Assembly (NCBI RefSeq): GCF_011250645.1
Contig: NZ_JAANNO010000001.1
Location: 103,196-167,195, forward strand
From: Motilibacter aurantiacus
GTDB taxonomy: Bacteria > Actinomycetota > Actinomycetes > Motilibacterales > Motilibacteraceae
DNA: 64,000 nucleotides
Direction of reading: 5' to 3'
Under the pieces are notes generated by a model. It ran no database searches, had not been told where the DNA came from, and saw only the letters and a list, made by a program, of their open reading frames with translations. Of the stretch, positions 1-64,000 are shown in pieces. The translations under genes and the position numbers were made by a program. Numbering within the stretch: the first letter of the stretch is position 1; every line of letters begins with the position of its first letter.

Positions 1-174
1 GGGCAGCCCCCCTCCGGGCACCCCGCCACCGCTCCCCAGCCCTACGGCTACCCGGCCGGCTCCCCTCGACCTGCCCCGCCGCCCACGCCGCCGCCCGCCG
101 CGGCCCCCTCATCCGCCCCGGCTCCCCCATCGGCCCCAGGCCCGCCGGACTCCCCCTTCGCCCCGCCGGGCTGA
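1..174 (+). CDS. C-terminal tail of a proline-rich protein (5' end outside window)
   Basis: An open frame runs in from the left edge and ends at a TGA at 172-174. The 57 visible codons are mostly Pro, Ala, Ser and Gly with a PYGYP-like segment, as in the low-complexity tails of actinobacterial membrane or surface proteins. No domain is visible, so no function can be given. The codon pattern and the clean stop shortly before the next gene favour a real reading frame over chance, but proline-rich frames arise easily in GC-rich DNA. Confidence 0.5.
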   Translation, partial: GQPPSGHPATAPQPYGYPAGSPRPAPPPTPPPAAAPSSAPAPPSAPGPPDSPFAPPG

Positions 175-270
175 GCTGGGGCGCTGCCTCCGGGCGCGCC
201 CCCACCACGCGGATCGGCGCCGTACTCTCGACGGTGCGGCACGACAGCGGAGACAGTGATCGTGAGGACC

Positions 271-753
271 ATGGAGATCGAGGAGACCCGCCTGCCGGGT
301 GTGGGGCTCAAGCACGACCTGACCACCCGCAGTGGCCAGCGGGTCGGCGTGGTGTCCCAGCGCAGCGGTGAGCGCGAGATCGTGCTGTACGACCGGGACG
401 ACCCGGACGCGTGCCGCGCGGTGCTCCACCTCACGCCGCAGGAGAGCGAGGCGCTCGCCGAGCTGCTCGGCGCGCCGCGGGTCATCGAGCGGCTGGCCCG
501 GCTGCGCGAGCAGGTCGAGGGCATCGCGACCGAGGGGATCGTCGTCGCGGACGGCACGCCGTACGTCGGCAGGACCCTCGCCGACGCGCAGATCCGCACC
601 CGCACCGGCTCGTCGGTGGTCGCCGTCGCCCGCCACGGCGAGGTGACCCCGTCGCCGCCGCCGTCGTTCCGCTTCGCCGCGGGCGACAAGGTGATCGTCG
701 TGGGCACGGACGAAGGAGTACGCGCGGTAGCGGCGCTGCTCATGCTCGGGTGA
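271..753 (+). CDS. KhtT-like K+/H+ antiporter regulatory subunit (TrkA-C domain)
   Basis: This 160-residue cytoplasmic protein probably gates the antiporter encoded just downstream. The N-terminal half begins MEIEETRLPGVG, the usual start of this family. The second half (about residues 75-160) is a TrkA-C (RCK_C) ligand-binding domain, with the segment GIVVADGTPYVGRTLADAQIRTRTGSSVVAV cut by family-typical glycines and the ending GDKVIVVGTDEG. An in-frame GTG at 256 would add five residues; I prefer the ATG at 271 because it matches the family start and has a GAGG just upstream. The stop lies 7 bp before the transporter, so the two form an operon. Family knowledge: KhtT binds nucleotides such as c-di-AMP and controls K+ efflux by KhtU; the ligand here is not shown. 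Confidence 0.85.
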   Translation: MEIEETRLPGVGLKHDLTTRSGQRVGVVSQRSGEREIVLYDRDDPDACRAVLHLTPQESEALAELLGAPRVIERLARLREQVEGIATEGIVVADGTPYVGRTLADAQIRTRTGSSVVAVARHGEVTPSPPPSFRFAAGDKVIVVGTDEGVRAVAALLMLG

Positions 754-760
754 CCCCCGG

Positions 761-1936
761 GTGCACCCTGCAGAACTGCTGCTGGAGCTCGGGGCAGTCA
801 TCTTCGGGCTGGGCGTCCTGGGCCGGCTCGCGGGCCGGGTGGGGCTCTCCCCCATCCCGCTCTACCTGCTGGCCGGGCTCGCGTTCGGATCCGGTGGGCT
901 GCTGCCGCTCGATGCCCCGGAAGGGTTCTTCGAGGCCGGGTCGCAGATCGGCGTCGTCCTGCTGCTGCTCCTGCTCGGGCTGGAGTACTCCGCGGCCGAG
1001 CTCGTCGGCCAGCTGCGCCAGCAGGCGCCGGTCGGCGCCCTCGACCTGCTGCTCAACGGGGCCCCCGGCGCGATCCTGGCCCTCGTGCTCGGATGGGGCC
1101 CGCTCGCGGCGCTGGCGATGTTCGGCGTCACGGCGGTCAGCTCGTCCGGGATCATCGCCAAGGTCCTGACCGACCTGGAGCGGCTGGCCAACCGCGAGAC
1201 GCCGAGCGTGCTGTCGATCCTCGTCCTCGAGGACCTCGCCATGGCGGTCTACCTTCCGGTGCTGACGGCGCTGCTGGCCGCGTCGGGGCCGGCGAGCGCG
1301 CTCCGCTCGGTCGTCATCGCCCTCGCGGTGCTGGCGGTGGTGCTCGTGATCGCGCTGCGCTACGGCCGGCAGGTCACCGCGGTGGTGGCCGCCGACAGCA
1401 ACGAGATCCTGCTGCTGCGGGTGTTCGGGCTCGCCCTGCTGGTCGCGGGCGCCGCCGAGCAGGTGCACGTGTCGGCCGCCGTGGGCGCGTTCCTGCTCGG
1501 CATCGCGCTGTCGGGTGAGGTGGCCGAGCTGGCCCGCCCGCTGCTGGAGCCGCTGCGCGACTTGTTCGCGGCCGTGTTCTTCGTGTTCTTCGGGCTGACC
1601 ACCGACCCCGCGCAGCTGCCCGACGCGGTCCTGGCCGCGCTGGTGCTCGTCGTCGTGGGCATCGCCACCAAGGTCATCACCGGCTGGGTCGCCGCGCGGC
1701 GCGCGGGGGTCGGCCCGGGCGGCCGGATCCGCGCCGGGGCCGCGCTGATCCCTCGCGGGGAGTTCTCGATCGTCATCGCCGGGCTCGCGGGCAGCTCGGT
1801 GGACCCGCGGCTGGCGCCGACCGCGGCGGCGTACGTCCTCATCCTGGCCGTCCTCGGCCCGGTGGCCCCACGGCTGGCCGACCCGCTGGCACGGCGGGCC
1901 ACCGCCCGGGCGCGTGCCCGGGCGGCCGCGGCCTAG
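761..1936 (+). CDS. KhtU-like CPA2 cation/proton antiporter
   Basis: This 391-residue integral membrane protein belongs to the monovalent cation:proton antiporter-2 (Na_H_Exchanger) family. It is almost continuously hydrophobic, with about 12 membrane segments starting from residue 4. Family features include the LLLLLLGLEYS segment (about residues 65-80), the SSSGIIAKVL segment (about 125-135) and a polar PRGEFSIVIAGLAG motif near residue 325, in the last third of the exchanger. It starts at GTG 761, 7 bp after the khtT-like stop, consistent with a two-gene K+/H+ exchange operon. The C-terminus is a short Arg/Ala-rich tail with no RCK domain, so regulation would come from the separate upstream subunit. 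Confidence 0.88.
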   Translation: MHPAELLLELGAVIFGLGVLGRLAGRVGLSPIPLYLLAGLAFGSGGLLPLDAPEGFFEAGSQIGVVLLLLLLGLEYSAAELVGQLRQQAPVGALDLLLNGAPGAILALVLGWGPLAALAMFGVTAVSSSGIIAKVLTDLERLANRETPSVLSILVLEDLAMAVYLPVLTALLAASGPASALRSVVIALAVLAVVLVIALRYGRQVTAVVAADSNEILLLRVFGLALLVAGAAEQVHVSAAVGAFLLGIALSGEVAELARPLLEPLRDLFAAVFFVFFGLTTDPAQLPDAVLAALVLVVVGIATKVITGWVAARRAGVGPGGRIRAGAALIPRGEFSIVIAGLAGSSVDPRLAPTAAAYVLILAVLGPVAPRLADPLARRATARARARAAAA

Positions 1937-1975
1937 GGTGCGCGCAAAGCGCCGCGACCGGGTATCCCAGCCGTC

Positions 1976-3340
1976 ATGACCGCATCCGGCGACAGCCTCA
2001 CCCGCCCCGAGCGGCTCGACCGCCTGCCCTTCACCCGGCAGCACCGCAAGCTCCTGGTCGGCTCCGGCATCGGCTGGGCGTTGGACGCCATGGACGTCGG
2101 GCTGATCTCGTTCATCATGACCGCGCTCGCGGTCCAGTGGGGGCTGTCGCTCGACACGCTGTCCTGGGTCGCCTCGATCGGCTTCCTCGGCATGGCCGTG
2201 GGCGCCACCCTGGGCGGCCTGCTCGCCGACCGGATCGGGCGCCGCCAGGTGTTCGCCGCGACCCTGCTCGTCTACGGCATCGCGACGGGGGTCTCGGCGC
2301 TCGCCTGGTCGGTCGGCGCGCTGATCGTGCTGCGCTTCGTCATCGGCCTCGGCCTCGGGGCCGAGCTGCCCGTCGCGTCCACCCTGGTGAGCGAGTACGC
2401 CCCGGCCCGCATCCGCGGCCGCGTCGTCGTCGCGCTGGAGGCGTTCTGGGCCGTCGGCTGGCTCGCCGCGGCGGTGATCGGCTACTACGTCGTCGGGGGC
2501 AGCGACGACGGCTGGCGCTGGGCGTTCCTGGTGGGCGTGGTGCCCGCGCTCTACTCGGTCGTCGTCCGCCGCCGACTGCCCGAGTCGGTGCGCTTCCTCG
2601 AGCGCGCGGGCCGTACGGAGGAGGCCGAGGCGGCGGTCCGCAGCTACGAGCGGGCCGCAGGCGTGGCCCCGGTGCCCTCGCCGCCTGCACCGCCGGAGCC
2701 GAAGGCCTCGCCCGCGGAGCTCTGGCAGCCGCGGATGCGGCGACGCACGGCGGCGCTCTGGGCGGTGTGGTTCGGGATCAACTTCTCCTACTACGGCGCG
2801 TTCACCTGGATCCCGACGCTCCTGGTGGCCGACGGCTTCCCGCTGGTCAGGTCCTTCGGCTACACGCTCGTCATCACGCTCGCGCAGCTGCCGGGCTACG
2901 CCGCCGCCGCGTACCTCGTCGAACGGTGGGGGCGCCGGCAGACGCTCACGACCTTCCTGCTGGGCTCGGGCGTGGCCGCGGGGCTCTTCGGCGCGGCCGG
3001 CGGGGCGAGCGCGATCGTGGCCAGCGGCATGCTGCTCTCGTTCTTCAACCTCGGAGCCTGGGGGGCGTTGTACGCGGCGACGCCGGAGGCGTACCCGACC
3101 CGGCTGCGCGCCACGGGAGCGGGCGCGGCGGCCGGCTTCGGGCGCATCGCCTCCATCCTCGCGCCGCTGGCGGTGCCGCCGCTGCGCGAGGCGGGCGGCA
3201 ACGGCCTGGTCTTCGCCGTCTTCGCCGTCTTCTTCCTGCTGGCGGCCGGCGCGTCCTGGCTGCTGCCGGAGCGCCGGGGTACCCGGCTGGAGGACGCGGA
3301 GGCCGGGGCGGGCGCGCCGTTGCCCGCGCGCGCCCGCTGA
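1976..3340 (+). CDS. MFS transporter, NiaP/sugar-metabolite transporter type
   Basis: This 454-residue major facilitator transporter has 12 predicted membrane helices. The N-terminus (RLPFTRQHRKLLVGSGIGW, then ALDAMDVGLISF) closely resembles NiaP-type niacin and aromatic-acid permeases. The loop 2-3 signature reads GGLLADRIGRRQ, with a second copy-like loop VERWGRRQ in the C-terminal half. A proline-rich insert (about residues 235-250) forms the central loop. It lies 40 bp after the antiporter and may be co-transcribed. Substrate cannot be assigned from sequence alone; a small organic acid such as nicotinate is likely. The call as an MFS symporter is firm, the substrate is not. Confidence 0.85.
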   Translation: MTASGDSLTRPERLDRLPFTRQHRKLLVGSGIGWALDAMDVGLISFIMTALAVQWGLSLDTLSWVASIGFLGMAVGATLGGLLADRIGRRQVFAATLLVYGIATGVSALAWSVGALIVLRFVIGLGLGAELPVASTLVSEYAPARIRGRVVVALEAFWAVGWLAAAVIGYYVVGGSDDGWRWAFLVGVVPALYSVVVRRRLPESVRFLERAGRTEEAEAAVRSYERAAGVAPVPSPPAPPEPKASPAELWQPRMRRRTAALWAVWFGINFSYYGAFTWIPTLLVADGFPLVRSFGYTLVITLAQLPGYAAAAYLVERWGRRQTLTTFLLGSGVAAGLFGAAGGASAIVASGMLLSFFNLGAWGALYAATPEAYPTRLRATGAGAAAGFGRIASILAPLAVPPLREAGGNGLVFAVFAVFFLLAAGASWLLPERRGTRLEDAEAGAGAPLPARAR

Positions 3341-3353
3341 CCGCCGGGAGCGC

Positions 3354-4013
3354 TCAGCCCGAGGCGGCCGCCGCGGCCCCGGCGGCGGCGACCGCGGCGG
3401 TGACCGCGACCTGCACGTCGGCGATGACCGCCTTCACCACGGGCGCGACCGGCGTCAGCGCGGTGGCCGCGTCGATGCGCTGCCGCGCCTGCTTGCGGGA
3501 GGCCCGGTCCGGGGCGACGACCTCGAGCAGCCGGCAGGGCCCGGACAGAGCGAGGACGACGGCGGTGCGCGGGTCGAGCTGCCCGTCCGTCGCCGCTGCG
3601 GCGCGGACGCGCTCCAGCAGCTCGGCACGGGCGGCGAGGTCCAGCACCGGGTAGCGCTCGGTCCGGAAGAGCGAGCGCGGCTGCAGCTCGACGACCCCGC
3701 GGTCGACGAGCCGCGCGGCCACCCGGTCCCACACCCCGCCCGCCGCCTTGTCCAGCCGGCGGACCTGGTCCTTGGACCGACGGCCCTTCGGGCTCGCGAG
3801 CGCGGCGCGGACGTCGCGCAGCAAGGGGTCCGCCGGCTGCTCCTTCCCGCTCGGCACGAACCGGCGGTCGCGCAGCTCGACCTGCCCGTCCAGTGCGAGC
3901 TCGGCGACGAGGGCACCGGACAGCCCGACCTTGACGTACTGCCGGGCGGAGTTGACGACCGTCCCCTTCTCCGGGTCCAGTCCGAGCAGGAGGAGCTCTT
4001 CAGCCAGAAGCAT
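3354..4013 (-). CDS. GPP34 (GOLPH3-like) family protein
   Basis: This 219-residue protein starts MLLAEELLLLGLDPEKGT, the typical opening of bacterial GPP34 proteins. It continues with family-typical NSARQYVKVGLSGALVAELAL and a long helical body ending in an Ala-rich tail. The family is related to eukaryotic Golgi phosphoprotein 3, which binds phosphoinositides at membranes; the bacterial role is unsettled. The frame stays open upstream to 4097, but the ATG at 4013 gives the conserved N-terminus. The gene converges on the MFS gene (14 bp between stops) and is divergent from the lipoprotein gene. Confidence 0.85.
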   Translation of the reverse strand: MLLAEELLLLGLDPEKGTVVNSARQYVKVGLSGALVAELALDGQVELRDRRFVPSGKEQPADPLLRDVRAALASPKGRRSKDQVRRLDKAAGGVWDRVAARLVDRGVVELQPRSLFRTERYPVLDLAARAELLERVRAAAATDGQLDPRTAVVLALSGPCRLLEVVAPDRASRKQARQRIDAATALTPVAPVVKAVIADVQVAVTAAVAAAGAAAAASG

Positions 4014-4078
4014 GGTTCCAGAGTAAGAATTCCGGTGCTGGAGTGGAACCGGCCCCACGAGAACCGCGTCCCATCGGC

Positions 4079-4966
4079 GTGAAGAACCGAGTAGCACGCC
4101 TGACGACGCTGACCGCCCTGCTGGTGCCCGGGCTCGCCGCCGCCTGCGGGCAGGCGGGGAAGGAGGCCGGTGTGGCCGACGCCCCCGCGAGCGAGGCGCC
4201 GCCGGACTCGTCGCTGGTCCTGCGGGTCGACCACACCGGCGGGTTCGTGACGCCGCAGACGCTCGCGACGCGCCTTCCCCTGGTCTCGGTCTACGCCGAC
4301 GGCCGCGTGATCACGGCCGGACCGCAGACCGCCGTCTATCCCGGCCCGGCCCTGCCCAACCTGGTGCAGCGCACCATCGCGCGCGAGGACGTCGACGAGC
4401 TCGTCGAGCTGGCGCTGGCCAAGGGCGTCGCAGGCACGGCGGACCTGGGCAGGCCCGGCGTCACGGACATGCCGAGCACCCGCTTCACGGTCGTGTCCGG
4501 CGGCCGGCAGCACGTCCTGGAGGCCTACGCGCTCGTGCGCGACGAGATGGCCGGGGCGGGGCTCACCGACGCGCAGGAGCAGGCCCGGGCGGAGCTGCTC
4601 GAGCTGGTCGACGCGCTGAGCGACCTGCCCTCGACGCTCGGCCCGGAGGCGGCCGCGCCCGAGCAGCCGTACGTCGCGACGAGCGTCGCGGCCGTCTCGG
4701 CCCCCTGGGTCGCCCCGGGCGACGCCCTGCCCGCCCAGCCGGCGAAGGAGTGGCCCGGGCCGGCGCTGCCCGGCGAGCCGGTCGTCGCCGGGGACACCCT
4801 GGGCTGTGTGACCGCGACCGGCGACCAGGCGGCCGCGGTTCTCGCGGCCGCACAGGATGCGAACGCCACGACGCCCTGGTCCTCGGGAGCAGGCACGTGG
4901 AGCATCACCCTCCGCCCGTTGCTGCCCGACGAGGCGGGCTGTACCGACCTGATGTCAAAGTCCTGA
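4079..4966 (+). CDS. Exported lipoprotein of unknown function
   Basis: The start chosen is GTG 4079, giving a 295-residue precursor. It has a basic N-region (VKNRVARL), a hydrophobic core and a lipobox ending L-A-A-A-C near residue 20, so it should be cleaved by signal peptidase II and anchored to the outer face of the membrane. The mature part opens with an acidic, proline-rich linker, then a globular region with two further cysteines (in LGCVTAT and EAGCTDL) near the C-terminus that could form a disulfide. No domain is recognised. An upstream in-frame GTG at 4043 would add 12 residues. Confidence 0.7.
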   Translation: MKNRVARLTTLTALLVPGLAAACGQAGKEAGVADAPASEAPPDSSLVLRVDHTGGFVTPQTLATRLPLVSVYADGRVITAGPQTAVYPGPALPNLVQRTIAREDVDELVELALAKGVAGTADLGRPGVTDMPSTRFTVVSGGRQHVLEAYALVRDEMAGAGLTDAQEQARAELLELVDALSDLPSTLGPEAAAPEQPYVATSVAAVSAPWVAPGDALPAQPAKEWPGPALPGEPVVAGDTLGCVTATGDQAAAVLAAAQDANATTPWSSGAGTWSITLRPLLPDEAGCTDLMSKS

Positions 4967-5043
4967 CTTGTTGTTCGGCGAAGACGGGGACCGGGCTGAT
5001 TCGGGCAGCCCGGCACCCGTCGTTCGTCGCTCCTTGCCGGTGC

Positions 5044-5358
5044 CTACGGCAGCAGGCGGGGCGGGCAGAGGATGATCTGACGGGGCGGGTAGACCGTCGT
5101 CGTCGCGATCGGGCACAGGATGACCGGGGGCTTCGGGCACTTGGGCGGCAGCGGGATGATCCCGTCGATCGGCATCACCGCAGCGCCGGCCGGCGCGCTC
5201 TCGATCGGGGTGGTGTACATCGGGCAGACGATCGGGGTGATCCGGATCGGCGACGTGGCGGTCTCCGCAGCGGAGGCGGAGGCCGGCAGCAGCACCGAGC
5301 CCAGGGCGGCGGCGAGCCCCACGGTGGCTGCGCCGCGGCGCAGACGGGTGACGTTCAC
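5044..5358 (-). CDS. Small secreted protein with four Cys-Pro motifs
   Basis: The start is GTG 5358, six bases after a clear AAGGAG ribosome-binding site. The 104-residue product has a signal peptide (RLRRGAATVGLAAALGSVLL followed by an A-S-A-S-A-A cleavage region near residue 30). The mature part of about 74 residues is rich in Pro, Ile and Thr. It holds exactly four cysteines, every one followed by proline (VCP, KCP, LCP, LCP), among repeated P-P segments and no charged core. I do not recognise the family. A structural or cell-wall-associated peptide, or a disulfide-linked surface peptide, is possible but unproven. It is divergent from the YchJ-like gene, about 160 bp away. Confidence 0.7.
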   Translation of the reverse strand: MNVTRLRRGAATVGLAAALGSVLLPASASAAETATSPIRITPIVCPMYTTPIESAPAGAAVMPIDGIIPLPPKCPKPPVILCPIATTTVYPPRQIILCPPRLLP

Positions 5359-5518
5359 GATGTCTCCTTCTGGTTCAGGCGCTCGGCCGATGCGGTGACC
5401 CCGCGTCCGGTCCTGAAGAGCGCTTCGCAGGAAGAGGATTGCCCGTGTCGACGCACAGGGGCCAGAGGGCGGCGCTGGCAGCAAGTGTCGTGGCAGCGAC
5501 TAGCCAGGAGCGCGCACA

Positions 5519-5935
5519 ATGCAGGGCGTGGCCCGTCATCAGCCAGCTGCCCCGCCCTCGCCGGGCCCGTGCCCCTGTGGCCTGGGCCCCGCCTACGACG
5601 ACTGCTGCGGACGGCTGCACAGCGGCCGGGCGCGTGCCACCACCGCCGAGCTGCTGATGCGGTCGCGGTACACCGCCTTCGCGCTGCGGGACGAGGCGTA
5701 CCTGCTGCGCACGTGGCACCCGGCGACGCGACCGGTCCGGGTCGACCTCCCGCCCGGCCTGGAGTGGACCGGGCTGCAGGTGCTCGACCGCGTGGCCGGC
5801 GGGCCATCCGACGACCTGGGCACGGTCTCGTTCGTGGCGTCGTACCGGGAGGGGGGACGACCCGGACGGCTCGCCGAGCGCAGCCGGTTCCGCCGCGAGG
5901 ACGGCAGCTGGCTGTATCTTGCCGCGCTTCCTTGA
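5519..5935 (+). CDS. YchJ/UPF0225 family protein with SEC-C-type metal site
   Basis: This 138-residue protein carries the family zinc-binding motif near residues 18-31: C-P-C-G, then Y-D-D-C-C-G. The next conserved block reads AELLMRSRYTAFAL, typical of YchJ and NTF2-like SEC-C proteins. The C-terminal half is an NTF2-like beta barrel ending in the FRREDGSWLYL strand. Homologues are small, cytosolic and of unknown biochemical role. The ATG at 5519 gives the usual length. It precedes the signalling gene at 5965 by 29 bp. Confidence 0.88.
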   Translation: MQGVARHQPAAPPSPGPCPCGLGPAYDDCCGRLHSGRARATTAELLMRSRYTAFALRDEAYLLRTWHPATRPVRVDLPPGLEWTGLQVLDRVAGGPSDDLGTVSFVASYREGGRPGRLAERSRFRREDGSWLYLAALP

Positions 5936-5964
5936 TTACCGGCAGCAACGGCCGATAGATCGGG

Positions 5965-8289
5965 GTGCCGCCCGTCGACCCGCCCCGGCTCCGCGCCAGC
6001 CTGCTGGCCGGCGCGCCGCTGCGCCTGGCCGCGGCCATGGCCGGGAGCGGCGCGGCGTACGCGGCGGCGGCCCTGGCCGCCGCGCGCAGCGGGCGTACCG
6101 GCCTCGACGTGCTCGCCGGCCTGCTCGCGCTCGTCACGGTCGCGACGTCCTGCGCCGTCCTCTGGTGGCGGGCGCTGCGCGTGCGGGAGGAGCGGGACGT
6201 CTGGCACCGGTTCGCGATCGCCTTCTCCGCGGTCGGGGCCGGCACCCTCGCCGAGGAGCCGCTCCGGGCGGCCCATACGGGCGGCCTCCTGCCGGTCCGG
6301 CCGATGACGGCCGGCGCCGTGGTCGCGTGCCTGCTCGCCTATCAGGGGCTCATCCGCTGGAACCGCTACCGCACCGCGGTCGCCGACCCGGGCGACTGGC
6401 TCAACGGGGTCAGCGCGGTCTTCGCGCTGATCGCCATCGGGAACCTCGTGCTGGGCGGGCTGGACGGGCCGTTCGGCTCCTGGGGGGCCTGGGACGTCCA
6501 GTCCTGGCTGCTGCGCGGCTCCGTCGGCTTCGTGGCGGTCGGCACCGCCGCGTCACTGAGCGCGCTGGGCGGGCTGCTGCGCGACCGGCGGCTCTGGCTC
6601 GTGACCGCCGGCCTCGCCGCGGCCTTCTGCGGAGACCTGGCCGGCGGGCTGCGCGGGATGCAGGAGGACGGGCCGCACGCCGGCGGCTCCGAGGTCGGCT
6701 GGGCGGTCGCCGCCGTGCTCGTCGCCGCCTCCGCGCTCGCCCGGCCGATGGCCGTGCGGGCCAAGCCCACCACGCCCGGGGAGCCGACGGTCGGCGCGCT
6801 CGTGGTGCTCCTCGCGGGCACCCTCACCCTCGCCGTGGCCGCCGACCACGCCCTCACCGACCCGGTGGTGTGGTTCGCGCTGCTGGCCGTGCTCGGGGTC
6901 AGCGCGCGCGTGCTCGGCGACGTCCGCTCGCTCACCGAGCTGGCGCAGACCCGGCTGGAGGCGCGGACCGACGACGTCACCGGCACGGCCAACCGCCGGG
7001 CCATCGTGCGTCGGCTCGACGACGCCACCGAGGACGGCGAGCCGGTCGGCCTGGTGCTGCTGGACCTGGACCGGTTCAAGGAGGTCAACGAGGCGCTGGG
7101 GCACGACACGGGTGACGAGCTGCTGCGCGCGACGGCGGGGCGCATGGCCGCGGCCGTCCCCGAGGGCTGCCTGCTGGGCCGGTTGAGCAGCGACGAGTTC
7201 GTCATCGTCGTGCCCGGCCAGATGGCGCGCGCTCAGCGGGTGGCCCAGCAGGTGCAGGCAGCCGCCAGCGGGACGTACGAGCTGCACGGGACGCTCGTCG
7301 ACGTGCACGTCACCGGCGGTGTGGCCTGCTTCCCGGAGCACGCCGGCACGTCCTCGGGGCTGCTGCGCTGCGCGGACGCGACCGTACGGGAGGCGAAGCA
7401 GCGCGGCTGGGGACTGGCGGTCTTCGACGAGCACGACGACAAGGACGTCAACGAGCGGGCGCGCCTTCTCGAACAGCTGCGCGCCCTGCTCCCCGCCGAC
7501 GGCTCGCACCCGGCACAGCCGCGCTTCTGCGGCGAGCTCGTCCTGCACTACCAGCCCCAGCTCGACGTGGCCGACGGGACGGTCGTCGGCGTGGAGGCGC
7601 TCGCCCGCTGGCGGCACCCCGAGCGCGGCCTGGTGCCCCCGCTGGGGTTCCTGCCGCTGGTCGAGAGGTACGGCCTGGTCCGCCCGCTGACGCTGCGCGT
7701 GCTGGGCATGGCGCTGGCCCAGGCCCGGGCGTGGCGCGACGCCGGCCGCCCGCTCCGCGTCGCCGTCAACCTCTCCGCCACCAGCCTGCTGGACAGCGCG
7801 CTGCCCGAGGAGGTGGGCCGGCTGCTCGCCGAGCACGGCGTGCCGGCCGCGGACCTGCAGCTGGAGATCACCGAGACCGCGGTGATGTCGGACTCCGTAC
7901 GCGCGCGGGCCGTCGTGGCCGCCCTCGCCGGCATGGGGGTCTCGCTGAGCATCGACGACTACGGGACCGGCTACTCGTCCCTCGCCTACCTGCGTGACCT
8001 GGACGTCGACGAGCTCAAGCTGGACCGCAGCTTCGTCTCCGACATCGTGTCCGACCCCCGGTCGCGCGCGATCGTGGCCAGCACCGTCTCGCTCGCGCAC
8101 AGCCTGGGGCTGCGCCTGGTCGCGGAGGGCGTGGAGGACGCCGGCACGCTGCAGCTGCTCGCCGGGCTCGGCTGCGACGTCAGCCAGGGCTTCCTGCACA
8201 GCCGCCCGGTCCCCGCCTGCGAGCTCGAGGCGTGGCTGGCCGGGCAGGCCCGGGGCGAGGCCGTGGTGGAGGAGCCGGCGCTGCGCTGA
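5965..8289 (+). CDS. Membrane-bound GGDEF-EAL cyclic-di-GMP signalling protein
   Basis: The 774-residue protein begins with about eight to ten membrane helices (residues 10-315), followed by a GGDEF domain (about 335-490) and an EAL domain (about 515-765). The diguanylate cyclase signature reads SSDEF instead of GGDEF, and I see no RxxD inhibitory site five residues upstream, so cyclase activity is doubtful. The EAL domain looks intact: GVEALARWRHP, the asparagine in VNLSATSLL, EITETAV, the D-D-Y-G-T-G-Y-S-S loop, KLDRSF and VAEGVE. The likely activity is c-di-GMP hydrolysis, perhaps tuned by the degenerate domain. The GTG start has no strong ribosome-binding site, and a hairpin terminator follows the stop. 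Confidence 0.92.
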   Translation: MPPVDPPRLRASLLAGAPLRLAAAMAGSGAAYAAAALAAARSGRTGLDVLAGLLALVTVATSCAVLWWRALRVREERDVWHRFAIAFSAVGAGTLAEEPLRAAHTGGLLPVRPMTAGAVVACLLAYQGLIRWNRYRTAVADPGDWLNGVSAVFALIAIGNLVLGGLDGPFGSWGAWDVQSWLLRGSVGFVAVGTAASLSALGGLLRDRRLWLVTAGLAAAFCGDLAGGLRGMQEDGPHAGGSEVGWAVAAVLVAASALARPMAVRAKPTTPGEPTVGALVVLLAGTLTLAVAADHALTDPVVWFALLAVLGVSARVLGDVRSLTELAQTRLEARTDDVTGTANRRAIVRRLDDATEDGEPVGLVLLDLDRFKEVNEALGHDTGDELLRATAGRMAAAVPEGCLLGRLSSDEFVIVVPGQMARAQRVAQQVQAAASGTYELHGTLVDVHVTGGVACFPEHAGTSSGLLRCADATVREAKQRGWGLAVFDEHDDKDVNERARLLEQLRALLPADGSHPAQPRFCGELVLHYQPQLDVADGTVVGVEALARWRHPERGLVPPLGFLPLVERYGLVRPLTLRVLGMALAQARAWRDAGRPLRVAVNLSATSLLDSALPEEVGRLLAEHGVPAADLQLEITETAVMSDSVRARAVVAALAGMGVSLSIDDYGTGYSSLAYLRDLDVDELKLDRSFVSDIVSDPRSRAIVASTVSLAHSLGLRLVAEGVEDAGTLQLLAGLGCDVSQGFLHSRPVPACELEAWLAGQARGEAVVEEPALR

Positions 8290-8293
8290 TCGA

Positions 8294-8313
8294 CGGCCGG
8301 CTCTCGCCGGCCG
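8294..8313 (+). terminator. Hairpin after the GGDEF-EAL gene
   Basis: A perfect 8-bp stem (CGGCCGGC / GCCGGCCG) with a TCTC loop starts 4 bp after the stop codon. There is no T-tract, as is common in high-GC actinomycetes. Confidence 0.55.
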
Positions 8314-8350
8314 GGGACTGAAGGGCGTCGAACGCGGGGATGCAGGCGGC

Positions 8351-9274
8351 GTGCCCGAGAGCTGGCCCCCGAGCCCCTTCCACGTGGGTATCTCGGGCTG
8401 GACCTACAAGCCCTGGCGCGGTGTCTTCTACCCCCCGGGGCTGCCGCACCGGCGCGAGCTCGAGCACGCCTCCCGGCGGCTCGGCTCCATCGAGATCAAC
8501 GGCTCGTTCTACTCGCTGCAGCGGCCGGAGTCGTACGCGAAGTGGCACGCCGAGTCGCCCCCGGGCTTCGTGTTCTCGGTCAAGGGGCCGCGCTTCATCA
8601 CCCACATGAAGAAACTGGCGAACGTCGAGGCGCCGCTCGCGAACTTCTTCGCCTCCGGCGTGCTGGCCCTGCGGGAGAAGCTCGGCCCGGTGCTGTGGCA
8701 GCTGCCGCCGAGCCTCGGCTTCGACGCGGCGCGGCTCGCGGCCTTCTTCGCGCAGCTGCGCCGCTCCACGTACGCCGCGGCCGCGCTCGCCGCCCGCCAC
8801 GAGGAGCGGCTCACCGACCGCGCGCTGACCGTCGCCGACGCCGACCGGCCGCTGCGGCACGCGCTCGAGGTGCGGCACTCCTCCTTCGAGGTGCCGGGGT
8901 TCGTCGAGCTGCTGCGCGAGCACGACGTGGCGCTCGTCTGCGCCGACACCGCGGGCAAGTGGCCCATGCTGGACGACGTGACGTCCACGTTCGTGTACGT
9001 CCGCCTGCACGGGGCGCAGGAGCTGTACGTCAGCGGCTACGACGACCCGGCGCTGGAGCGGTGGGCGGGCAAGGCCCGCGTCTGGCAGTCGGGCGGCACC
9101 CCGGACGACGGCCGGACCCTCGCTCCCCCCGCGGCGGTGCGCGAGCGCGACGTCTTCGCGTACTTCGACAACGACGTCAAGGTTCGGGCGCCGTTCGACG
9201 CGATGGGGCTGTCCCGGCTGCTCGGCGTCGGCGTGCCGGAGGCGGCGGACACCGGAACCGTGCTTCAGCCCTGA
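8351..9274 (+). CDS. DUF72 (YecE-like TIM-barrel) protein
   Basis: This 307-residue protein has the DUF72 hallmarks: GISGWTYKPWRGVFYPP at the N-terminus, EINGSFYSLQ, KWHAESPPGFVFSVKGPR, then ALEVRHSSFE, the FVYVRLHG strand and YFDNDVKVRAPF near the end. The fold is a TIM barrel; its biochemical role is unknown in the family. GTG 8351 fits the usual N-terminal distance to GISGWTY. The 3' end overlaps the 3' end of the opposite histidine kinase gene by 10 bp. Confidence 0.88.
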   Translation: MPESWPPSPFHVGISGWTYKPWRGVFYPPGLPHRRELEHASRRLGSIEINGSFYSLQRPESYAKWHAESPPGFVFSVKGPRFITHMKKLANVEAPLANFFASGVLALREKLGPVLWQLPPSLGFDAARLAAFFAQLRRSTYAAAALAARHEERLTDRALTVADADRPLRHALEVRHSSFEVPGFVELLREHDVALVCADTAGKWPMLDDVTSTFVYVRLHGAQELYVSGYDDPALERWAGKARVWQSGGTPDDGRTLAPPAAVRERDVFAYFDNDVKVRAPFDAMGLSRLLGVGVPEAADTGTVLQP

Positions 9275-10521
9275 GGGGAGGTCCCGCCGTCGGGCGCCGG
9301 GGGCCCGGTGCCGCACGGCAGCCGTACCCGCACCACGAGACCGCCCCCGGGGGCGGCCGCCGCCTCCACGCTGCCGCCGTGGGCACGGGCCACGGCACGC
9401 ACGATGGACAGCCCGAGGCCCGACCCCTGCGGCCCCGGGCCGGAGACCCGCCGCGTTCCGCGGTGGAACGGCTCGAAGAGCGCCGGCACCTCGTGCGGCA
9501 GCACGAGCGGGCCGGTGTTGCGCACCTCGACGCAGGGCGTCCCGTCGCGGGCGCCGGTGGTGACCTCGGCGCTGCCGCCGTCGACGTTGTGCCGGACCGC
9601 GTTCTGCAGCAGGTTCGACACCAGGCGCTCGAGCAGCACCGGGTCGCCGGCCGTGGCGGCCGGCCCGGCGCGGACCGTCAGCGCGACCGACCGGTCCCGG
9701 GCCTCGACCGCGGCCTGCGCGGCCGCCGCCCGGGTCACGGCGGCCAGGTCGACCGGGACGCGCCGCGCGAGCTCCTGCTCCCCGCGCGCGAGGAGGAGCA
9801 GCCCGTCGATCAGCCGCTCACTGCGCTCGACCGAGTCCAGGACCGCGGGCCCGATCGCGCGCAGGTCCGCGGACGCGTCCGGGGCCGCCAGCGCGACCTC
9901 GACCAGCGTCCGGGTGACCGACAGCGGGGTGCGCAGCTCGTGCGAGGCGTTGGCGACGAAGTGGCGTTGGCCGTCGGCCGCGTGGTCGAGGCGCTCCAGC
10001 ATCGCGTCGAAGGTGTCGGCGAGCCGCTTGAGCTCGTCGTCGGGGCCCTGCAGGCCGATCCGCTCGGCGAGCCGGCCGCGCTCGCCCACCCGTCGCGCCG
10101 TCGCGGTGATCCGCTCCACCGGCGCGAGCACCCGTCCGGCCAGCGCCCAGCCGACGGCGACCGAGGCGAGGAACCCCACCGCGATCACCGCCGCTGCCCA
10201 GGTCACGAGGTCGCGCACGGTGCCGTCGCGCAGGCCGGCCACCCCGCGGTCGATCCGGACGGTGAAGGGCCGTTCGGCGGGTGGGAGCTGGACGGGCGAG
10301 CGGAGCACGTCGCCGGAGGAGAGGAAGGCCACGAGCCCCGGCGTGCGCACGTCGAGGCTGGCCCGCACGAGCAGCGCGAGCACCACGACGACGACCGCGC
10401 CGAAGGCCAGGAACGCCCCGCCCTGCAGCAGGGCCATCCGCCAGCGCAGCGGCAGCGGCCGGGCGGCGCGGGCGATCACGCTCGCGACGGGCCGGCGGGC
10501 CCGCCTCGCGAGGAGGCGCAT
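9265..10521 (-). CDS. Sensor histidine kinase of an OmpR-type two-component system
   Basis: A 418-residue membrane kinase. Two membrane helices (about residues 28-52 and 107-130) flank a short extracellular sensor of about 55 residues. HAMP follows, then HisKA with the phospho-acceptor histidine in FVANASHELRTPLS (near residue 193), an N-box in LVSNLLQNAVRHN, and the ATP lid motif GSGLGLSIVRAV. Its ATG overlaps the regulator stop by one base (TGATG), so the two are translationally coupled. The small sensor and the facing efflux operon suggest envelope-stress or antimicrobial sensing, in the manner of Bce/MacAB-linked systems; that is inference from context. Confidence 0.92.
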   Translation of the reverse strand: MRLLARRARRPVASVIARAARPLPLRWRMALLQGGAFLAFGAVVVVVLALLVRASLDVRTPGLVAFLSSGDVLRSPVQLPPAERPFTVRIDRGVAGLRDGTVRDLVTWAAAVIAVGFLASVAVGWALAGRVLAPVERITATARRVGERGRLAERIGLQGPDDELKRLADTFDAMLERLDHAADGQRHFVANASHELRTPLSVTRTLVEVALAAPDASADLRAIGPAVLDSVERSERLIDGLLLLARGEQELARRVPVDLAAVTRAAAAQAAVEARDRSVALTVRAGPAATAGDPVLLERLVSNLLQNAVRHNVDGGSAEVTTGARDGTPCVEVRNTGPLVLPHEVPALFEPFHRGTRRVSGPGPQGSGLGLSIVRAVARAHGGSVEAAAAPGGGLVVRVRLPCGTGPPAPDGGTSPQG

Positions 10522-11177
10522 CAGGCGATCCGGTAGCCCGCGCCGGGCAGTGTCTCGATGAGCGGCGGGGGGCCGAGCTTCTTGCGCAGGGTCATCACCG
10601 TGACGCGCACGACGCCGGTGAAGGGGTCCGCGTTCTCGTCCCAGACCTTCTCCAGCAGGCGCTCCGCGCTCACGACCGACCCGTCGGCCCGCAGCAGCTC
10701 CTCCAGCACCCCGAACTCCTTGCGGCCCAGCCCCAGCCAGCGCCCGTCCCGGTACGCCTCGAGCCGGCCGGGCTCCAGCCGCACGCCGTGCCGCTGCAGC
10801 ACCGGTGGCACGGCGGGCGCGGTCCGCCGGGCGAGCGCCCGGCAGCGTGCGACGAGCTCGGCGAACGCGAAGGGCTTGGGCAGGTAGTCGTCCGCGCCGA
10901 GGGCCAGCCCGGCCACGCGGTCCTCGACCCCTGCCGACGCGGTCAGCATCAGCACGCGTGCGGTGGCCCCGGTCGCCACCAGCTGCCGGCACACCTCGTC
11001 GCCGTGCACTGCGGGCAGGTCGCGGTCGAGCACGACGACGTCGTACTCGTTGACCCCCGCCCGCTCCAGCCCGGCAGCGCCGTCATAGGCCACGTCCACC
11101 GCCATCCCCGCGCGGCGCAGCCCGAGCGCGAGCGCGTCGGCCAGGACGCGCTCGTCCTCGACCACGAGCACCCGCAT
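10521..11177 (-). CDS. OmpR/PhoB-family response regulator
   Basis: This 218-residue protein has a receiver domain with acidic pocket E7-D8, phospho-acceptor D51 (in YDVVVLDRDLP), T in MLTAS and K in DDYLPKPF. A winged-helix trans_reg_C domain follows, ending GPPPLIETLPGAGYRIA. It is coupled to the kinase downstream. About 25-45 bp upstream of its start lie two GTGAAGCC repeats spaced 11 bp, the spacing expected for OmpR-family dimers, so autoregulation together with control of the divergent efflux operon is likely. Confidence 0.93.
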   Translation of the reverse strand: MRVLVVEDERVLADALALGLRRAGMAVDVAYDGAAGLERAGVNEYDVVVLDRDLPAVHGDEVCRQLVATGATARVLMLTASAGVEDRVAGLALGADDYLPKPFAFAELVARCRALARRTAPAVPPVLQRHGVRLEPGRLEAYRDGRWLGLGRKEFGVLEELLRADGSVVSAERLLEKVWDENADPFTGVVRVTVMTLRKKLGPPPLIETLPGAGYRIA

Positions 11178-11200
11178 CCCCCCACTGTGCCGCGACCGGT

Positions 11201-11219
11201 GTGAAGCCGGCGTGAAGCC
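11201..11219. promoter_or_regulatory. Candidate response-regulator binding site (11-bp direct repeats)
   Basis: GTGAAGCC occurs at 11201-11208 and 11212-11219, one helical turn apart, in the 127-bp gap between the regulator gene and the divergent efflux operon. OmpR-family regulators bind tandem direct repeats of this spacing. The assignment rests on arrangement only. Confidence 0.4.
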
Positions 11220-11304
11220 GCGCGCTGACGCCCGGCACACCGCCGCCCCGCTGCCATGGGAGGCCCCGGCGGCGCAGGGCTGCCGGGCCGGTGGAGGAGG
11301 CGCT

Positions 11305-11823
11305 GTGCGGACGGTCGGGTACGCGGTGGTGGCGGCAGCGGTGGCGCTGGCCGCCGCATGCGGAGGGGGCGACGGTGCGAGCGGGACGGGCGGCGTCGCG
11401 AGCGCGCAGGACGCGGCCGGGAGGGGCTCCCCGTTCCCGACCGCCTCGATCAGCCGGGAGGACGCGCAGCTGGAGTTCGCGCGGTGCATGCGCCGGCACG
11501 GCGTCCAGGTGCAGGACCCCGACCCGGGGGGCCAGGGGCGGGTCACGGTCCGGCTCGACGGGCGGCCGCGCCCCGGCACGCTGGAGAAGGCGCACGAGGC
11601 CTGCCGGCAGTACGCGCGCGCGGGCGGCCTGCCGGACCCGGACGACCCGCAGGTGCAGGACCGGATGCGTGAGTTCGCCCGGTGCATGCGCGCGCACGGT
11701 GTCCCGATGCAGGACCCGAGACCGGGCGGGGGCGTCGTTCTGACGGAGGAGGACGGCGTGTCGGACGCGGACCGGGAGGCGGCCCGCGAGGCGTGCGAGC
11801 CGGCCCTCGGGCTGGGCCGGTGA
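11305..11823 (+). CDS. Lipoprotein with duplicated FARCMR-HGV motif, efflux operon
   Basis: This starts at GTG 11305 behind a strong GGAGGAGG. The 172-residue precursor has a lipobox ending A-A-A-C near residue 17, so it is predicted to be an outer-face lipoprotein. The mature part has two copies of a short unit, EFARCMRRHGVQVQDP and EFARCMRAHGVPMQDP, about 65 residues apart, each with one Cys and followed by a further Cys in an (H/R)EAC context. Four such cysteines could pair. Proteins of this kind commonly precede MacAB-like operons in actinomycetes; the function is unknown. Its stop overlaps the next start (GTGA). Confidence 0.8.
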   Translation: MRTVGYAVVAAAVALAAACGGGDGASGTGGVASAQDAAGRGSPFPTASISREDAQLEFARCMRRHGVQVQDPDPGGQGRVTVRLDGRPRPGTLEKAHEACRQYARAGGLPDPDDPQVQDRMREFARCMRAHGVPMQDPRPGGGVVLTEEDGVSDADREAAREACEPALGLGR

Positions 11824-12902
11824 GAGGGCGCGCGGTGACGGCGGCGCTGGCAGCCGCCGTGGCGCTCGCGGGGGGCGGGGTGGCGGTCGCGCGGGCGGGC
11901 AGCGGCAGCCCGCAGGACGACGGGGCCTCTTCCGCGCCGGGAACACTGACGGCACCGGTCACCCGGGGCGACCTGGTCGAGACCGAGGACGTCGCCGGGA
12001 CCCTCGGCTACGCGGACGCCCGCACCCTGGCGACGGCCTCGTCCGGCACCTTCACCGCCCTCGCCGAGGAGGGCACGACCCTGTCCTTCGGGGACGTGCT
12101 GTGGCGGGTCGACGAGCGGCCGACGGTGCTGCTGCGCGGCACGCTGCCGGCGTACCGGCGGCTGTCGGTGGGGGACGAGGGCGCGGACGTGCGCCAGCTC
12201 GAGCGCGGGCTGCAGGCGCTGGGCCACACCGGCTTCACCGTGGACGACGAGTTCACCGTCGGCACGGCCGCCGCGGTCCGCGCGTGGCAGGAGGACGTCG
12301 GCGCGGTCGAGGACGGCGTGGTCGACCTGGGGGAGGTCGTCTTCGCCCGCACCGGCCTGCGCGTCGCCGAGCATCAGGCATCGCCGGGCGGCCCGGCGGC
12401 CCCCGGCTCCCCCGCCCTGCTGGTGACCACCCCCGAGCGCGTCGTGCAGGTGGCCCTCGACGTGGCTGACCTGCCGCTCGCGCGGAAGGGGGCGCAGGTG
12501 GCCGTCGAGCTGCCCGACGGCCGGCAGGTCGACGGCACGGTCTCCGCAGTCGGCACCGTCGCGCACGGTGCCGAGGCCGCGGACGGCGGGCCGGCCGCGG
12601 ACGGGGAGGCGGGCTCCCCGACGGTCGACGTCGAGGTCACCCTGCGCCGGAGCGCCGCGCTCGCCGGCCTGGACGGGGCGCCGGTCACGGTGCGGCTCGA
12701 GAGCGAGCGGCACGACGACGTCCTCACCGTCCCGGTCGAGGCGCTGCTCGCGCTGCGCGAGGGCGGCTTCGGCGTACGCCTCGTGGAGGGGGCGGCGGCC
12801 ACGGTCGTCGCCGTCGAGCCGGGCGCCTTCGCCGACGGCCGGGTCGAGGTGACGGGCGGCCCCCTGTCCGCCGGTGACCTGGTGGAGGTGCCGTCCTCGT
12901 GA
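11820..12902 (+). CDS. Periplasmic-adaptor-like protein with peptidoglycan-binding domain
   Basis: A 360-residue exported protein with an N-terminal membrane anchor (about residues 5-25), a beta-rich segment resembling an HlyD/MacA lipoyl half ([21 protein letters not shown] cut by short turns), a PG_binding_1 domain (about residues 120-165: [19 protein letters not shown], then TAAAVRAWQ) and a C-terminal membrane-fusion-like barrel. This adaptor architecture is common in Gram-positive MacAB-type efflux operons, where it probably links the ABC pump to the cell wall. Start GTG 11820 overlaps the upstream stop; the ATPase start overlaps this stop, so all are coupled. Confidence 0.82.
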
Positions 12903-13588
12903 CCGAGCCACCGCTGGTGCAGATGGCCGGGGTCGAGCGCACCTATCCCGGCGGGGTCCGGGCCCTGCGCGGCGTCGACCTGTCCGTTGCGGCGGGCGAG
13001 CTCGTGGCGGTCGTCGGGCCGTCCGGCTCCGGGAAGTCGACGCTGCTCAACCTGCTCGGCACCCTCGACCGACCGACCGCAGGGCGCGTCTCGATCGCGG
13101 GCCACGACGTCGCCGCGCTGGACGACGGATCGCTCTCCGCGCTGCGCGCGCGAGCGATCGGCTTCGTCTTCCAGGCCTTCCACCTCACAACCGGTGCGCC
13201 GGCGCTGGAGGTCGTGGCCGACGGCCTGCTCTACACGGGGGCGCCGGCCCGCGAGCGCCGTGCCCGCGCGCGCGACGCCCTGCGCCAGGTGGGGCTCGGC
13301 GAGCGGCTGGCGCACCGGCCGCACCAGCTGTCCGGGGGTGAGCGCCAGCGGGTCGCCGTCGCGCGCGCCGTGGTCGGCCGGCCGCGGCTGCTGCTCGCGG
13401 ACGAGCCCACGGGCAACCTCGACTCGGCCGCCGGAGCCGGAGTGCTGGAGCTGCTGCGCGGCCTGCAGGCGACGGGGACGGCCGTTGTCGTCATCACCCA
13501 CGACCGGGCGCTGGCGGCCGCGCTCCCGCGCCGAGTCGAGGTGCGCGACGGCCTCGTCGTGGCCGACACACGGGACGTGGCGGCGTGA
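12899..13588 (+). CDS. MacB-type ABC transporter ATP-binding protein
   Basis: A 229-residue ATPase with Walker [10 protein letters not shown] (near residue 40), Q-loop FVFQAFHL, signature [14 protein letters not shown], Walker [14 protein letters not shown] and switch histidine in VVITHD. The DEPTGNLDS wording is typical of the LolD/MacB (MJ0796-like) subgroup that partners FtsX-type permeases. It begins at GTG 12899, overlapping the adaptor stop, and overlaps the permease start, making a tightly coupled efflux or lipoprotein-release module. Confidence 0.94.
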
Positions 13589-14796
13589 GGCGGCCGGGCG
13601 CACCGGCGCCGGCCGGGCTCCGCCCGGCCCGGCTGGCCCCTGCCGACCTCGCCCGCGTCGGGCTCGTGGGGCTGCGGCACCGCCCCGTGCGGGCCGTCCT
13701 CGCCGCTCTCGGCATCGCGATCGGCATCGCGGCGATGGTGGCGGTCCTGGGGGTGTCGGCCGCGAGCCGGGCCGAGCTGACGGCCCGGCTGGACCGGCTG
13801 GGGACCAACCTGCTGACCGTGAGCGCGGGCAGCACGCTGGGGGGCGGCCAGGCCCGGCTGCCCGTGGAGTCCGTCGCGATGGTCGGCCGGATCGGCCCCG
13901 TGGAGGCGGTGTCGGCGACCGGCACGACGTCCGCGACCGTCCGTCGCACGCCCTACGTGGACGAGGCCGAGACCAGCGGCGTCGCGGTCCGGGCGACCAG
14001 CCTGGACCTGCTGTCGACGCTCGGCGTCGAGGTCGCGCGCGGGCGGTGGCTCGACGCGGCACTCGGCCGCTACCCGGCCGTGGTGCTCGGCTCGGTCGCC
14101 GCGGCCCGGCTCGGGGCCGACGTGGGCCGGCCGGTCCTCGTCGGTGACCGCTGGTTCACCGTCGTCGGGGTCCTCGGCCCGGCGGAGCTGGCCCCGGAGG
14201 TGGAGCGGTCCGCGCTGGTCGGGTGGGCCGCGGCCGAGACGTACCTCGGCTTCGACGGGCACCCGACGACGATCTACGAGCGGTCGGCCGACGCGGCTGT
14301 GGAGGCGGTCCGCGACGTCCTGCCGGCGACCGTCAGCCCCCAGGCGCCCGAGGAGGTGGACGTGTCCCGCCCGTCGGACGCGCTGGCGGCGCGCGAGGCG
14401 GCCGACTCGGCCTTCGCCGGCCTGCTGCTCGGGCTCGGGGCGGTCGCGCTCCTCGTCGGCGGCATCGGCGTCGCGAACACGATGGTGGTCTCGGTGCTGG
14501 AGCGCCGGGCGGAGATCGGCCTGCGCCGCGCGCTGGGCGCCACCCGCGGCGCCGTACGCCTGCAGTTCCTCGCCGAGTCCCTGCTCCTCTCCGCGCTCGG
14601 CGGCGTCGCCGGCGTGGCGCTCGGGGGCGCGGTCACGGCGGCGTACGCCTCCTACCGAGACTGGCCGGTGGCCCTCCCGCCGCAGGCCCTGGCCGCTGCC
14701 CTGGCCGCGACGCTGGCGGTCGGCGCGCTGGCCGGCGTGCACCCGGCGGCGCGAGCCGCGCGGCTCAGCCCGACGGCCGCGCTGTCCACGGCCTAG
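13585..14796 (+). CDS. MacB/FtsX-type ABC transporter permease
   Basis: A 403-residue permease: a first helix (about residues 35-60, [20 protein letters not shown]), a large extracellular MacB-PCD domain (about 65-270), then three C-terminal helices within an FtsX domain. The FtsX block includes [37 protein letters not shown] in broken-up family form. A four-helix MacB topology is expected. Likely role: mechanotransmission-driven export of a toxic peptide, macrolide or lipid with the adaptor. It ends the operon that starts at 11305. Confidence 0.92.
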
Positions 14797-14858
14797 CCGG
14801 GGGCCCTACGACCATCGGCTACTGCCGCGGGAGGGCGTCCGCGGGCCAGACTGCGGCC

Positions 14859-15266
14859 ATGCACACGACGAAGCGCAGGACGGCCCTCCTGCTCCCCCTG
14901 CTCGGCCTGGTGGCCTCGGCCGCCGCCGTCCTCCCGGCCGGCGCCGCCTTCGCGAAGGGCGACGACGAAGTCCTGAGATCGGGTTCGTGCTCGGCCGGCG
15001 GCTCCTGGAAGCTCGAGGCCAAGCCCGACGACGGCGGGCTCGAGATCGAGTTCGAGGTCGACACCAACCGGGCGGGGCAGCGGTGGGCCGTGCGGATCAC
15101 GCAGAACGGGTCCCCGGTCTTCCGCGGCAGCCGCACGACGACCCGGCCCAGCGGGTCGTTCTCGCTCGAGCGTCACGTCGCGGACCGGCCCGGCACGGAC
15201 ACGATCGTCGCGGTGGCGACGCGGGCGGGCACGTCCCAGCGGTGCGGCGGCCGGCTCAGCGTCTGA
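14859..15266 (+). CDS. Small secreted protein of unknown function
   Basis: A 135-residue precursor with a clear signal peptide (KRRTALLLPLLGLVASAAAV, ending G-A-A-F-A near residue 33). The mature part of about 100 residues has two cysteines (SGSCSAG and SQRCGGR) at its two ends, which could close one disulfide, with alternating strand-like segments such as LEIEFEVDTN and WAVRITQNG. It looks like a small beta-sandwich. No family is recognised, although similar 130-150 residue secreted proteins are common in actinomycetes. It lies 62 bp after the permease and may be separately transcribed. Confidence 0.75.
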   Translation: MHTTKRRTALLLPLLGLVASAAAVLPAGAAFAKGDDEVLRSGSCSAGGSWKLEAKPDDGGLEIEFEVDTNRAGQRWAVRITQNGSPVFRGSRTTTRPSGSFSLERHVADRPGTDTIVAVATRAGTSQRCGGRLSV

Positions 15267-15311
15267 GCCGGCTCCGCTCACCCGGGAAGGGGCCCTGACC
15301 GGCACGCCCGC

Positions 15312-16592
15312 TCACGACCCGGCCCGCCACGAGCGCAGGTACGCCTCCTGCGCCGGTGTGAGGACGTCGAGCGCCAGCCCGAGCGAGCCGAGCGCGAGCC
15401 CGGCGACGGCGCGGTCGATCCCCGCCGGCACGGGGTGCACGCCGCGCGGCAGGCCTGCGGTGAGCAGCCACTCGGCCGTCAGGGCCTGCAGGGCGAACGC
15501 CACGTCCATGACGGCGGGCGGGCTGCCCTCGGCGGCGGCCAGGCCCGCCACCCGCCCCTCGCCGACGAGGAGGACGCGCCGCCCGTGCGGGAGGACGTAC
15601 TCGTCCACGCCGGGGCGCACGGCGACGGTGCGCTCCACCGCCAGCGCGACGAGCCCGCGGACGTCGATCTCCACGTCGAAGTGGCCTGCGTTGGCCAGGA
15701 CGGCTCCGTCCGGCAGCAGCCCGAGGTGCGCGGCCGTGACCACGTCGCGCGCCCCGGTCGCCGTCACCACGATCGAGGCCAGCGGCGCCGCCTCGGCCAT
15801 CGGCAGCACCCGGTAGCCGTCCAGCGCCGCGTCCAGCGCGGCCGTCGGGTCGACCTCGGTCACGATGACCGACGCCCCGAGCCCGCGCAGCCGCGACGCG
15901 ACGCCGCGCCCGACGTCCCCGTAGCCGGCGACGACGGCGGTGCGCCCGGCCAGCAGCATCCCGGTCGCCCGCAGCAGCGCGTCCACGGTGGACTGGCCGC
16001 TCCCCCACCGGTTGTCGACGACGCGCTTGGTCGGGGTGTCGTTGACGGCCACGACCGGCAGCGCGAGCGCCCGGTCGCGCGCCATCTGGTGCAGCCGCAG
16101 CACGCCGGTCGCCGTCTGCTCGCACGCCCCGGCGACGACCCCCGAGCGGAGCAGGGCGGGGCGCTCGGTGTGCAGCGCGCTCAGCAGGTCGCACCCGTCG
16201 TCGAGCAGCAGCGCCCGGCGGGCGCCGGCCAGGGTGTCCAGCGCCTGGCGCACGTCGGCGTAGTAGCCGGCCCGGTCGACGCCGCGCCTGGCCGCCACCG
16301 TCATCCCGTCGGACCGCAGGGCGGCGGCGACGTCGTCCTGGGTGGAGAGCGGGTTCGAGGAGCACAGCGCCACCTCGGCGCCGCCGGCCGCCAGCAGCCG
16401 GGCGAGCACCGCGGTCTCGGCCGTCAGCGGCAGGCAGGCCACCACGTGCACGCCGGAGAGCGGCCGCTCGTCGGCGAACCGGTCGCGCAGCCGGGCGAGC
16501 ACGGGCATCGCCCGCTCGGAGTGTGAGATGCGGCGAGCCCCCGCCGGGACGGCAGCCGTGCGTACGGCGCCGTTCGACGGGGGCTCGACCAT
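15312..16592 (-). CDS. Divergent archaeal-type S-adenosylhomocysteine hydrolase paralogue
   Basis: The 426-residue protein is homologous to SAH hydrolase over its whole length. The NAD-binding domain is intact (VVAGYGDVGRGVASRLRGLG) and the Lys and Asp-Asn of the active site are kept (TPTKRVVDNRWG). Several substrate residues differ from the neighbour AhcY: LHMT has become LPLT (His lost), EETTTG is EQTATG and GHPSFVM is GSPPAVM (His lost). It lacks the long insert and the terminal PDHYRY. Wording such as SSNPLSTQDDVAAAL and HPVPAGID resembles the short Thermotoga/archaeal clade. It sits 36 bp downstream of ahcY on the same strand. It probably binds NAD; its substrate may differ or its activity may be lost. 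Confidence 0.82.
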   Translation of the reverse strand: MVEPPSNGAVRTAAVPAGARRISHSERAMPVLARLRDRFADERPLSGVHVVACLPLTAETAVLARLLAAGGAEVALCSSNPLSTQDDVAAALRSDGMTVAARRGVDRAGYYADVRQALDTLAGARRALLLDDGCDLLSALHTERPALLRSGVVAGACEQTATGVLRLHQMARDRALALPVVAVNDTPTKRVVDNRWGSGQSTVDALLRATGMLLAGRTAVVAGYGDVGRGVASRLRGLGASVIVTEVDPTAALDAALDGYRVLPMAEAAPLASIVVTATGARDVVTAAHLGLLPDGAVLANAGHFDVEIDVRGLVALAVERTVAVRPGVDEYVLPHGRRVLLVGEGRVAGLAAAEGSPPAVMDVAFALQALTAEWLLTAGLPRGVHPVPAGIDRAVAGLALGSLGLALDVLTPAQEAYLRSWRAGS

Positions 16593-16628
16593 GCGTGTGT
16601 TCCTCGGCAGCGACGTGTGCTGCAGGAA

Positions 16629-18119
<1,491 letters not shown>

Positions 18120-18159
18120 GCGGGCTCCTTGACAGTGCCGTGTGAGGGTAAGGAAGAGG

Positions 18160-18525
18160 TCAGAGTCCGGACGCGTCCGGGAGGGGCTCGGCCGGTGGCA
18201 GCAGGCGCACCTGCTTCTCCTGCTCCCAGCGCAGCGCCTCGACGGCGGAGGCAGCGGGGGCCTCGTCGAGCCAGGTGTGCACCGCCTCGCGGAGGGCGGT
18301 CTCGTCACGCAGCCGAAGGGCGACCGCGACGTCGCCGATCTCCAGCCCGGTCTCGTCGAGCAGCGCGCGCAGGCTGCGCAGCCGGTCGACCTCGGTCGGG
18401 CCGTAGAGCCGATAGCCGGCAGCCGAGCGCTGCGGGACGACGAGCCCGCGCTGCTCGACGTAGCGCAGCATGCGCGGCGACCACCCGGTGGCCTCCGCCG
18501 CTTCCTGCACCGTCAACAACTGCAC
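18160..18525 (-). CDS. MerR-family transcriptional regulator
   Basis: A 121-residue protein beginning with a MerR helix-turn-helix and wing: [23 protein letters not shown], written here in parts, then [16 protein letters not shown] short dimerisation helix follows (about residues 75-105). There is no cysteine cluster, so metal sensing is unlikely. The GTG start sits about 10 bp after an AATCTA sequence, so the transcript could be leaderless. It precedes ahcY by 40 bp on the same strand and probably controls the methyl cycle genes; the effector is unknown. Confidence 0.88.
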
Positions 18526-18537
18526 GGCGCTAGATTA

Positions 18538-18559
18538 GCAGAGTCGTGTCAAGGTCTGC
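18538..18559. promoter_or_regulatory. Candidate MerR operator in the ahcY/deaminase divergent gap
   Basis: GCAGA (18538-18542) and TCTGC (18555-18559) form an inverted repeat with a 12-bp spacer, in the 60-bp gap between the MerR gene and the divergent deaminase gene. A TTGACA (minus strand, 18547-18552) lies in the spacer. MerR proteins bind dyads within promoters of this kind. The arms are only 5 bp, so chance is not excluded. Confidence 0.3.
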
Positions 18560-18585
18560 CAGATGGAATCACGAGGTGACCCAGA

Positions 18586-19608
18586 GTGACGTACTCGGAC
18601 GACGAGTTCGTGGCACGGCTGCCGAAGGTGGAGCTCCACGTCCACCTGGAGGGCTCCCTTCAGCCCTCCACGCTGCTGCAGCTGCTGGGCAAGCACGGCG
18701 ACCTGCCGGCGCTGCGGGCGATCCCGCGCTCGGCCGAGGGGCTGCGCGAGTGGTACGCCTTCCGCGACTTCGCGCACTTCATCGAGGTGTACCTCGCATC
18801 GGTCGAGGCGCTGCGCGACCCCGAGGACTTCGAGCTGCTGGCCCGCACGGCCGCGGACGCGCTGGCGGCCCAGCGGGTCCGCTACGCCGAGGTCACGTGG
18901 AGCCCGCAGCTGCACCTGGGCCGCGGGCTGAGCCTGCCCGACGTGTTCGCCGGCCTGGAGGCCGGTCGCGTCGCCGCCGAGGCCGAGCACGGGATCGTGC
19001 TGCGCTGGGTGACGGACGTCAGCGGCCACCTGCCGGTCGAGGCCGCCGACCGGGCGCTCGACGCCGTCCTCGCGCTCGAGGCTCCGTCGGTCATCGGGTT
19101 CGGGCTCGGCGGCCCGGAGGTCGACCGGGCGCCCTTCGCGCCGGTCTTCCGCCGGGCCCGCGCGGCCGGGCTGCGCAGCCTGCCCCACGCCGGCGAGGTG
19201 ACCGGCCCGGACTCGATCCGGTCGGCCCTGGACGACCTCGGTGCCGAGCGCATCGGGCACGGCATCGCCGCCGTCCGCGACCCGGAACTGCTCGCCCGGC
19301 TGGCCCGCGAGCAGGTGGTCCTCGAGGTGTGCCCGACGAGCAACGTGCGCACCCGCGTCGTCGCGTCCCTCGCCGAGCACCCGCTGCGCCGGCTCCTCGA
19401 CGCCGGCGTGCCGGTGACCGTGGCCAGCGACGACCCGCCGATGTTCGGGACGACCCTGAACCGGGAGCACCTGGCCTGCCTGCGCGAGCTCGGCCTGACG
19501 CGGGCGCAGTTGGCGGAGACCGTCGCGGTCGGCGTCCGGGCCGGATCCGCTCCGGAGCCGGTCCGGGCGGGACTGCTCGCCGAGCTGGCGGCCCTGCCCC
19601 TCGACTAG
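18586..19608 (+). CDS. Adenosine deaminase-family protein
   Basis: A 340-residue metal-dependent TIM-barrel deaminase. Zinc ligands are seen in HVHLEGS (residues 18-24 region), HAGEVTGP, the catalytic-loop RIGHGI and VASDDPPMFGT. The barrel and signature match adenosine deaminase and the Streptomyces-type 6-aminodeoxyfutalosine deaminases, which share FGLGGPE and CPTSN as seen here. Beside ahcY, conversion of the adenosine product to inosine is the economical reading; a menaquinone (futalosine) role is the main alternative, and no other futalosine gene is in the window. Start GTG 18586 has a GAGGTGA ribosome-binding site. It converges with the next gene (4 bp between stops). Confidence 0.85.
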   Translation: MTYSDDEFVARLPKVELHVHLEGSLQPSTLLQLLGKHGDLPALRAIPRSAEGLREWYAFRDFAHFIEVYLASVEALRDPEDFELLARTAADALAAQRVRYAEVTWSPQLHLGRGLSLPDVFAGLEAGRVAAEAEHGIVLRWVTDVSGHLPVEAADRALDAVLALEAPSVIGFGLGGPEVDRAPFAPVFRRARAAGLRSLPHAGEVTGPDSIRSALDDLGAERIGHGIAAVRDPELLARLAREQVVLEVCPTSNVRTRVVASLAEHPLRRLLDAGVPVTVASDDPPMFGTTLNREHLACLRELGLTRAQLAETVAVGVRAGSAPEPVRAGLLAELAALPLD

Positions 19609-19612
19609 CCGC

Positions 19613-20176
19613 TCAGGCCCTGGCCGGCTCGTCCGCGGTCAGCCCGGGGAGCCCGTCGATGCTGCGGGCGTTGGCCTCGCGGCGGTACTCCGCCAGCCCC
19701 TCCGGCCCGCTGTGCTCGGCGCCGAGCCGGATGAGGTCGCGCTCGCCGACGAAGTCCATCACCGGCACGCCCCAGCCGCAGGAGTCGCTGACCCGCGTGA
19801 CGTCGACGACCACGACGGCGCGGGTGCTCGGGTGCGGCGGGTGGCGGCGTACGACGTCCTCGAAGTCCGGCTCCCCCGGCAGCGCGACCCGGCCCGTCCC
19901 GTGCAGCCTGACGATGCGCGGGCGCTTGTCGAAGGCGCAGAACATCACGCAGATGCGGCCGTTCTCCCGCAGGTGGGCCGCGGTCTCGGTGCCGCTGCCG
20001 GTGTAGTCCACCCACGCGACGCGATCCGGGCCCAGAACCGAGAACGTGTCGTGGCCCCGTGGTGACACGTTGACGCGCCCGTCCGCGGCCAGCGGGGCGG
20101 TGGCGACGAAGAACAGGTGCTGCGCGTCGATCCACCGCCGCAGCGACTCGTCGATCCCGTCGAAGACCTTGCCCAT
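19613..20176 (-). CDS. Pyridoxamine 5'-phosphate oxidase-family flavin-binding protein
   Basis: A 187-residue split-barrel protein. MGKVFDGIDESLRRWID, FFVATAPLAADGRVNVSPRG and WVDYTGSGTETAAHLRENGR are typical of the PPOX subfamily whose members bind FMN or F420. Its middle part (ICVMFCAFDKRPRIVRLHGTG) forms the second barrel strand pair. Substrate is unknown; the presence of fbiA/fbiB elsewhere in the window makes an F420 cofactor conceivable. Start ATG 20176 gives the usual family N-terminus; an ATG at 20185 would add three residues. Confidence 0.85.
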   Translation of the reverse strand: MGKVFDGIDESLRRWIDAQHLFFVATAPLAADGRVNVSPRGHDTFSVLGPDRVAWVDYTGSGTETAAHLRENGRICVMFCAFDKRPRIVRLHGTGRVALPGEPDFEDVVRRHPPHPSTRAVVVVDVTRVSDSCGWGVPVMDFVGERDLIRLGAEHSGPEGLAEYRREANARSIDGLPGLTADEPARA

Positions 20177-20307
20177 GCCGAGCATCGTAGGTTCGCCGGG
20201 CGCAGCGGCTCTGCACGGAGCGGCCGCCCGCGTCCGACAGGCGAGGGAGCGAAGGCGGGCGAGGGCCTCGCGGAGCAGTCGCGGCGCGCGGGCGGGCGCA
20301 CACCGAC

Positions 20308-20326
20308 GCGTGGACCTGGTCCACGC
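20308..20326. promoter_or_regulatory. 19-bp perfect palindrome, candidate operator
   Basis: GCGTGGACC / GGTCCACGC arms of 9 bp around a single central T, 31 bp upstream of the methyltransferase start and about 130 bp upstream of the divergent PPOX gene. The size and position suit a TetR- or GntR-like repressor site, but no regulator gene of that type is adjacent. Confidence 0.4.
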
Positions 20327-20356
20327 CGACGGCCGGCGCAGCGGCAGGCTTGGCCC

Positions 20357-20968
20357 ATGAGCCGATGGGACGACATCCGGGGCGACCGCACCGGGGCCGA
20401 CTACGCCGCCCGCTTCGACGCGCTGAGCGCATCCGGAGCCGACGTCCACGGGGAGGCCGCGCTCTGCGCACGGCTCGCCGGGCCCGGGGCGCGCGTCCTC
20501 GACGCCGGCTGCGGGACGGGGCGCGTCGCCATCCGGCTCGCCGAGCTCGGGTACGCCGTGGTCGGGGTCGACCTCGACCCCGGCATGCTCGCCGTGGCGA
20601 GGGCGCGGGCACCGCACATCCCGTGGGTGGAGAGCGACCTCGCCGCCCTGGACCTGGGCCCGGCGGACGGCACGCCCTTCGACCTGGTCGTCGCCGCCGG
20701 CAACGTCGTCTCGCTCGTGGCACCGGGCACCGAGGCCGTCGTGGTCAGCGCCATGGCGGGCCGGCTGCGCCCGGCGGGGCTGCTCGTGGCCGGCTTCGGG
20801 CTCGACCCGGCCCACCTGCCGCTGGACGAGCCGACCGTGTCCCTCGCCCAGTACGACGCCTGGTGCGCGGGCGCCGGCCTGACGCTCGAGGACCGCTTCG
20901 CCACCTGGGACGGGCAGGCGTACGCGGGCGGCGGCTACGCGGTCAGCGTGCATCGGCGGGCAGGCTGA
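20357..20968 (+). CDS. Class I SAM-dependent methyltransferase
   Basis: A 203-residue protein with a standard Rossmann methyltransferase core: motif I VLDAGCGTGRVAIRLAELG (near residue 48), acidic end of strand 2 VVGVDLDPGML, motif post-II ESDLAALDL and motif IV FDLVVAAGNVVSL. The C-terminal part is short, as in small-molecule methyltransferases. Start ATG 20357 fits the family. Substrate unknown. It produces SAH, the substrate of the nearby AhcY, but so does every methyltransferase, so this is not strong context. Confidence 0.85.
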   Translation: MSRWDDIRGDRTGADYAARFDALSASGADVHGEAALCARLAGPGARVLDAGCGTGRVAIRLAELGYAVVGVDLDPGMLAVARARAPHIPWVESDLAALDLGPADGTPFDLVVAAGNVVSLVAPGTEAVVVSAMAGRLRPAGLLVAGFGLDPAHLPLDEPTVSLAQYDAWCAGAGLTLEDRFATWDGQAYAGGGYAVSVHRRAG

Positions 20969-20998
20969 GGGCGGGAGGAAAAAACTCCCCGGGCGGGG

Positions 20999-21022
20999 GG
21001 AACCCTTCCGGGAGCCAGGGTC
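20999..21022 (+). promoter_or_regulatory. Likely ECF sigma promoter (GGAAC-N16-GTC)
   Basis: GGAAC at 20999-21003 and GTC at 21020-21022 are separated by 16 bp, the layout of promoters read by SigE-like ECF sigma factors. The site lies 58 bp upstream of the exported repeat protein and about 0.9 kb before the SigE-family sigma gene, fitting an autoregulated module. Confidence 0.5.
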
Positions 21023-21080
21023 TTCAGGCAGGTGAGGGCGGCCGACCGGCCGCCCCGCCCCGGAAGCAACGGAGACCCTC

Positions 21081-21863
21081 ATGCGCTCGTCCGCCCTCCC
21101 CCGTCGGAGCCTTCGCACCACCCGTCGCGCCACGGCGGGCGCGCTGGCGGCCGTCGCCACGCTCGCCCCGATCGCCGCCGCCCACGCCGCTCCGCCCGCC
21201 GTGCCCACCGCCCGGCAGATCGTCACGCACTTCGCCCAGCAGGACAGACTCGAGGCGTACGTGCAGCATCCGCGCGACGAGGGGCCGCGCACCGTCGTCC
21301 ACGGCGGCCTGTGCTCGCAGCGCTTCGCAGGCGCCGGCTGCCGGCAGATGGTGTCCACCAAGGACGCCTCGGTCATGGTGTTCGGCACCGCCCGGCAGGC
21401 GTCCGACTGGGCGGGCAACGCCGACGACGTCGCCACCGCCGTGGGCCGGGTCGTGCTGTCGTACGGCAGCCCGGCGCGGGTCGCCGCCGACAAGCGGCCG
21501 GCGTACGAGCAGGCCCTGCGCGCCTACCTGCGCGACGCGGGGACGAAGGCGCCGGAAGCCGTCCGGATCGCCGTGCACCTCGCCTCCCAGGGCCTGCCCA
21601 TGCGCGACGCGCGTGACGAGGGCCGTGGCGCCACCCGGCTGGGGCTGGCCGCCGAGATCCCCGGCGCGACCCAGCTCGTCACGACCGACGGCCCGGCCGT
21701 CCTCGAGTTCCGCGACGAGGCGGCCGCGAAGGAGTACGTCTCCAACGCCGACGACGCGACCTACCGCCACGGCACGGTCGTCCTCTCCTACGGCAGCCCC
21801 GCCCGCGTCGCGGCGCCGGTGCGGCCGGTCTTCGAGAAGGCGTTGCGCGCATACCTGCGCTGA
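21081..21863 (+). CDS. Exported protein with two tandem homologous units
   Basis: A 260-residue precursor with an Arg-rich signal peptide (cleavage after A-H-A near residue 38). The mature part is an internal duplication. Unit 1 has SVMVFGTARQASDWAGNADD and then VVLSYGSPARVAADKRP, ending ALRAYLR. Unit 2 has AVLEFRDEAAAKEYVSNADD, then VVLSYGSPARVAAPVRP, ending ALRAYLR. One disulfide could form in unit 1 (LCSQRFAGAGC). I do not know this family. It sits just before a sigma factor and behind an ECF-type promoter, which suggests it is a regulon product or a signal of that sigma system. Confidence 0.75.
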   Translation: MRSSALPRRSLRTTRRATAGALAAVATLAPIAAAHAAPPAVPTARQIVTHFAQQDRLEAYVQHPRDEGPRTVVHGGLCSQRFAGAGCRQMVSTKDASVMVFGTARQASDWAGNADDVATAVGRVVLSYGSPARVAADKRPAYEQALRAYLRDAGTKAPEAVRIAVHLASQGLPMRDARDEGRGATRLGLAAEIPGATQLVTTDGPAVLEFRDEAAAKEYVSNADDATYRHGTVVLSYGSPARVAAPVRPVFEKALRAYLR

Positions 21864-21872
21864 CCCGATGCT

Positions 21873-21903
21873 GGCGACGCCGCGCACCGTGCGCGGCGTC
21901 GCC
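21873..21903 (+). terminator. 31-bp near-perfect palindromic hairpin
   Basis: Two 15-bp arms (from GGCGACGCC to GGCGTCGCC) surround a single C, 10 bp after the repeat-protein stop and 51 bp before the sigma gene. As RNA it forms a very stable hairpin, so it may terminate or attenuate read-through into the sigma gene. A protein-binding role is possible. Confidence 0.55.
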
Positions 21904-21953
21904 GGCCTGCCGCACCCGAGAGCACAGAAGCGCAGCACACGAATGGACTTTCC

Positions 21954-22472
21954 ATGAAGGAGCCGGAGGGGTTCCGCGGCTTCGTCGAGTCACGCTATGC
22001 GGCCCTCGTCCGCTTCGGCACCTTGCTCTGCGGGGACCCGGGGCGTGGCGAGGACACGGTCCAGGACGCCTTGTTGAAGACCCTGCAGGCGTGGGACCGG
22101 CTTGACCTGCACGGCGAGGGCGGCAACGGCGCGGAGGCCTACACCCGCACCGTGATGACGCACGCCGTCTGGCGCTCGGCGCGGCGCCGCTGGTGGGGCG
22201 AGCGCCCGACGGCTGAGCTGCCCGAGCTCGCGGACGCCGACGCGTACGCCGCCGCGGACACCGCCGACGCCGTGCGCCGAGCGCTCGCGGCGCTGCCCGC
22301 CCAGCAGCGCGTGGTCCTCGTGCTGCGCTACTGGGGCCAGCTGAGCGAAGCCGAGATCGCCGACCAGCTGAACTGCTCGGTCGGCACGGTGAAGAGCCGG
22401 GCCAGCCGGGCGATGGCTTCCCTGCGCGCGAGCGGCATGTTGGACGAGAGCCTCGAGGGAGGTGCCCGATGA
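21954..22472 (+). CDS. SigE-family ECF RNA polymerase sigma factor
   Basis: A 172-residue sigma-70-like factor with regions 2 and 4 only. Region 2 covers FVESRYAALVRFGTLLCGD and the DTVQDALLKTLQAWDR helix. Region 4 covers ALAALPAQQRVVLVLRYWGQLSEAEIADQL and the recognition helix CSVGTVKSRASRAM. This is the actinobacterial SigE-family subtype (around 170 residues). Its stop overlaps the next start (ATGA), so the sigma factor is coupled to a membrane-anchored partner that would be its anti-sigma. Confidence 0.93.
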   Translation: MKEPEGFRGFVESRYAALVRFGTLLCGDPGRGEDTVQDALLKTLQAWDRLDLHGEGGNGAEAYTRTVMTHAVWRSARRRWWGERPTAELPELADADAYAAADTADAVRRALAALPAQQRVVLVLRYWGQLSEAEIADQLNCSVGTVKSRASRAMASLRASGMLDESLEGGAR

Positions 22473-23932
22473 GCCCCGACGACGCGCGGATGCTCGAGCT
22501 GCTCGAGCGCGCGGTGTCCGACGTACGGCCGCGCTCGCAGCGGCCGACCGACGACGTCCTGGCCCGGGCCGCCCGGCGCCCGTGGGCCCGGTTGAGCGCC
22601 CGCGTCCGTGGCCTTCTCGGAGCGCTCGTCACGGTCGGCGCGATCGGCGGCGGCGCGTACGCCTTCGGCGCGGCGAGCGGCCCGGACGAGCCGGCGCCCC
22701 CGCCGTCGGTGACGCTGGACGCCGTGCTCCCCGCCGGCTGGGCGTACGACGACAGCGGCGTCGTCGTCGGCTGCGGCACCGCGCTGACCCCGCGCACCGT
22801 CTACCGCGATGCGCGGATCGAGGACGTCACCGCCTGCGAGCCGGACGAGCAGCCGCAGGTCACCGGCCCCGTGCTCGTCGTCGGCACGGTCGCTGCGAGC
22901 GCACGGGAGAAGCTCGCGGTCAGTGGTACTCCCACGCTGGTGAACGGCCGGGCGGCCTGGGCGCTCACCAACGGCGAGAGCCCCGTCGGCATCGCCGTGG
23001 CCACACTGTCCGGGGACCGGGCTGCCGGCTACCTCGTGGCGTCACCCGGCGACCCGGCGGCCCCGGTCGGCCCGCCCGTCGACGGCGTCGACGTCTGGCC
23101 GGTGGCCGAGGAGGCACTGGCGCTGCGCGGCCAGGTCCGTGCCTCCGGTGCCGCCGAGCCCGCGCTCACGCTGCCGGCTGCCGTCGCGGAGATCCGGCTC
23201 ACCCCGGGCATCAGCGGCTCGGGGCCGGACGCCCCGGCGTACGTCCGGAGCCCGGCCGGGATCGCTCGCGTGCTCTCGGCGCTGCGACAGCCGCCCGGGA
23301 CGTTCCGCGAGGGCTGCCCGCAGGCCGAGGCGGAGGCCCGCAGCCTCTGGCTGCAGGACGCGGCGACGGGCCGCTGGTCGCGGGTCGTCGTCACCACCGC
23401 TGACGGCGGCTGCCGCACGGCCTGGTCCGAGCTCGGCGGGCGGGAGCCCGTCGGGGACCCCGTCGCGCTCGTGCGCCAGCTCGACGAGGGCGAGCCCACC
23501 CCGGCCGCCCCAGCCGGGGCCGAGGTGGCCGCCGCCCACGGGATCGAGGCAGCGGTCCCGGCCGGCTGGTCCGTCGCCCGCGCGCCCGAGTTCGACCCGT
23601 GCACGGCGACCGCGCCCACGGTCGTCCTCGCCGACCGCGTCGTCCCGAGCTGCGCCGCCGGGCACGGCCTGCGGCCGCACCAGCCGTACTTGTGGCTGTC
23701 GCCGACGGCCCTGGAGGACGGCAGCGTGCTCGCCGGCGACCCGACCCCTCGGCCGGGTCGCGACGGGTCGACGGTCGCCTGGAGCGACGAGGACCTCCTC
23801 GCCGTCGGCTCCTCCACGGTGAGCGGCCGGCTCGGCGTCCCCGAGCGGGGCGCGGCGCGCTTCCTGCTCGTGGGGGTGACCGGCGAGCGGGCGGTGGCGG
23901 CTGTCGAGCGGCTGGTGGGGCTCAGCCCTTGA
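22469..23932 (+). CDS. Membrane-anchored protein coupled to the sigma factor (probable anti-sigma)
   Basis: A 487-residue protein with a cytoplasmic N-terminus of about 45 residues, one membrane helix (about residues 47-68, LLGALVTVGAIGGGAYAFGA) and a large exported region of about 415 residues with several cysteines. No zinc anti-sigma motif (HxxxCxxC) is seen. The topology, four-base overlap with the sigma gene and N-terminal helix-rich tail fit a non-ZAS anti-sigma factor that senses outside the cell. The exported part has two related halves (both with the pattern LPAGW or VPAGW followed by paired Cys), hinting at an internal duplication. Its 3' end overlaps the opposite DUF3140 gene by 11 bp. 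Confidence 0.75.
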   Translation: MSPDDARMLELLERAVSDVRPRSQRPTDDVLARAARRPWARLSARVRGLLGALVTVGAIGGGAYAFGAASGPDEPAPPPSVTLDAVLPAGWAYDDSGVVVGCGTALTPRTVYRDARIEDVTACEPDEQPQVTGPVLVVGTVAASAREKLAVSGTPTLVNGRAAWALTNGESPVGIAVATLSGDRAAGYLVASPGDPAAPVGPPVDGVDVWPVAEEALALRGQVRASGAAEPALTLPAAVAEIRLTPGISGSGPDAPAYVRSPAGIARVLSALRQPPGTFREGCPQAEAEARSLWLQDAATGRWSRVVVTTADGGCRTAWSELGGREPVGDPVALVRQLDEGEPTPAAPAGAEVAAAHGIEAAVPAGWSVARAPEFDPCTATAPTVVLADRVVPSCAAGHGLRPHQPYLWLSPTALEDGSVLAGDPTPRPGRDGSTVAWSDEDLLAVGSSTVSGRLGVPERGAARFLLVGVTGERAVAAVERLVGLSP

Positions 23933-24290
23933 GCGGGTCGTGGCCCCAGTTGCGCAGGCTCGCTCGCCAGCGCGAGTGCTCGACGTCCTCCTTGGCCGGC
24001 TTCTGCGCCAGGTGGCGGTGCACGTAGCCCGTCACCTTCCGCATGTGCGCTAGGTCGTCGTCGTCGAGGCCCCCCTTGGGCTTGCGCAGGATCTCCACGA
24101 TGCGGCGGCCGGACTCGTGCCCGACGGACTCCTTGCCGTCGGCGGAGTTCTTGCGCTCCCCCCCGGCCCAACCGACCGACTGCGACTCCTCGGTGCCCAG
24201 CCACTCCTCGAGCTGCTTGGCCGTCATGTTGACCGCGTCCTCGAACGCCTCGACGGTCGCGGCCCGCTCGTCCTTCGTGTCGTCTGCCAC
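23922..24290 (-). CDS. DUF3140 family protein
   Basis: A 122-residue soluble protein. It contains AVNMTAKQLEEWLGTEESQ, SVGHESGRRIVEILRK and KVTGYVHRHLAQKP, the run of conserved helices of actinobacterial DUF3140 proteins; it ends RASLRNWGHDPLK. GTG 24290 gives the usual start (VADDTKDE). Highly charged and probably a DNA- or stress-associated protein; the family has no proven function. Confidence 0.88.
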   Translation of the reverse strand: MADDTKDERAATVEAFEDAVNMTAKQLEEWLGTEESQSVGWAGGERKNSADGKESVGHESGRRIVEILRKPKGGLDDDDLAHMRKVTGYVHRHLAQKPAKEDVEHSRWRASLRNWGHDPLKG

Positions 24291-24420
24291 GCGCAGGCGG
24301 TACCCCGTGAGCGCCGGTCCCACCCGCGGAGCCCCTCCGGCCCGACGCCGGACGCCATGGCGCGGCTCCACCGGCAGCAGAGCACCTTCTCCCGACTCGT
24401 CGGCCGGGCGCAGCGGGACG

Positions 24421-25458
24421 TCAGGCGAGGAAGGCCGCCAGCCGCTCGGCCTCCGCCGAGACCTCCGCCCGCGACTGCGGGCCCAGCGGCTCGAACTCGT
24501 GCAGCTCGACCCGCGCGCCCGCGGGCTTCCAGCTCCCCGCGACCGCCCCGTCCACCAGGAACGTGCCGATCGACTGCGGGGACCTCGTCGAGAACACGAG
24601 CGGGCGGAGCCGCTCCGGCAGGGCCCCGGCGCGCCGGGCGTGCACGAGCAGCGCCGCGTCCCAGGTGGGCAGGAACCGCACCGGCGCGGGGACGTCGCCG
24701 TCGGGCAGCGGCAGGCCGGGCAGGTCGATCAGCTCCACCCCGTCCTCGGCCAGGAAGCGCCGCAGCGGCAGCCGCGCCAGCACGGGCCCCAGAGCGCGGA
24801 CGGGGAGCCCCGCCCAGTCGCCCACCGCCGCCGGCGTCGCCGGGCCGAAGGCCGTGAGGTAGCGCCGGACGAGCAGCTCGGGGCCGCGCTCCCCGTCATC
24901 GGCACCGGGAGCGCCGAGCCACGACTCGGCGGTCGCGAACAGGTCCGCCCGGCGCCGTTCCCACGTCCCCGACGGCGGCACGCGCACGAGGTCCAGCCAG
25001 AGCCCCGCCTCCGTCACCCGCACCGGCCGGGCCACCTGGTCCAGCGTGGCGCGCCTCACCGGCCCGTCGACGAGCGCCCGCCGCACGCGCTCGGCCGCCG
25101 CGGCGTACTCCTCCTCCGGGACGCCCCGTCCCGCCCGCAGCTGCCATCGGCGGCGCTCCTCCCGGACCGCGAGCGCCATGGGCCAGTAGTCCTCCGCCGA
25201 CACCAGGTGGATCGTAGCCCGAAGCAGGGTTCCCTGAACCACTGCTCGCTCCTCGAGGAGGCGGGTCAGGCCGTCGCGGCTGAGCGCCCGCATGCGGGAC
25301 CAGAGCCCGACGTACATCGAGGGGGCGTACTGGGCCTGGATGCCGCCGATGCGCTCCAGCACCTGCGGCACCGTGCCGGGGTGCGGGTCGAGCAGGCCCT
25401 GCCGGGCGAGCAGCGCGCGGTTGAGCTCGCGCGCGGTCAGCGTGCGCGGTCGCGCCAC
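24421..25458 (-). CDS. Winged-helix DNA-binding (AlkZ-like, HTH_42) protein
   Basis: A 345-residue protein of the tandem winged-helix HTH_42/AlkZ-like superfamily. The N-terminus has LNRALLARQGLL and the pivotal motif LERIGGIQAQYAPSMY, whose Q-A-Q fits the QxQ or QxD catalytic motif of AlkZ/AlkX DNA glycosylases. The middle has TLLRATIHLVSAEDYWP and the C-terminus VFSTRSPQSIGTFLVDG with a terminal winged helix. Family members remove bulky or crosslinked alkyl bases and some protect producers of DNA-damaging natural products. Start ATG/GTG near 25458 gives the family N-terminus. Function here is inferred. Confidence 0.82.
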   Translation of the reverse strand: MARPRTLTARELNRALLARQGLLDPHPGTVPQVLERIGGIQAQYAPSMYVGLWSRMRALSRDGLTRLLEERAVVQGTLLRATIHLVSAEDYWPMALAVREERRRWQLRAGRGVPEEEYAAAAERVRRALVDGPVRRATLDQVARPVRVTEAGLWLDLVRVPPSGTWERRRADLFATAESWLGAPGADDGERGPELLVRRYLTAFGPATPAAVGDWAGLPVRALGPVLARLPLRRFLAEDGVELIDLPGLPLPDGDVPAPVRFLPTWDAALLVHARRAGALPERLRPLVFSTRSPQSIGTFLVDGAVAGSWKPAGARVELHEFEPLGPQSRAEVSAEAERLAAFLA

Positions 25459-25474
25459 GGGAGCAGGCCCCGCG

Positions 25475-25891
25475 TCAGCCGAGGAAGCGGTCGACGGGGA
25501 TCCCGCACTCGGACGCGGTCCGCCGGGCCGCCGCCACCGCCTCGTCCCGGGACTGCCGGATCGCCGACGTGTCGCCCTGTGCGACCGCGTCCGAGGCGCG
25601 CACGAGCGCGGCCTGCAGCGACTCGGCGGCAGTGCGCAGGTCGGCGTCCTCGATCTGCCCGACGCGCTCGCTCAGCCGGTCGGCCGCCTGGCGCACCTCC
25701 TGCGCGTCGACCTGCTGGGCGTCGGCGATCCGGCTCTGCAGCGTGTCCCCGGCCAGCGCGACGCAGTCGCGGGCCTTGGTGGCGCTGTCCACCGCGCCCT
25801 GCGCGCCGTCGACGGCATCCTGTGCCTCGCTGCACCCGGCGAGGGCGACGAGCAGGACGAGGGCGGACACGGAGCGGGCAGTTGTACGCAT
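25475..25891 (-). CDS. Small helical lipoprotein
   Basis: A 138-residue lipoprotein: MRTTARSVSALVLLVALAGC gives a clear lipobox (L-A-G-C, Cys 20). The mature part is almost entirely helical with Ala, Asp and Gln-rich heptads (about residues 30-125), and has two Cys (RDCVAL and SECGIP) that may form a disulfide. It sits 16 bp upstream of the AlkZ-like gene. Function unknown. Confidence 0.75.
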   Translation of the reverse strand: MRTTARSVSALVLLVALAGCSEAQDAVDGAQGAVDSATKARDCVALAGDTLQSRIADAQQVDAQEVRQAADRLSERVGQIEDADLRTAAESLQAALVRASDAVAQGDTSAIRQSRDEAVAAARRTASECGIPVDRFLG

Positions 25892-25993
25892 GGGCCCATT
25901 GTCCGGCACGTCCGGGGAAAGCCGCGCGAAACCGGGCCGGGGAAGGGCCGTTCGTCTGCGCGCCGCTGCCCCCGAGGTGCAGGATGCGGAGCC

Positions 25994-26767
25994 ATGACAC
26001 TCCTGGGGGACCTGGTCACGGCGGTCCGCTCCGGCCGCATCGAGGTGCTCGACCTCACCGCGCCGCTCGTCGACTCGACCCCGATCCTGCTGCTGCCCGA
26101 GCCCTTCGGCAACACCCGCCCGTTCCGGCTCGAGGAGATCAGCCGCTACGACGACCGCGGCCCGGCGTGGTACTGGAACAACATCTCGACCGGCGAGCAC
26201 ACCGGCACCCACCTCGACGCTCCCGTGCACTGGGTGACCGGGCAGGGCCTCGCCGACGTCTCCCAGATCCCCGCGCGCGAGCTGGTCGGCGCCGCGGCCG
26301 TGCTCGACTTCACCGCGGAGTCGGCCGCCGACCCCGACTTCCTGCTCGAGGTCGAGCACGTCAAGGCGTGGGAGGCCGAGCACGGGCAGCTGCCGGAGCA
26401 GGGCTGGCTGCTCTACCGCACCGGCTGGGACGCCCGTTCGCACGACCAGGAGGCATTCCTCAACGCCGACGAGGCCGGCCCGCACACGCCGGGCATCTCC
26501 GTCGAGTGCGCGCGCTGGCTCGCTGAGGAGGCGCCGATCCTCGGCGTCGGGGTGGAGACCGTCGGCACCGATGCCGGCGCGGCGGCCGGCTTCGACCCGC
26601 CCTTCCCCTGCCACTCCTTCCTGCTCGGCGCCGGCAAGTACGGCCTCACCCAGCTGCAGAACCTCGCCCTGCTGCCGCCGACGGGGGCGGTCCTGGTCAC
26701 CGCGCCGCTGCCCATCGTCGGGGGGTCGGGCAGCCCTGCCCGCGTCCTGGCCCTCCTCGAGCGCTGA
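25994..26767 (+). CDS. Cyclase/kynurenine formamidase-like metal hydrolase
   Basis: A 257-residue protein of the cyclase family. It has the defining motif HTGTHLDAPVH near residue 68 (HxGTHxDxPxH, metal ligands), with further conserved parts LLYRTGWDARSH and GPHTPGISVECARWLAE, then GVGVETVGTDAG. Family members hydrolyse amide or lactone-type bonds. The next gene, a ThDP enzyme, starts 11 bp downstream, so the two very likely form one catabolic operon. The substrate cannot be read from the sequence. Confidence 0.88.
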   Translation: MTLLGDLVTAVRSGRIEVLDLTAPLVDSTPILLLPEPFGNTRPFRLEEISRYDDRGPAWYWNNISTGEHTGTHLDAPVHWVTGQGLADVSQIPARELVGAAAVLDFTAESAADPDFLLEVEHVKAWEAEHGQLPEQGWLLYRTGWDARSHDQEAFLNADEAGPHTPGISVECARWLAEEAPILGVGVETVGTDAGAAAGFDPPFPCHSFLLGAGKYGLTQLQNLALLPPTGAVLVTAPLPIVGGSGSPARVLALLER

Positions 26768-26777
26768 CCGCCGCAGC

Positions 26778-28430
26778 ATGCTGGTCGCGGAGGCCGTCGG
26801 CCGGACCCTCGCGCTGCTCGGCTGCGACACCGTCTTCGGCGTCGTCGGCAGCGGCAACTTCCACGTTACCAACGCGCTCGTGGCGGAGGGGGCACGCTTC
26901 GTCGCCGCGCGCCACGAGGGCGGCGCCGCCACCATGGCCGACGCGTACGCCCGCACGAGCGGCAAGGTCGGCGTGCTCTCCCTGCACCAGGGCTGCGGGC
27001 TGACCAACGCGCTCACCGGCATCACCGAGGCCGCGAAGAGCCGCACCCCGCTGGTGGTGCTCGCCGCCGAGGCGACGTCCCCCCGGTCGAACTTCGCGGT
27101 GGACCAGGACGCGCTCGCGGCCGCGGTCGGCGCGGCCCCGGAGCGGGTGGCCTCCGGGGGGAGCGCCGTCCAGGACGTGATGCGAGCGTTCCGTCGCGCT
27201 CGGGACGAGCGGCGCACGGTGGTGCTGAACCTCCCGCTGGACGTGCAGGCCGAGCTGTCCGGCCGGCTGCCCGAGGCCGCGGTCGCGGGCCTGCCGCCCG
27301 GCCCGCAGCCGCTGCGCCCGCGCCCCCAGGACGTCGCCCGGCTCGCCGACGCCCTCGCGGCGGCGGACCGCCCGGTGTTCATCGCCGGGCGGGGCGCCCG
27401 GTCGCCCGCCGCTCGCGACCGGCTGCTCGAGCTCGCCGACGCGACCGGCGCGCTCGTCGCCACGTCCGCGGTCAGCAAGGGCCTCTTCGCGTCGAGCCCG
27501 TGGTCCCTCGACGTGTCCGGCGGGTTCGCGTCCCCGCTCGCGGCCGAGCTGATCGCGGGCTCGGACCTCGTCGTCGGCTGGGGCTGCTCGCTCAACATGT
27601 GGACGCTGCGCCACGGCCGGCTCATCGGCCCGGGCGCCGCCGTCGCGCAGGTCGACGCCGACCCCGCCGCGCTCGGGGCCTACGTGCCCGTCCGCGTCGG
27701 CGTCGTCGGTGACGTGGCGGTCACCGCCGCCGCGGTCACGCACGAGCTGCAGGCCCGGTTCCGCCAGGCCCGCGGCTGGCGGACCGCAGTCCTGCGCGAC
27801 CGGCTGTCCCGGCGCATCCGCTGGCGGGACGTGGCGTACGACGACGGCAGCGCGCGCGGGCGCATCGACCCGCGGACGCTCACCATCGCCCTCGACGACC
27901 TGCTTCCCGCCGAACGCGTCGTGGCCGTCGACTCCGGCAACTTCATGGGCTACCCGAGCATGTTCCTCTCGGTCCCCGACGAGAACGGCTTCTGCTTCAC
28001 CCAGGCGTTCCAGTCGGTCGGGCTCGGCCTCGCGACGGCCATCGGGGCGGCGCTGGCCCGGCCGGACCGGCTGCCGGTCGCGGCGCTGGGCGACGGCGGG
28101 GCGTTGATGGGCGCCTCCGAGCTCGAGACGGCCGTCCGGCTCGGGCTCGGCATGGTCGTGGTGGTCTACGACGACGCGGCGTACGGCGCCGAGGTGCACC
28201 ACTTCGGGCCCGACGGCCACCCGCTCGACAACGTCCAGTTCCCGGAGGCCGACATCGCCGCGATCGGCCGCGGGTTCGGGTGCGAGGCCGTCACCGTGCG
28301 CTCGCGCGAGGACCTCAGGGGCGTGCGGGAGTGGCTCGAGGGGCCTCGGGACCGGCCGCTGCTGCTCGACGCGAAGGTGACGCGCGACCGGGCCTCGTGG
28401 TGGTTGGACGAGGCGTTCCGCGGGCACTGA
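26778..28430 (+). CDS. Thiamine diphosphate-dependent enzyme (acetolactate synthase-like)
   Basis: A 550-residue protein with the three-domain ThDP fold: PYR domain (residues 1-170, catalytic Glu in RHEGGAATMADAYAR), a central NAD-like domain (about 185-325) and a PP domain (about 365-540). In the PP domain the GDG motif is present (ALGDGGALMG), but the usual distal Asn pair about 27 residues on reads Asp-Asp (VVYDDAAYG). Wording resembles acetolactate-synthase-like decarboxylases of unknown substrate. It follows the cyclase by 11 bp, suggesting hydrolysis then decarboxylation or C-C cleavage of one compound. Not ilvB: no ilvN-like neighbour. Confidence 0.87.
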   Translation: MLVAEAVGRTLALLGCDTVFGVVGSGNFHVTNALVAEGARFVAARHEGGAATMADAYARTSGKVGVLSLHQGCGLTNALTGITEAAKSRTPLVVLAAEATSPRSNFAVDQDALAAAVGAAPERVASGGSAVQDVMRAFRRARDERRTVVLNLPLDVQAELSGRLPEAAVAGLPPGPQPLRPRPQDVARLADALAAADRPVFIAGRGARSPAARDRLLELADATGALVATSAVSKGLFASSPWSLDVSGGFASPLAAELIAGSDLVVGWGCSLNMWTLRHGRLIGPGAAVAQVDADPAALGAYVPVRVGVVGDVAVTAAAVTHELQARFRQARGWRTAVLRDRLSRRIRWRDVAYDDGSARGRIDPRTLTIALDDLLPAERVVAVDSGNFMGYPSMFLSVPDENGFCFTQAFQSVGLGLATAIGAALARPDRLPVAALGDGGALMGASELETAVRLGLGMVVVVYDDAAYGAEVHHFGPDGHPLDNVQFPEADIAAIGRGFGCEAVTVRSREDLRGVREWLEGPRDRPLLLDAKVTRDRASWWLDEAFRGH

Positions 28431-28559
28431 CCGGCCTGTCGGCCCGAGGGGGCGGACCGGCCGGGGAGCCGTCGTCGGCACGCGCCAGGGCGGCCTGCGG
28501 GGCTGTACGGTCGAAGCCATGCAATGCCGTCGGTCAGAGCTCCCGGAGGGACGACGCGG

Positions 28560-30515
28560 ATGAGGACGGGCATCGACACGGAGCACCTCGTGCCCTCCGT
28601 CCGCCCCCAGGACGACCTGTTCCGCCACGTCAACGGCAAGTGGCTGGACGAGGCCGAGATCCCTGCCGACCGGGCCTTCGACGGGGTCTTCTACCACCTG
28701 CGGGACGCCGCGGAGGAGTCGCTGCGCGCGATCCTCGAGGCCGCGGCCGCGTCCGACGCGCCCGCTGGAAGCGAGCAGCGCAAGATCGGCGACCTCTACG
28801 CCAGCTTCCTCGACGCGGAGCGGGCCGAGCGCCTCGGGGCCGGGCCGATCGCGGGCGACCTCGCCCGGTCGCTCGCCCTGCCGGACCGCGCGGCGCTCGT
28901 GCGCACGCTCGGGGAGCTCGCCCGCGGCGGGGTCATGGGCCCGTTCGTGATGTGGGTCAACACCGACGCCCGGCAGTCGGACCGCTACGTGCTCTACGTG
29001 GGCCAGGCCGGCCTGGGGCTCCCGGACGAGTCGTACTACCGGGACGACAAGTTCGCCGAGATCCGCGAGGCCTACGTCCTGCACGTCACGCGGATGCTGG
29101 AGCTGGCCGGCGTCCCCGACCCCAAGGCCGCGGCGCAGCGCGTCTACGAGCTCGAGGCCCGGCTCGCCGGGTCCCACTGGGACCGGGTGAGCAACCGCGA
29201 CGCGGAGAAGACGTACAACAAGGTGGACCGGGCCGGGCTGGCCGCGCTCACCCCGGGCTTCGACTGGGCCGCGTGGGCCGACGCTCTCGGCGCCCCCGCG
29301 TCGCTGCTCGACGAGGTCATCGTCCGCCAACCGTCCTACCTCACCTCGCTGGCCGCCGCGCTCGACGAGGTGCCGCTCGAGGTGTGGCGCGAGTGGCTTG
29401 CCTGGCGGGTCGTCCGCGCCGCCGCCCCGTACCTCAGCTCGGCGTTCAGCGAAGAAAGCTTCGCGTTCTACGGCACGACCCTCACGGGCGCCCCCGAGGA
29501 GCGCGCCCGGTGGAAGCGGGCCGTCTCCTTCGTCGAGGGCGCCATGGGCGAGGCGGTCGGCAAGCTCTACGTCGCCGAGCACTTCCCGCCCGCCGCCAAG
29601 TCCGTGATGCAGGGCCTCGTCGCCAACCTCGTCGAGGCGTACCGGCAGGACATCACGACGCTGGACTGGATGAGCCCGGAGACGAAGGCCCGCGCGCTGG
29701 ACAAGCTCGAGCGCTTCACGCCGAAGATCGGCTACCCCGACAAGTGGCGGGACTACTCGTCGCTCGAGGTCGACCGCGAGGACCTCGTCGGCAACCTGCG
29801 CCGCGCCGAGGCGTACGAGCTCGAGCGCGATCTAGCGAAGGTGGGTTCGCCCATCGACCGCACCGAGTGGTTCATGACGCCGCAGACGGTCAACGCCTAC
29901 TACAACCCCGGGATGAACGAGATCGTCTTCCCCGCGGCGATCCTGCAGCCGCCCTTCTTCGACATGGAGGCCGACGACGCCGTCAACTACGGCGCGATCG
30001 GGGCGGTCATCGGCCACGAGATCGGCCACGGTTTCGACGACCAGGGGTCCAAGTACGACGGCGACGGCAACCTCAACGACTGGTGGACCGACGCGGACCG
30101 TGCCGCGTTCGAGGAGCGCACCGCGAAGCTCATCGCGCAGTACGACGAGTTCGAGCCGGCCCAGACACCCGGCCACAAGGTCAACGGCAGCCTCACCGTC
30201 GGCGAGAACATCGGCGACCTCGGCGGCGTGACCATCGCCTACAAGGCCTACCTGCTCTCGCTCGACGGTGCGGAGCCGCCCGTCCTCGAGGGCATGACCG
30301 GGCACCAGCGCTTCTTCTGCAGCTGGGCCCAGGCCTGGCGGAGCAAGGGGCGCGACGCCGAGGTGCTGCGCCGCCTCGCCATCGACCCGCACTCCCCCGG
30401 GGAGTTCCGCTGCAACGGCGTCGTCCGCAACCTCGAGGAGTTCCACGCGGCGTTCGCCGTCCAGCCGGGCGACGGGCTCTGGCTGGAGCCGGAGGAGCGC
30501 GTACGCATCTGGTGA
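28560..30515 (+). CDS. M13-family zinc metallopeptidase (PepO/neprilysin-like)
   Basis: A 651-residue peptidase. The zinc site HEIGHGFDDQG (HExxH) and the downstream ENIGDLGG (third ligand Glu) are in the last third, with NAYYNP upstream as in neprilysin. The first 400 residues give the helical M13_N lobe (PQDDLFRHVNGKWLDEAEIP). There is no signal peptide, so it is likely cytosolic. ATG 28560 is preceded by GGAGGG, better than the in-frame ATG at 28524. A terminator-like hairpin follows. Confidence 0.94.
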   Translation: MRTGIDTEHLVPSVRPQDDLFRHVNGKWLDEAEIPADRAFDGVFYHLRDAAEESLRAILEAAAASDAPAGSEQRKIGDLYASFLDAERAERLGAGPIAGDLARSLALPDRAALVRTLGELARGGVMGPFVMWVNTDARQSDRYVLYVGQAGLGLPDESYYRDDKFAEIREAYVLHVTRMLELAGVPDPKAAAQRVYELEARLAGSHWDRVSNRDAEKTYNKVDRAGLAALTPGFDWAAWADALGAPASLLDEVIVRQPSYLTSLAAALDEVPLEVWREWLAWRVVRAAAPYLSSAFSEESFAFYGTTLTGAPEERARWKRAVSFVEGAMGEAVGKLYVAEHFPPAAKSVMQGLVANLVEAYRQDITTLDWMSPETKARALDKLERFTPKIGYPDKWRDYSSLEVDREDLVGNLRRAEAYELERDLAKVGSPIDRTEWFMTPQTVNAYYNPGMNEIVFPAAILQPPFFDMEADDAVNYGAIGAVIGHEIGHGFDDQGSKYDGDGNLNDWWTDADRAAFEERTAKLIAQYDEFEPAQTPGHKVNGSLTVGENIGDLGGVTIAYKAYLLSLDGAEPPVLEGMTGHQRFFCSWAQAWRSKGRDAEVLRRLAIDPHSPGEFRCNGVVRNLEEFHAAFAVQPGDGLWLEPEERVRIW

Positions 30516-30532
30516 GCTGACGCTCGTCCTTC

Positions 30533-30560
30533 GGGCCGCCCGCCGCACGGTGGGCGGCCC
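30533..30560 (+). terminator. Hairpin terminator after the M13 peptidase gene
   Basis: GGGCCGCCC (30533-30541) pairs with GGGCGGCCC (30552-30560), 17 bp after the stop. No T-tract. Confidence 0.6.
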
Positions 30561-30924
30561 GTCGCGTTCCCGGTGGCGAGGCGCGAGGGGCGCTTCCGCG
30601 GACGTGCCGTGTCAGGCTGGGAGAGGCTGCCTGCCCGGGGCCACGTGTCGCGATCGGGCCACCTGCGCCGCGTCAGGGGCACCTCGGCCGTGGCAGGACG
30701 CGGCGTGAGTGCCCCTCCCGCCGTGGACGTCGCGCCCTGACCCTCCACCAGCGCGCCGCCCCACCTCGCACCCCAGGCCCGTCACGCCGACGCCCTGGCG
30801 ATCGCCCGCCCCACAGGTTCAGCAACGAGCTCCACCTCTTTCCGGGCGACCCGTAGCGGATCTCCCGGAATTCCTCGGACAGCCACCCAACCGCCCCTGC
30901 TACCGCTCCGAAGGAAGGGTGTGC

Positions 30925-31024
30925 GGCGGGAAGGATCACCGCCCAGGAAGCGAAGGGAGGCGACAGCAACACCCCGGGGACACGTCCCCCACGCTTCGCC
31001 GCAGCAATGCACTTCACCGAAGTG
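30925..31024 (+). promoter_or_regulatory. Structured leader upstream of the ferritin-like gene
   Basis: The gene-free stretch 30561-31077 shows no coding signal. Its last 150 bp can fold into successive hairpins: GGCGG/CCGCC (30925-30943), GCGAAG/CTTCGC (30950-30999) enclosing GGGGA-CACG-TCCCC (30976-30989), and CACTTC-acc-GAAGTG (31010-31024). Several helices in a row just before a start codon suggest a cis-regulatory RNA. I do not match it to a known riboswitch. Confidence 0.4.
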
Positions 31025-31077
31025 CCCTACAGCTGTCGATGACCTGCAGAAGCGTCACATCACTCCACCCGTGCAGA

Positions 31078-32022
31078 ATGGGGTTTCGCATGTTCGGAAA
31101 GTCCCTCGTCGTCGACATGGTCAACAGGAGCGCAGAGAACGCCACCGACCGGCGCGCTTTCCTGCGCAGTGCCGGGTTCGCCGGCCTCGGCGTGGCGGGT
31201 GCCGGCGCGCTCGCTGCAGTGGGCGCGGGTGAGGCGCACGCCGACGAGGCGAGCGACGGCGCCGTGCTGAACTTCGCGCTGAACCTCGAGTACCTCGAGG
31301 CCGAGTTCTACTCGCACGCCGCGTACGGCAAGGGCCTGGACGATGCGCTGACGACCGGCACCGGCACGCAGGGCGGCGTCATCGGCGGCCGCCGCGTCCC
31401 GTTCAAGACCACGTCGATCGCCCAGTTCGCCACGGAGATCGCCGCGGACGAGATCCACCACGTGAAGTTCCTGCGCAAGGCGCTCGGCGGCGCGGCCGTC
31501 TCGCGCCCCGCGATCGACCTGAAGACGAGCTTCACCGCGGCCGCCCGCGCCGCCAAGCTCATCGGGCCGAACCAGACGTTCGACCCGTTCGCGAACGAGA
31601 ACAACTTCATGCTGGCCGCGTTCATCTTCGAGGACGTCGGCGTCACGGCCTACAAGGGTGCGGCCCCGCTCATCACGAACAAGGCCTACCTCGAGGCAGC
31701 AGCCGGCATCCTCGCCGTCGAGGCCTACCACGCCGCGACGATCCGCACCTCGCTGTGGAACCGCGGGCTGGTCAAGGAGACCATCGCCATCTCCGACGCC
31801 CGTGACTCGCTGCACGGCGGCGCCGACTCCGACCAGGGCATCGGCTACCCGCGCGGCGACAAGAGCTGGTTCGCCAACATCGTGCCGGCGGACAACAACG
31901 GCATCGCGTTCAGCCGCACCCCCGGCGAGGTGCTCAACATCGTCTACCTCTCGCCCGACAAGGTCACCAAGGGCGGGTTCTTCCCCGCCGGCGTCAACGG
32001 CGCCGTCAACGCCAGCAGCTGA
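31078..32022 (+). CDS. Tat-exported ferritin-like domain protein
   Basis: A 314-residue precursor with a twin-arginine signal (DRRAFLRSAGFAGLG near residues 24-38, cleavage near A-H-A-D). The mature part is a four-helix ferritin-like bundle with carboxylate/His ligands in LEYLEAEFYSHA, AADEIHHVKFLRK, FEDVGVTAYKG and GILAVEAYHAATIR. It resembles the PCC13-62 dessication-related and halo-archaeal/actinobacterial ferritin-like exported proteins. Start ATG 31078 is chosen; an in-frame ATG at 31090 is also possible. A strong terminator follows. Confidence 0.88.
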   Translation: MGFRMFGKSLVVDMVNRSAENATDRRAFLRSAGFAGLGVAGAGALAAVGAGEAHADEASDGAVLNFALNLEYLEAEFYSHAAYGKGLDDALTTGTGTQGGVIGGRRVPFKTTSIAQFATEIAADEIHHVKFLRKALGGAAVSRPAIDLKTSFTAAARAAKLIGPNQTFDPFANENNFMLAAFIFEDVGVTAYKGAAPLITNKAYLEAAAGILAVEAYHAATIRTSLWNRGLVKETIAISDARDSLHGGADSDQGIGYPRGDKSWFANIVPADNNGIAFSRTPGEVLNIVYLSPDKVTKGGFFPAGVNGAVNASS

Positions 32023-32047
32023 CCCGGCACGTTCGCACCGCAGGCAC

Positions 32048-32077
32048 GGGAGGCCGGGCGCCCACGCCCGGCCTCCC
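32048..32077 (+). terminator. Strong hairpin terminator
   Basis: A perfect 13-bp stem (GGGAGGCCGGGCG / CGCCCGGCCTCCC) with a CCCA loop, 26 bp after the ferritin-like stop. Confidence 0.75.
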
Positions 32078-32101
32078 GGGGGCATCCGAAGGAGCAGCTC
32101 C

Positions 32102-32251
32102 GTGTTCGACTCGACGCATCTCGTCCGGCCCGCCCTCGCCCTGTACGCCGGGGCGGTGGCGGTCGCCGCCGCCACCGCGCAGTGGGTGCCCGCGCTCGTG
32201 ATCGCAGCCGGTGCCGGCGCGCAGACGGCGTACCGCCGGGCGCGCGGCTGA
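32102..32251 (+). CDS. 49-residue membrane peptide coupled to the Nramp gene
   Basis: GTG 32102 has an AAGGAG site 7 bp upstream. The frame codes for 49 residues with two hydrophobic segments (ALALYAGAVAVAAATAQW and VPALVIAAGAGAQ) and a basic end (YRRARG). Its TGA overlaps the next ATG by one base (TGATG), so it is coupled to the Nramp transporter. A small membrane partner of the transporter is a reasonable guess. Confidence 0.65.
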   Translation: MFDSTHLVRPALALYAGAVAVAAATAQWVPALVIAAGAGAQTAYRRARG

Positions 32252-33528
32252 TGTTCGACCCGGCCCTCTACGACCGGCGGGTCCTGCCCGGCGGCAGCCG
32301 GCGGCTCCTCCCCGACCGGCGCGTACGCCTCGGCACCCTCGCCCGGACGGCCGGCCCGGGGCTCGTGGTCGCCGTCGCGTACGTCGACCCCGGCAACTTC
32401 GCCACGAACGTGCAGGCCGGCGCCCTGCTCGGCAGCCGCCTGCTGTGGGTCGTCCTCGCGGCCAGCGCCGTCGCGATGCTCGTGCAGTACCTCGCGGCGA
32501 AGGCCGGCGCGGTCACGGGCCGCAGCCTGCCCGAGCTCTGCCGCGACACCTACCCGCGGCCGGTCACCGCCGGCCTGTGGGTCAGCGCCGAGGTCGTCGC
32601 CATGGCCACCGACTTCGTCGAGATCGTCGGCGGCGCGATCGCGCTCCACCTGCTGTTCGGGATGCCCCTGCCGGTGGGCGGGGCGCTCGTCGGCCTGGCC
32701 GGGACCCTGCTGCTGCTCCTGCGCGGGCGGCGCAGCCGGTTCCAGGGCGCGGTGGCGGCCCTGCTCGCGGTCATCGTCGGCTGCTTCCTCTACGCGGCCT
32801 GGCAGCTGGGTGTGGGCAGCCCCGCGCAGCTGGCCGGCGGCCTCGTCCCCGGCTTCGGCGGCTCGGACGGCCTGCTGCTCGCCACCGGCATCGTCGGGGC
32901 GACGATCATGCCGCACGCGGTGTACGTCCACTCTGCGCTGACCGCCGAGCAGCGCAGCGCGAGGCTGCGCCGTTGCAGCGGCGCGACCCTGCGCGCGCAC
33001 CGGGTCGACGTCATGGCCGCCCTCGGCGTCGCCACCGTGACCAACGCGGCGATCCTGCTCGTGGCAGCCTCCGCCCTGCACGTGCCCGGCGCCACCACGG
33101 TCGTCGACACCCTCGACGACGCGTACGCGGGGTTGAAGGCCGCCAGCCCCGCGGTGGGCCTGGCCTTCGTCCTGGCCCTGCTGGTCGCCGGGCTGGCCGC
33201 CTCCTGCGTCGGCACGTACGCCGGCGACGTCGTCATGCAGGGCTTCCTGCGCCGGCGGGTGCCCGTGCTCGTCCGGCGGGCCGTGACCCTCGCCCCGGCG
33301 CTCGCCCTGCTCTGCACGGGCGTCGAGCCGACCAAGCTGCTCCTGCTCAGCCAGGTCGTCCTCTCGGTCGGGCTGCCGGCCGCCCTGCTGCCGCTGCTGC
33401 ACCTGACGGCCAAGCGGTCGGTCATGGGCGAGCACGTGAACCGGCGCTCGACGACGGCGACCGCGGCGCTGGCGTGCGCGGCGGTGGTCACGCTGAACGG
33501 CGTGGTGCTTGCCACCGCGCTGGGTTGA
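32251..33528 (+). CDS. Nramp/MntH-type divalent metal transporter
   Basis: A 425-residue membrane protein with about 11 helices. Helix 1 has the metal site motif DPGN (AYVDPGNFATN) and helix 6 the motif GATIMPHAVYVHSAL with the key Met-Pro-His. These define Nramp transporters that import Mn2+ (or Fe2+) with protons. It is coupled to a 49-residue peptide and lies after the exported ferritin-like gene, suggesting a local link to metal handling, although a terminator separates them. Start is ATG 32251. Confidence 0.93.
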   Translation: MFDPALYDRRVLPGGSRRLLPDRRVRLGTLARTAGPGLVVAVAYVDPGNFATNVQAGALLGSRLLWVVLAASAVAMLVQYLAAKAGAVTGRSLPELCRDTYPRPVTAGLWVSAEVVAMATDFVEIVGGAIALHLLFGMPLPVGGALVGLAGTLLLLLRGRRSRFQGAVAALLAVIVGCFLYAAWQLGVGSPAQLAGGLVPGFGGSDGLLLATGIVGATIMPHAVYVHSALTAEQRSARLRRCSGATLRAHRVDVMAALGVATVTNAAILLVAASALHVPGATTVVDTLDDAYAGLKAASPAVGLAFVLALLVAGLAASCVGTYAGDVVMQGFLRRRVPVLVRRAVTLAPALALLCTGVEPTKLLLLSQVVLSVGLPAALLPLLHLTAKRSVMGEHVNRRSTTATAALACAAVVTLNGVVLATALG

Positions 33529-33551
33529 GCGGCCCCCACCGCCGGTAGGGT
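33525..33551 (+). promoter_or_regulatory. Promoter of a near-leaderless DUF445 transcript
   Basis: TTGAGC (33525-33530) and TAGGGT (33546-33551), 15 bp apart, lie so that transcription would begin at or within a few bases of the ATG at 33560. There is no ribosome-binding site. Leaderless genes with TANNNT just upstream are common in actinomycetes. Confidence 0.45.
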
Positions 33552-33559
33552 CGGGGCAC

Positions 33560-34882
33560 ATGGCCAGTACCGGAGCCGCCCCCGGGCGGCACCGCACCCC
33601 CGACCGGCCCCGGGCGAGCCACGAGCCGGAGGCCATGGACAGCGACGACGTGCGCCTGCGCGACCTGCGGCGCATGAAGCGCCGCGCGACCGGGCTGCTC
33701 GCCGCCACGGCGGCGGTCTTCCTGCTGACCTTCGCCCTGCCGGACACCACCGCCGTCGGCTTCCTGCGGTCCGCAGCCGAGGCCGGGATGGTGGGCGGGC
33801 TGGCCGACTGGTTCGCGGTGACGGCGCTCTTCCGCCGCCCGCTCGGGCTCCCGATCCCGCACACCGCGCTGGTGCCGACACGCAAGGACGCGCTCGCTGA
33901 GAACCTCGGCCAGTTCGTCACGGGCCACTTCCTGACCCGCGACACCCTGCACGCCCGGCTCGCCGAGGCCCGGCTCCCGGCCCGGCTGGGCGCCGCCCTC
34001 GCGACGCCCGCCGTGGCCGAGCGGTTGAGCAAGGAGGCGACGACCGCCGCCGTCGCCGCGCTGTCGTCGCTACGCCCGGACGACCTCACCGAGGCCGCGC
34101 TGGAGCTCGCCCGGCGCGACGTGGCGGCCCGGTCGTACGCCTGCCTGCTCGGCCGCTTCCTCGCCGACCGCGTCGAGGGCGGGGCCCACCGGCCCCTCGT
34201 CGACCTGGTGCTCCCCTACCTGCGGACGTCCCTCAGCGAGAACCGCGCCACCCTGCGCGTGCACCTGCAGGACCTCGGCGACGGCATGGGGGTGCTCGCC
34301 TCGCTGTTCGTCACGGCCAAGCGGGCCGACCGGCTGCTCGGCGGTGTCATCGAGCTGCTCCGCGCGATGGAGGACGACCCGCACCACCAGCTGCGCGGGG
34401 TGCTGGAGCGCTTCCTGCGCAGCCTCGCCACCGACCTCCAGCAGGACCCGGAGCTGGCGGCCCGCGTCGACCGGCTGCTCGGCGACGTCCTCGACGACCC
34501 GCAGACCCAGAACTGGCTTTCCGGAATCGTGGACGGGGCGCTGCAGACGGCGCAGACGGCGCTCGCCACCCCGGACAGCGCGCTCCGGCAGCGCCTGACG
34601 CGCCTGCTCATGGAGCTGGGGACGCGGGCCGTCGAGGACGCGGAGTTCCAGGCGCGGCTGCAGCGCTGGTCCGAGCAGTCGGTGATGTACCTCGTCGACA
34701 ACTACGCCGAGGAGTTCACCCGCCTCGTCCGCGACACCGTGGCCGGGTGGGACGGCCCCGCGACCGCCCACCGCATCGAGCTCGCAGCCGGCCGCGACCT
34801 GCAGTTCATCCGGGTCAACGGCACCGTGGTCGGCGCGCTGGCCGGCCTTGTCATCCACGCCGTCGCGGTACTGCTCGGCTGA
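33560..34882 (+). CDS. DUF445 membrane protein
   Basis: A 440-residue protein of the DUF445 (YjiN-like) family: an N-terminal helix (about residues 38-55), GGLADWFAVTALFRRPLGLPIPHTALVP, split here as the family-defining segment, a long charged helical middle and a C-terminal membrane helix (VGALAGLVIHAVAVLLG). Both ends are in the membrane with the body in the cytoplasm. Role unknown. ATG 33560 matches the near-leaderless promoter. Confidence 0.87.
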   Translation: MASTGAAPGRHRTPDRPRASHEPEAMDSDDVRLRDLRRMKRRATGLLAATAAVFLLTFALPDTTAVGFLRSAAEAGMVGGLADWFAVTALFRRPLGLPIPHTALVPTRKDALAENLGQFVTGHFLTRDTLHARLAEARLPARLGAALATPAVAERLSKEATTAAVAALSSLRPDDLTEAALELARRDVAARSYACLLGRFLADRVEGGAHRPLVDLVLPYLRTSLSENRATLRVHLQDLGDGMGVLASLFVTAKRADRLLGGVIELLRAMEDDPHHQLRGVLERFLRSLATDLQQDPELAARVDRLLGDVLDDPQTQNWLSGIVDGALQTAQTALATPDSALRQRLTRLLMELGTRAVEDAEFQARLQRWSEQSVMYLVDNYAEEFTRLVRDTVAGWDGPATAHRIELAAGRDLQFIRVNGTVVGALAGLVIHAVAVLLG

Positions 34883-34884
34883 AG

Positions 34885-34904
34885 CCCCGTTCAGGAGAAC
34901 GGGG
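34885..34904. terminator. Bidirectional terminator between convergent genes
   Basis: CCCCGTTC-AGGA-GAACGGGG, a perfect 8-bp stem between DUF445 and DUF427; it includes the DUF427 stop codon. Confidence 0.6.
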
Positions 34905-35709
34905 TGACCGGCCGCTCCTGCAGCTCGCCGTCGAGGAAGACGTCGACCTTCTCGTCGTAGAACGCGACCAGCCCGGCGACCTTCTGGCTCTCCGGGAGCG
35001 GTGAGCGGTAGCACCAGGCCAGGTCCGCGTGCTCGCGGGGCTCCCCGCCCTGGGCGCCCGGCAGGACCACGGACCACCAGTCGGCGACGCCCTTGTAGGG
35101 GCAGCGCGAGACGGTGTCGGCCCGCCGCAGCAGCTCGAGGCGTACGTCTCCCATCGGCAGGTAGTAGCGCGGCGGGAGGCCGGTCTCGAAGAGGATGCGC
35201 GGCTGGTCCGAGTCGGCCAGCTCGACGCCGTCGAGCTCGATGCGCACGTGCCGTGAGCTGGCCAGGACGTCGACGCGCGTGTAGGGGTCGCGCGGGTGCA
35301 CGTAGACCGGCTCGTCCTCCTCGAGCCACTCGTCCATCGCCTCCCAGTCCAGCCGGACGGCGTCGCGCAGCTCGGGCAGGGGCGAGCCCGGGTAGGCGAG
35401 CGCCGCGTCCGGCACCGTGCGGCCGGCCACCGAGACGTCCAGCACGTGCCCGTCGCCCCGGCTCGGCGACCGCTCGACCCGCCCGGTGTCGGAGAGCTCC
35501 GCGCGCACGTCCGCGCGCGGCACGTAGTAGGTCGGGTAGTAGGGCTTCTCCCAGACCAGCAGGGCCGAGCGGGTGTCGGCCACGACGACTCCGTCGACGA
35601 GGGCACGCACCCGCTTCGGGGAGGGCTCGACCCGCACGCGCCCCCGGGCCCGGCCCCCGGCCCGGCGCACCGCCTGCCGATTCTCGGTACCGGTCGTCGC
35701 CTCGTCCAT
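34891..35709 (-). CDS. Protein with two DUF427 domains
   Basis: A 272-residue protein holding two DUF427 beta-roll domains, one near residues 25-115 (KRVRALVDGVVVADTRSALLVWE) and one near 155-260 (VDVLASSRHVRIELDGVELADS, followed by SRCPYKGVADWWSV). The CPYKG motif is family-typical and lies in domain 2 only. The family is of unknown function; a small-molecule binding role is suggested for homologues. ATG 35709 is the start. Confidence 0.88.
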   Translation of the reverse strand: MDEATTGTENRQAVRRAGGRARGRVRVEPSPKRVRALVDGVVVADTRSALLVWEKPYYPTYYVPRADVRAELSDTGRVERSPSRGDGHVLDVSVAGRTVPDAALAYPGSPLPELRDAVRLDWEAMDEWLEEDEPVYVHPRDPYTRVDVLASSRHVRIELDGVELADSDQPRILFETGLPPRYYLPMGDVRLELLRRADTVSRCPYKGVADWWSVVLPGAQGGEPREHADLAWCYRSPLPESQKVAGLVAFYDEKVDVFLDGELQERPVTPFS

Positions 35710-35844
35710 GATGGGATTCCCTTCCCGCCCGCCGGTGCCACGCCGGCCCCCGTACCGTCCTCGTGCGATTCTCGCCGAGCAACGGCCGGGGAGCGGCAGC
35801 GGTTTCGACACGTCGCATCGACGGGCACGGACGGAGACAGAGCG

Positions 35845-36747
35845 TTGCGAGGGACGGGGTTGGCCGGCACGGGGCTCGTCGTGCTCTCGGCGGCGGGTTT
35901 CGGCACCATGGCGGTCTTCGCCAAGCTGGCGTACGACGCCGGCGCCGACGTGCACGGCGTCCTGCTCGTCCGCTTCCTGCTCGCGGCACTGCTGCTGCGC
36001 GGGCTCATGGCGCTCACCGGCACGGCCTGGCCGCGCGCGCGGGACCTGCGCATCCTGCTGGCGATGGGCGCGGTCGGGTACGTCGTGCAGTCCCTGACCT
36101 ACTTCGCCGCCCTGACGCGGCTGCCGGCGGGAACGGTCGCGGTCGTGTTCTACAGCTACCCGGTGCTGGTCACCGTCGCGGTCGCCGTCCTCAGCCGGCA
36201 GGCCCCCCGGCTCGCGGCCGCCGTCGGCTGCCTGCTGGCGACGGTCGGCGTCGCGGTCGTCGCCGGCCCCTCGCTCTCCGGCGACGCGCTCGGCCTGCTG
36301 CTGGCCGCGACCGCCGCCGTGACGTACACCGGCTACATCCTGGCCGGCAGCCGGCTCTCCCCCGAGGTCAGCCCGGTCGCCGCCACGACCGTCGTCTGCA
36401 CCGCAGCGGCCGCCGTGTACGCGGTGGGCTGGGTGGTCGAGAACCCGTCCTTGCCCTCCACACCGGGCGGCTGGGCCGCGACGGCGGCCACGGCCGTCGT
36501 CTCGACGGTGCTGGCCATCCCGACGTTCTTCGCCGGGATCAAGCTGCTCGGCCCGGCCCCCGCGGCCGCCATCAGCAGCGCCGAGCCGATCTTCACGGCG
36601 CTGTCGGCCTTCCTCGTCTTCGACGAGCGGCTCTCGGCCTGGCAGGTCGTCGGCGCGGGGCTCGTGTGCGTGTCGGTGGCCGTCGTCAGCCTGGCGAGCA
36701 CGCCGACGCAGCGGGCCGAGTCGTCGGCCGTGGCGGTCGACCGGTGA
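35845..36747 (+). CDS. EamA/DMT-family transporter
   Basis: A 300-residue membrane protein with ten predicted helices in two EamA repeats (about residues 8-135 and 148-285). Repeat 1 has GFGTMAVFAKLAYDAG and SLTYFAALTRLPAGTVAVVFY, repeat 2 has AAAISSAEPIFTALSAFLVFDE, both typical of the drug/metabolite transporter family. TTG 35845 is chosen because GGAGA lies 7 bp upstream and it gives a complete first helix. It overlaps the GNAT gene by four bases. Substrate unknown. Confidence 0.85.
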   Translation: MRGTGLAGTGLVVLSAAGFGTMAVFAKLAYDAGADVHGVLLVRFLLAALLLRGLMALTGTAWPRARDLRILLAMGAVGYVVQSLTYFAALTRLPAGTVAVVFYSYPVLVTVAVAVLSRQAPRLAAAVGCLLATVGVAVVAGPSLSGDALGLLLAATAAVTYTGYILAGSRLSPEVSPVAATTVVCTAAAAVYAVGWVVENPSLPSTPGGWAATAATAVVSTVLAIPTFFAGIKLLGPAPAAAISSAEPIFTALSAFLVFDERLSAWQVVGAGLVCVSVAVVSLASTPTQRAESSAVAVDR

Positions 36748-37244
36748 GCGGGCCGACGGCGGGCCCGTACGCGGTGCACCGCGCCGTCCCCGACGACTGG
36801 GGGCAGGTGCGCGAGGCCCGCTTGCGCGCGCTGGCCGACGCGCCGGAGGCGTTCGGCGCCGGCCTGGAGGCGGAGCGGTCCCTCGACGAGGCGGCCTGGC
36901 GGCGCCGGGTCGTGGACGAGGCGTGGTTCCTTGCCACCACGGGCGGGTGCCCGGTCGGCGTCGTGGCGGCCACCGAGGAGAGCCTGCATCCGGGGCAGCG
37001 CCGGCTCGTGGCCATGTGGGTGGACCCCGCGCACCGTGGCGGCGCGGTCGCCACGGCCCTGGTGGAGGCGCTCTGCGACTGGGCCCGTGCCCTTCCCGTC
37101 GCCGCCGTCAGCCTCCGGGTGACCCAGGCGAACGGGCGGGCACGCCGGCTCTACGAGCGGCTCGGCTTCGTGCCGACCGGGGAGCTGGAGCCGATGGCCG
37201 GCGCGCCCGAGGCGCGCGTGGAGCGGATGCAGCGCCGGCTCTGA
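36744..37244 (+). CDS. GNAT-family N-acetyltransferase
   Basis: A 166-residue acetyltransferase. The acetyl-CoA loop is in MWVDPAHRGGAVATALVEAL (motif A, near residues 92-110), with a following LRVTQANGRARRLYERLGFV (motif B). GTG 36744 overlaps the EamA stop by four bases, so export and acetylation of the same compound is possible. A terminator follows. Substrate unknown. Confidence 0.88.
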   Translation: MSGPTAGPYAVHRAVPDDWGQVREARLRALADAPEAFGAGLEAERSLDEAAWRRRVVDEAWFLATTGGCPVGVVAATEESLHPGQRRLVAMWVDPAHRGGAVATALVEALCDWARALPVAAVSLRVTQANGRARRLYERLGFVPTGELEPMAGAPEARVERMQRRL

Positions 37245-37256
37245 CGCGGCGGGCGC

Positions 37257-37292
37257 CCGCCCCCGGGTGTCGTCCCCAGCACCCGGGGGCGG
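37257..37292. terminator. Strong bidirectional terminator
   Basis: A perfect 13-bp stem (GGCGCCC-side CCGCCCCCGGGTG paired with CACCCGGGGGCGG) with a 10-nt loop, 12 bp after the GNAT stop and 15 bp before the opposite M28 stop. Confidence 0.75.
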
Positions 37293-37307
37293 ACGGGCTC
37301 CTCCGCG

Positions 37308-38723
37308 TCAGGCGGCCGGCCCCGCCGTCGCGTACATCGCCGAGCCGATGAACTCGAGCGACAGCTTGAGCCGGTCGAGGCTGACGTTCAGCGCGACCGT
37401 GTCCTCGGGGGTGTGGTACGGCGGCTCGAGCAGGGCGGGGCTCGCCTCCGCCCGCCAGGTGAAGTTGCCGCTGGCGATCCCGACGTCCTGGAACGACTGG
37501 TGGTCGCTGGACCCGCGCATGGTGACCGACGAGAGCATCTGGGAGTAGCCGAGCCGGCCGGCGGCGGCGATCACCGCGGAGGTCGCGGCGTTCGCCTGCC
37601 CGTTGGCCGAGAGCACCCAGTACATCGTCGCCTGGTCCCAGCTCGTGGCGACCATGTCGTTGTTGAAGACCGCGAGGTAGCGCTGGCGCTGCGCCGGCGA
37701 GAGCCCCGCGACGTAGTAGCGCGACCCGATCAGCCCCTGCTCCTCCGAGCCCCACAGCCCGAACTGGATCGTCGCGTCCGTCGGGAGCTTGCGCAGCGTC
37801 TGCGCCAGCTCCATCGTCAGCGCGGTGCCGGAGCCGTCGTCGTTCGCGCCCTTCGCGCCGATGACCGAGTCGTAGTGGGCGCAGACCATGACGACCGGCG
37901 CCGCGGGGTCGCCGGCACGCTCGGCGAGCACGTTGCGCGACGTCAGGCCGCGGTGCGCCTCCGTGCGCACCCGCAGGTCCAGCGGCCCGCCTGCCACGAG
38001 CGCCCGCAGCCGCTCCTTCTGCACCTGGGCCGCGCCGAGGACCGGGATCGCGACCGGCGTGGTGAGCCGCGGCGTGAACGCCCCCGCCCGGCGGGGGAAG
38101 ACCAGGTCGGCGGCGAGGAACACGACCGCGGCCGCGCCGCGGGCCACGGCCGTCGCGACCACCGTGTTGCGGGCGGACGCGACGTAGTCGACGAGCAGGA
38201 TCTTGCCCGTCACGTCAGCGGGGTAGCTGCCGGGAGCGCCGTCGCCGGCGTCCACCGTCTCGCCGCGTACGACGGTGTCGAGCGCGCCCTCCGGCGACGC
38301 CCCCACCTGCCAGCAGATGTCCTGCGGCAGCGGCGTGCCACCGCGGCGCTCGAGCTCGCCCAGGAACTTGTCCGCGACGGGGAACGGCTGCATCCGGGTG
38401 TCGTAGCCCCAGCGGTCCAGCCGCTCGGCGAGGTACTCGGCCGCCTCGGCCTCGGAGTCGGTGCCGCCGATGCGCGGGCCGATGCCCTCGCTGAGCTTCA
38501 CGATGTGGTTCAGCGCGCGCTCGGGGTGCAGCAGCGAGAAGAGCCGCTGCTCGTCGGCCGGGAGCGCCGCCGCTGCGCCCGCCCTCGCCCGGGCCGGCGC
38601 GGCCCAGGCCGCTCCCGGCATCAGCGTCGCCGCCGCCGAGCCGGCCAGCAGGGCGATCACCCGCCGCCGGTCGAGCCCCCGACCGGCCTCGCAGTCGCAG
38701 CCGGCTCCGTCGTGTCCGCTCAT
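37308..38723 (-). CDS. Tat-exported M28-family aminopeptidase
   Basis: A 471-residue precursor with a Tat-type signal (DRRRVIALLAGSAAA near residues 18-35). A PA domain (about residues 135-255) is followed by an M28 zinc peptidase: VCAHYDSV (first His), GANDDGSGTA (bridging Asp), GLWGSEEQGLIGSRYY (Glu pair), FNNDMVA (Asp), and PYHTPEDT (last His). All five ligands are present, so it is likely an active di-zinc exopeptidase outside the cell. ATG 38723 has a GGGAG site. The upstream 190 bp is AT-richer than its surroundings and probably holds its promoter. Confidence 0.93.
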   Translation of the reverse strand: MSGHDGAGCDCEAGRGLDRRRVIALLAGSAAATLMPGAAWAAPARARAGAAAALPADEQRLFSLLHPERALNHIVKLSEGIGPRIGGTDSEAEAAEYLAERLDRWGYDTRMQPFPVADKFLGELERRGGTPLPQDICWQVGASPEGALDTVVRGETVDAGDGAPGSYPADVTGKILLVDYVASARNTVVATAVARGAAAVVFLAADLVFPRRAGAFTPRLTTPVAIPVLGAAQVQKERLRALVAGGPLDLRVRTEAHRGLTSRNVLAERAGDPAAPVVMVCAHYDSVIGAKGANDDGSGTALTMELAQTLRKLPTDATIQFGLWGSEEQGLIGSRYYVAGLSPAQRQRYLAVFNNDMVATSWDQATMYWVLSANGQANAATSAVIAAAGRLGYSQMLSSVTMRGSSDHQSFQDVGIASGNFTWRAEASPALLEPPYHTPEDTVALNVSLDRLKLSLEFIGSAMYATAGPAA

Positions 38724-38914
38724 GATTCGCTCCCTGGACGTGCCTTCGAGCCCCGGTCGGCGCGGCCGGGGTGGAGCGGACGTTAGAGCGCCGAAAGGGC
38801 AATATTCAAGACCTTGGCGCAACTATCGAGCAATCCGTGGTGATCCCTCAAATCCCCCTCAACCATGGGAAGGAAGGGGCACATCGGTGAAACGCGCGAG
38901 CAACATCGGCGTGG

Positions 38915-39886
38915 TCAGGACACGAAGGCCCGGCGGTACGCGGTGGGCGACGTGGAGAGCGCCCGGCGGAACTGCTGCCGAAAGGTCACGACGCTCTCGA
39001 AGCCCGTGGCCGCCGCCACCTCCTCGACGCTCAAGCAGCCCGCTTCGAGCAGCGGCAGGCTCGCCTGCACCCGCTGAGCGGTGAGCCACTTCACCGGGGA
39101 GTTCCCCGTGCGCCGCAGGAAGTGGCGTGAGTAGCTGCGCGGGGACATCAGGGCGCGGGCCGCCAGGTCGGCAAGGCTGATCGGCGAAGCGAGATTCTGT
39201 AGTGCCCACTCCATGCTGCGGGCGACCGCGTCGTCCCCCGGCCCCTGCGCCACCGGCGCCTCGATGAACTGTGCCTGCCCGCCCTCGCGGTGGGCCGGGA
39301 CGACGAGCCGCCGCGCGACGGAGTTCGCGACCGTCGCCCCGTGGTCCAGCCGGATGAGGTGCAGGCACAGGTCGATCCCCGCCGCGCTTCCCGCGCTGGT
39401 GTAGACGTCCGCATCGGCGGTGTAGAGCACGTCGGCGTCGACGGTGACCTGCGGGAAGCGCTCGGACAGCAGCGGGGCGTAGCGCCAGTGGGTGGTGGCC
39501 CGGCGCCCGTCGAGCAGCCCGGCCTGGGCCAGGGCGAACGCGCCCGAGCAGATCGACACGACGCGCGCCCCGCGGGCGTGTGCCGCCCGCAGCGCGCCCA
39601 GCAGCTCCGGGGCGACGTCGCCGTGCACGTCGGCCACCCCCGGCACGATCACGGTGCCCGCCCGCGCGACGGCCTCGAGCCCGTGCGGCGCATCGACGGT
39701 GAGCCCGCCGACCGTGCGCACGGCCGCCCCGCCCGGGGTGCAGACGCTCAGGGAGTACCACGCCACCTCCAGCTCCGGGCGCGGCAGCCCGAACACCTCG
39801 ATCACGATGCCGCTCTCGAACGGCGACATCCCGTCGAAGAGGACCAGGGCCACCTCGTGCGGCGCGGGCGCGATCCCGATCGTCAT
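38915..39886 (-). CDS. GlxA-like AraC-family transcriptional regulator
   Basis: A 323-residue regulator: an N-terminal DJ-1/PfpI-like domain (residues 10-185, with SICSGAFALAQAGLLDGR nucleophile elbow and TTHWRYAPL) and a C-terminal AraC helix-turn-helix pair (about 225-320; SLADLAARALMSPRSYSRHF and VEEVAAATGFESVVTFRQQF). The domain pair is that of GlxA/FtrA-like activators. ATG 39886 gives the usual N-terminus. It is divergent from the rhodanese gene (111 bp), with an 11-bp inverted repeat between them, and probably controls it. Confidence 0.9.
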   Translation of the reverse strand: MTIGIAPAPHEVALVLFDGMSPFESGIVIEVFGLPRPELEVAWYSLSVCTPGGAAVRTVGGLTVDAPHGLEAVARAGTVIVPGVADVHGDVAPELLGALRAAHARGARVVSICSGAFALAQAGLLDGRRATTHWRYAPLLSERFPQVTVDADVLYTADADVYTSAGSAAGIDLCLHLIRLDHGATVANSVARRLVVPAHREGGQAQFIEAPVAQGPGDDAVARSMEWALQNLASPISLADLAARALMSPRSYSRHFLRRTGNSPVKWLTAQRVQASLPLLEAGCLSVEEVAAATGFESVVTFRQQFRRALSTSPTAYRRAFVS

Positions 39887-39899
39887 GCCTCCCACCGTA

Positions 39900-39936
39900 G
39901 TGGCGAGAACTCATCGGTACGCGGCGTTCGCGCCAC
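39900..39936. promoter_or_regulatory. Inverted repeat between the GlxA-like and rhodanese genes
   Basis: GTGGCGAGAAC (39900-39910) and GTTCGCGCCAC (39926-39936) match as an inverted repeat at 10 of 11 positions, with a 15-bp spacer, in the divergent promoter region. It is a plausible operator for the adjacent regulator. Confidence 0.4.
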
Positions 39937-39997
39937 TCGCGACGAGGGGCACGCTGAGCCAGCCTGGGTCCGTCCGGAACCCCGACGGGAGGCCCTT

Positions 39998-40420
39998 GTG
40001 AACGCGGTGGAGTACTTCATCCGGCGACTGCAGCACGAGACCGATGTCTCCGACGTCGCAGCCCGGCTCGAGGCCGGCGACACCGGCTTCGTGCTCGTCG
40101 ACGTCCGTGACGAGGCGGCCTGGAACCAGGGGCACGTCCCGGGCGCGCTCCACCTGCCACGACGCGAGATCGTCGGGCGCGCCGGGACGCTCGTCCCGAG
40201 CGGCACGCAGGTGGTGACGTACTGCTGGGGCCCGGGGTGCAACGGCGCGACGAAGGGCGCACTGGCCTTCGCCGAACTCGGCTACGCGGTCAAGGAGATG
40301 CTGGGCGGCTACGAGTACTGGGTGCGCGAAGGGCTCGGGATCGACTCCGGCCGCGGCCTGCGCCGTCCCGAGCCGGACGCGTTGACGGTGGTCGTCGGCT
40401 CAGCCGCCTGCGCCTGCTGA
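39998..40420 (+). CDS. Rhodanese-like protein
   Basis: A 140-residue single-domain rhodanese. VLVDVRDEAAWNQGHVPGALHLP is the CH2A region (given in parts by family), and the active-site loop is TYCWGPGCNGA with the nucleophile Cys near residue 77 and a second Cys five residues on. The GlxA-like gene is divergent. GTG 39998 has a GGGAGG 8 bp upstream. Likely a sulfur-transfer or cyanide/persulfide detoxification protein under GlxA-like control. Confidence 0.88.
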   Translation: MNAVEYFIRRLQHETDVSDVAARLEAGDTGFVLVDVRDEAAWNQGHVPGALHLPRREIVGRAGTLVPSGTQVVTYCWGPGCNGATKGALAFAELGYAVKEMLGGYEYWVREGLGIDSGRGLRRPEPDALTVVVGSAACAC

Positions 40421-40917
40421 CCCGGCGCGCTCTTCGCTCCGGCGAGGTCGGGCGCCGGACGGACGAGCACCACGATGCACGCCGCCTCGCGGCCGAGAGC
40501 GGCCGTCGCGCTCGTGCCGGGGGCCCGGCCGGGCTGCGGTACGTCCGGCTGCGCGACCGGGGCCTCGGCGGCACGTCCGGCCTGTTCGAGCGGCCTGTGG
40601 CCGCTTGCCGGGAACGCGCCCGCGGCCAGGAACGCGCCCGCTCTGACGTAGAACGGCACGTGCAGTGCCCAGTAGTCGGCGAGCTCGCCCGCGGCACAGG
40701 CCGCGAGGCCGCCGCCGTTGACGCGCAGGAAGCCGTAGGCCGAGGAGGCGACCGGCCGTTCGACGGGCGGGACCTCCGTGACAGCCTGCCTCATCGACGT
40801 GTCGTTGACGCCGATGAAGGCGCCCGAGACGGTGGCGACGATGACCGTCCGCGGCGACCCGGCCCCGGCCACCATCACCCTGAGGACGAGCGCGAGCGCG
40901 GCGGACACGGCGTACAC
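40421..40917 (-). pseudogene. Remnant of an MFS transporter (C-terminal part)
   Basis: The minus strand encodes a clear MFS C-terminal piece: FIGVNDTSMRQAVTEVPP, ERPVASSAYGFLRVNGGGLA and LADYWALHVPFYVRAG, as in ACDE-type drug transporters. It has no start with the N-terminal half: the frame upstream is broken by frameshifts and stops, and the end runs on in an unrelated Pro/Ala tail into the rhodanese gene. The N-terminal six helices are missing, so a functional transporter is excluded. Confidence 0.65.
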
Positions 40918-41076
40918 GCTGCGGGCGGTGCCGAACCGGACGAGCCCCGTCGTCAGGAGCCCGCGGTGGCGAAGGGCCCGGATCCGGGCACCACGACGAC
41001 GGCCAGTGCGGCGATCAGCGTCTGCTGCGAGTCGATGCGGCGGGACACCGCCCCCGGGAACAGCATCGCGATCGCG

Positions 41077-41284
41077 TGACGAGGGAGCTCGTGAAGAGCA
41101 GCGACACCTGCACCACCTCGACGGCCGGCAGCTCTACGGCCCCGCAGACAGCGCGACACACCCGCTCCCCGACGAGCTGCACCCCGACGCGGACACCCGC
41201 CGTCTGATGGGCGGGCGCTTCGCGCCGCTCGCCTTCGGCGCCGGCCGCGCGTTCAGCGAGCGGGCTCGCCGATGCGCGCCTTGA
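41077..41284 (+). pseudogene. Remnant of an SGNH/GDSL hydrolase (C-terminal end)
   Basis: The plus strand encodes HHLDGRQLYGPADSATHPLP, then DELHPDADTRRLMGGRFAPL, the last block (D-x-x-H motif, here DELH) of an SGNH/GDSL hydrolase, and ends with TGA at 41284. The upstream catalytic Gly-Asp-Ser region is absent: no matching frame precedes it. Its 3' end overlaps the 3' end of the opposite isomerase gene by 32 bp. Confidence 0.5.
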
Positions 41285-42413
41285 GCTCGTCGATCGCGGC
41301 GATCGGCGAGGGGTCGACCCCGGTGGCGAGCGCCAGGTAGGTGGTCGCGAAGTCCGCCAGCCCGACCAGCGAGGCGAGCCGCTCGACGGCCGTGTCCCCG
41401 TCCGCGCGCAGGACGGAGGTGGGCACGCCACGCCCCTGCGCGACCGCCTCGACGGCGTCGGCGCGGGCAGCGATGCGCGGGTGCTCGGTGGGGTCGCGGA
41501 GCAGGACGGCCCGCAGCCGCAGGGCCTGCGGCTCCTCGAAGGGGTCCCGGAACAGGTCGTCGGCCGCACCGTCGCCCGCCCCGGACAGCGGCCCGTCGAG
41601 CGCGACGACGGCGTTGTGGCCGGCCTCCGGCAGCTGGCCGGGCGCCGCGGGCAGCTTGGCGTTCTCCGCCAGCTGGGACACCATCCGGTACGCCGCGGCC
41701 GCCGCGACACCGCTGGTGCCCCACACCATCGGCAGCGTGCCGGCCAGGGCCAGGGCCAGGTCCTTGGCCGGGTTCTCCCCGACAGGGAGGCGGGGGCCGT
41801 ACCGTTCGGCCAGGACGTCGAGCCGGGCAGCGGTGGCGGCGAGCGCCTCCTGCGGCACGGCGGCCAGGCCGAGCACGTCGGCCAGGACCAGCAGCGGGAC
41901 CGACAGCGACCAGAAGCAGGCCCGCGGCGGGCGCCCCGCCGCGTCGACCGGCAGGTGCACCCCCCGGGCGCGCTCCCCGACGGCCGCCAACGCCGAGCCG
42001 GGCCGCCCGACGGTCACGACCCGGGCGCCACGCCGGGCCGCCTCCTCCGTCACGAGCAGCGTCTCCTCGGTGGAGCCGCTGCAGGAGACGCCGACCACGA
42101 GGTCGAGCGGCCCCACCCAGCCGGGCAGCACCAGGTCGTGCAGCGCGAGCACCTGGACCGGGCAGCTCGGGCCGGTCACCGCGGCCAGGGCGTCGGCGGC
42201 GATCCCGGAGCCGCCGACGCCGGCGACCACGACCGTGCGCGGCCGCCCGTCATCGGCGACCGAGCGGACACCGGCCTCGAGCGCGCTGCGCGCAGCGGTG
42301 CGTACCTGCGCCCCTGCGCCGGCGCAGGCCGGGAGCATCTCCCCGGGGTCCGCGCCCGCGAGGGCCTCCGCGTCGTCCAGCAGGGCGTCGTCGGCGACCA
42401 GCGTCCCGGCCAT
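41253..42413 (-). CDS. SIS-domain phosphosugar isomerase (phosphoglucose/phosphomannose type)
   Basis: A 386-residue protein with two SIS domains. VVVAGVGGSGIAADAL opens the first, VVGVSCSGSTEETLLVTEEA gives the sugar-phosphate loop, and the C-terminal half has the bi-PGI pattern (NENAKLPAAP-like VSQLAENAKLPAAPGQLPE, GHNAVVAL). The position after manB matches Rv3256c-type genes of mycobacteria. It probably supplies mannose-6-phosphate for GDP-mannose and glycan synthesis. ATG 42413. It ends the manB operon. Confidence 0.85.
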   Translation of the reverse strand: MAGTLVADDALLDDAEALAGADPGEMLPACAGAGAQVRTAARSALEAGVRSVADDGRPRTVVVAGVGGSGIAADALAAVTGPSCPVQVLALHDLVLPGWVGPLDLVVGVSCSGSTEETLLVTEEAARRGARVVTVGRPGSALAAVGERARGVHLPVDAAGRPPRACFWSLSVPLLVLADVLGLAAVPQEALAATAARLDVLAERYGPRLPVGENPAKDLALALAGTLPMVWGTSGVAAAAAYRMVSQLAENAKLPAAPGQLPEAGHNAVVALDGPLSGAGDGAADDLFRDPFEEPQALRLRAVLLRDPTEHPRIAARADAVEAVAQGRGVPTSVLRADGDTAVERLASLVGLADFATTYLALATGVDPSPIAAIDELKARIGEPAR

Positions 42414-42423
42414 GGCCTCCCCC

Positions 42424-42654
42424 TCAGTCCTCGGAGCCGTCCGTGGCGGCGGCCCCGCCGCCCGGCGTCCGCGCCTCGTCCAGCAGCAGGACCGGGATCC
42501 CCTCCCGCACGGGGAAGGCGAGCCCGCACGCCGGCCCGGTGCAGACCAGCTCCGAGCGCTCCACGTCCACACGCAACGGCGAGTGGTCCTGCGGGCAGGC
42601 CAGGACGTCGAGCAGCCAGGCCTCGAGGCCGAGCGCCTCCGCCCCCGCGGTCAC
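42424..42654 (-). CDS. Trm112-like zinc-ribbon protein
   Basis: A 76-residue protein between manB and the isomerase. It has a treble-clef-like zinc site: LLDVLACPQDHSPL at the N-terminus and LVCTGPACGLAFPVREGIPVLL after. This is the Trm112p-like family (Pfam PF03966). GTG 42654 overlaps the manB stop by four bases (GTGA) and the next start is 10 bp on, so the three genes are one operon. Role unknown here; eukaryotic Trm112 activates methyltransferases. Confidence 0.82.
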   Translation of the reverse strand: MTAGAEALGLEAWLLDVLACPQDHSPLRVDVERSELVCTGPACGLAFPVREGIPVLLLDEARTPGGGAAATDGSED

Positions 42655-44021
42655 GACTGCGCCCGTACGATCGCGAGCACCTCGTCGCGCAGCGCTTCCA
42701 TCGCGGGCCGGTCGGCGGCCTCGACGTTCAGCCGGAGCAGCGGCTCGGTGTTGGACTTGCGCAGGTTGAACCACCAGTCGGCGTGGGTGAAGGTCAGCCC
42801 GTCGAGCCGGTCGACCTCGACGCCCTCGCGGGAGCCGAACTCCTTCTCCACCGCGGCACTGCGCTCGTCCGCGTCCGCGACCGTGCTGTTCACCTCGCCG
42901 GACGCGCTGTAGCGGGTGTAGTCGGCCAGCAGCTGGGAGAGCGTCGAGCCCGCGGGCGTCTCGCCGAGCGCCGCGAGCGTGTGCAGCGCTGCGAGCATGC
43001 CGGAGTCGGCGCGCCAGAACTCCCGGAAGTAGAAGTGGCCCGAGTGCTCACCACCGAAGACCGCACCGGTCTCGGCCATGTCGGCCTTGATGAACGAGTG
43101 GCCCACCCGCGAGCGGAACGGCTTGCCGCCGTGCTCGGTGACGATCTCGGGCACCGAGCGGGACGTGATGAGGTTGTGGATGACCGTGGCGCCCGGCTCC
43201 TTGGCCAGCTCGCGCACCGCGACCAGCGAGGTGATCGTCGACGGCGAGACGAGCTCGCCCCGCTCGTCCACGACGAAGCAACGGTCGGCGTCGCCGTCGA
43301 AGGCCAGGCCGATGTCGGCGCCGTGCTCGCGCACCGCGGCCTGCAGGTCGACGAGGTTCTCCGGCTCGATGGGGTTGGCCTCGTGGTTGGGGAAGTTGCC
43401 GTCGAGCTCGAAGTACATCGGCACGACCTCGAACGGCAGGCCCTCGAACACGACGGGGGCGGTGTGCCCGGCCATGCCGTTGCCGGCGTCCACGACGACC
43501 TTGAGCGGCCGCGCGCCGGACAGGTCCACGAGCTTCTTCAGGTGGGCCGCGTAGTCGCTCAGCACGTCGCGCTGCTCGACGGTCCCCCGCGTCGCCACCG
43601 GCTCCGGCAGCCCGTTGTCGAGGTAGTCGCTGACGAGGTCGGCGATGTCGCGCAGCCCGGACTCCTGGCCCACGGGCGTCGCACCGGCGCGGCACATCTT
43701 GATGCCGTTGTACTTCGCCGGGTTGTGCGACGCGGTGAACATGGCGCCAGCGCGGTCGAGCGAGCCGGAGGCGAAGTAGAGCTGGTCGGTCGAGGCGAGC
43801 CCGATGTCGATCACCGACGCCCCCTGCGAGGTGACCCCGTCCGCGAACGCGGCCGCGAGCCCGGGCGAGGACGGCCGCATGTCCCGCCCGATCACGGCCC
43901 GGTCCACGCCGAGCACCTTGACGAACGCCACCCCCACCGCGCGGGCCAGGTCCTCGGTCACGTCCGTGCCCACGAGGCCGCGGACGTCGTATGCCTTGAT
44001 GATCTTCGACAGGTCTGCCAC
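42651..44021 (-). CDS. manB: Phosphomannomutase/phosphoglucomutase
   Basis: A 456-residue alpha-D-phosphohexomutase. The four diagnostic loops are present: phosphoserine loop MFTASHNP (near residue 97), metal-binding loop DGDADR (near 245), sugar-binding loop GGEHSGH (near 325) and phosphate-binding loop RKSNTEPLLR near the C-terminus. It converts mannose-6-P to mannose-1-P for GDP-mannose. GTG 44021 (VADLSKIIKAYDVRG) fits the family start. The gene leads the operon with the Trm112-like and isomerase genes. Confidence 0.95.
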   Translation of the reverse strand: MADLSKIIKAYDVRGLVGTDVTEDLARAVGVAFVKVLGVDRAVIGRDMRPSSPGLAAAFADGVTSQGASVIDIGLASTDQLYFASGSLDRAGAMFTASHNPAKYNGIKMCRAGATPVGQESGLRDIADLVSDYLDNGLPEPVATRGTVEQRDVLSDYAAHLKKLVDLSGARPLKVVVDAGNGMAGHTAPVVFEGLPFEVVPMYFELDGNFPNHEANPIEPENLVDLQAAVREHGADIGLAFDGDADRCFVVDERGELVSPSTITSLVAVRELAKEPGATVIHNLITSRSVPEIVTEHGGKPFRSRVGHSFIKADMAETGAVFGGEHSGHFYFREFWRADSGMLAALHTLAALGETPAGSTLSQLLADYTRYSASGEVNSTVADADERSAAVEKEFGSREGVEVDRLDGLTFTHADWWFNLRKSNTEPLLRLNVEAADRPAMEALRDEVLAIVRAQS

Positions 44022-44143
44022 GGGCGGGAGCCTAGCCGCGTCGAAGGACGGCGCGAGCCGGCGCGTGCGCGTGTGCGCCCGGGTCACCCGGACGGGCCGG
44101 TGCGGTCAGCCGGCGGCGGAGCCCGTCCGGCCGCCGGGACGGG

Positions 44144-44512
44144 TCAGCTGTCCGGGCTGCGCAGCACCCGCAGGTGCCCGCGACGCCCCTGCACCGGCGC
44201 CGCGTCCGGGAACGTCCCCGTCCGCTGCTCCGGCGGCAGGGGACGGGCGGCCTCACGCACGGCGTCGGCCAGCGCCTCGATGTCGTCGCTGGTCGGCTCG
44301 GGCTCGGCCGCGCCCACGGCGAGCCGGACGACCTCCCACCCGCGCGGGGCGGTGAGCCGCTCCGCATGCTCGGCGCAGAGGTCGTAGCAGTGCGGCTCGG
44401 CGTAGGTCGCCAGCGGCCCGAGGACCGCGGTCGAGTCGGCGTAGACGTAGGTCAACGTCGCCACGGCAGGGCGCCCGCAGGCCGTGCGGGTGCAGCGACG
44501 GGCTGGTCTCAC
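44144..44512 (-). CDS. DUF3499 family protein
   Basis: A 122-residue protein with two Cys pairs, CTRTACGRPA and CYDLCAEHAERLTAPRGW, a zinc-ribbon-like arrangement, and a helical C-terminal half ending RRGHLRVLRS. This is the actinobacterial DUF3499, found next to manB and the zincin-like gene in mycobacteria and streptomycetes. GTG 44512 gives the normal length. Function unknown. It is divergent from the zincin-like gene. Confidence 0.9.
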   Translation of the reverse strand: MRPARRCTRTACGRPAVATLTYVYADSTAVLGPLATYAEPHCYDLCAEHAERLTAPRGWEVVRLAVGAAEPEPTSDDIEALADAVREAARPLPPEQRTGTFPDAAPVQGRRGHLRVLRSPDS

Positions 44513-44655
44513 AGCCGCTCACCTTAGATGCCCGCACCGACGAAGGGGTCGATCCGCGCCGCGGAGCCCGTCGTGTCGCCCCGCGAGGAGGAACCCGACC
44601 CGCTGCCCGCGCGTTACGGGCCGACCTGCCCGACCGGTCGGGGATACTCGGGCCC

Positions 44656-45084
44656 GTGCCGATCCCCCGACGCCGTGACCGCCACGGGCGGGGCCTGCGC
44701 GGCCCGCTCGGGCCGTCCTCCGTGCCGCTCAGCCGGTCGCGCGGCGAGGTCTTCGACGGGCTCGTCCTCGACGCCGTGGAGCACCTCGAGCGGCGCTGGG
44801 AGGACCGGATGCGCGACATCGAGATCGGGGTCGAGAACGTCCCGCCGGTCGAGGCGCCGCCCGACAGCCCGGACCCGGTCCCGCTCGGCCGCGCCTTCCC
44901 GCGCGTCGGGGACCTGCCGCCGCGGATCGTGGTCTACCGCCGCCCGCTCGAGACCCGGGCCCTGGACCGGCGCGACCTGGCCGACCTCGTGCAGGACGTC
45001 GTGACCGAGCAGGTCGCCGAGCTGCTCGGCGTCGACCCGGGGACGCTCGACCCGGGCTACGGCGGCCCTGCCGAGGAGGACTGA
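44656..45084 (+). CDS. Zincin-like (DUF1025/Zincin_1) protein lacking the HExxH motif
   Basis: A 142-residue protein corresponding by position and sequence to the actinobacterial zincin-like metallopeptidase family near manB. The family helix that normally begins His-Glu reads LADLVQDVVTEQVAELLGVDP here, with Gln-Asp in place of His-Glu. Upstream conserved parts are RSRGEVFDGLVLDAVEHLE and PPRIVVYRRPLE. So protease activity is unlikely unless the motif lies elsewhere. GTG 44656 has GATACT 7 bp upstream, which fits a leaderless start. Confidence 0.82.
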   Translation: MPIPRRRDRHGRGLRGPLGPSSVPLSRSRGEVFDGLVLDAVEHLERRWEDRMRDIEIGVENVPPVEAPPDSPDPVPLGRAFPRVGDLPPRIVVYRRPLETRALDRRDLADLVQDVVTEQVAELLGVDPGTLDPGYGGPAEED

Positions 45085-45198
45085 CCCTTTCCCCACGCAC
45101 CCGGCGCTGCTCCCGCGACGTCGGGGAGCCGTCCCCACGGCCAGCGGCTGTGGACAACTCGCCACCTGCGCATGATCAGCGGGGAAGGAGGGGCAGCG

Positions 45199-46704
45199 CT
45201 AGTCGCGGCCGAGGGCGGGGTCGGCGTGGACCGCCGGCACCGGCACCGCGACCGGCGCGGAGCGCAGCGGCAGCGCGGTGAGCATCGGCCCGCGCGGCTC
45301 GGCCTCGCGCAGGGTCGCCCCCGCGTACACCTCGCCCGAGCCGGCCTCGACGACGAGCAGGACGGAGTACGCCGCCTCCGCGTCGGTCGGCAGCGGCACC
45401 AGCACCGAGCTGGCGGCCCCGACGAGGACGGTACGCGCGGACGGAGCCTGCCGGCCGGGCTGCGCGAGCGGGACGACCCGCACCGTCGCGCCGCCCTCAG
45501 GAGCGGTGAGCAGGAGCTCGGCCAGCCGCCCCGCCCCGGTGGGGACGTACGCAAGCGTGGCCTGGTCGCCGCTGGCCAGCGCGGTCGAGGCCGCGGTGTA
45601 GGCCAGCTCCCCGGGCGTCGTGCCCGCCCCCTGCGCCGTCCCCTGCCGCATGAGCACGCCGGCCGTGACGGGGACGTCGGAGGTGAGCTCGAGGGCCGCG
45701 GCCTGCCGGCCGAGGGCCTCGCCGAGCTCGACCTCAGCCACGGACCCGGCCGGGACACGCACGGCCGCGAGGGCGTCGGGAGCGGCCTCCCCGTCCACCC
45801 CCAGGGCGCGCACGGAGACCACGGCCCCGGCGTCGCCGGGGGCGAGGATCTGCAGCAGGCGCTGCCCGCTGCCCTGCAGGACCGCCGGGACGACGACCCG
45901 GGTGGCGGGGGCGGCCGCCGCCGGCACCCAGTCGGTCCCCAGCGGCTGCAGCCCGTCGTACTGGTCGTCGCGCAGTGCCGTCGCGACCCGGCCCTCGCGG
46001 GCGACGACGTGCACCCCGTAGCGGCCGGCGGGGGCCTCGGCGTCGAGCCGGACCACCTGCTGGGCACGCGGCCCGATCGCGACCGAGCGCAGCCCGGGCG
46101 CGTCGACCGGGCCGTCGGGGCCCCACAGCTCGACGTCGACCATGGCTGCGGCCTCGTCGGGATTGGTGAGGAAGAGGGTCGCGCTGCGCCCGACCTCCGC
46201 GCCCGCCCCGACCAGCCAGGCCTCCGTGCCAGCCGGGTCGCAGCCGCCGACGGCGATGCCGCGGCCCAGGCCCGCGGCGGTACGGGAGAACTGCACGGCG
46301 CCCAGGCCGGGCGCCAGGGCGCCGGTGCCGCGGATGAGGACGGGGCCGGTCTGCGGCGGCACGGGCGCGGTGACCGCCTGCCCCCGCGTACGCGACAGCT
46401 CGCCCGCGCCGGGCTGCTCGAGCCGGCCGCGGCCGGTCAGCCGGTCCATCGTGAGCTGACCACGCACGGCGGCGGGCTCCTCCGCGGGCGCGGCGGCCGC
46501 CACGACCGAGGAGGTCACCCCGGTGGCGGCGGGGGCCGGGCAGCTGAGCACGGCCGCGGCGACGGGGACCGAGCGCGGCTGCGACAGGTCGGCCGGCGGC
46601 GCCTCCGCGCGGATCGCCCGGGCCGTGCCGACCCCGGCGCCCAGCACGAGCAGGACGGCGGCGAGCGCCAGCGCCGGCGCAGGCCGGCGCGGGATGCGGG
46701 TCAT
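45199..46704 (-). CDS. DUF5719-type exported protein
   Basis: A 501-residue protein with an N-terminal membrane anchor (about residues 9-29, ALALAAVLLVLGAGVGTARA). The rest is exported and rich in Ala, Val and Pro with about four repeated beta segments such as GTEAWLVGAGAEVGRSATLFLTN broken by loops. In several actinomycetes a protein like this lies immediately after the giant glycosyltransferase. Its ATG overlaps the glycosyltransferase stop (ATGA), so the two are coupled and probably act together at the cell surface. Biochemical role unknown. Confidence 0.8.
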   Translation of the reverse strand: MTRIPRRPAPALALAAVLLVLGAGVGTARAIRAEAPPADLSQPRSVPVAAAVLSCPAPAATGVTSSVVAAAAPAEEPAAVRGQLTMDRLTGRGRLEQPGAGELSRTRGQAVTAPVPPQTGPVLIRGTGALAPGLGAVQFSRTAAGLGRGIAVGGCDPAGTEAWLVGAGAEVGRSATLFLTNPDEAAAMVDVELWGPDGPVDAPGLRSVAIGPRAQQVVRLDAEAPAGRYGVHVVAREGRVATALRDDQYDGLQPLGTDWVPAAAAPATRVVVPAVLQGSGQRLLQILAPGDAGAVVSVRALGVDGEAAPDALAAVRVPAGSVAEVELGEALGRQAAALELTSDVPVTAGVLMRQGTAQGAGTTPGELAYTAASTALASGDQATLAYVPTGAGRLAELLLTAPEGGATVRVVPLAQPGRQAPSARTVLVGAASSVLVPLPTDAEAAYSVLLVVEAGSGEVYAGATLREAEPRGPMLTALPLRSAPVAVPVPAVHADPALGRD

Positions 46705-49700
46705 GCGCGGGCGTCCTCGGGGTCGGTGTCGCGACGGCGCGCGGCCGGCAGCGTGAGCAGCAGGGCGACGGCCGCGAGCCCGAGGCGGGCCGCCCCGCCG
46801 CGCGCCCGGCCCTCGTCGGCGTACGTCACGGTGAGCGTGCCGCCGGCCGCCGGCAGGGCGAAGGCCTGCGCCCAGCGGGCACCCGCCGGGGCGGCCGCCG
46901 GGTCGAGCGGCTCGCCGTCCACGGTCGCCCGCCAGCCGTCGGCCCGCGGCTCGGTCAGCACCAGCAGGCGCCCGGCCGGGCCGGCGGGCAGCTGCGCGGT
47001 GGCGCCCGCCCCCACCGGGGTGGAGGCCAGCTCCGCCGCCCCGCCCGCGCCCACGACCCGCAGCGGGGCCGCAGGCACCGCGGCGACGTCGACCTCCCAC
47101 AACGCGTGCGGCTGCTGCTCGCCGGCGCGACGCAGCCCCGGGACCGCGTCCAGGGCCCGGACCAGCGACGGGTCGACCGGGGCCTGCAGCAGGACGTACC
47201 GGACGCCGAACGGGGGCAGCGCCGCCGCCGCGGAGCCGCCGCGCCCGGAGGCCAGGTCGGCGACGGCCGCGGCGAGGGCGTCCCGGGCGGCCGGCTCCCC
47301 GGCCAGCTCGGCGTCGCCGAGGCGCGAGCCGTCGCCGCGGTCGAGCAGGTACCGCACGCGGGCCGTGTCCCCGGCGAGCACCAGCGTGCGCACCCGGGCC
47401 GGTCCGGCCGACTCGGCCGTCACGAAGGCGGGCACCGCGGAGACCGTCCGATCGAGCGGCCCGGTCGCGCCCACGCCCACCCAGTGGGCGGCGACGACGA
47501 GCGGGGACACGACGGCGAGCACTGCCAGCAGCACCGCGGTGGGCTGCCGCCAGCCGAAGCTGCGCTCCCGCAGCCGGGCGGCGGCCCCCTCGGCCCCGGC
47601 GGCCGCCGCGAGCACGAGGCCGGCACCGGCGGCCACGGTGGCAGGGCCCGGCCAACCGGCCGCGCTCCCTCCGTCGACGGGCAGGTGGGTGCGCGAGACC
47701 AGCACCCCCGCCCCCATCCCGGCCAGCGCGACCCCCCAGCCGGCGGCCACCAGGCCGGGCCGCGGGCTCCACCGGGCCACGAGGATCGCGGCGAGCGCCG
47801 CGAGCAGCACTGGCAGCGTGAAGGCCAGCGGGTACGCCCCCGGGCCGCCCGGGTGCAGCAGCACGACGGCGAGCGGGTCGAGGGCAGGCTCCGCGAGGCC
47901 GGGGCCGGGCAGCCCGGCCTCCGCGGCCAGCAGCGCGGGGTCTGCCGCGATGCGGGCCGCCTCGGGCGCGAGCAGCGCGACGGGCAGCCCGAGCACGACG
48001 GCCGCGCGGGCCAGCGCGCCTCCCAGCGCTCGCCCGCGACGTGTGGCGACGGCCCCGCGGAGCGTGCAGACGGCGGCCAGCGGCCAGAGCACGGGAGCGA
48101 ACGCGCAGGCGACGGCCAGTAGCAGGCCGGCGGCCCACGTCGCCCGCCAGCGCTCGCGGCCGCGCCCGAGCGCAGCGGACGCCGTGCGGGCGACCAGCGG
48201 GACCAGGACGAGCACGGCGGCGGTGCCCAGCCGGCCGGCGGCGACCGCCCCGGTGGCGGCGGGCAGCAGGGCGTACGCGGCGGCGGCCCAGCAGCGCACG
48301 GCGCGGGAGGCCACGGCGCGGCGCAGGGCGACGTACGCGGCGAGGCCGGCCAGCGGCACGGCGCCGAGGAGCAGGACGTCCACGGCGAGCGGGGCGCGGC
48401 CGCCGAGCACCCCGGCGAGCAGCCCGAGCGGCACCAGGTGGGCGGGGGCGGCCTCGCCGCTGCCGACACCGGCGGCGTGCCAGCCGGCCACCGTCGCCGT
48501 GAGCAGGTCCGCGGCCCCGCCGGGGGCGGGCAGCAGCGCTCCGCCCGCAAGGCTGCCGGGCCCCACCAGGCGGCGGGCGCCGAGCAGGCCGACGAGGGTG
48601 AGCGCGACGAGGAGCAGGGCCGACGGGCGCAGCAGCAGGCGGCGCAGCAGCGACGGGGCGGGCGCGGGCAGCTCGTCGGCGCCGTCGGGGGACGGGCCGG
48701 TCTCCGGGGCGGCCGGCCCCGCGGACGGCCGCGGCGGGTCGAGGGCGGCGGCGGCGGCGTCGCGCAGGTGCCGCAGCGCCGAGCCCGGACGGGCGAGGTA
48801 GGGGCGTACGTCCCCGGCACCCACGCGCCGGGACCGCCGGCGTCGCGCGCGGGCGCGCAGGAGCGGGACGGGCGCGGCGAGGGCGGCCGGCAGGGCGAGG
48901 GCCTCGGCCGCGGCGCCGCGCGGGTCGCGCCCGAGCAGCAGCGCACCGGCCCGCAGCACGGCTCCGGCGACCAGCCGGGCCAGCAGGAGCGGCAGCGCCC
49001 AGCTTGCAGTGTTGAGCAGGAGCACCCGCAGCGCGGCCTGCCGGTCGGCACGCAGCGCGGAGCCGCGCACCGCGGCGGGGCGGCGGCGGCCGCGTCGGGC
49101 GGCGGCGGCGTGGACGAGCACGGCGTCGGTGGCGCAGACCACCCGGTAGCCGGCGGCGCGGGCGCGCCAGCCGAAGTCCACGTCGTCGCGGAAGAGCGGC
49201 AGCGAGGGCTCGAGGCCGCCCAGCTCGTGCCAGGCGTCGGCCCGGACGAGCATGCCGGCGGTGTTGACGGCGAGCACGTCCCGCAGCCCGTCGCGCTGGC
49301 CCTGGTCGACCTCCGCCCGGTCCAGCCCGGTCTCGAGCCGGCCGCTGCCGGCGATGGTGACGCCGACCTCGAGCAGGCGCCGGGGGCTGCGCCAGTCCAG
49401 CAGCTTCGGCCCGAGCACGGCGGCGTCCGGGGCCTGCGCCGCGGCCACCAGCAGGGCGTGGAGCGCGTCCGGGCGCGGCGCGGCGTCGTCGTGCAGGAGC
49501 CACACCCAGCCCGGAGCCGTGCCGTCGGCCGGGGCCGGCCCGAGGGCCGCGAGCCCGGCGGCGACGGAGGCGCCGAAGCCGGAGGTGCGCGGGGCCCCGA
49601 CCACCAGGTCGAGCTCGCCGCGGGCGTGCGCGGCCTCCAGCAGCGCCCGGGTCCCGTCGGCGCTGCCGGCGTCGACCGCGACGAGGCGGTCAGGGCGCAG

Positions 49701-49979
49701 CCGCAGCCGGCGCAGGGCGTTGAGGGTCGTCGGGAGCCAGGCCTCTCCGTCGTGGCACACCAGGACGGCGGTGACCGTCCCCGCAGCCGGCGGCACGGGT
49801 GCCGGCACCGCGTCGGGGGCGTCGTCCTCGGGGAGGAAGGGACCCGGCTGCGCGGGGGCCGTGCCCGGAGCGGCGGGCCCGCCCGCGTGGGGAACGGCCC
49901 GCGTCGCTCCCGACGGCCGCAGCCGGGCGAGAGGCGCAGACGGGGGACGCACCAGCAGAGCGTGCACCAGCGGACGCAC
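46701..49979 (-). CDS. Giant membrane glycosyltransferase (GT2 plus multi-helix region)
   Basis: A 1092-residue protein. Residues about 66-305 are a GT-A family 2 domain: VTAVLVCHDGEAWLPTTLNAL, AVDAGSADGTRALLEA (DxGSxDGT), the metal motif in WLLHDDAAPRPDAL and FRDDVDFGWRARAAGYR. From residue 320 on there are about 12-14 membrane helices and an exported C-terminal beta region (about 960-1060) with a final helix. Proteins of this plan attach sugars to polyprenyl carriers or surface glycans. GTG 49979 is the first start; in-frame GTGs follow at once. It is coupled to DUF5719 and lies near manB, consistent with mannose glycan assembly. Confidence 0.88.
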   Translation of the reverse strand: MRPLVHALLVRPPSAPLARLRPSGATRAVPHAGGPAAPGTAPAQPGPFLPEDDAPDAVPAPVPPAAGTVTAVLVCHDGEAWLPTTLNALRRLRLRPDRLVAVDAGSADGTRALLEAAHARGELDLVVGAPRTSGFGASVAAGLAALGPAPADGTAPGWVWLLHDDAAPRPDALHALLVAAAQAPDAAVLGPKLLDWRSPRRLLEVGVTIAGSGRLETGLDRAEVDQGQRDGLRDVLAVNTAGMLVRADAWHELGGLEPSLPLFRDDVDFGWRARAAGYRVVCATDAVLVHAAAARRGRRRPAAVRGSALRADRQAALRVLLLNTASWALPLLLARLVAGAVLRAGALLLGRDPRGAAAEALALPAALAAPVPLLRARARRRRSRRVGAGDVRPYLARPGSALRHLRDAAAAALDPPRPSAGPAAPETGPSPDGADELPAPAPSLLRRLLLRPSALLLVALTLVGLLGARRLVGPGSLAGGALLPAPGGAADLLTATVAGWHAAGVGSGEAAPAHLVPLGLLAGVLGGRAPLAVDVLLLGAVPLAGLAAYVALRRAVASRAVRCWAAAAYALLPAATGAVAAGRLGTAAVLVLVPLVARTASAALGRGRERWRATWAAGLLLAVACAFAPVLWPLAAVCTLRGAVATRRGRALGGALARAAVVLGLPVALLAPEAARIAADPALLAAEAGLPGPGLAEPALDPLAVVLLHPGGPGAYPLAFTLPVLLAALAAILVARWSPRPGLVAAGWGVALAGMGAGVLVSRTHLPVDGGSAAGWPGPATVAAGAGLVLAAAAGAEGAAARLRERSFGWRQPTAVLLAVLAVVSPLVVAAHWVGVGATGPLDRTVSAVPAFVTAESAGPARVRTLVLAGDTARVRYLLDRGDGSRLGDAELAGEPAARDALAAAVADLASGRGGSAAAALPPFGVRYVLLQAPVDPSLVRALDAVPGLRRAGEQQPHALWEVDVAAVPAAPLRVVGAGGAAELASTPVGAGATAQLPAGPAGRLLVLTEPRADGWRATVDGEPLDPAAAPAGARWAQAFALPAAGGTLTVTYADEGRARGGAARLGLAAVALLLTLPAARRRDTDPEDARA

Positions 49980-50030
49980 TGCGCCGGGGAGGCTCGCCGC
50001 GCCCCTCCCGAGGAACCCGCCGCGGCAGTG

Positions 50031-50969
50031 TCAGGGTCGGCGCCCGCCGGGCGCCCGCCCCGTGTGCCCCGCGACCTCCTCGCGCCCGGGCATCGCCGGC
50101 TGCGCCCCGCGCCGCGTGGTGGCCAGCCCGGCGACCGCGACCGCCCATTGGACCGCCTCGGGGAGGGTCGCACCGCGCGCGAGCGCGTCGGCGAGCCCGG
50201 CGCAGAACGCGTCGCCGGCTCCTACCGTGTCGACGGCGTCCACGGCGGCGGCGGGCACGTGCTGGGCCGAGCCGTCGCGCCCGACCACGAGCGCCCCGTC
50301 CCCGCCGAGCGTCACCACGACGTCGAGCCCGGGCAGCAGCCGGGCCGCGGCGAGTGCCTCGTCGAGCGTGACCGGGGCGGGGCGTCCGGTGAGCAGCCCC
50401 AGCTCGGTCCGGTTCGGCACCAGGACGTCGACCTGGTCGAGCAGGTCGCGGTCGAGCCGGACGGCCGGGGCGGGGTTGAGCAGGACGCGCGCCCGGCCGG
50501 CGCGGGCGAGCCCGGCCGCCCGGCGTACGCACTCGACGGGCACCTCGAGCTGGCAGAGCAGGACGTCCGCGACCGACAGCAGCGGCTCGGCCGCGGCCAC
50601 GTCCGCGGGCGTGAGCCGCGCGTTCGCCCCGGGGCTCACCACGATGAGGTTCTCGCCGACGCCGTCGACCGCGATGAAGGCGGCCCCGCTGGGGACGCCG
50701 GCGGTGGTGGGCACGTGCCCCACGGCGACCCCCTCCGCGGCCAGGGCCGCGAGCATCGAGCGCCCCGGCTCGTCATCGCCGACCCGCCCGACGAGCGTGA
50801 CGTCGCAGCCGAGCCGGGCGGCGGCCACGGCCTGGTTCGCGCCCTTGCCCCCCGGGAAGCGCGCCCGGTCGCCGCCCAGCACGGTCTGGCCGGGCACGGG
50901 CAGCCGCTCGACCGGGACGACGACGTCCTCGTTGCAGCTGCCCACGACGACGACAGCCGGGTCCCTCAC
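50031..50969 (-). CDS. rbsK: Ribokinase
   Basis: A 312-residue PfkB-family sugar kinase. FPGGKGANQAVAAARLG (ribose-binding GGKG), VGRVGDDEPGRSML, LNPAPAVRL, and the anion-hole/catalytic motif VDTVGAGDAFCAGLADALA are all ribokinase-like. GTG 50969 follows a GGGAGG. It is divergent from the exported phosphoesterase operon. If that operon releases sugar phosphates or nucleosides, ribose salvage would follow; this is inference. Confidence 0.9.
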   Translation of the reverse strand: MRDPAVVVVGSCNEDVVVPVERLPVPGQTVLGGDRARFPGGKGANQAVAAARLGCDVTLVGRVGDDEPGRSMLAALAAEGVAVGHVPTTAGVPSGAAFIAVDGVGENLIVVSPGANARLTPADVAAAEPLLSVADVLLCQLEVPVECVRRAAGLARAGRARVLLNPAPAVRLDRDLLDQVDVLVPNRTELGLLTGRPAPVTLDEALAAARLLPGLDVVVTLGGDGALVVGRDGSAQHVPAAAVDAVDTVGAGDAFCAGLADALARGATLPEAVQWAVAVAGLATTRRGAQPAMPGREEVAGHTGRAPGGRRP

Positions 50970-51130
50970 GTGCCCTCCCGTGGACGCCCGCCCGGACGGT
51001 GGCGGACCCAGGGACGATCGCACAAGCCGCCTCCGCGGCGCACCCGGGCGCCCTGCATGCGGGAGCGCGGGGCCGCGTCGGCCGAACGCAGCTTCTGTCG
51101 ACACGACGCCGGGCGCGGCGCCACCCGGCA

Positions 51131-51162
51131 TTCGCTGGATCTTGGGAGGACGTTCACCCGGA
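51131..51162 (+). promoter_or_regulatory. Degenerate PHO-box-like repeats before the phosphoesterase operon
   Basis: GTTCACCCGGA at 51152-51162 is a good single 11-nt PhoP unit. TTCG at 51131 and TTGG at 51142 fall in the same 11-nt register, but match poorly. This lies 67 bp upstream of the metallophosphoesterase gene. Confidence 0.25.
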
Positions 51163-51228
51163 CGGAGGTTTCCGGTCGCGCGAGCACTGCAGCGTCGGCG
51201 CGTCCCCAACTCTGCACCCGGAGTCCTG

Positions 51229-53574
51229 ATGGCCACTTCTGCCGACAGCACGCCCTCGCCGGGCCTGAGCCGTCGCGCCCTGCTCGGCGCAGCCCTGGTG
51301 ACGCCGGCGGCCGCCGCGCTCCCCACCGTCGTGGCGCCCACGGCTGCGCACGCGGACGGCGCCCCCTACGGCCGGGTCGACCCGGAGAGCCCGCGGTTCA
51401 CGCTCGCCGTGCTGCCCGACACGCAGTACCTCTTCGACCACGACGCGTCGGACCCGACGCCGCTGTCGGCGACGTTCCACTACCTGCTGAAGCAGCGCAA
51501 GGACGACAACATCGTCTTCATGACGCACCTCGGTGACGTCACCGAGCACGGCACGCAGGACGAGATCAGCCTCGCTGCGAAGACCTTCGACGCGGGGCTG
51601 TCGAACCAGATGCCCTACAGCGTCCTCGGCGGCAACCACGACGTCTCCGGTGACGACCAGCGCGGCAACACCCCGTACCTGCAGGCGTTCGGCCCGCAGC
51701 GCTACGCGGGCATGCCGACCTTCCGCGGCGCCTCCCCCGACGGCTACAACAGCTACCACGTGGTCCGCGCGGCCGGCCGCGACTGGCTGGTCCTCGCCCT
51801 GGACTGGCGGCTCTCGGCCAAGGGCGTCGCCTGGGCGCAGGGCGTCATCGACGCCAACAAGACGCTCCCGGTCATCCTCACGACCCACGACCTCGTCGGC
51901 TCGGTCGGGACGGCGCCGGCCGGCCAGCCCACCCCCGCCGGGCTGTCGGGCAACGGGCAGTACCTCTGGGACAACCTGATCCGCAAGAACGACCAGGTCT
52001 TCCTCACCCTCAACGGCCACTACTGGCCCCCTGCGCGGACCGTGCTCACGAACGACCGGGGCAACGCCGTGCACGCGCACATCACGAACTACCAGGACCG
52101 CTACTACGGCGGCGCCGGCATGATCCGGCTCTACCACTTCGACCTGGCCCGCGGCGTCATCGACGTCGAGACGATCGCGCCGTGGTTCCTCAACCGCAAC
52201 CCCGACAAGCGCGCCCCGCTCGAGGCCGAGACGATCGAGCTGACCGGCATCGACGACCGCTTCAGCATCGAGATCGACTTCGCCGAGCGCTTCGACAGCT
52301 TCGCCCCGGTGGTCGTCCCGGCCCCGCGCCCGGCGAGCGCCGTCATGCCGCGCGGCACGCTCGCGTACTGGCGGTTCGACGCCGCGGGCATGGCCGGCGC
52401 GGGGACCGTCGGCGCCCAGGTCGCCGAGGGCGTGCGCGTCAAGGACCTCACCGGCAACGGCAACGACCTGGTCTCCCGCTACATCGGGCAGGTCGGCACC
52501 CCCTTCGGCATCAAGGGGAACATCGCTTCGCGCGTCGTTGCGATCACGGCCAGCGGTGAGAACGCGCCGAACGAGGTCGCCGCGAACCTCAACGACCTCG
52601 ACGGCGGCAGCAAGTGGCTGGTCCGCACCAGCACGGGCTGGGTGCAGTACCGCCTCGACTCGGCGATCACGGTCGTCGGCTACGCGCTGACGAGCGGCAA
52701 CGACTCCCCCGGCCGCGACCCGCGCGACTGGGCCCTGCAGGGCTCGAACAACGGCAGCACGTGGACCACCCTGGACACCCGGTCCGGCCAGACGTTCGCC
52801 TCCCGAGGGCTCACCAGGCAGTACGACATCGCGACCCCGGGGCCGTACTCCTACTACCGGCTCACCGTCACCGCGAACAACGGCCAGCCGCTGACCCAGC
52901 TCGCCGAGCTGCAGCTGACGGACGACCTCAACGGCCCGACCCCGCCCGGCACCTCGATCCTCAGCTGGTCCGACGACCACATGAGCGGCTCGCCGTCGCA
53001 CGCCAGCCTCCGCTTCAACGGCGGGCAGAGCCCCAACCGCGGCGCGATCCTCGAGTCCGTGCCCGGCGCGAGGATCAGCACGGAGAAGTTCCTCTCGGGC
53101 TTCACCATCGAGGCCTTCCTCAAGCTGCCCAAGCCCTTCGTCGGCAGCCACGCCTGGATGGGCATCCTCAGCTGGGAGGGCAACAACGGCCGCACCAGCG
53201 GCTACACGCCCAACGAGCCGCCGTGCAGCCTGAACCTCTCCGGCGAGCGCTTCCTGCAGTTCGTGCTCTACCCGGAGCTCGACGTGGCCAACAACCCGAC
53301 GCACTGGAGCCACGCACTGCCGGTCGGCGAGTGGCAGCACGTGGCCGTCGTCAACGACGGCAGGAGCTCGGTGGTCTACGTCAACGGCTCGAGGATCGCC
53401 CGCAACCCCACGGCCAGCGCCCGCGGCATCCAGACGCTCGGCAAGCCGTTCGTGATCGGCGCCACGCAGTCCAACGAGACCTTCGGCCAGGGCTTCTACG
53501 GCTTCATCGGCGACGTGCGGGTCAGCACCCGCGCCCTGCAGCCGAAGGAGTTCCTCAAGCCGTACGACCGCTGA
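51229..53574 (+). CDS. Tat-exported metallophosphoesterase with discoidin-like domain inside a LamG domain
   Basis: A 781-residue precursor with a Tat signal (LSRRALLGAALVTPAAAA). Residues about 55-330 are a calcineurin-like phosphoesterase: LPDTQYLF, THLGDVTEHG, VLGGNHDVS, LTTHDLVGS and LNGHYWPPA; the last motif is GHYW rather than GHxH. A LamG jelly-roll starts near residue 378 (GTLAYWRFDAAG, KDLTGNGNDL), is interrupted by a discoidin (F5/8C)-like module at about 430-565 (GGSKWLVRTSTGWVQYRL, YALTSGNDSPGRDPRDW) and resumes with WSDDHMSGSPSHASLRFNGG to the end. ATG 51229 has GGAG 6 bp upstream. Likely an extracellular phosphodiesterase bound to carbohydrate. Confidence 0.85.
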   Translation: MATSADSTPSPGLSRRALLGAALVTPAAAALPTVVAPTAAHADGAPYGRVDPESPRFTLAVLPDTQYLFDHDASDPTPLSATFHYLLKQRKDDNIVFMTHLGDVTEHGTQDEISLAAKTFDAGLSNQMPYSVLGGNHDVSGDDQRGNTPYLQAFGPQRYAGMPTFRGASPDGYNSYHVVRAAGRDWLVLALDWRLSAKGVAWAQGVIDANKTLPVILTTHDLVGSVGTAPAGQPTPAGLSGNGQYLWDNLIRKNDQVFLTLNGHYWPPARTVLTNDRGNAVHAHITNYQDRYYGGAGMIRLYHFDLARGVIDVETIAPWFLNRNPDKRAPLEAETIELTGIDDRFSIEIDFAERFDSFAPVVVPAPRPASAVMPRGTLAYWRFDAAGMAGAGTVGAQVAEGVRVKDLTGNGNDLVSRYIGQVGTPFGIKGNIASRVVAITASGENAPNEVAANLNDLDGGSKWLVRTSTGWVQYRLDSAITVVGYALTSGNDSPGRDPRDWALQGSNNGSTWTTLDTRSGQTFASRGLTRQYDIATPGPYSYYRLTVTANNGQPLTQLAELQLTDDLNGPTPPGTSILSWSDDHMSGSPSHASLRFNGGQSPNRGAILESVPGARISTEKFLSGFTIEAFLKLPKPFVGSHAWMGILSWEGNNGRTSGYTPNEPPCSLNLSGERFLQFVLYPELDVANNPTHWSHALPVGEWQHVAVVNDGRSSVVYVNGSRIARNPTASARGIQTLGKPFVIGATQSNETFGQGFYGFIGDVRVSTRALQPKEFLKPYDR

Positions 53575-53628
53575 CGCGACCGGCAGGGCCGCTCCCGGCG
53601 CGGGGGCGGCCCGGCCGCAGCCGCAAGC

Positions 53629-53661
53629 GTTCATCCGGACTTCATCCGCCGCTTCACTGTT
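53629..53661 (+). promoter_or_regulatory. PHO-box-like direct repeats before the PHP-domain gene
   Basis: GTTCATCCGGA, CTTCATCCGCC and CTTCACTGTTC place TTCA at 53630, 53641 and 53653, a spacing of 11 and 12. This resembles PhoP sites (GTTCACC repeats every 11 nt) in actinomycetes. It is 74 bp upstream of the PHP gene start. Confidence 0.5.
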
Positions 53662-53734
53662 CCCGCGGGAATCGCAGGATGGCCGCAGGACGGTGCCGGT
53701 GCCACGACCTCCGGCGACCAAGGAGCAATCCGCC

Positions 53735-55429
53735 ATGGGCCACACCCACGGGCACGACCACCACCATCACGACCACGCGCACCCCACGGGCTCCGAGGTG
53801 CCCGAGGCCGTCGACACCTCCGTCCCGGACTCCGAGCTGAGCCCGCGCGACCTGTCCCGTCGCAAGCTGCTGCGCAACGCCGGCCTGCTCGGCGCGGGTG
53901 CCGGTGCGATGAGCGTGTTCGGCCCGGGCGTCGGCGCGGCCGCGGCCGCCTCCGGCGGCGACGTCGCCCCGGTCGCCGACGACGAGGTCGTCTACCTCGC
54001 CGGCGACCACCACATCCACACCCAGTTCAGCTCCGACGCGATGTACCGGGTCGAGGACCAGGCCCGGCGCGCCGCGGAGTACGGCCTGGACTGGATGGTC
54101 GTCACCGACCACGGCAGCGTCACGCACGCGCGCATCGGGGTGGACAAGGTCAACCCCGAGATCGTGGCCGCCCGCGAGGCCAACCCGCGGCAGCTGATCT
54201 TCCAGGGCCTGGAGTGGAACATCCCCGCCGCCGAGCACGGCACGGTGTTCGTGGCGCCGGGCCCGAACGAGGTCGCGGTCCTCAAGCAGTTCGAGAGCGA
54301 CTTCGACGGGTCCGTCTCCCCCGCGCCGCGCAACGAGGCGCTGGCCATCGCCGGCATCAACTGGATGGCGCAGCAGAAGGCGGCCGGCCGTGTCGAGGAC
54401 GCGATCATGTTCGCCAACCACCCGGCACGCCAGGGCATCGACTCGCCGCACGAGATCCGCGGGTGGCGGGACGCCTCGCCCGGGACGTTCGTCGGCTTCG
54501 AGGGGGCACCGGGGCACCAGGCCGCCACGCTGCAGCGGCCGAACGCCGGCGCCCGCGGGCTCTACGGCGGCGCCCCCCGCGCGGACAGCTTCCCCGGCTA
54601 CCCGCTCGAGTCCTACCGCACCCACGGCGGCTTCGACTGGATGACCGCGACGGTGGGCGGCCTGTGGGACTCGCTGCTCGCGGAGGGCAGGCCGTGGTGG
54701 ATCACGGCGAACTCCGACTCGCACTCGGTCTTCGAGGACCGGTTGGTGCGAGGCTCCTTCGCTCCCGGCGAGACCTTCGAGACGCTCGGGCACTACCCCG
54801 ACCCGGTCGACTCCGGCGAGCCGCAGCGCAACCGCGCCGACTTCTGGCCCGGCTACTACAGCCGCACCCATGTCGGGGTGTCCAAGTACGGCTACCTCGA
54901 CGTCATGGCGGGCCTGCGCGCCGGCAACGTGTGGGTCGACCACGGGCACCTGATCGACGGCATCGACGCGAAGCTGCGACTGCGCGGCAGCGTGCAGCGC
55001 AGCGCGACGCTCGGCAGCACGCTCACCGTGCCGCGGGGCTCTCGCGTCGACCTCGAGGTGACGATCGACCTGGCCACGCGGCCCAACCTCGCTGGCGAAC
55101 TGCCCCGCCTGCGCCGGGTGGACGCGATCGCCGGCACGGTCACCGGCCCGGTGGCCGACCGCGACACGTTCACCACGAACAACACTCGCGTGGTGGAGCA
55201 GTTCGAGATCAGCCAGGCCTCCGGCCGGGTCTTCCTGTCGATGCGCTTCCGCCCGGTGGAGCAGCCGTTCTACGTCCGCCTGCGCGGCACCGACGCCAAC
55301 CGCACCGCGGTCGGCCTGCGCGGTGCGGCGATCGACCCGGTCGGCCCCGCGCAGGACGTTCCCGGTGTCGGCAGCCCGTGGGAGGACCTCTGGTTCTACA
55401 CCAACCCGATCTTCGTCAACGTCACGTGA
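53735..55429 (+). CDS. Tat-exported PHP-domain phosphoesterase with His-rich N-terminus
   Basis: A 564-residue precursor. The ATG at 53735, after AAGGAG, encodes MGHTHGHDHHHHDHAHP, ten histidines in 15 residues, ahead of an acidic linker and a Tat signal (LSRRKLLRNAGLLGAGAGAM, near residues 41-60). The PHP domain runs from about residue 88: GDHHIHTQFSSDA, MVVTDHGSVTH, FANHPARQG and ITANSDSHSVFED provide the metal ligands. The C-terminal half (about 410-560) is a beta domain. A trinuclear metal phosphoesterase outside the cell is expected. The His tail would be removed or kept cytoplasmic after Tat cleavage. It is coupled to the next gene by a 4-bp overlap. Confidence 0.87.
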   Translation: MGHTHGHDHHHHDHAHPTGSEVPEAVDTSVPDSELSPRDLSRRKLLRNAGLLGAGAGAMSVFGPGVGAAAAASGGDVAPVADDEVVYLAGDHHIHTQFSSDAMYRVEDQARRAAEYGLDWMVVTDHGSVTHARIGVDKVNPEIVAAREANPRQLIFQGLEWNIPAAEHGTVFVAPGPNEVAVLKQFESDFDGSVSPAPRNEALAIAGINWMAQQKAAGRVEDAIMFANHPARQGIDSPHEIRGWRDASPGTFVGFEGAPGHQAATLQRPNAGARGLYGGAPRADSFPGYPLESYRTHGGFDWMTATVGGLWDSLLAEGRPWWITANSDSHSVFEDRLVRGSFAPGETFETLGHYPDPVDSGEPQRNRADFWPGYYSRTHVGVSKYGYLDVMAGLRAGNVWVDHGHLIDGIDAKLRLRGSVQRSATLGSTLTVPRGSRVDLEVTIDLATRPNLAGELPRLRRVDAIAGTVTGPVADRDTFTTNNTRVVEQFEISQASGRVFLSMRFRPVEQPFYVRLRGTDANRTAVGLRGAAIDPVGPAQDVPGVGSPWEDLWFYTNPIFVNVT

Positions 55430-56070
55430 CGAGCCGTCCGGTGGCCACCGGCCGGCCGGCGCTCGCGCCGGCCGGCCGGATAGTGGTGGGAGCCAGCGCG
55501 CTGCACGCGGACCGGCACCTCGCCGAGCACCTGCTCGAGGGCCTGCTGGGCGCCGTCGCGGCAACGGGCGCGGGTGCCGCCGGAGCCGTGGCGTGCACGC
55601 ACTTGGTGGCCGCGCCGCATCGACACGAGGCCGTGTCCGTCGAGGTCGGCGCCCGCCCCGGTCCGGCGGTCGACGCCGTGGCCCTCGCCGAACGGCTGGG
55701 GCCGGAGGCCGGCGTCGTCGTGGTGGACAGCTCGGGGGCCCGGCAGGCCGCAGGGCCGGCCGCGCAGGTGGCCGCCGCGCTGGAAGCGGCGAGCGCCCAC
55801 GCGACGCGATCCGGCGGGCGCGCGGTCGTCTTCCCCGGCCAGGAGTCGGTCACCGGCGACATGCCGGTCTCCGAGCTGCTCGCCCTCACCGCCATCGATC
55901 GCGTCCGCAGCAGCCAGGGGGCGTACGCGCCCGAGGCCGTCGTCGTCACCCGCGGCTACGTGCGGCCGCAGTACGCCGACGGCCGGCTCGTGCTCCTCTG
56001 CGAGCACGCCGACCCCACCCGGCTGCTCCCGTGGGAGATCGAGAACCCGGCCGTCTGCGGAGGCCACTGA
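55426..56070 (+). CDS. Unrecognised protein coupled to the PHP phosphoesterase
   Basis: A 214-residue protein starting at GTG 55426, overlapping the PHP stop (GTGA). It has no signal peptide or membrane helix. Visible parts: RIVVGASALHADRHLAEHLL, a His-rich patch CTHLVAAPHRHEAVSV, alternating strands and helices (VVVVDSSGARQAAG, AVVFPGQESVTGDMPVSELL) and the ending LPWEIENPAVCGGH, with a Cys and His that could be metal ligands. The alpha/beta pattern suggests a Rossmann-like or enzyme fold. I do not recognise it. Coupling to an exported metalloenzyme suggests a metal-loading or regulatory role. Confidence 0.6.
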   Translation: MTSRPVATGRPALAPAGRIVVGASALHADRHLAEHLLEGLLGAVAATGAGAAGAVACTHLVAAPHRHEAVSVEVGARPGPAVDAVALAERLGPEAGVVVVDSSGARQAAGPAAQVAAALEAASAHATRSGGRAVVFPGQESVTGDMPVSELLALTAIDRVRSSQGAYAPEAVVVTRGYVRPQYADGRLVLLCEHADPTRLLPWEIENPAVCGGH

Positions 56071-56160
56071 GCGGCTGCCGCCGCCTGCAACCGGTAGCTG
56101 CCGGTGCGGGCGGCGGCGCGTCCCGGACGTTCGCAGCCGCTGTCAGTTGGCGATCGGCCG

Positions 56161-56403
56161 CTAAGGGAACCCGTCCCGGGCAGCGGCCGCCGCACGGTCG
56201 TGGGTCACGGGGTAAGCCGCCCCCGTCGGGTCCTCGGGTGTGCCCGCGAACAGGAAGACGAGCGTGCGGGCCCGCCTGGGCCGTGGGTCGGCGGACGCGC
56301 TGGTCACGTCCCGGACCGGCATGACCACCTCGTGCGATCTGTCCGAGCCCGACACGGCCACCCGCTCCTGCAGCTGTGGCCCCGTGGGGAACTGGCTCGC
56401 CAT
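56161..56403 (-). CDS. Possible small protein
   Basis: An 80-residue frame with ATG 56403 and a GGAAGG 11 bp upstream. It has no signal peptide or helix; it contains MASQFPTGPQLQERV, SHEVVMPVRDVTSAS and ARTLVFLFAGTPEDP. It is the only plausible gene in the 437-bp gap between 56070 and 56508; the rest of the gap shows no further coding or RNA signal. It may be chance in GC-rich DNA. Confidence 0.35.
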   Translation of the reverse strand: MASQFPTGPQLQERVAVSGSDRSHEVVMPVRDVTSASADPRPRRARTLVFLFAGTPEDPTGAAYPVTHDRAAAAARDGFP

Positions 56404-56507
56404 ACCGCCCGCCTTCCGCCTCCGCGACTGCGCCTACGTCCGGAACGGGACGGGCGGCCCCGGCATTCCACACCGAGGCCAGCCTCTCCCGCCCCTTCGC
56501 CGCCCGC

Positions 56508-58724
56508 TCACCGCAGCACGAGCTCCTCGTCGCGCGGGTCGTCCCGCTCGGCCGCCTGCCTGAGGCCGTGCCGCTCCAAGCCGGCGCCCTCGATGTCGAC
56601 GTTCGGCAGCAACCGGTCGAGCCAGCGCGGCAGCCACCACGCCCGCGTGCCGAGCAGCGCCATCACGGCGGGCACGATGGTCATGCGGACGACGAAGGCA
56701 TCGACGGCGACCCCGAACGCCAGCGCGAAGCCGATGCTCTTGATGGTCGCGTCGTGGCCGAAGACGAAGCCGGCGAAGACCGAAGCCATGATCAGGGCTG
56801 CAGCGGTCACGACCCGCGCCCCGTGGCGGAAGCCCCCGACCACCGACTCGTCCGGTGCGGCCCCGTGCACGTGGTCCTCGCGCATCCGGCTCACCAGGAA
56901 GACCTCGTAGTCCATGGCGAGGCCGAAGAGCAGCCCGATGAGCAGGATCGGCAGGAAGCTCAGGATCGGGCCGGTCTGCTGGACGCCGATCGGCTCGGCC
57001 AGCCAGCCCCACTGGAACACCGCGACCAGCGCGCCGAACGTCGAGGCGAGGCTCAGCAGGAAGCCGAGCGTCGCCTTGAGCGGCACCAGCACGGAGCGGA
57101 AGGCGACGGCGAGCAGCAGCAGGGCGAGGCCGACGACGACGGCGAGGAAGACCGGCAGGGCGCCGAGCAGCTTGGCCGACACGTCGATGCCGATCGCGGT
57201 GTTGCCCGTGACGTAGACCTCGGCCCCGGTCGCCCGCTCGAGGGCCGGCCGGTCGTCCCGGATCGCCTCGACGAGGTCGTTGGTGGACTGCTCGGACGGC
57301 CCACCGTTCGGGATGACCGTCACGATGGCAGTCGTGCCCGCCGCGTTGAAGACCCCGTCGGTCACGTTCACCACGTCGGGGAGCTCGCGAACGGTCGTGA
57401 CGGCCTGCGCGACGGCAGCCCGTGGGTCGGGGGCCGAGGCCGCGTCCACGACGACGGTCAGCGGCCCGTTGAAGCCGGGGCCGAACCCCTCCGAGAGCAG
57501 GTCGTACGCCTTGCGCTGGGTGGTCTCGGCGGCGAGGTTGCCCTCGTCGCCCATGCCCAGCCGCAGGTCCAGCGCGGGCACCGCGACGACACCGAGCCCG
57601 ATGACCGAGGCCAGCAACACCGGAAGCGGACGTCGGGTGATGCCGCGCGCCCAGCGCGTGCCGAAGCCGTCGCGCGTCTCCAGCCGTGCCTGCCGCTTGC
57701 GCAGGCCGGGGACGGGCCAGCGGTTGAAGCCCGCACCGGCGAAGCCGAGCATGGCGGGCACGAGGGTGAGCGAGACGAGGACGGCGACGCCGACCATGGC
57801 CGCCGCGACGAGGCCCATGGTGGACAGGAAGGGGATCCCGACGACGGAGAGCCCGGCCAGCGCGATCATGACCGTGGCACCGGCGAACACGACGGCGCTG
57901 CCGGCGGTGCCGACCGCCCGGCCGGTCGACTCCTCCGGTGACATGCCCTCGGCGAGCTGCTGCTTGTGCCGGCTGGCGATGAAGAGCGCGTAGTCGATGC
58001 CGACGGCCAGGCCGATCATCAGCCCCAGCGTCGGGGCGGTGCTCGTCAGGTCGACGACGGCGGACAGGGCGAACGTCCCGGCCATGCCGACGGCGACGCC
58101 GAGGAGCGCGGTGAGCAGCGGCAGGCCCGCGGCGAGCAGCGAGCCGAACGTCACGGCCAGCACGAGCAGCGCGACCAGCACTCCGATGGCCTCGGCGGCG
58201 CTCTGCCCGGGCACGGCCTGGGTGGCCTCGCCGCCGAACTCCACCTCGAGCCCCTCGGACCGGGCCGGCTCCGCCGTGGCCAGCAGCTGCTCGCGGGCCG
58301 TGTCGGTGATCTCGTCGGGCTGCACGCCGTACGTGACGGTCGCGTAGGCCACGCGGCCGTCCTGCGACACGGCCTGCGCCTGGTAGGGGTCGGTGACCGC
58401 GACGACCTGCTGGGCGGAGGCGGCGGCGTCGAGCACCGCGGTGACCTGCGCCCGCACGGCGGGGTCGGTCACCCGCTCCCCCTGCGGGGCGGCGAGGACG
58501 ACGCGCGCCTCCGCACCACCGGCGCCGCCGTCCGGGAAGCGCTCCTGCAGCAGCTCCATGGCGGTGACGGACTCCACGCCCGGGATGGTCAGCTGCGCGT
58601 CGGAGTTGCGGGAGAACGCCCCGGCGAGCCCGCTGAGCACGACGAGCAGCAGGACCCACGCGCCCACGAAGGACTTCTTGCGGCGGAAGGCGAGCCGCCC
58701 CAGCCGATACAGATAGCGCGCCAT
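56508..58724 (-). CDS. MMPL/RND-family transporter
   Basis: A 738-residue protein with 12 helices in the MMPL (RND) arrangement: helix 1 near residue 20, a large exported loop (45-185), helices 2-6, a second loop (about 395-515), helices 8-12. The two family motifs containing the proton-relay Asp-Tyr are visible in GLAVGIDYALFIASR and LFGLAMDYEVFLVSRMRED. ATG 58724 follows AAAGG. These transporters export lipids or drugs. The two-component pair lies upstream on the same strand (154 bp gap) and probably controls it. Confidence 0.92.
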   Translation of the reverse strand: MARYLYRLGRLAFRRKKSFVGAWVLLLVVLSGLAGAFSRNSDAQLTIPGVESVTAMELLQERFPDGGAGGAEARVVLAAPQGERVTDPAVRAQVTAVLDAAASAQQVVAVTDPYQAQAVSQDGRVAYATVTYGVQPDEITDTAREQLLATAEPARSEGLEVEFGGEATQAVPGQSAAEAIGVLVALLVLAVTFGSLLAAGLPLLTALLGVAVGMAGTFALSAVVDLTSTAPTLGLMIGLAVGIDYALFIASRHKQQLAEGMSPEESTGRAVGTAGSAVVFAGATVMIALAGLSVVGIPFLSTMGLVAAAMVGVAVLVSLTLVPAMLGFAGAGFNRWPVPGLRKRQARLETRDGFGTRWARGITRRPLPVLLASVIGLGVVAVPALDLRLGMGDEGNLAAETTQRKAYDLLSEGFGPGFNGPLTVVVDAASAPDPRAAVAQAVTTVRELPDVVNVTDGVFNAAGTTAIVTVIPNGGPSEQSTNDLVEAIRDDRPALERATGAEVYVTGNTAIGIDVSAKLLGALPVFLAVVVGLALLLLAVAFRSVLVPLKATLGFLLSLASTFGALVAVFQWGWLAEPIGVQQTGPILSFLPILLIGLLFGLAMDYEVFLVSRMREDHVHGAAPDESVVGGFRHGARVVTAAALIMASVFAGFVFGHDATIKSIGFALAFGVAVDAFVVRMTIVPAVMALLGTRAWWLPRWLDRLLPNVDIEGAGLERHGLRQAAERDDPRDEELVLR

Positions 58725-58847
58725 GTACGCCTTTCCCGAGGTCGAAGCGGACGGCACGTCGCGCAGGTCGCGACGGGGCTGCCGAGCCTCGACCAGCATC
58801 GCCGTGCGGCGGCGTCCCGTCGTCGTCCGCGAGACGGCGATCCCGCC

Positions 58848-58863
58848 TACTGCAGCTGCAGTA
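58848..58863. promoter_or_regulatory. 16-bp perfect palindrome upstream of the MMPL gene
   Basis: TACTGCAG / CTGCAGTA, 8-bp arms without spacer, 124 bp before the MMPL start and 15 bp past the regulator stop. It is AT-richer than its surroundings and suits a dimeric regulator site. Confidence 0.4.
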
Positions 58864-58877
58864 CGCCCGGCCTCCGG

Positions 58878-59564
58878 CTACGACCTCGGCAGGGGCTCGC
58901 CGGCGCGCACGAGCCCGGACTGGTACGCCATGACGACCAGCTGCGCGCGGTCCCGCGCGCCGAGCTTCGTCATGGCGCGGTTGACGTGGGTCTTCGCGGT
59001 GAGCGGGGAGACCGTGAGCCGGGCCGCGATGTCATCGTTGCCGAGGCCCAGTGCCACGAGCACGACCACCTCGCGCTCGCGCTCGGTGAGCGAGGCCAGC
59101 TCGGGGGCGACCACCTGCGGCGCGGCCTCCTGCGGCTGGGCGAGGAAGCGGGCGATGAGGCTGGCGGTCGCCCGCGGCGAGAGCAGCGCGTCACCGGCGG
59201 CGACGACGCGTACGGCGTCGAGCAGGTCGACCGGCTCGACGCCCTTGCCCAGGAAGCCGCTCGCGCCGCTGCGCAGCGCGGCCAGCACGTACTCGTCGGA
59301 CTCGAACGTCGTCAGCACGACGACGCGGACGGCGCAGAGCTGAGGATCGGCCGTGATCTGCTCGCAGGCCGTCAGCCCGTCGGTCCCGGGCATCCGGATG
59401 TCGAGCAGCACGACGTCGGGCCGCAGCTCGCGCACCTGGCGCACCGCCTCCCCGCCGTCCGCGGCCTGGCCGACGACCTCCATGTCCGGTGCGCTGCCGA
59501 CGAGGGCGGCGAACCCCGCTCGGATGAGGGCCTGGTCGTCGGCGAGCACCACCCGGATCGTCAT
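58878..59564 (-). CDS. NarL/FixJ-family response regulator
   Basis: A 228-residue regulator: receiver with D9-D10, phospho-acceptor D55 (VVLLDIRMPGTDG), Thr in VVVLTTF and Lys in FLGKGVEP. The LuxR-type helix-turn-helix is at about 155-215 (LTEREREVVVLVALGLGNDDIAARL and SPLTAKTHVNRAMTKLGARDRAQLV in parts). It overlaps the kinase stop by four bases and precedes MMPL on the same strand. Confidence 0.94.
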   Translation of the reverse strand: MTIRVVLADDQALIRAGFAALVGSAPDMEVVGQAADGGEAVRQVRELRPDVVLLDIRMPGTDGLTACEQITADPQLCAVRVVVLTTFESDEYVLAALRSGASGFLGKGVEPVDLLDAVRVVAAGDALLSPRATASLIARFLAQPQEAAPQVVAPELASLTEREREVVVLVALGLGNDDIAARLTVSPLTAKTHVNRAMTKLGARDRAQLVVMAYQSGLVRAGEPLPRS

Positions 59565-60763
59565 CGCCCCGCCCCGGCCGGCACCGACGCGCCGTCGGCC
59601 GCGGCGGCGAGCGGCAGCTCGGCGCGCAGCAGCCAGCGGCTGCCGCGCGGGCCGGCGGTCAGACCGCCGCCGAGCGCGTCGACCCGCTCGCGCATCCCGA
59701 CGAGCCCGTGGCCCGCGCGCCCACCCGTGCCCACGGAGCCGTCCGCCCGCAGGGGGCTGGTGACGAGCAGTACCAGCACGTCCGCCTTATATCTGATCTC
59801 CAATTCGGCACTTCCACTGCCGTGCTTCGAGGCATTCGTGAGCGCCTCCTGGACTATCCGGTACGCCGTGAGGTCGAGCAGCGGTGGCAGCGGACGCGCC
59901 GCGCCCACCACCTCGCAGCTGACGCGCAGCCCCGCCCGGCCCATGGACTCGACCAGCTCGCCGACCCGCTCGAAGCGGGGCGCGGGCGCGACCGGGGCGC
60001 CGTCCTCGTTGGTCCGCAGCACGCCGAGCAGGTGCGCCATCTCGTCGAGGACCTGCCCGCTCGCCCGGCGTACGTGGGTCACGGCGTCGCGCGCCTGCTC
60101 GGGGTCGCTGTCGAGCAGGTGCAGCGCGACGCCGGACTGGACGTTCACGACCGAGACGTGGTGTGCCACCACGTCGTGCAGCTCGCGTGCGATGCGCAGC
60201 CGCTCCTCGGCCACCCGGCGCTGGGCCTCCTGCTCGCGGGTCTGCTCGGCCCGCTGTGCGCGCTCCTCGGCCGCGGCGAGCACCGCGCGGCTGCTCTGCA
60301 CCGCCAGCCCGATGGCGGTGGACAGCGCGCTCCAGGTGAAGGCGCCGTACGTCGTGGGGCTCTGCCAGTTCGACGGGTCGGAGACCATGAGCCCGCAGAC
60401 GGTGGCCACCGCCGTCGTGAGCGCGAAGCGAACGGCCTGCCGGCGGGGCCACCGGGTGGCCAGGGTGTAGAGAGCCACGGCCGTCGGGAACGTCGCGGTG
60501 GTGGCGCCGGCCGAGTGCCCGACGCCGACGGCGCCCACCAGCACGGTCGCGGCCCAGACGTGCACCGGGCGCCGTCGCCGGAAGACCAGGAGCACGCAGC
60601 CGAGCACGATCAGGGCCGTGGTCTCGGCGTCCGGCGGGGCGATCCGGCCGGGCTTGTCGGCCGGGACCAGCAGCGCCAGCACGAGCACATGCCAGGCGAG
60701 CAGGGCGTCGGCGGCCAGCGGGTGTGCGCGCAGCCACGGCTTCACCGCGGCGAGGAGGCGCAT
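59561..60763 (-). CDS. NarL-type sensor histidine kinase
   Basis: A 400-residue kinase. It has about five N-terminal helices (residues 15-165), a HisKA_3 domain with RIARELHDVVAHHVSVVNVQ (catalytic His near residue 205), and a C-terminal HATPase (YRIVQEALTNASKHG, GHGLVGMRERVDALGGG). There is no separate sensor domain, so sensing is through the membrane. ATG 60763. Its stop overlaps the regulator start (ATGA). With the downstream MMPL transporter it forms a likely DesK-like lipid-stress or drug-response unit. Confidence 0.93.
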   Translation of the reverse strand: MRLLAAVKPWLRAHPLAADALLAWHVLVLALLVPADKPGRIAPPDAETTALIVLGCVLLVFRRRRPVHVWAATVLVGAVGVGHSAGATTATFPTAVALYTLATRWPRRQAVRFALTTAVATVCGLMVSDPSNWQSPTTYGAFTWSALSTAIGLAVQSSRAVLAAAEERAQRAEQTREQEAQRRVAEERLRIARELHDVVAHHVSVVNVQSGVALHLLDSDPEQARDAVTHVRRASGQVLDEMAHLLGVLRTNEDGAPVAPAPRFERVGELVESMGRAGLRVSCEVVGAARPLPPLLDLTAYRIVQEALTNASKHGSGSAELEIRYKADVLVLLVTSPLRADGSVGTGGRAGHGLVGMRERVDALGGGLTAGPRGSRWLLRAELPLAAAADGASVPAGAGR

Positions 60764-60795
60764 GGCGCCCACGATAGGCGGGCCGGGAGGGCTCA

Positions 60796-60814
60796 GCCCC
60801 CGACGGCCGGGGGC
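60796..60814 (-). terminator. Weak hairpin after whiB
   Basis: A 6-bp stem (GCCCCC / GGGGGC) lies 5 bp past the whiB stop on the minus strand. Too short to be sure. Confidence 0.3.
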
Positions 60815-60818
60815 CGGG

Positions 60819-61271
60819 TCAGACGGCCTGCCGGCGCAGCTTGCGCCGCTCGCGCTCGGACAGCCCGCCCCAGATGCCGAAGCGCTCGTCGTGCGCGAGG
60901 GCGTACTCCAGGCACTCGACGCGGACCTCACAGCCCAGGCAGACCTTCTTCGCCTCGCGGGTGCTGCCGCCCTTCTCCGGGAAGAACGCCTCCGGGTCGG
61001 TCTGCGCGCAGAGCGCGCGCTCCTGCCACCGGAGCTCCTCGTCCTGCTCCTCGGCGGTCAGCTCCACCAGGCGCAGCGGGTCGGCGGCGGAGAGCTCCTC
61101 CAGCCGGCTGTCGAGCACACCGTCGAGCGCGTCCTCCAACCCGCTGTCGAGCCCGCTGTCGAGCCCGCTGTCGAGCCCGGGCACGCGGTGCGCCGGCGAA
61201 GTCGCGAGCGAGACGCCGCGCGACACGTCCTCGACCCGCCCGGCGCCCAGGGCCCCGTCGATCTCGTGCAT
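60819..61271 (-). CDS. whiB: WhiB-family iron-sulfur transcription factor
   Basis: A 150-residue protein. The C-terminal WhiB domain (about residues 83-148) has four cysteines: LCAQTDPEAFFP, then VCLGCEVRVECLEYAL, and the GIWGGLSERERRKL turn and basic tail. This matches WhiB2/WhiB-type proteins, which bind a 4Fe-4S cluster and regulate division and sporulation with SigA. ATG 61271 follows GGGAGG. Residues 33-44 are three LDSG repeats encoded by 12-bp repeats, unusual for the family. It is divergent from fbiA, the conserved arrangement. Confidence 0.93.
   Translation of the reverse strand: MHEIDGALGAGRVEDVSRGVSLATSPAHRVPGLDSGLDSGLDSGLEDALDGVLDSRLEELSAADPLRLVELTAEEQDEELRWQERALCAQTDPEAFFPEKGGSTREAKKVCLGCEVRVECLEYALAHDERFGIWGGLSERERRKLRRQAV
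61141..61176. repeat. Three perfect 12-bp tandem repeats inside whiB
   Basis: CCGCTGTCGAGC is repeated three times without change, encoding LDSG three times in the N-terminal extension of WhiB. The units keep the reading frame. Confidence 0.85.
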
Positions 61272-61526
61272 TGCGCCTCCCGTACGTCTGCCTGACGCCC
61301 GGCCCGGTGGGCCGGGCGAACTTCCCGGACGATCACTGACTCGACCCGCCGGAGGGGTGGCCCCGGCCTCAGCGCCTCCGGAGCCGATCAGGCCGCCGGA
61401 ATGACACGCCTGAAATTACACGCGCGTCGCTGCCTTCCCGTCAAGCCCGGGGGTGGTAGTGACCGGGAGCACCCCCCTCCGGCACCCTCTGCCGGGCCTG
61501 CCACGGGGGTGGACGAGGATGGGCCG

Positions 61527-62516
61527 GTGCGCATCGTTGTCCCGGCCGGCGGTACCGGCGGCGCTCGCTTCGTGCGCGGCCTGCTGGCGGCGCTGGCCGG
61601 GCCCGCGGGGTCGCCCGGCTCGACCGTCACGGTGATCGGCAACACCGGGGACGACCTCACGATGTGGGGGCTGCGGGTGTGCCCCGACATCGACACCGTG
61701 CTCTACACGCTGGGCGGCGGGATCGACGACGAACGCGGCTGGGGCCGGCTCGGCGAGACGTTCACGGTCAAGGAGGAGCTGTCCGCGTACGCCGTCCTCC
61801 CCAGCTGGTTCGGCCTCGGCGACCGTGACCTGGCCACGCACCTGACCCGCACGTCCCTGCTCGCCGGCGGGGCGACGCTGTCGGAGGCCACCGCCGTCCT
61901 CGCGTCCCGGTGGGGCCTGCCCGAGCGGGGCGTGCGGCTGCTCCCGATGAGCGACCAGCCGGTCGAGACCCACGTCCGGCTCACCCCGCCCGGGGAGGCG
62001 ACGTCCCGGCTGGTGCACTTCCAGGAGTACTGGGTGCGCTGGCGGGCCGAGCCCGCGGTCGAGGGGGTCGTGTCGGTGGGCGCCGAGGCGGCCTCGCCCG
62101 CGCCCGGGGTGCTCGAGGCGATAGCCGAGGCCGACGTCGTCCTGCTGCCGCCGAGCAACCCCGTCGTGTCGATCGGCAGCGTCCTGTCCGTGCCGGGCAT
62201 CCGGGACGCGATCCGGGAGAGCCTGGCCCCCGTCGTCGGCGTCTCCCCCATCGTCGGCGGGCGCGTCGTCCGCGGGATGGCCGACAAGCTGCTGCCGGCG
62301 ATCGGGGTCGAGGTGACGGCGGCCGGGGTGGGGCTGGCGTACGGCCCGCAGCTGCTCGACGGCTGGCTGGTGGACACCTCGGACGCTGCGGACGTGGAGC
62401 AGGTGGCGGCCGCCGGCATCGCGTGCCGCGCCGTCCCGCTGCTCATGACCGACGTCGCCGCCACGGCGGAGATCGCCCGGCAGGCGCTGGCACTGGCGCA
62501 GCTGGTCGAGCGTTGA
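61527..62516 (+). CDS. fbiA: 2-phospho-L-lactate/enolpyruvyl transferase FbiA (CofD)
   Basis: A 329-residue enzyme of coenzyme F420 synthesis. It moves a lactyl- or phosphoenolpyruvyl-derived phosphate unit from a GDP-linked donor to the deazaflavin Fo. [18 protein letters not shown] at the N-terminus, [31 protein letters not shown] in parts, [16 protein letters not shown] and [17 protein letters not shown] are diagnostic. GTG 61527 gives the conserved start. It overlaps fbiB by four bases (TTGA). Confidence 0.95.
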
Positions 62517-63823
62517 CCGAGGGCCTGCGCGTCCTCCCGGTCACCGGGCTGCCCGAGGTGCGCGCGGGCGACGACCTCGCTGCCCTCCTCGACGCGCGCC
62601 TTCCCGAGCTGGCCGAGGACGACGTGCTCGTCGTGTCCAGCAAGGTCGTCGCCAAGGCGGAGGGCCGGCTGCGTCAGGGCCTGTCCCGGGCCGAGGCGGT
62701 GGCCGCGGAGACCGTGCGGGTGGTCGCGTCGCGCGGGGAGACGCGGATCGTCGAGACCCGGCACGGCCTGGTGATGGCGGCGGCCGGCGTCGACGCGAGC
62801 AACGTCGACGCGGGGGCCGTCCTGCTGCTGCCGGAGGACCCGGACGCCTCCGCGCGGGCCCTGCGCGCGGCGCTCCGGGCGCGGCGGGGGCTGCGCCGGC
62901 TCGGGGTCGTGGTCAGCGACACGGCCGGCCGCACATGGCGCGAGGGTCAGGTGGACCTGGCCGTCGGGGCGGCGGGGGTGCTCCCCGCGCTCGACCTGCG
63001 TGGCACGCCGGACGCCGGTGGCCGTGTGCTGGACGCGACGGTCATCGCGCTCATCGACGAGCTCGCGTCCGCCGCCGAGCTGGTGAAGGGAAAGTCCGCG
63101 GGGGTGCCGGCGGCGATCGTGCGCGGCGCCCCGGGCCTGCTCGACGACGACGGCCCCGGCGCGCGGGCGCTGGTCCGCCCGTCCGCGGGCGACCTCTTCC
63201 GGCTGGGCACCCGGGAGGCGATCGCGCAGGGCCGACGGGAGGCGGTGCCGGCCCGGCGCACCGTCCGCAGCTTCACCCCGGAGCCCGTCGACCCGGCGGC
63301 CGTCCGGCGGGCGGTCGCGTCGGCCCTGACCGCTCCCGCCCCGCACCACACGACGCCGTGGCGCTACGTCCTGCTCGAGAGCGCGCCCGCGCGGGTGCGG
63401 CTGCTCGACGCGATGCGCGACGCCTGGGTGGAGGACCTGCGAGCCGACGGCCGCTCGGCCGACGAGATCGAGCGCCGGGTGCGCCGCGGCGACGTGCTGC
63501 GCCGGGCGCCGTACCTCGTCGTGCCCTGCCTGGTCACTGACGGCGCGCACGCCTATCCCGACGCCCGACGGGCCGCGGCTGAGCGCGAGATGTTCCTGCT
63601 GTCGGGCGGGGCCGGGGTCCAGGCCCTGCTCGTCGCGCTGGCGGCCGAGGGCCTCGCCTCGGCGTGGGTGTCCTCCACGCTGTTCTGCCCGCACGTCGTC
63701 CGCGCCGAGCTCGGGCTGCCCGCCGGCTGGGAGCCGCTGGGCAGCGTCGCCGTGGGGCACGCCGCCGCGCTGCCTCCCGAGCGGGCGCCGCGCGACCCCG
63801 GCGACTTCTGCGTGGTGCGCTGA
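62513..63823 (+). CDS. fbiB: F420:glutamate ligase FbiB (two-domain)
   Basis: A 436-residue protein, the full length of the actinobacterial two-domain FbiB. Residues 1-235 are the CofE-like gamma-glutamyl ligase ([50 protein letters not shown]). Residues about 245-436 are a nitroreductase-like FMN domain ([43 protein letters not shown]). It adds the glutamate tail to F420 and reduces the dehydro-precursor. TTG 62513 is the coupled start. Confidence 0.93.
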
Positions 63824-63964
63824 CCCTGGGAGCCCACGTTCACCTGGGTGCACCGCCGGCCCGGTCATCACCCGGCGCCACCGCGCAGGAGGTCGCGGCG
63901 GGCGGGCCGGCGGCCGGAATGCCATGCTGGGAGGCTCCAGCTGCCGAGCCACCCGGAGGCCCTG

Positions 63965-64000
63965 ATGATCCTGCTGCGCCGGCTGCTCGGGGCCACGCTG
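63965..64000 (+). CDS. Start of a gene running off the window
   Basis: ATG 63965 with a GGAGG 7 bp upstream opens a frame MILLRRLLGATL to the window end. Twelve codons only, so it cannot be identified. Confidence 0.4.
   Translation, partial: MILLRRLLGATL

Follow-up and report, generated by a model that had tools for sequence, protein, structure and literature searches.

In Motilibacter aurantiacus, a gene for a PHP-type metallohydrolase with a Tat-type signal overlaps a second, unannotated gene and lies behind a PHO box; this operon partner and the PHO control of the PHP gene are our main new results. The enzyme's precursor carries a histidine-rich tail ahead of its twin-arginine signal, an observation made in the original prediction that is here confirmed and strengthened, and its interpretation as a metal-loading device is partly supported. 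We propose, with a probability of roughly 45%, that the tail and the partner act as a cytosolic module that handles or proofreads the metal of a phosphate-scavenging PHP metalloenzyme, loading metal or holding the precursor until it is metallated. Such a module would most simply account for the features of this locus: a conserved His tail on the cytosolic side, a co-encoded protein that ends in Cys/His, and an enzyme that depends on metal and has to fold ahead of Tat export. Within the window (i.e., the whole stretch of 64,000 nucleotides that was analysed), the first gene shows the following features:

53735-55429, plus strand: PHP gene, an open reading frame of 564 aa
53720-53725, plus strand: Shine-Dalgarno sequence AAGGAG, spaced 9 from the ATG at 53735 (from the sequence and a start scan)
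53735-53785, plus strand: histidine tail, residues 1-17, MGHTHGHDHHHHDHAHP (from the translation, homologue composition and a pLDDT below 50)
53786-53857, plus strand: pre-RR linker, residues 18-41, with an SVPDSELSP core, kept in tailed homologues
53858-53863, plus strand: twin arginine R42-R43 (SRRKLL), both residues invariant in 35 sequences
53990-54949, plus strand: PHP metallohydrolase domain, residues about 86-405 (PF02811, NF038032, structure matches and candidate ligands)
54950-55426, plus strand: tentative C-terminal beta-sandwich-like domain, residues about 406-564 (Ig-like and Wzt-type matches, Z about 8)

The place of the tail within the protein depends on the start site. The ATG at 53735 is preceded by AAGGAG, and the in-frame alternatives are poor or lie past the twin arginine: a GTG at residue 22 lacks a Shine-Dalgarno sequence, and an ATG at residue 59 falls inside the hydrophobic core, beyond the RR. 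A start 3' of the His run would have taken the run out of the protein; on sequence evidence it is rejected, since no ribosome site is found at such a position and homologues keep the tail. The motif SRRKLLRN (residues 41-48) is followed by a hydrophobic core and an AxA-type cleavage region reaching to about residue 73, so that with SRRxxL and its core the protein has the sequence hallmarks of a predicted Tat substrate.

That the enzyme has a PHP domain was borne out by a PF02811 match of 34.2 bits (Pfam cut-off 26.4). Its model (mean pLDDT 84.2) gave Z scores of 19.4 against 3e38 and 19.0 against 2anu, both of them PHP phosphoesterases, and nine candidate metal ligands (H93, H95, D101, H126, E160, H168, H229, D328 and H330) were invariant in 35 of 35 aligned homologues, tailed and tail-less. 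We take these nine to correspond to the canonical PHP set (HxH, H/D, H, E, H, H, DxH) of PHP structures. In signature, fold and about nine metal ligands, the protein thus belongs to the PHP superfamily. It also matched the CehA/McbA model NF038032 over its full length (E 2.4e-18), as did all 35 aligned homologues (best 1.1e-21); however, its 66.6 bits fall below the curated cut-off of 80, and the protein is accordingly best described as a predicted relative of the CehA/McbA metallohydrolases outside their curated membership, from which it further differs by its extended His tail and linker.

Homologues were drawn from genome contigs and from the same order, class and phylum, and a quick maximum-likelihood tree was built from the mature parts of 77 rows, leaving out the tail. 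The proposed comparison of homologue N-termini for His clusters before the RR found them clade by clade: at least 5 His precede the RR in 49 of the 77 rows and are wanting in 28. The tailed rows comprise the entire orthologue clade (40/40, each member with at least 6 His ahead of the RR), a second clade (8/8; Modestobacter, Lentzea and genome G004) and one Chloroflexi MAG. On the tree the tail label requires 3 changes as against 23 with shuffled labels, a comparison that asks solely about clustering. Among the tail-less rows is L002, a paralogue that the Motilibacter genome itself encodes (53% identity), along with paralogues from Streptomyces. Shortened His segments occur in two of the rows that fall under the threshold (L083, MCEGHSHHHDQ; L081, MCRDGSHDHDH). 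Four homologues (L004, L006, L036 and L068) carry an additional short His cluster on the mature side, directly past the signal peptide.

Among 50 distinct proteins with at least 4 His, the tail segment is 9-34 residues long with a median of 10 His, and its composition (H 0.53, G 0.13, D 0.11) nearly excludes Lys and Arg. Sequence and length vary while composition is kept, as would be expected if metal binding were selected. Position 2 is a small residue in 49 of 50 tails and position 3 is His in 41 of 50. Methionine is removed by methionine aminopeptidase before small residues, and NH2-X-His is a known Cu/Ni-binding start; since position 2 is small and His follows, Met removal would expose NH2-X-His in most tails. 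Tails of genus g39 (L057-L065) begin MCHT or MCHS, and eight proteins of this genus thus have Cys at position 2. In the precursor model the tail is disordered (pLDDT below 50). A cytosolic metal role for the tail, as had been predicted, thus fits its composition, its Met-small-His start, its modelled disorder and the Cys/His end of the partner described below.

The same composition admits a role without metal, in which a His/Asp/Gly-rich tail nearly free of Lys and Arg tunes the Tat n-region in its charge, its response to pH or its binding to the membrane. The n-regions of tailed proteins are indeed 26-63 residues long vs. 3-33 in tail-less ones; however, targeting or solubility gives no reason why His should be favoured among polar residues, why tails start with X-His, why some have Cys at position 2 or why the partner has a Cys/His end, and tail-less paralogues have a related linker (WADPSVxPxxLDxQGxSRR) on its own. 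We consider this explanation improbable. The presence of the linker without the tail also makes it unlikely that the tail is a mere spacer.

An effect at the nucleotide level, whether a His codon run that controls translation (through a slow start or His-tRNA sensing) or functionless repeat slippage, would draw on the ability of CAC-rich repeats to expand and on the greater frequency of CAT in tails (9.5%; 450 CAC, 47 CAT) than elsewhere (3.1%). We judge it highly improbable, as the tail persists over deep divergence, His3 is positional, the association with the partner would go unexplained, and the mixed CAC/CAT codons indicate that the tail is not a pure microsatellite. HxHxHxH-coding sites number 84 in the genome vs. 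61 in a reversed control, and the PHP tail exceeds chance occurrence. Judged by eye, the other clear HxHxHxH runs in the genome belong to metal-transporter-like proteins or the GroEL C-terminus, and no second His run before a twin-arginine signal was present among the genome's HxHxHxH sites. Resemblance to the metal-buffering tails of GroEL and metal transporters might suggest that the PHP tail is a general metal buffer, or a Cu/Zn/Ni-protective appendage, unrelated to the PHP site, with cleaved signals leaving the tail in the cytosol or membrane; 13 tailed loci without a partner agree with this. However, a generic buffer would need no partner, and the tail is confined to one enzyme family, specific clades and a specific partner, so we regard buffering as very unlikely.

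Metal handling remains our preferred reading of the tail, and the gene's control and its neighbour bear on it further. Upstream of the PHP gene lies a candidate regulatory site:

53629-53661, plus strand: PHO box, with 11-nt direct repeats GTTCATCCGGA / CTTCATCCGCC, then GCTTCACTGTT (p=0.01 against dinucleotide shuffles)

The spacing TTCA-N7-TTCA occurred upstream of 15 of 76 homologues vs. 0.08 expected, these sequences being related rather than independent, and alternative spacings (N5-N12 except 7) gave 0 or 1 occurrences among the 76. Within the genome, TTCAY-N6-TTCAY was found at four sites and at none in a reversed control; the four lie 5' of the PHP gene, PstS (TIGR00975), a PhoX phosphatase (PF05787) and an OmpR-type response regulator. 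Because PHO-box sites are shared with PstS, PhoX and 15 of 76 homologues, the PHP gene very likely belongs to the PhoP regulon. It shares Tat export, in its own case predicted, with PhoX and PhoD, the Tat phosphatases of the Pho regulon, and its PHO-box pattern with the PhoX of its own genome; however, those enzymes are of families other than PHP, and the PhoX of this genome shows no His tail. Since some tail-less homologues also have a PHO box (L031, L033, L034 and L074), the box does not explain the tail. Zur-type control was considered and rejected, the pattern TGANAANNNNTTNTCA being present in none of the homologue upstreams.

Two further loci in the window were also recorded. The gene directly upstream (51229-53571, plus strand) encodes a calcineurin-like metallophosphoesterase of Tat type that contains F5/8C and laminin-G domains, and has a half PHO-box unit, GTTCACCCGGA, in single copy on its 5' side. 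The PHO-box-like site of the OmpR-type response regulator, the last of the four listed above (11202-11217, minus strand), stands about 25 bases 5' of the regulator gene (10524-11177, minus strand), whose best match, VanR-O, is below cut-off.

Downstream, the PHP gene overlaps the partner gene:

55426-56070, plus strand: partner gene, GTG start in a 4-nt overlap with the PHP stop (GTGA), 214 aa, TiaS-TCKD-like fold
56056-56067, plus strand: C-terminal CGGH of the partner, with C211 and H214 invariant in 14 sequences and CCxxH in most orthologues

Homologues of the partner follow tailed genes directly and in the same orientation, in most cases overlapping them by 4 nt. Among rows with enough flanking sequence, counting at least 4 His as a tail, 36 had both tail and partner, 13 a tail without a partner and 27 neither; none had a partner without a tail, i.e., an adjacent partner was seen at 0 of 27 tail-less loci. 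On the tree, two independent pairs were informative and none was contrary (sign test, p 0.5). The association is consistent but, because just two independent pairs are informative, it is not statistically beyond shared ancestry. A locus found later in another class (G647) supports it: behind a tailed homologue that has MGQDHQHGHDHDHHHGRQD lies a partner gene, overlapping it in the same way, whose protein ends DCGKDH. No partner was detected at E<=1e-5 in the genomes of genus g39, and these together with the 13 tailed loci indicate that the tail can serve without a partner; as speculation, the Cys at position 2 of the g39 tails could compensate for the missing partner. No conserved neighbour other than the partner was seen in 11 loci inspected.

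By sequence, the partner had no significant match in Pfam, NCBIfam or the PDB. Its model (pLDDT 87.6) placed five TiaS structures (3u02, 4rvz, 5xob, 3amu and 3amt) at the top of the VIA matches with Z 8.8-9.8 (3u02, Z 9.8), and unrelated matches started at 8.1 and dropped below 8; the Foldseek match to TiaS was weak (3amu, E 0.058). The model therefore predicts a TiaS-TCKD-like fold. The IDDTD motif is absent from linked partners, which have GASAL, GVDAG or GLDNG in its place, while distant relatives keep it and weakly match methanogenesis marker 11 (TIGR03280, 2.1e-5) and NF040849 (1e-4); since IDDTD-type relatives match methanogenesis marker 11 and TiaS models, the family is tied to TCKD by sequence too. 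Among the relatives are actinobacterial IDDTD-type proteins (L199-L202, L218, L219, L220 and L224), some of which match methanogenesis marker 11 and TiaS weakly. The predicted fold is common to the partner, the TiaS TCKD and methanogenesis marker 11, but in contrast to TiaS the partner lacks IDDTD, consists of one short protein with no counterpart of the remaining TiaS domains, and carries an extra Cys/His C-terminus. No signal peptide was seen in the partner, which would be cytosolic and is probably not catalytic. The family as a whole (55426-56070; L003-L069 and L213) is unannotated and coupled to tailed PHP genes.

Linked partners terminate with CCxxH or CGGH, or with something close to these, apart from one copy that is cut short (L046), and most have H35. 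In the protein of the window this terminus is modelled as disordered (pLDDT below 50). In seven unlinked relatives from genus g37, H35 is replaced by Leu or Gly and the C-terminal Cys is missing. However, a divergent unlinked relative beside a pdxT-like gene (L205:3142-3720, minus strand), possibly a remnant, ends DCGGHD, and this counts against the Cys/His end as a trait of linked proteins only.

TorD and DmsD are operon-encoded Tat proofreading chaperones (REMPs). The partner is likewise encoded with its presumed substrate, on the same strand and with a 4-nt overlap in most linked loci, but it differs in its TiaS-TCKD-like fold; TiaS structures were the top matches of its model among the families listed. 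This layout, resembling pairs of Tat substrate and chaperone, could also be that of an export gate or inhibitor, in which binding of tail and partner, possibly via a shared metal, masks the signal or silences the phosphoesterase in the cytosol, sparing cytosolic phosphoesters until release at the right metal or folding state, so that metal is a switch and not a cargo. The 4-nt overlap suggests matched synthesis, the IDDTD kept by distant relatives is lost, and the linker beside the RR is modelled at a pLDDT of about 70-84 from residue 21, as if docking. From this one precursor model the linker may rest on the enzyme, but docking then has the pLDDT of a single model as its basis, and homologues with Tat signals but neither tail nor partner manage without a gate. 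We consider gating unlikely.

Bacterial Cu,Zn-SOD (SodC) has a His-rich N-terminal metal-binding region (Battistoni 2001, as summarized in PMC13151041), and the Tat-exported oxidase CjMCO has two additional Cu in each protomer owing to a His-rich N-terminal region (PMC13151041). These proteins and the PHP protein are alike in having a flexible His-rich N-terminus on a metalloenzyme; however, the region in CjMCO follows the signal and is retained on the mature protein, whereas the PHP tail stands ahead of the RR, on the cytosolic side, and is expected to be lost. SlyD, in which a His-rich domain that binds nickel can be present, provides a case of a metal-binding chaperone able to bind Tat signal peptides (PMC11198818); like the REMPs, it offers a parallel to the proposed system, as a protein of the cytosol that is dedicated to a Tat precursor or binds metal. 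Within the journals covered, the literature searches turned up no account of a His-rich segment placed before the RR of a Tat signal.

In the metal-handling model, then, PhoP would express the two genes as an operon during phosphate starvation. The first would yield a PHP/CehA-McbA-like metallohydrolase that is exported folded by Tat and probably obtains phosphate by scavenging organic esters; in the cytosol, its precursor would present an exposed, flexible His tail, followed by the conserved linker and then the twin arginine. The second would yield the TCKD-fold cytosolic protein with its flexible Cys/His C-terminus. Both metal-ligand termini would most likely cooperate during folding of the precursor: the tail, helped by the partner in loci that have one, would capture a transition metal and pass it to the PHP site or, alternatively, the precursor would be held back until the site is correctly metallated, much as by operon-encoded Tat proofreading chaperones. 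After translocation, signal and tail would be cut off together, as expected for a Tat signal. More specifically, we tentatively entertain a two-tailed metal relay, in which a TiaS-like fold was taken over to serve this one enzyme, either as its metallochaperone or as a proofreader that depends on metal, and its Cys/His end passes metal to, or checks it on, the disposable His tail ahead of the RR. Counting against the module, a His-rich tail would favour Zn, Ni or Cu over the Mn/Fe of many PHP enzymes.

Two parts of the original prediction need revision. The tail had been thought to supply the metals that the PHP site needs, but this does not stand as a general requirement: since tail-less Tat-type homologues, including the paralogue in the same genome, keep all candidate ligands, the tail is, on the alignment, not generally required for building the site. 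The existence of tail-less paralogues argues instead that it improves metallation, be it in which metal is taken, in how fast, or in how metal is supplied when phosphate is short. Likewise, an intramolecular device is too narrow a description, given the coupled partner gene and the PHO box.

For the question of how Tat-exported metalloenzymes come by the right metal before export, a conserved and presumably removable His tail with a dedicated partner is a genetically simple case, for which the tail-less paralogues of the same genomes are natural controls. For two families annotated solely as PHP/CehA-McbA-like and hypothetical, these results provide a likely role and regulon, and the tail and its partner suggest an undescribed route by which metal is loaded or checked before export.
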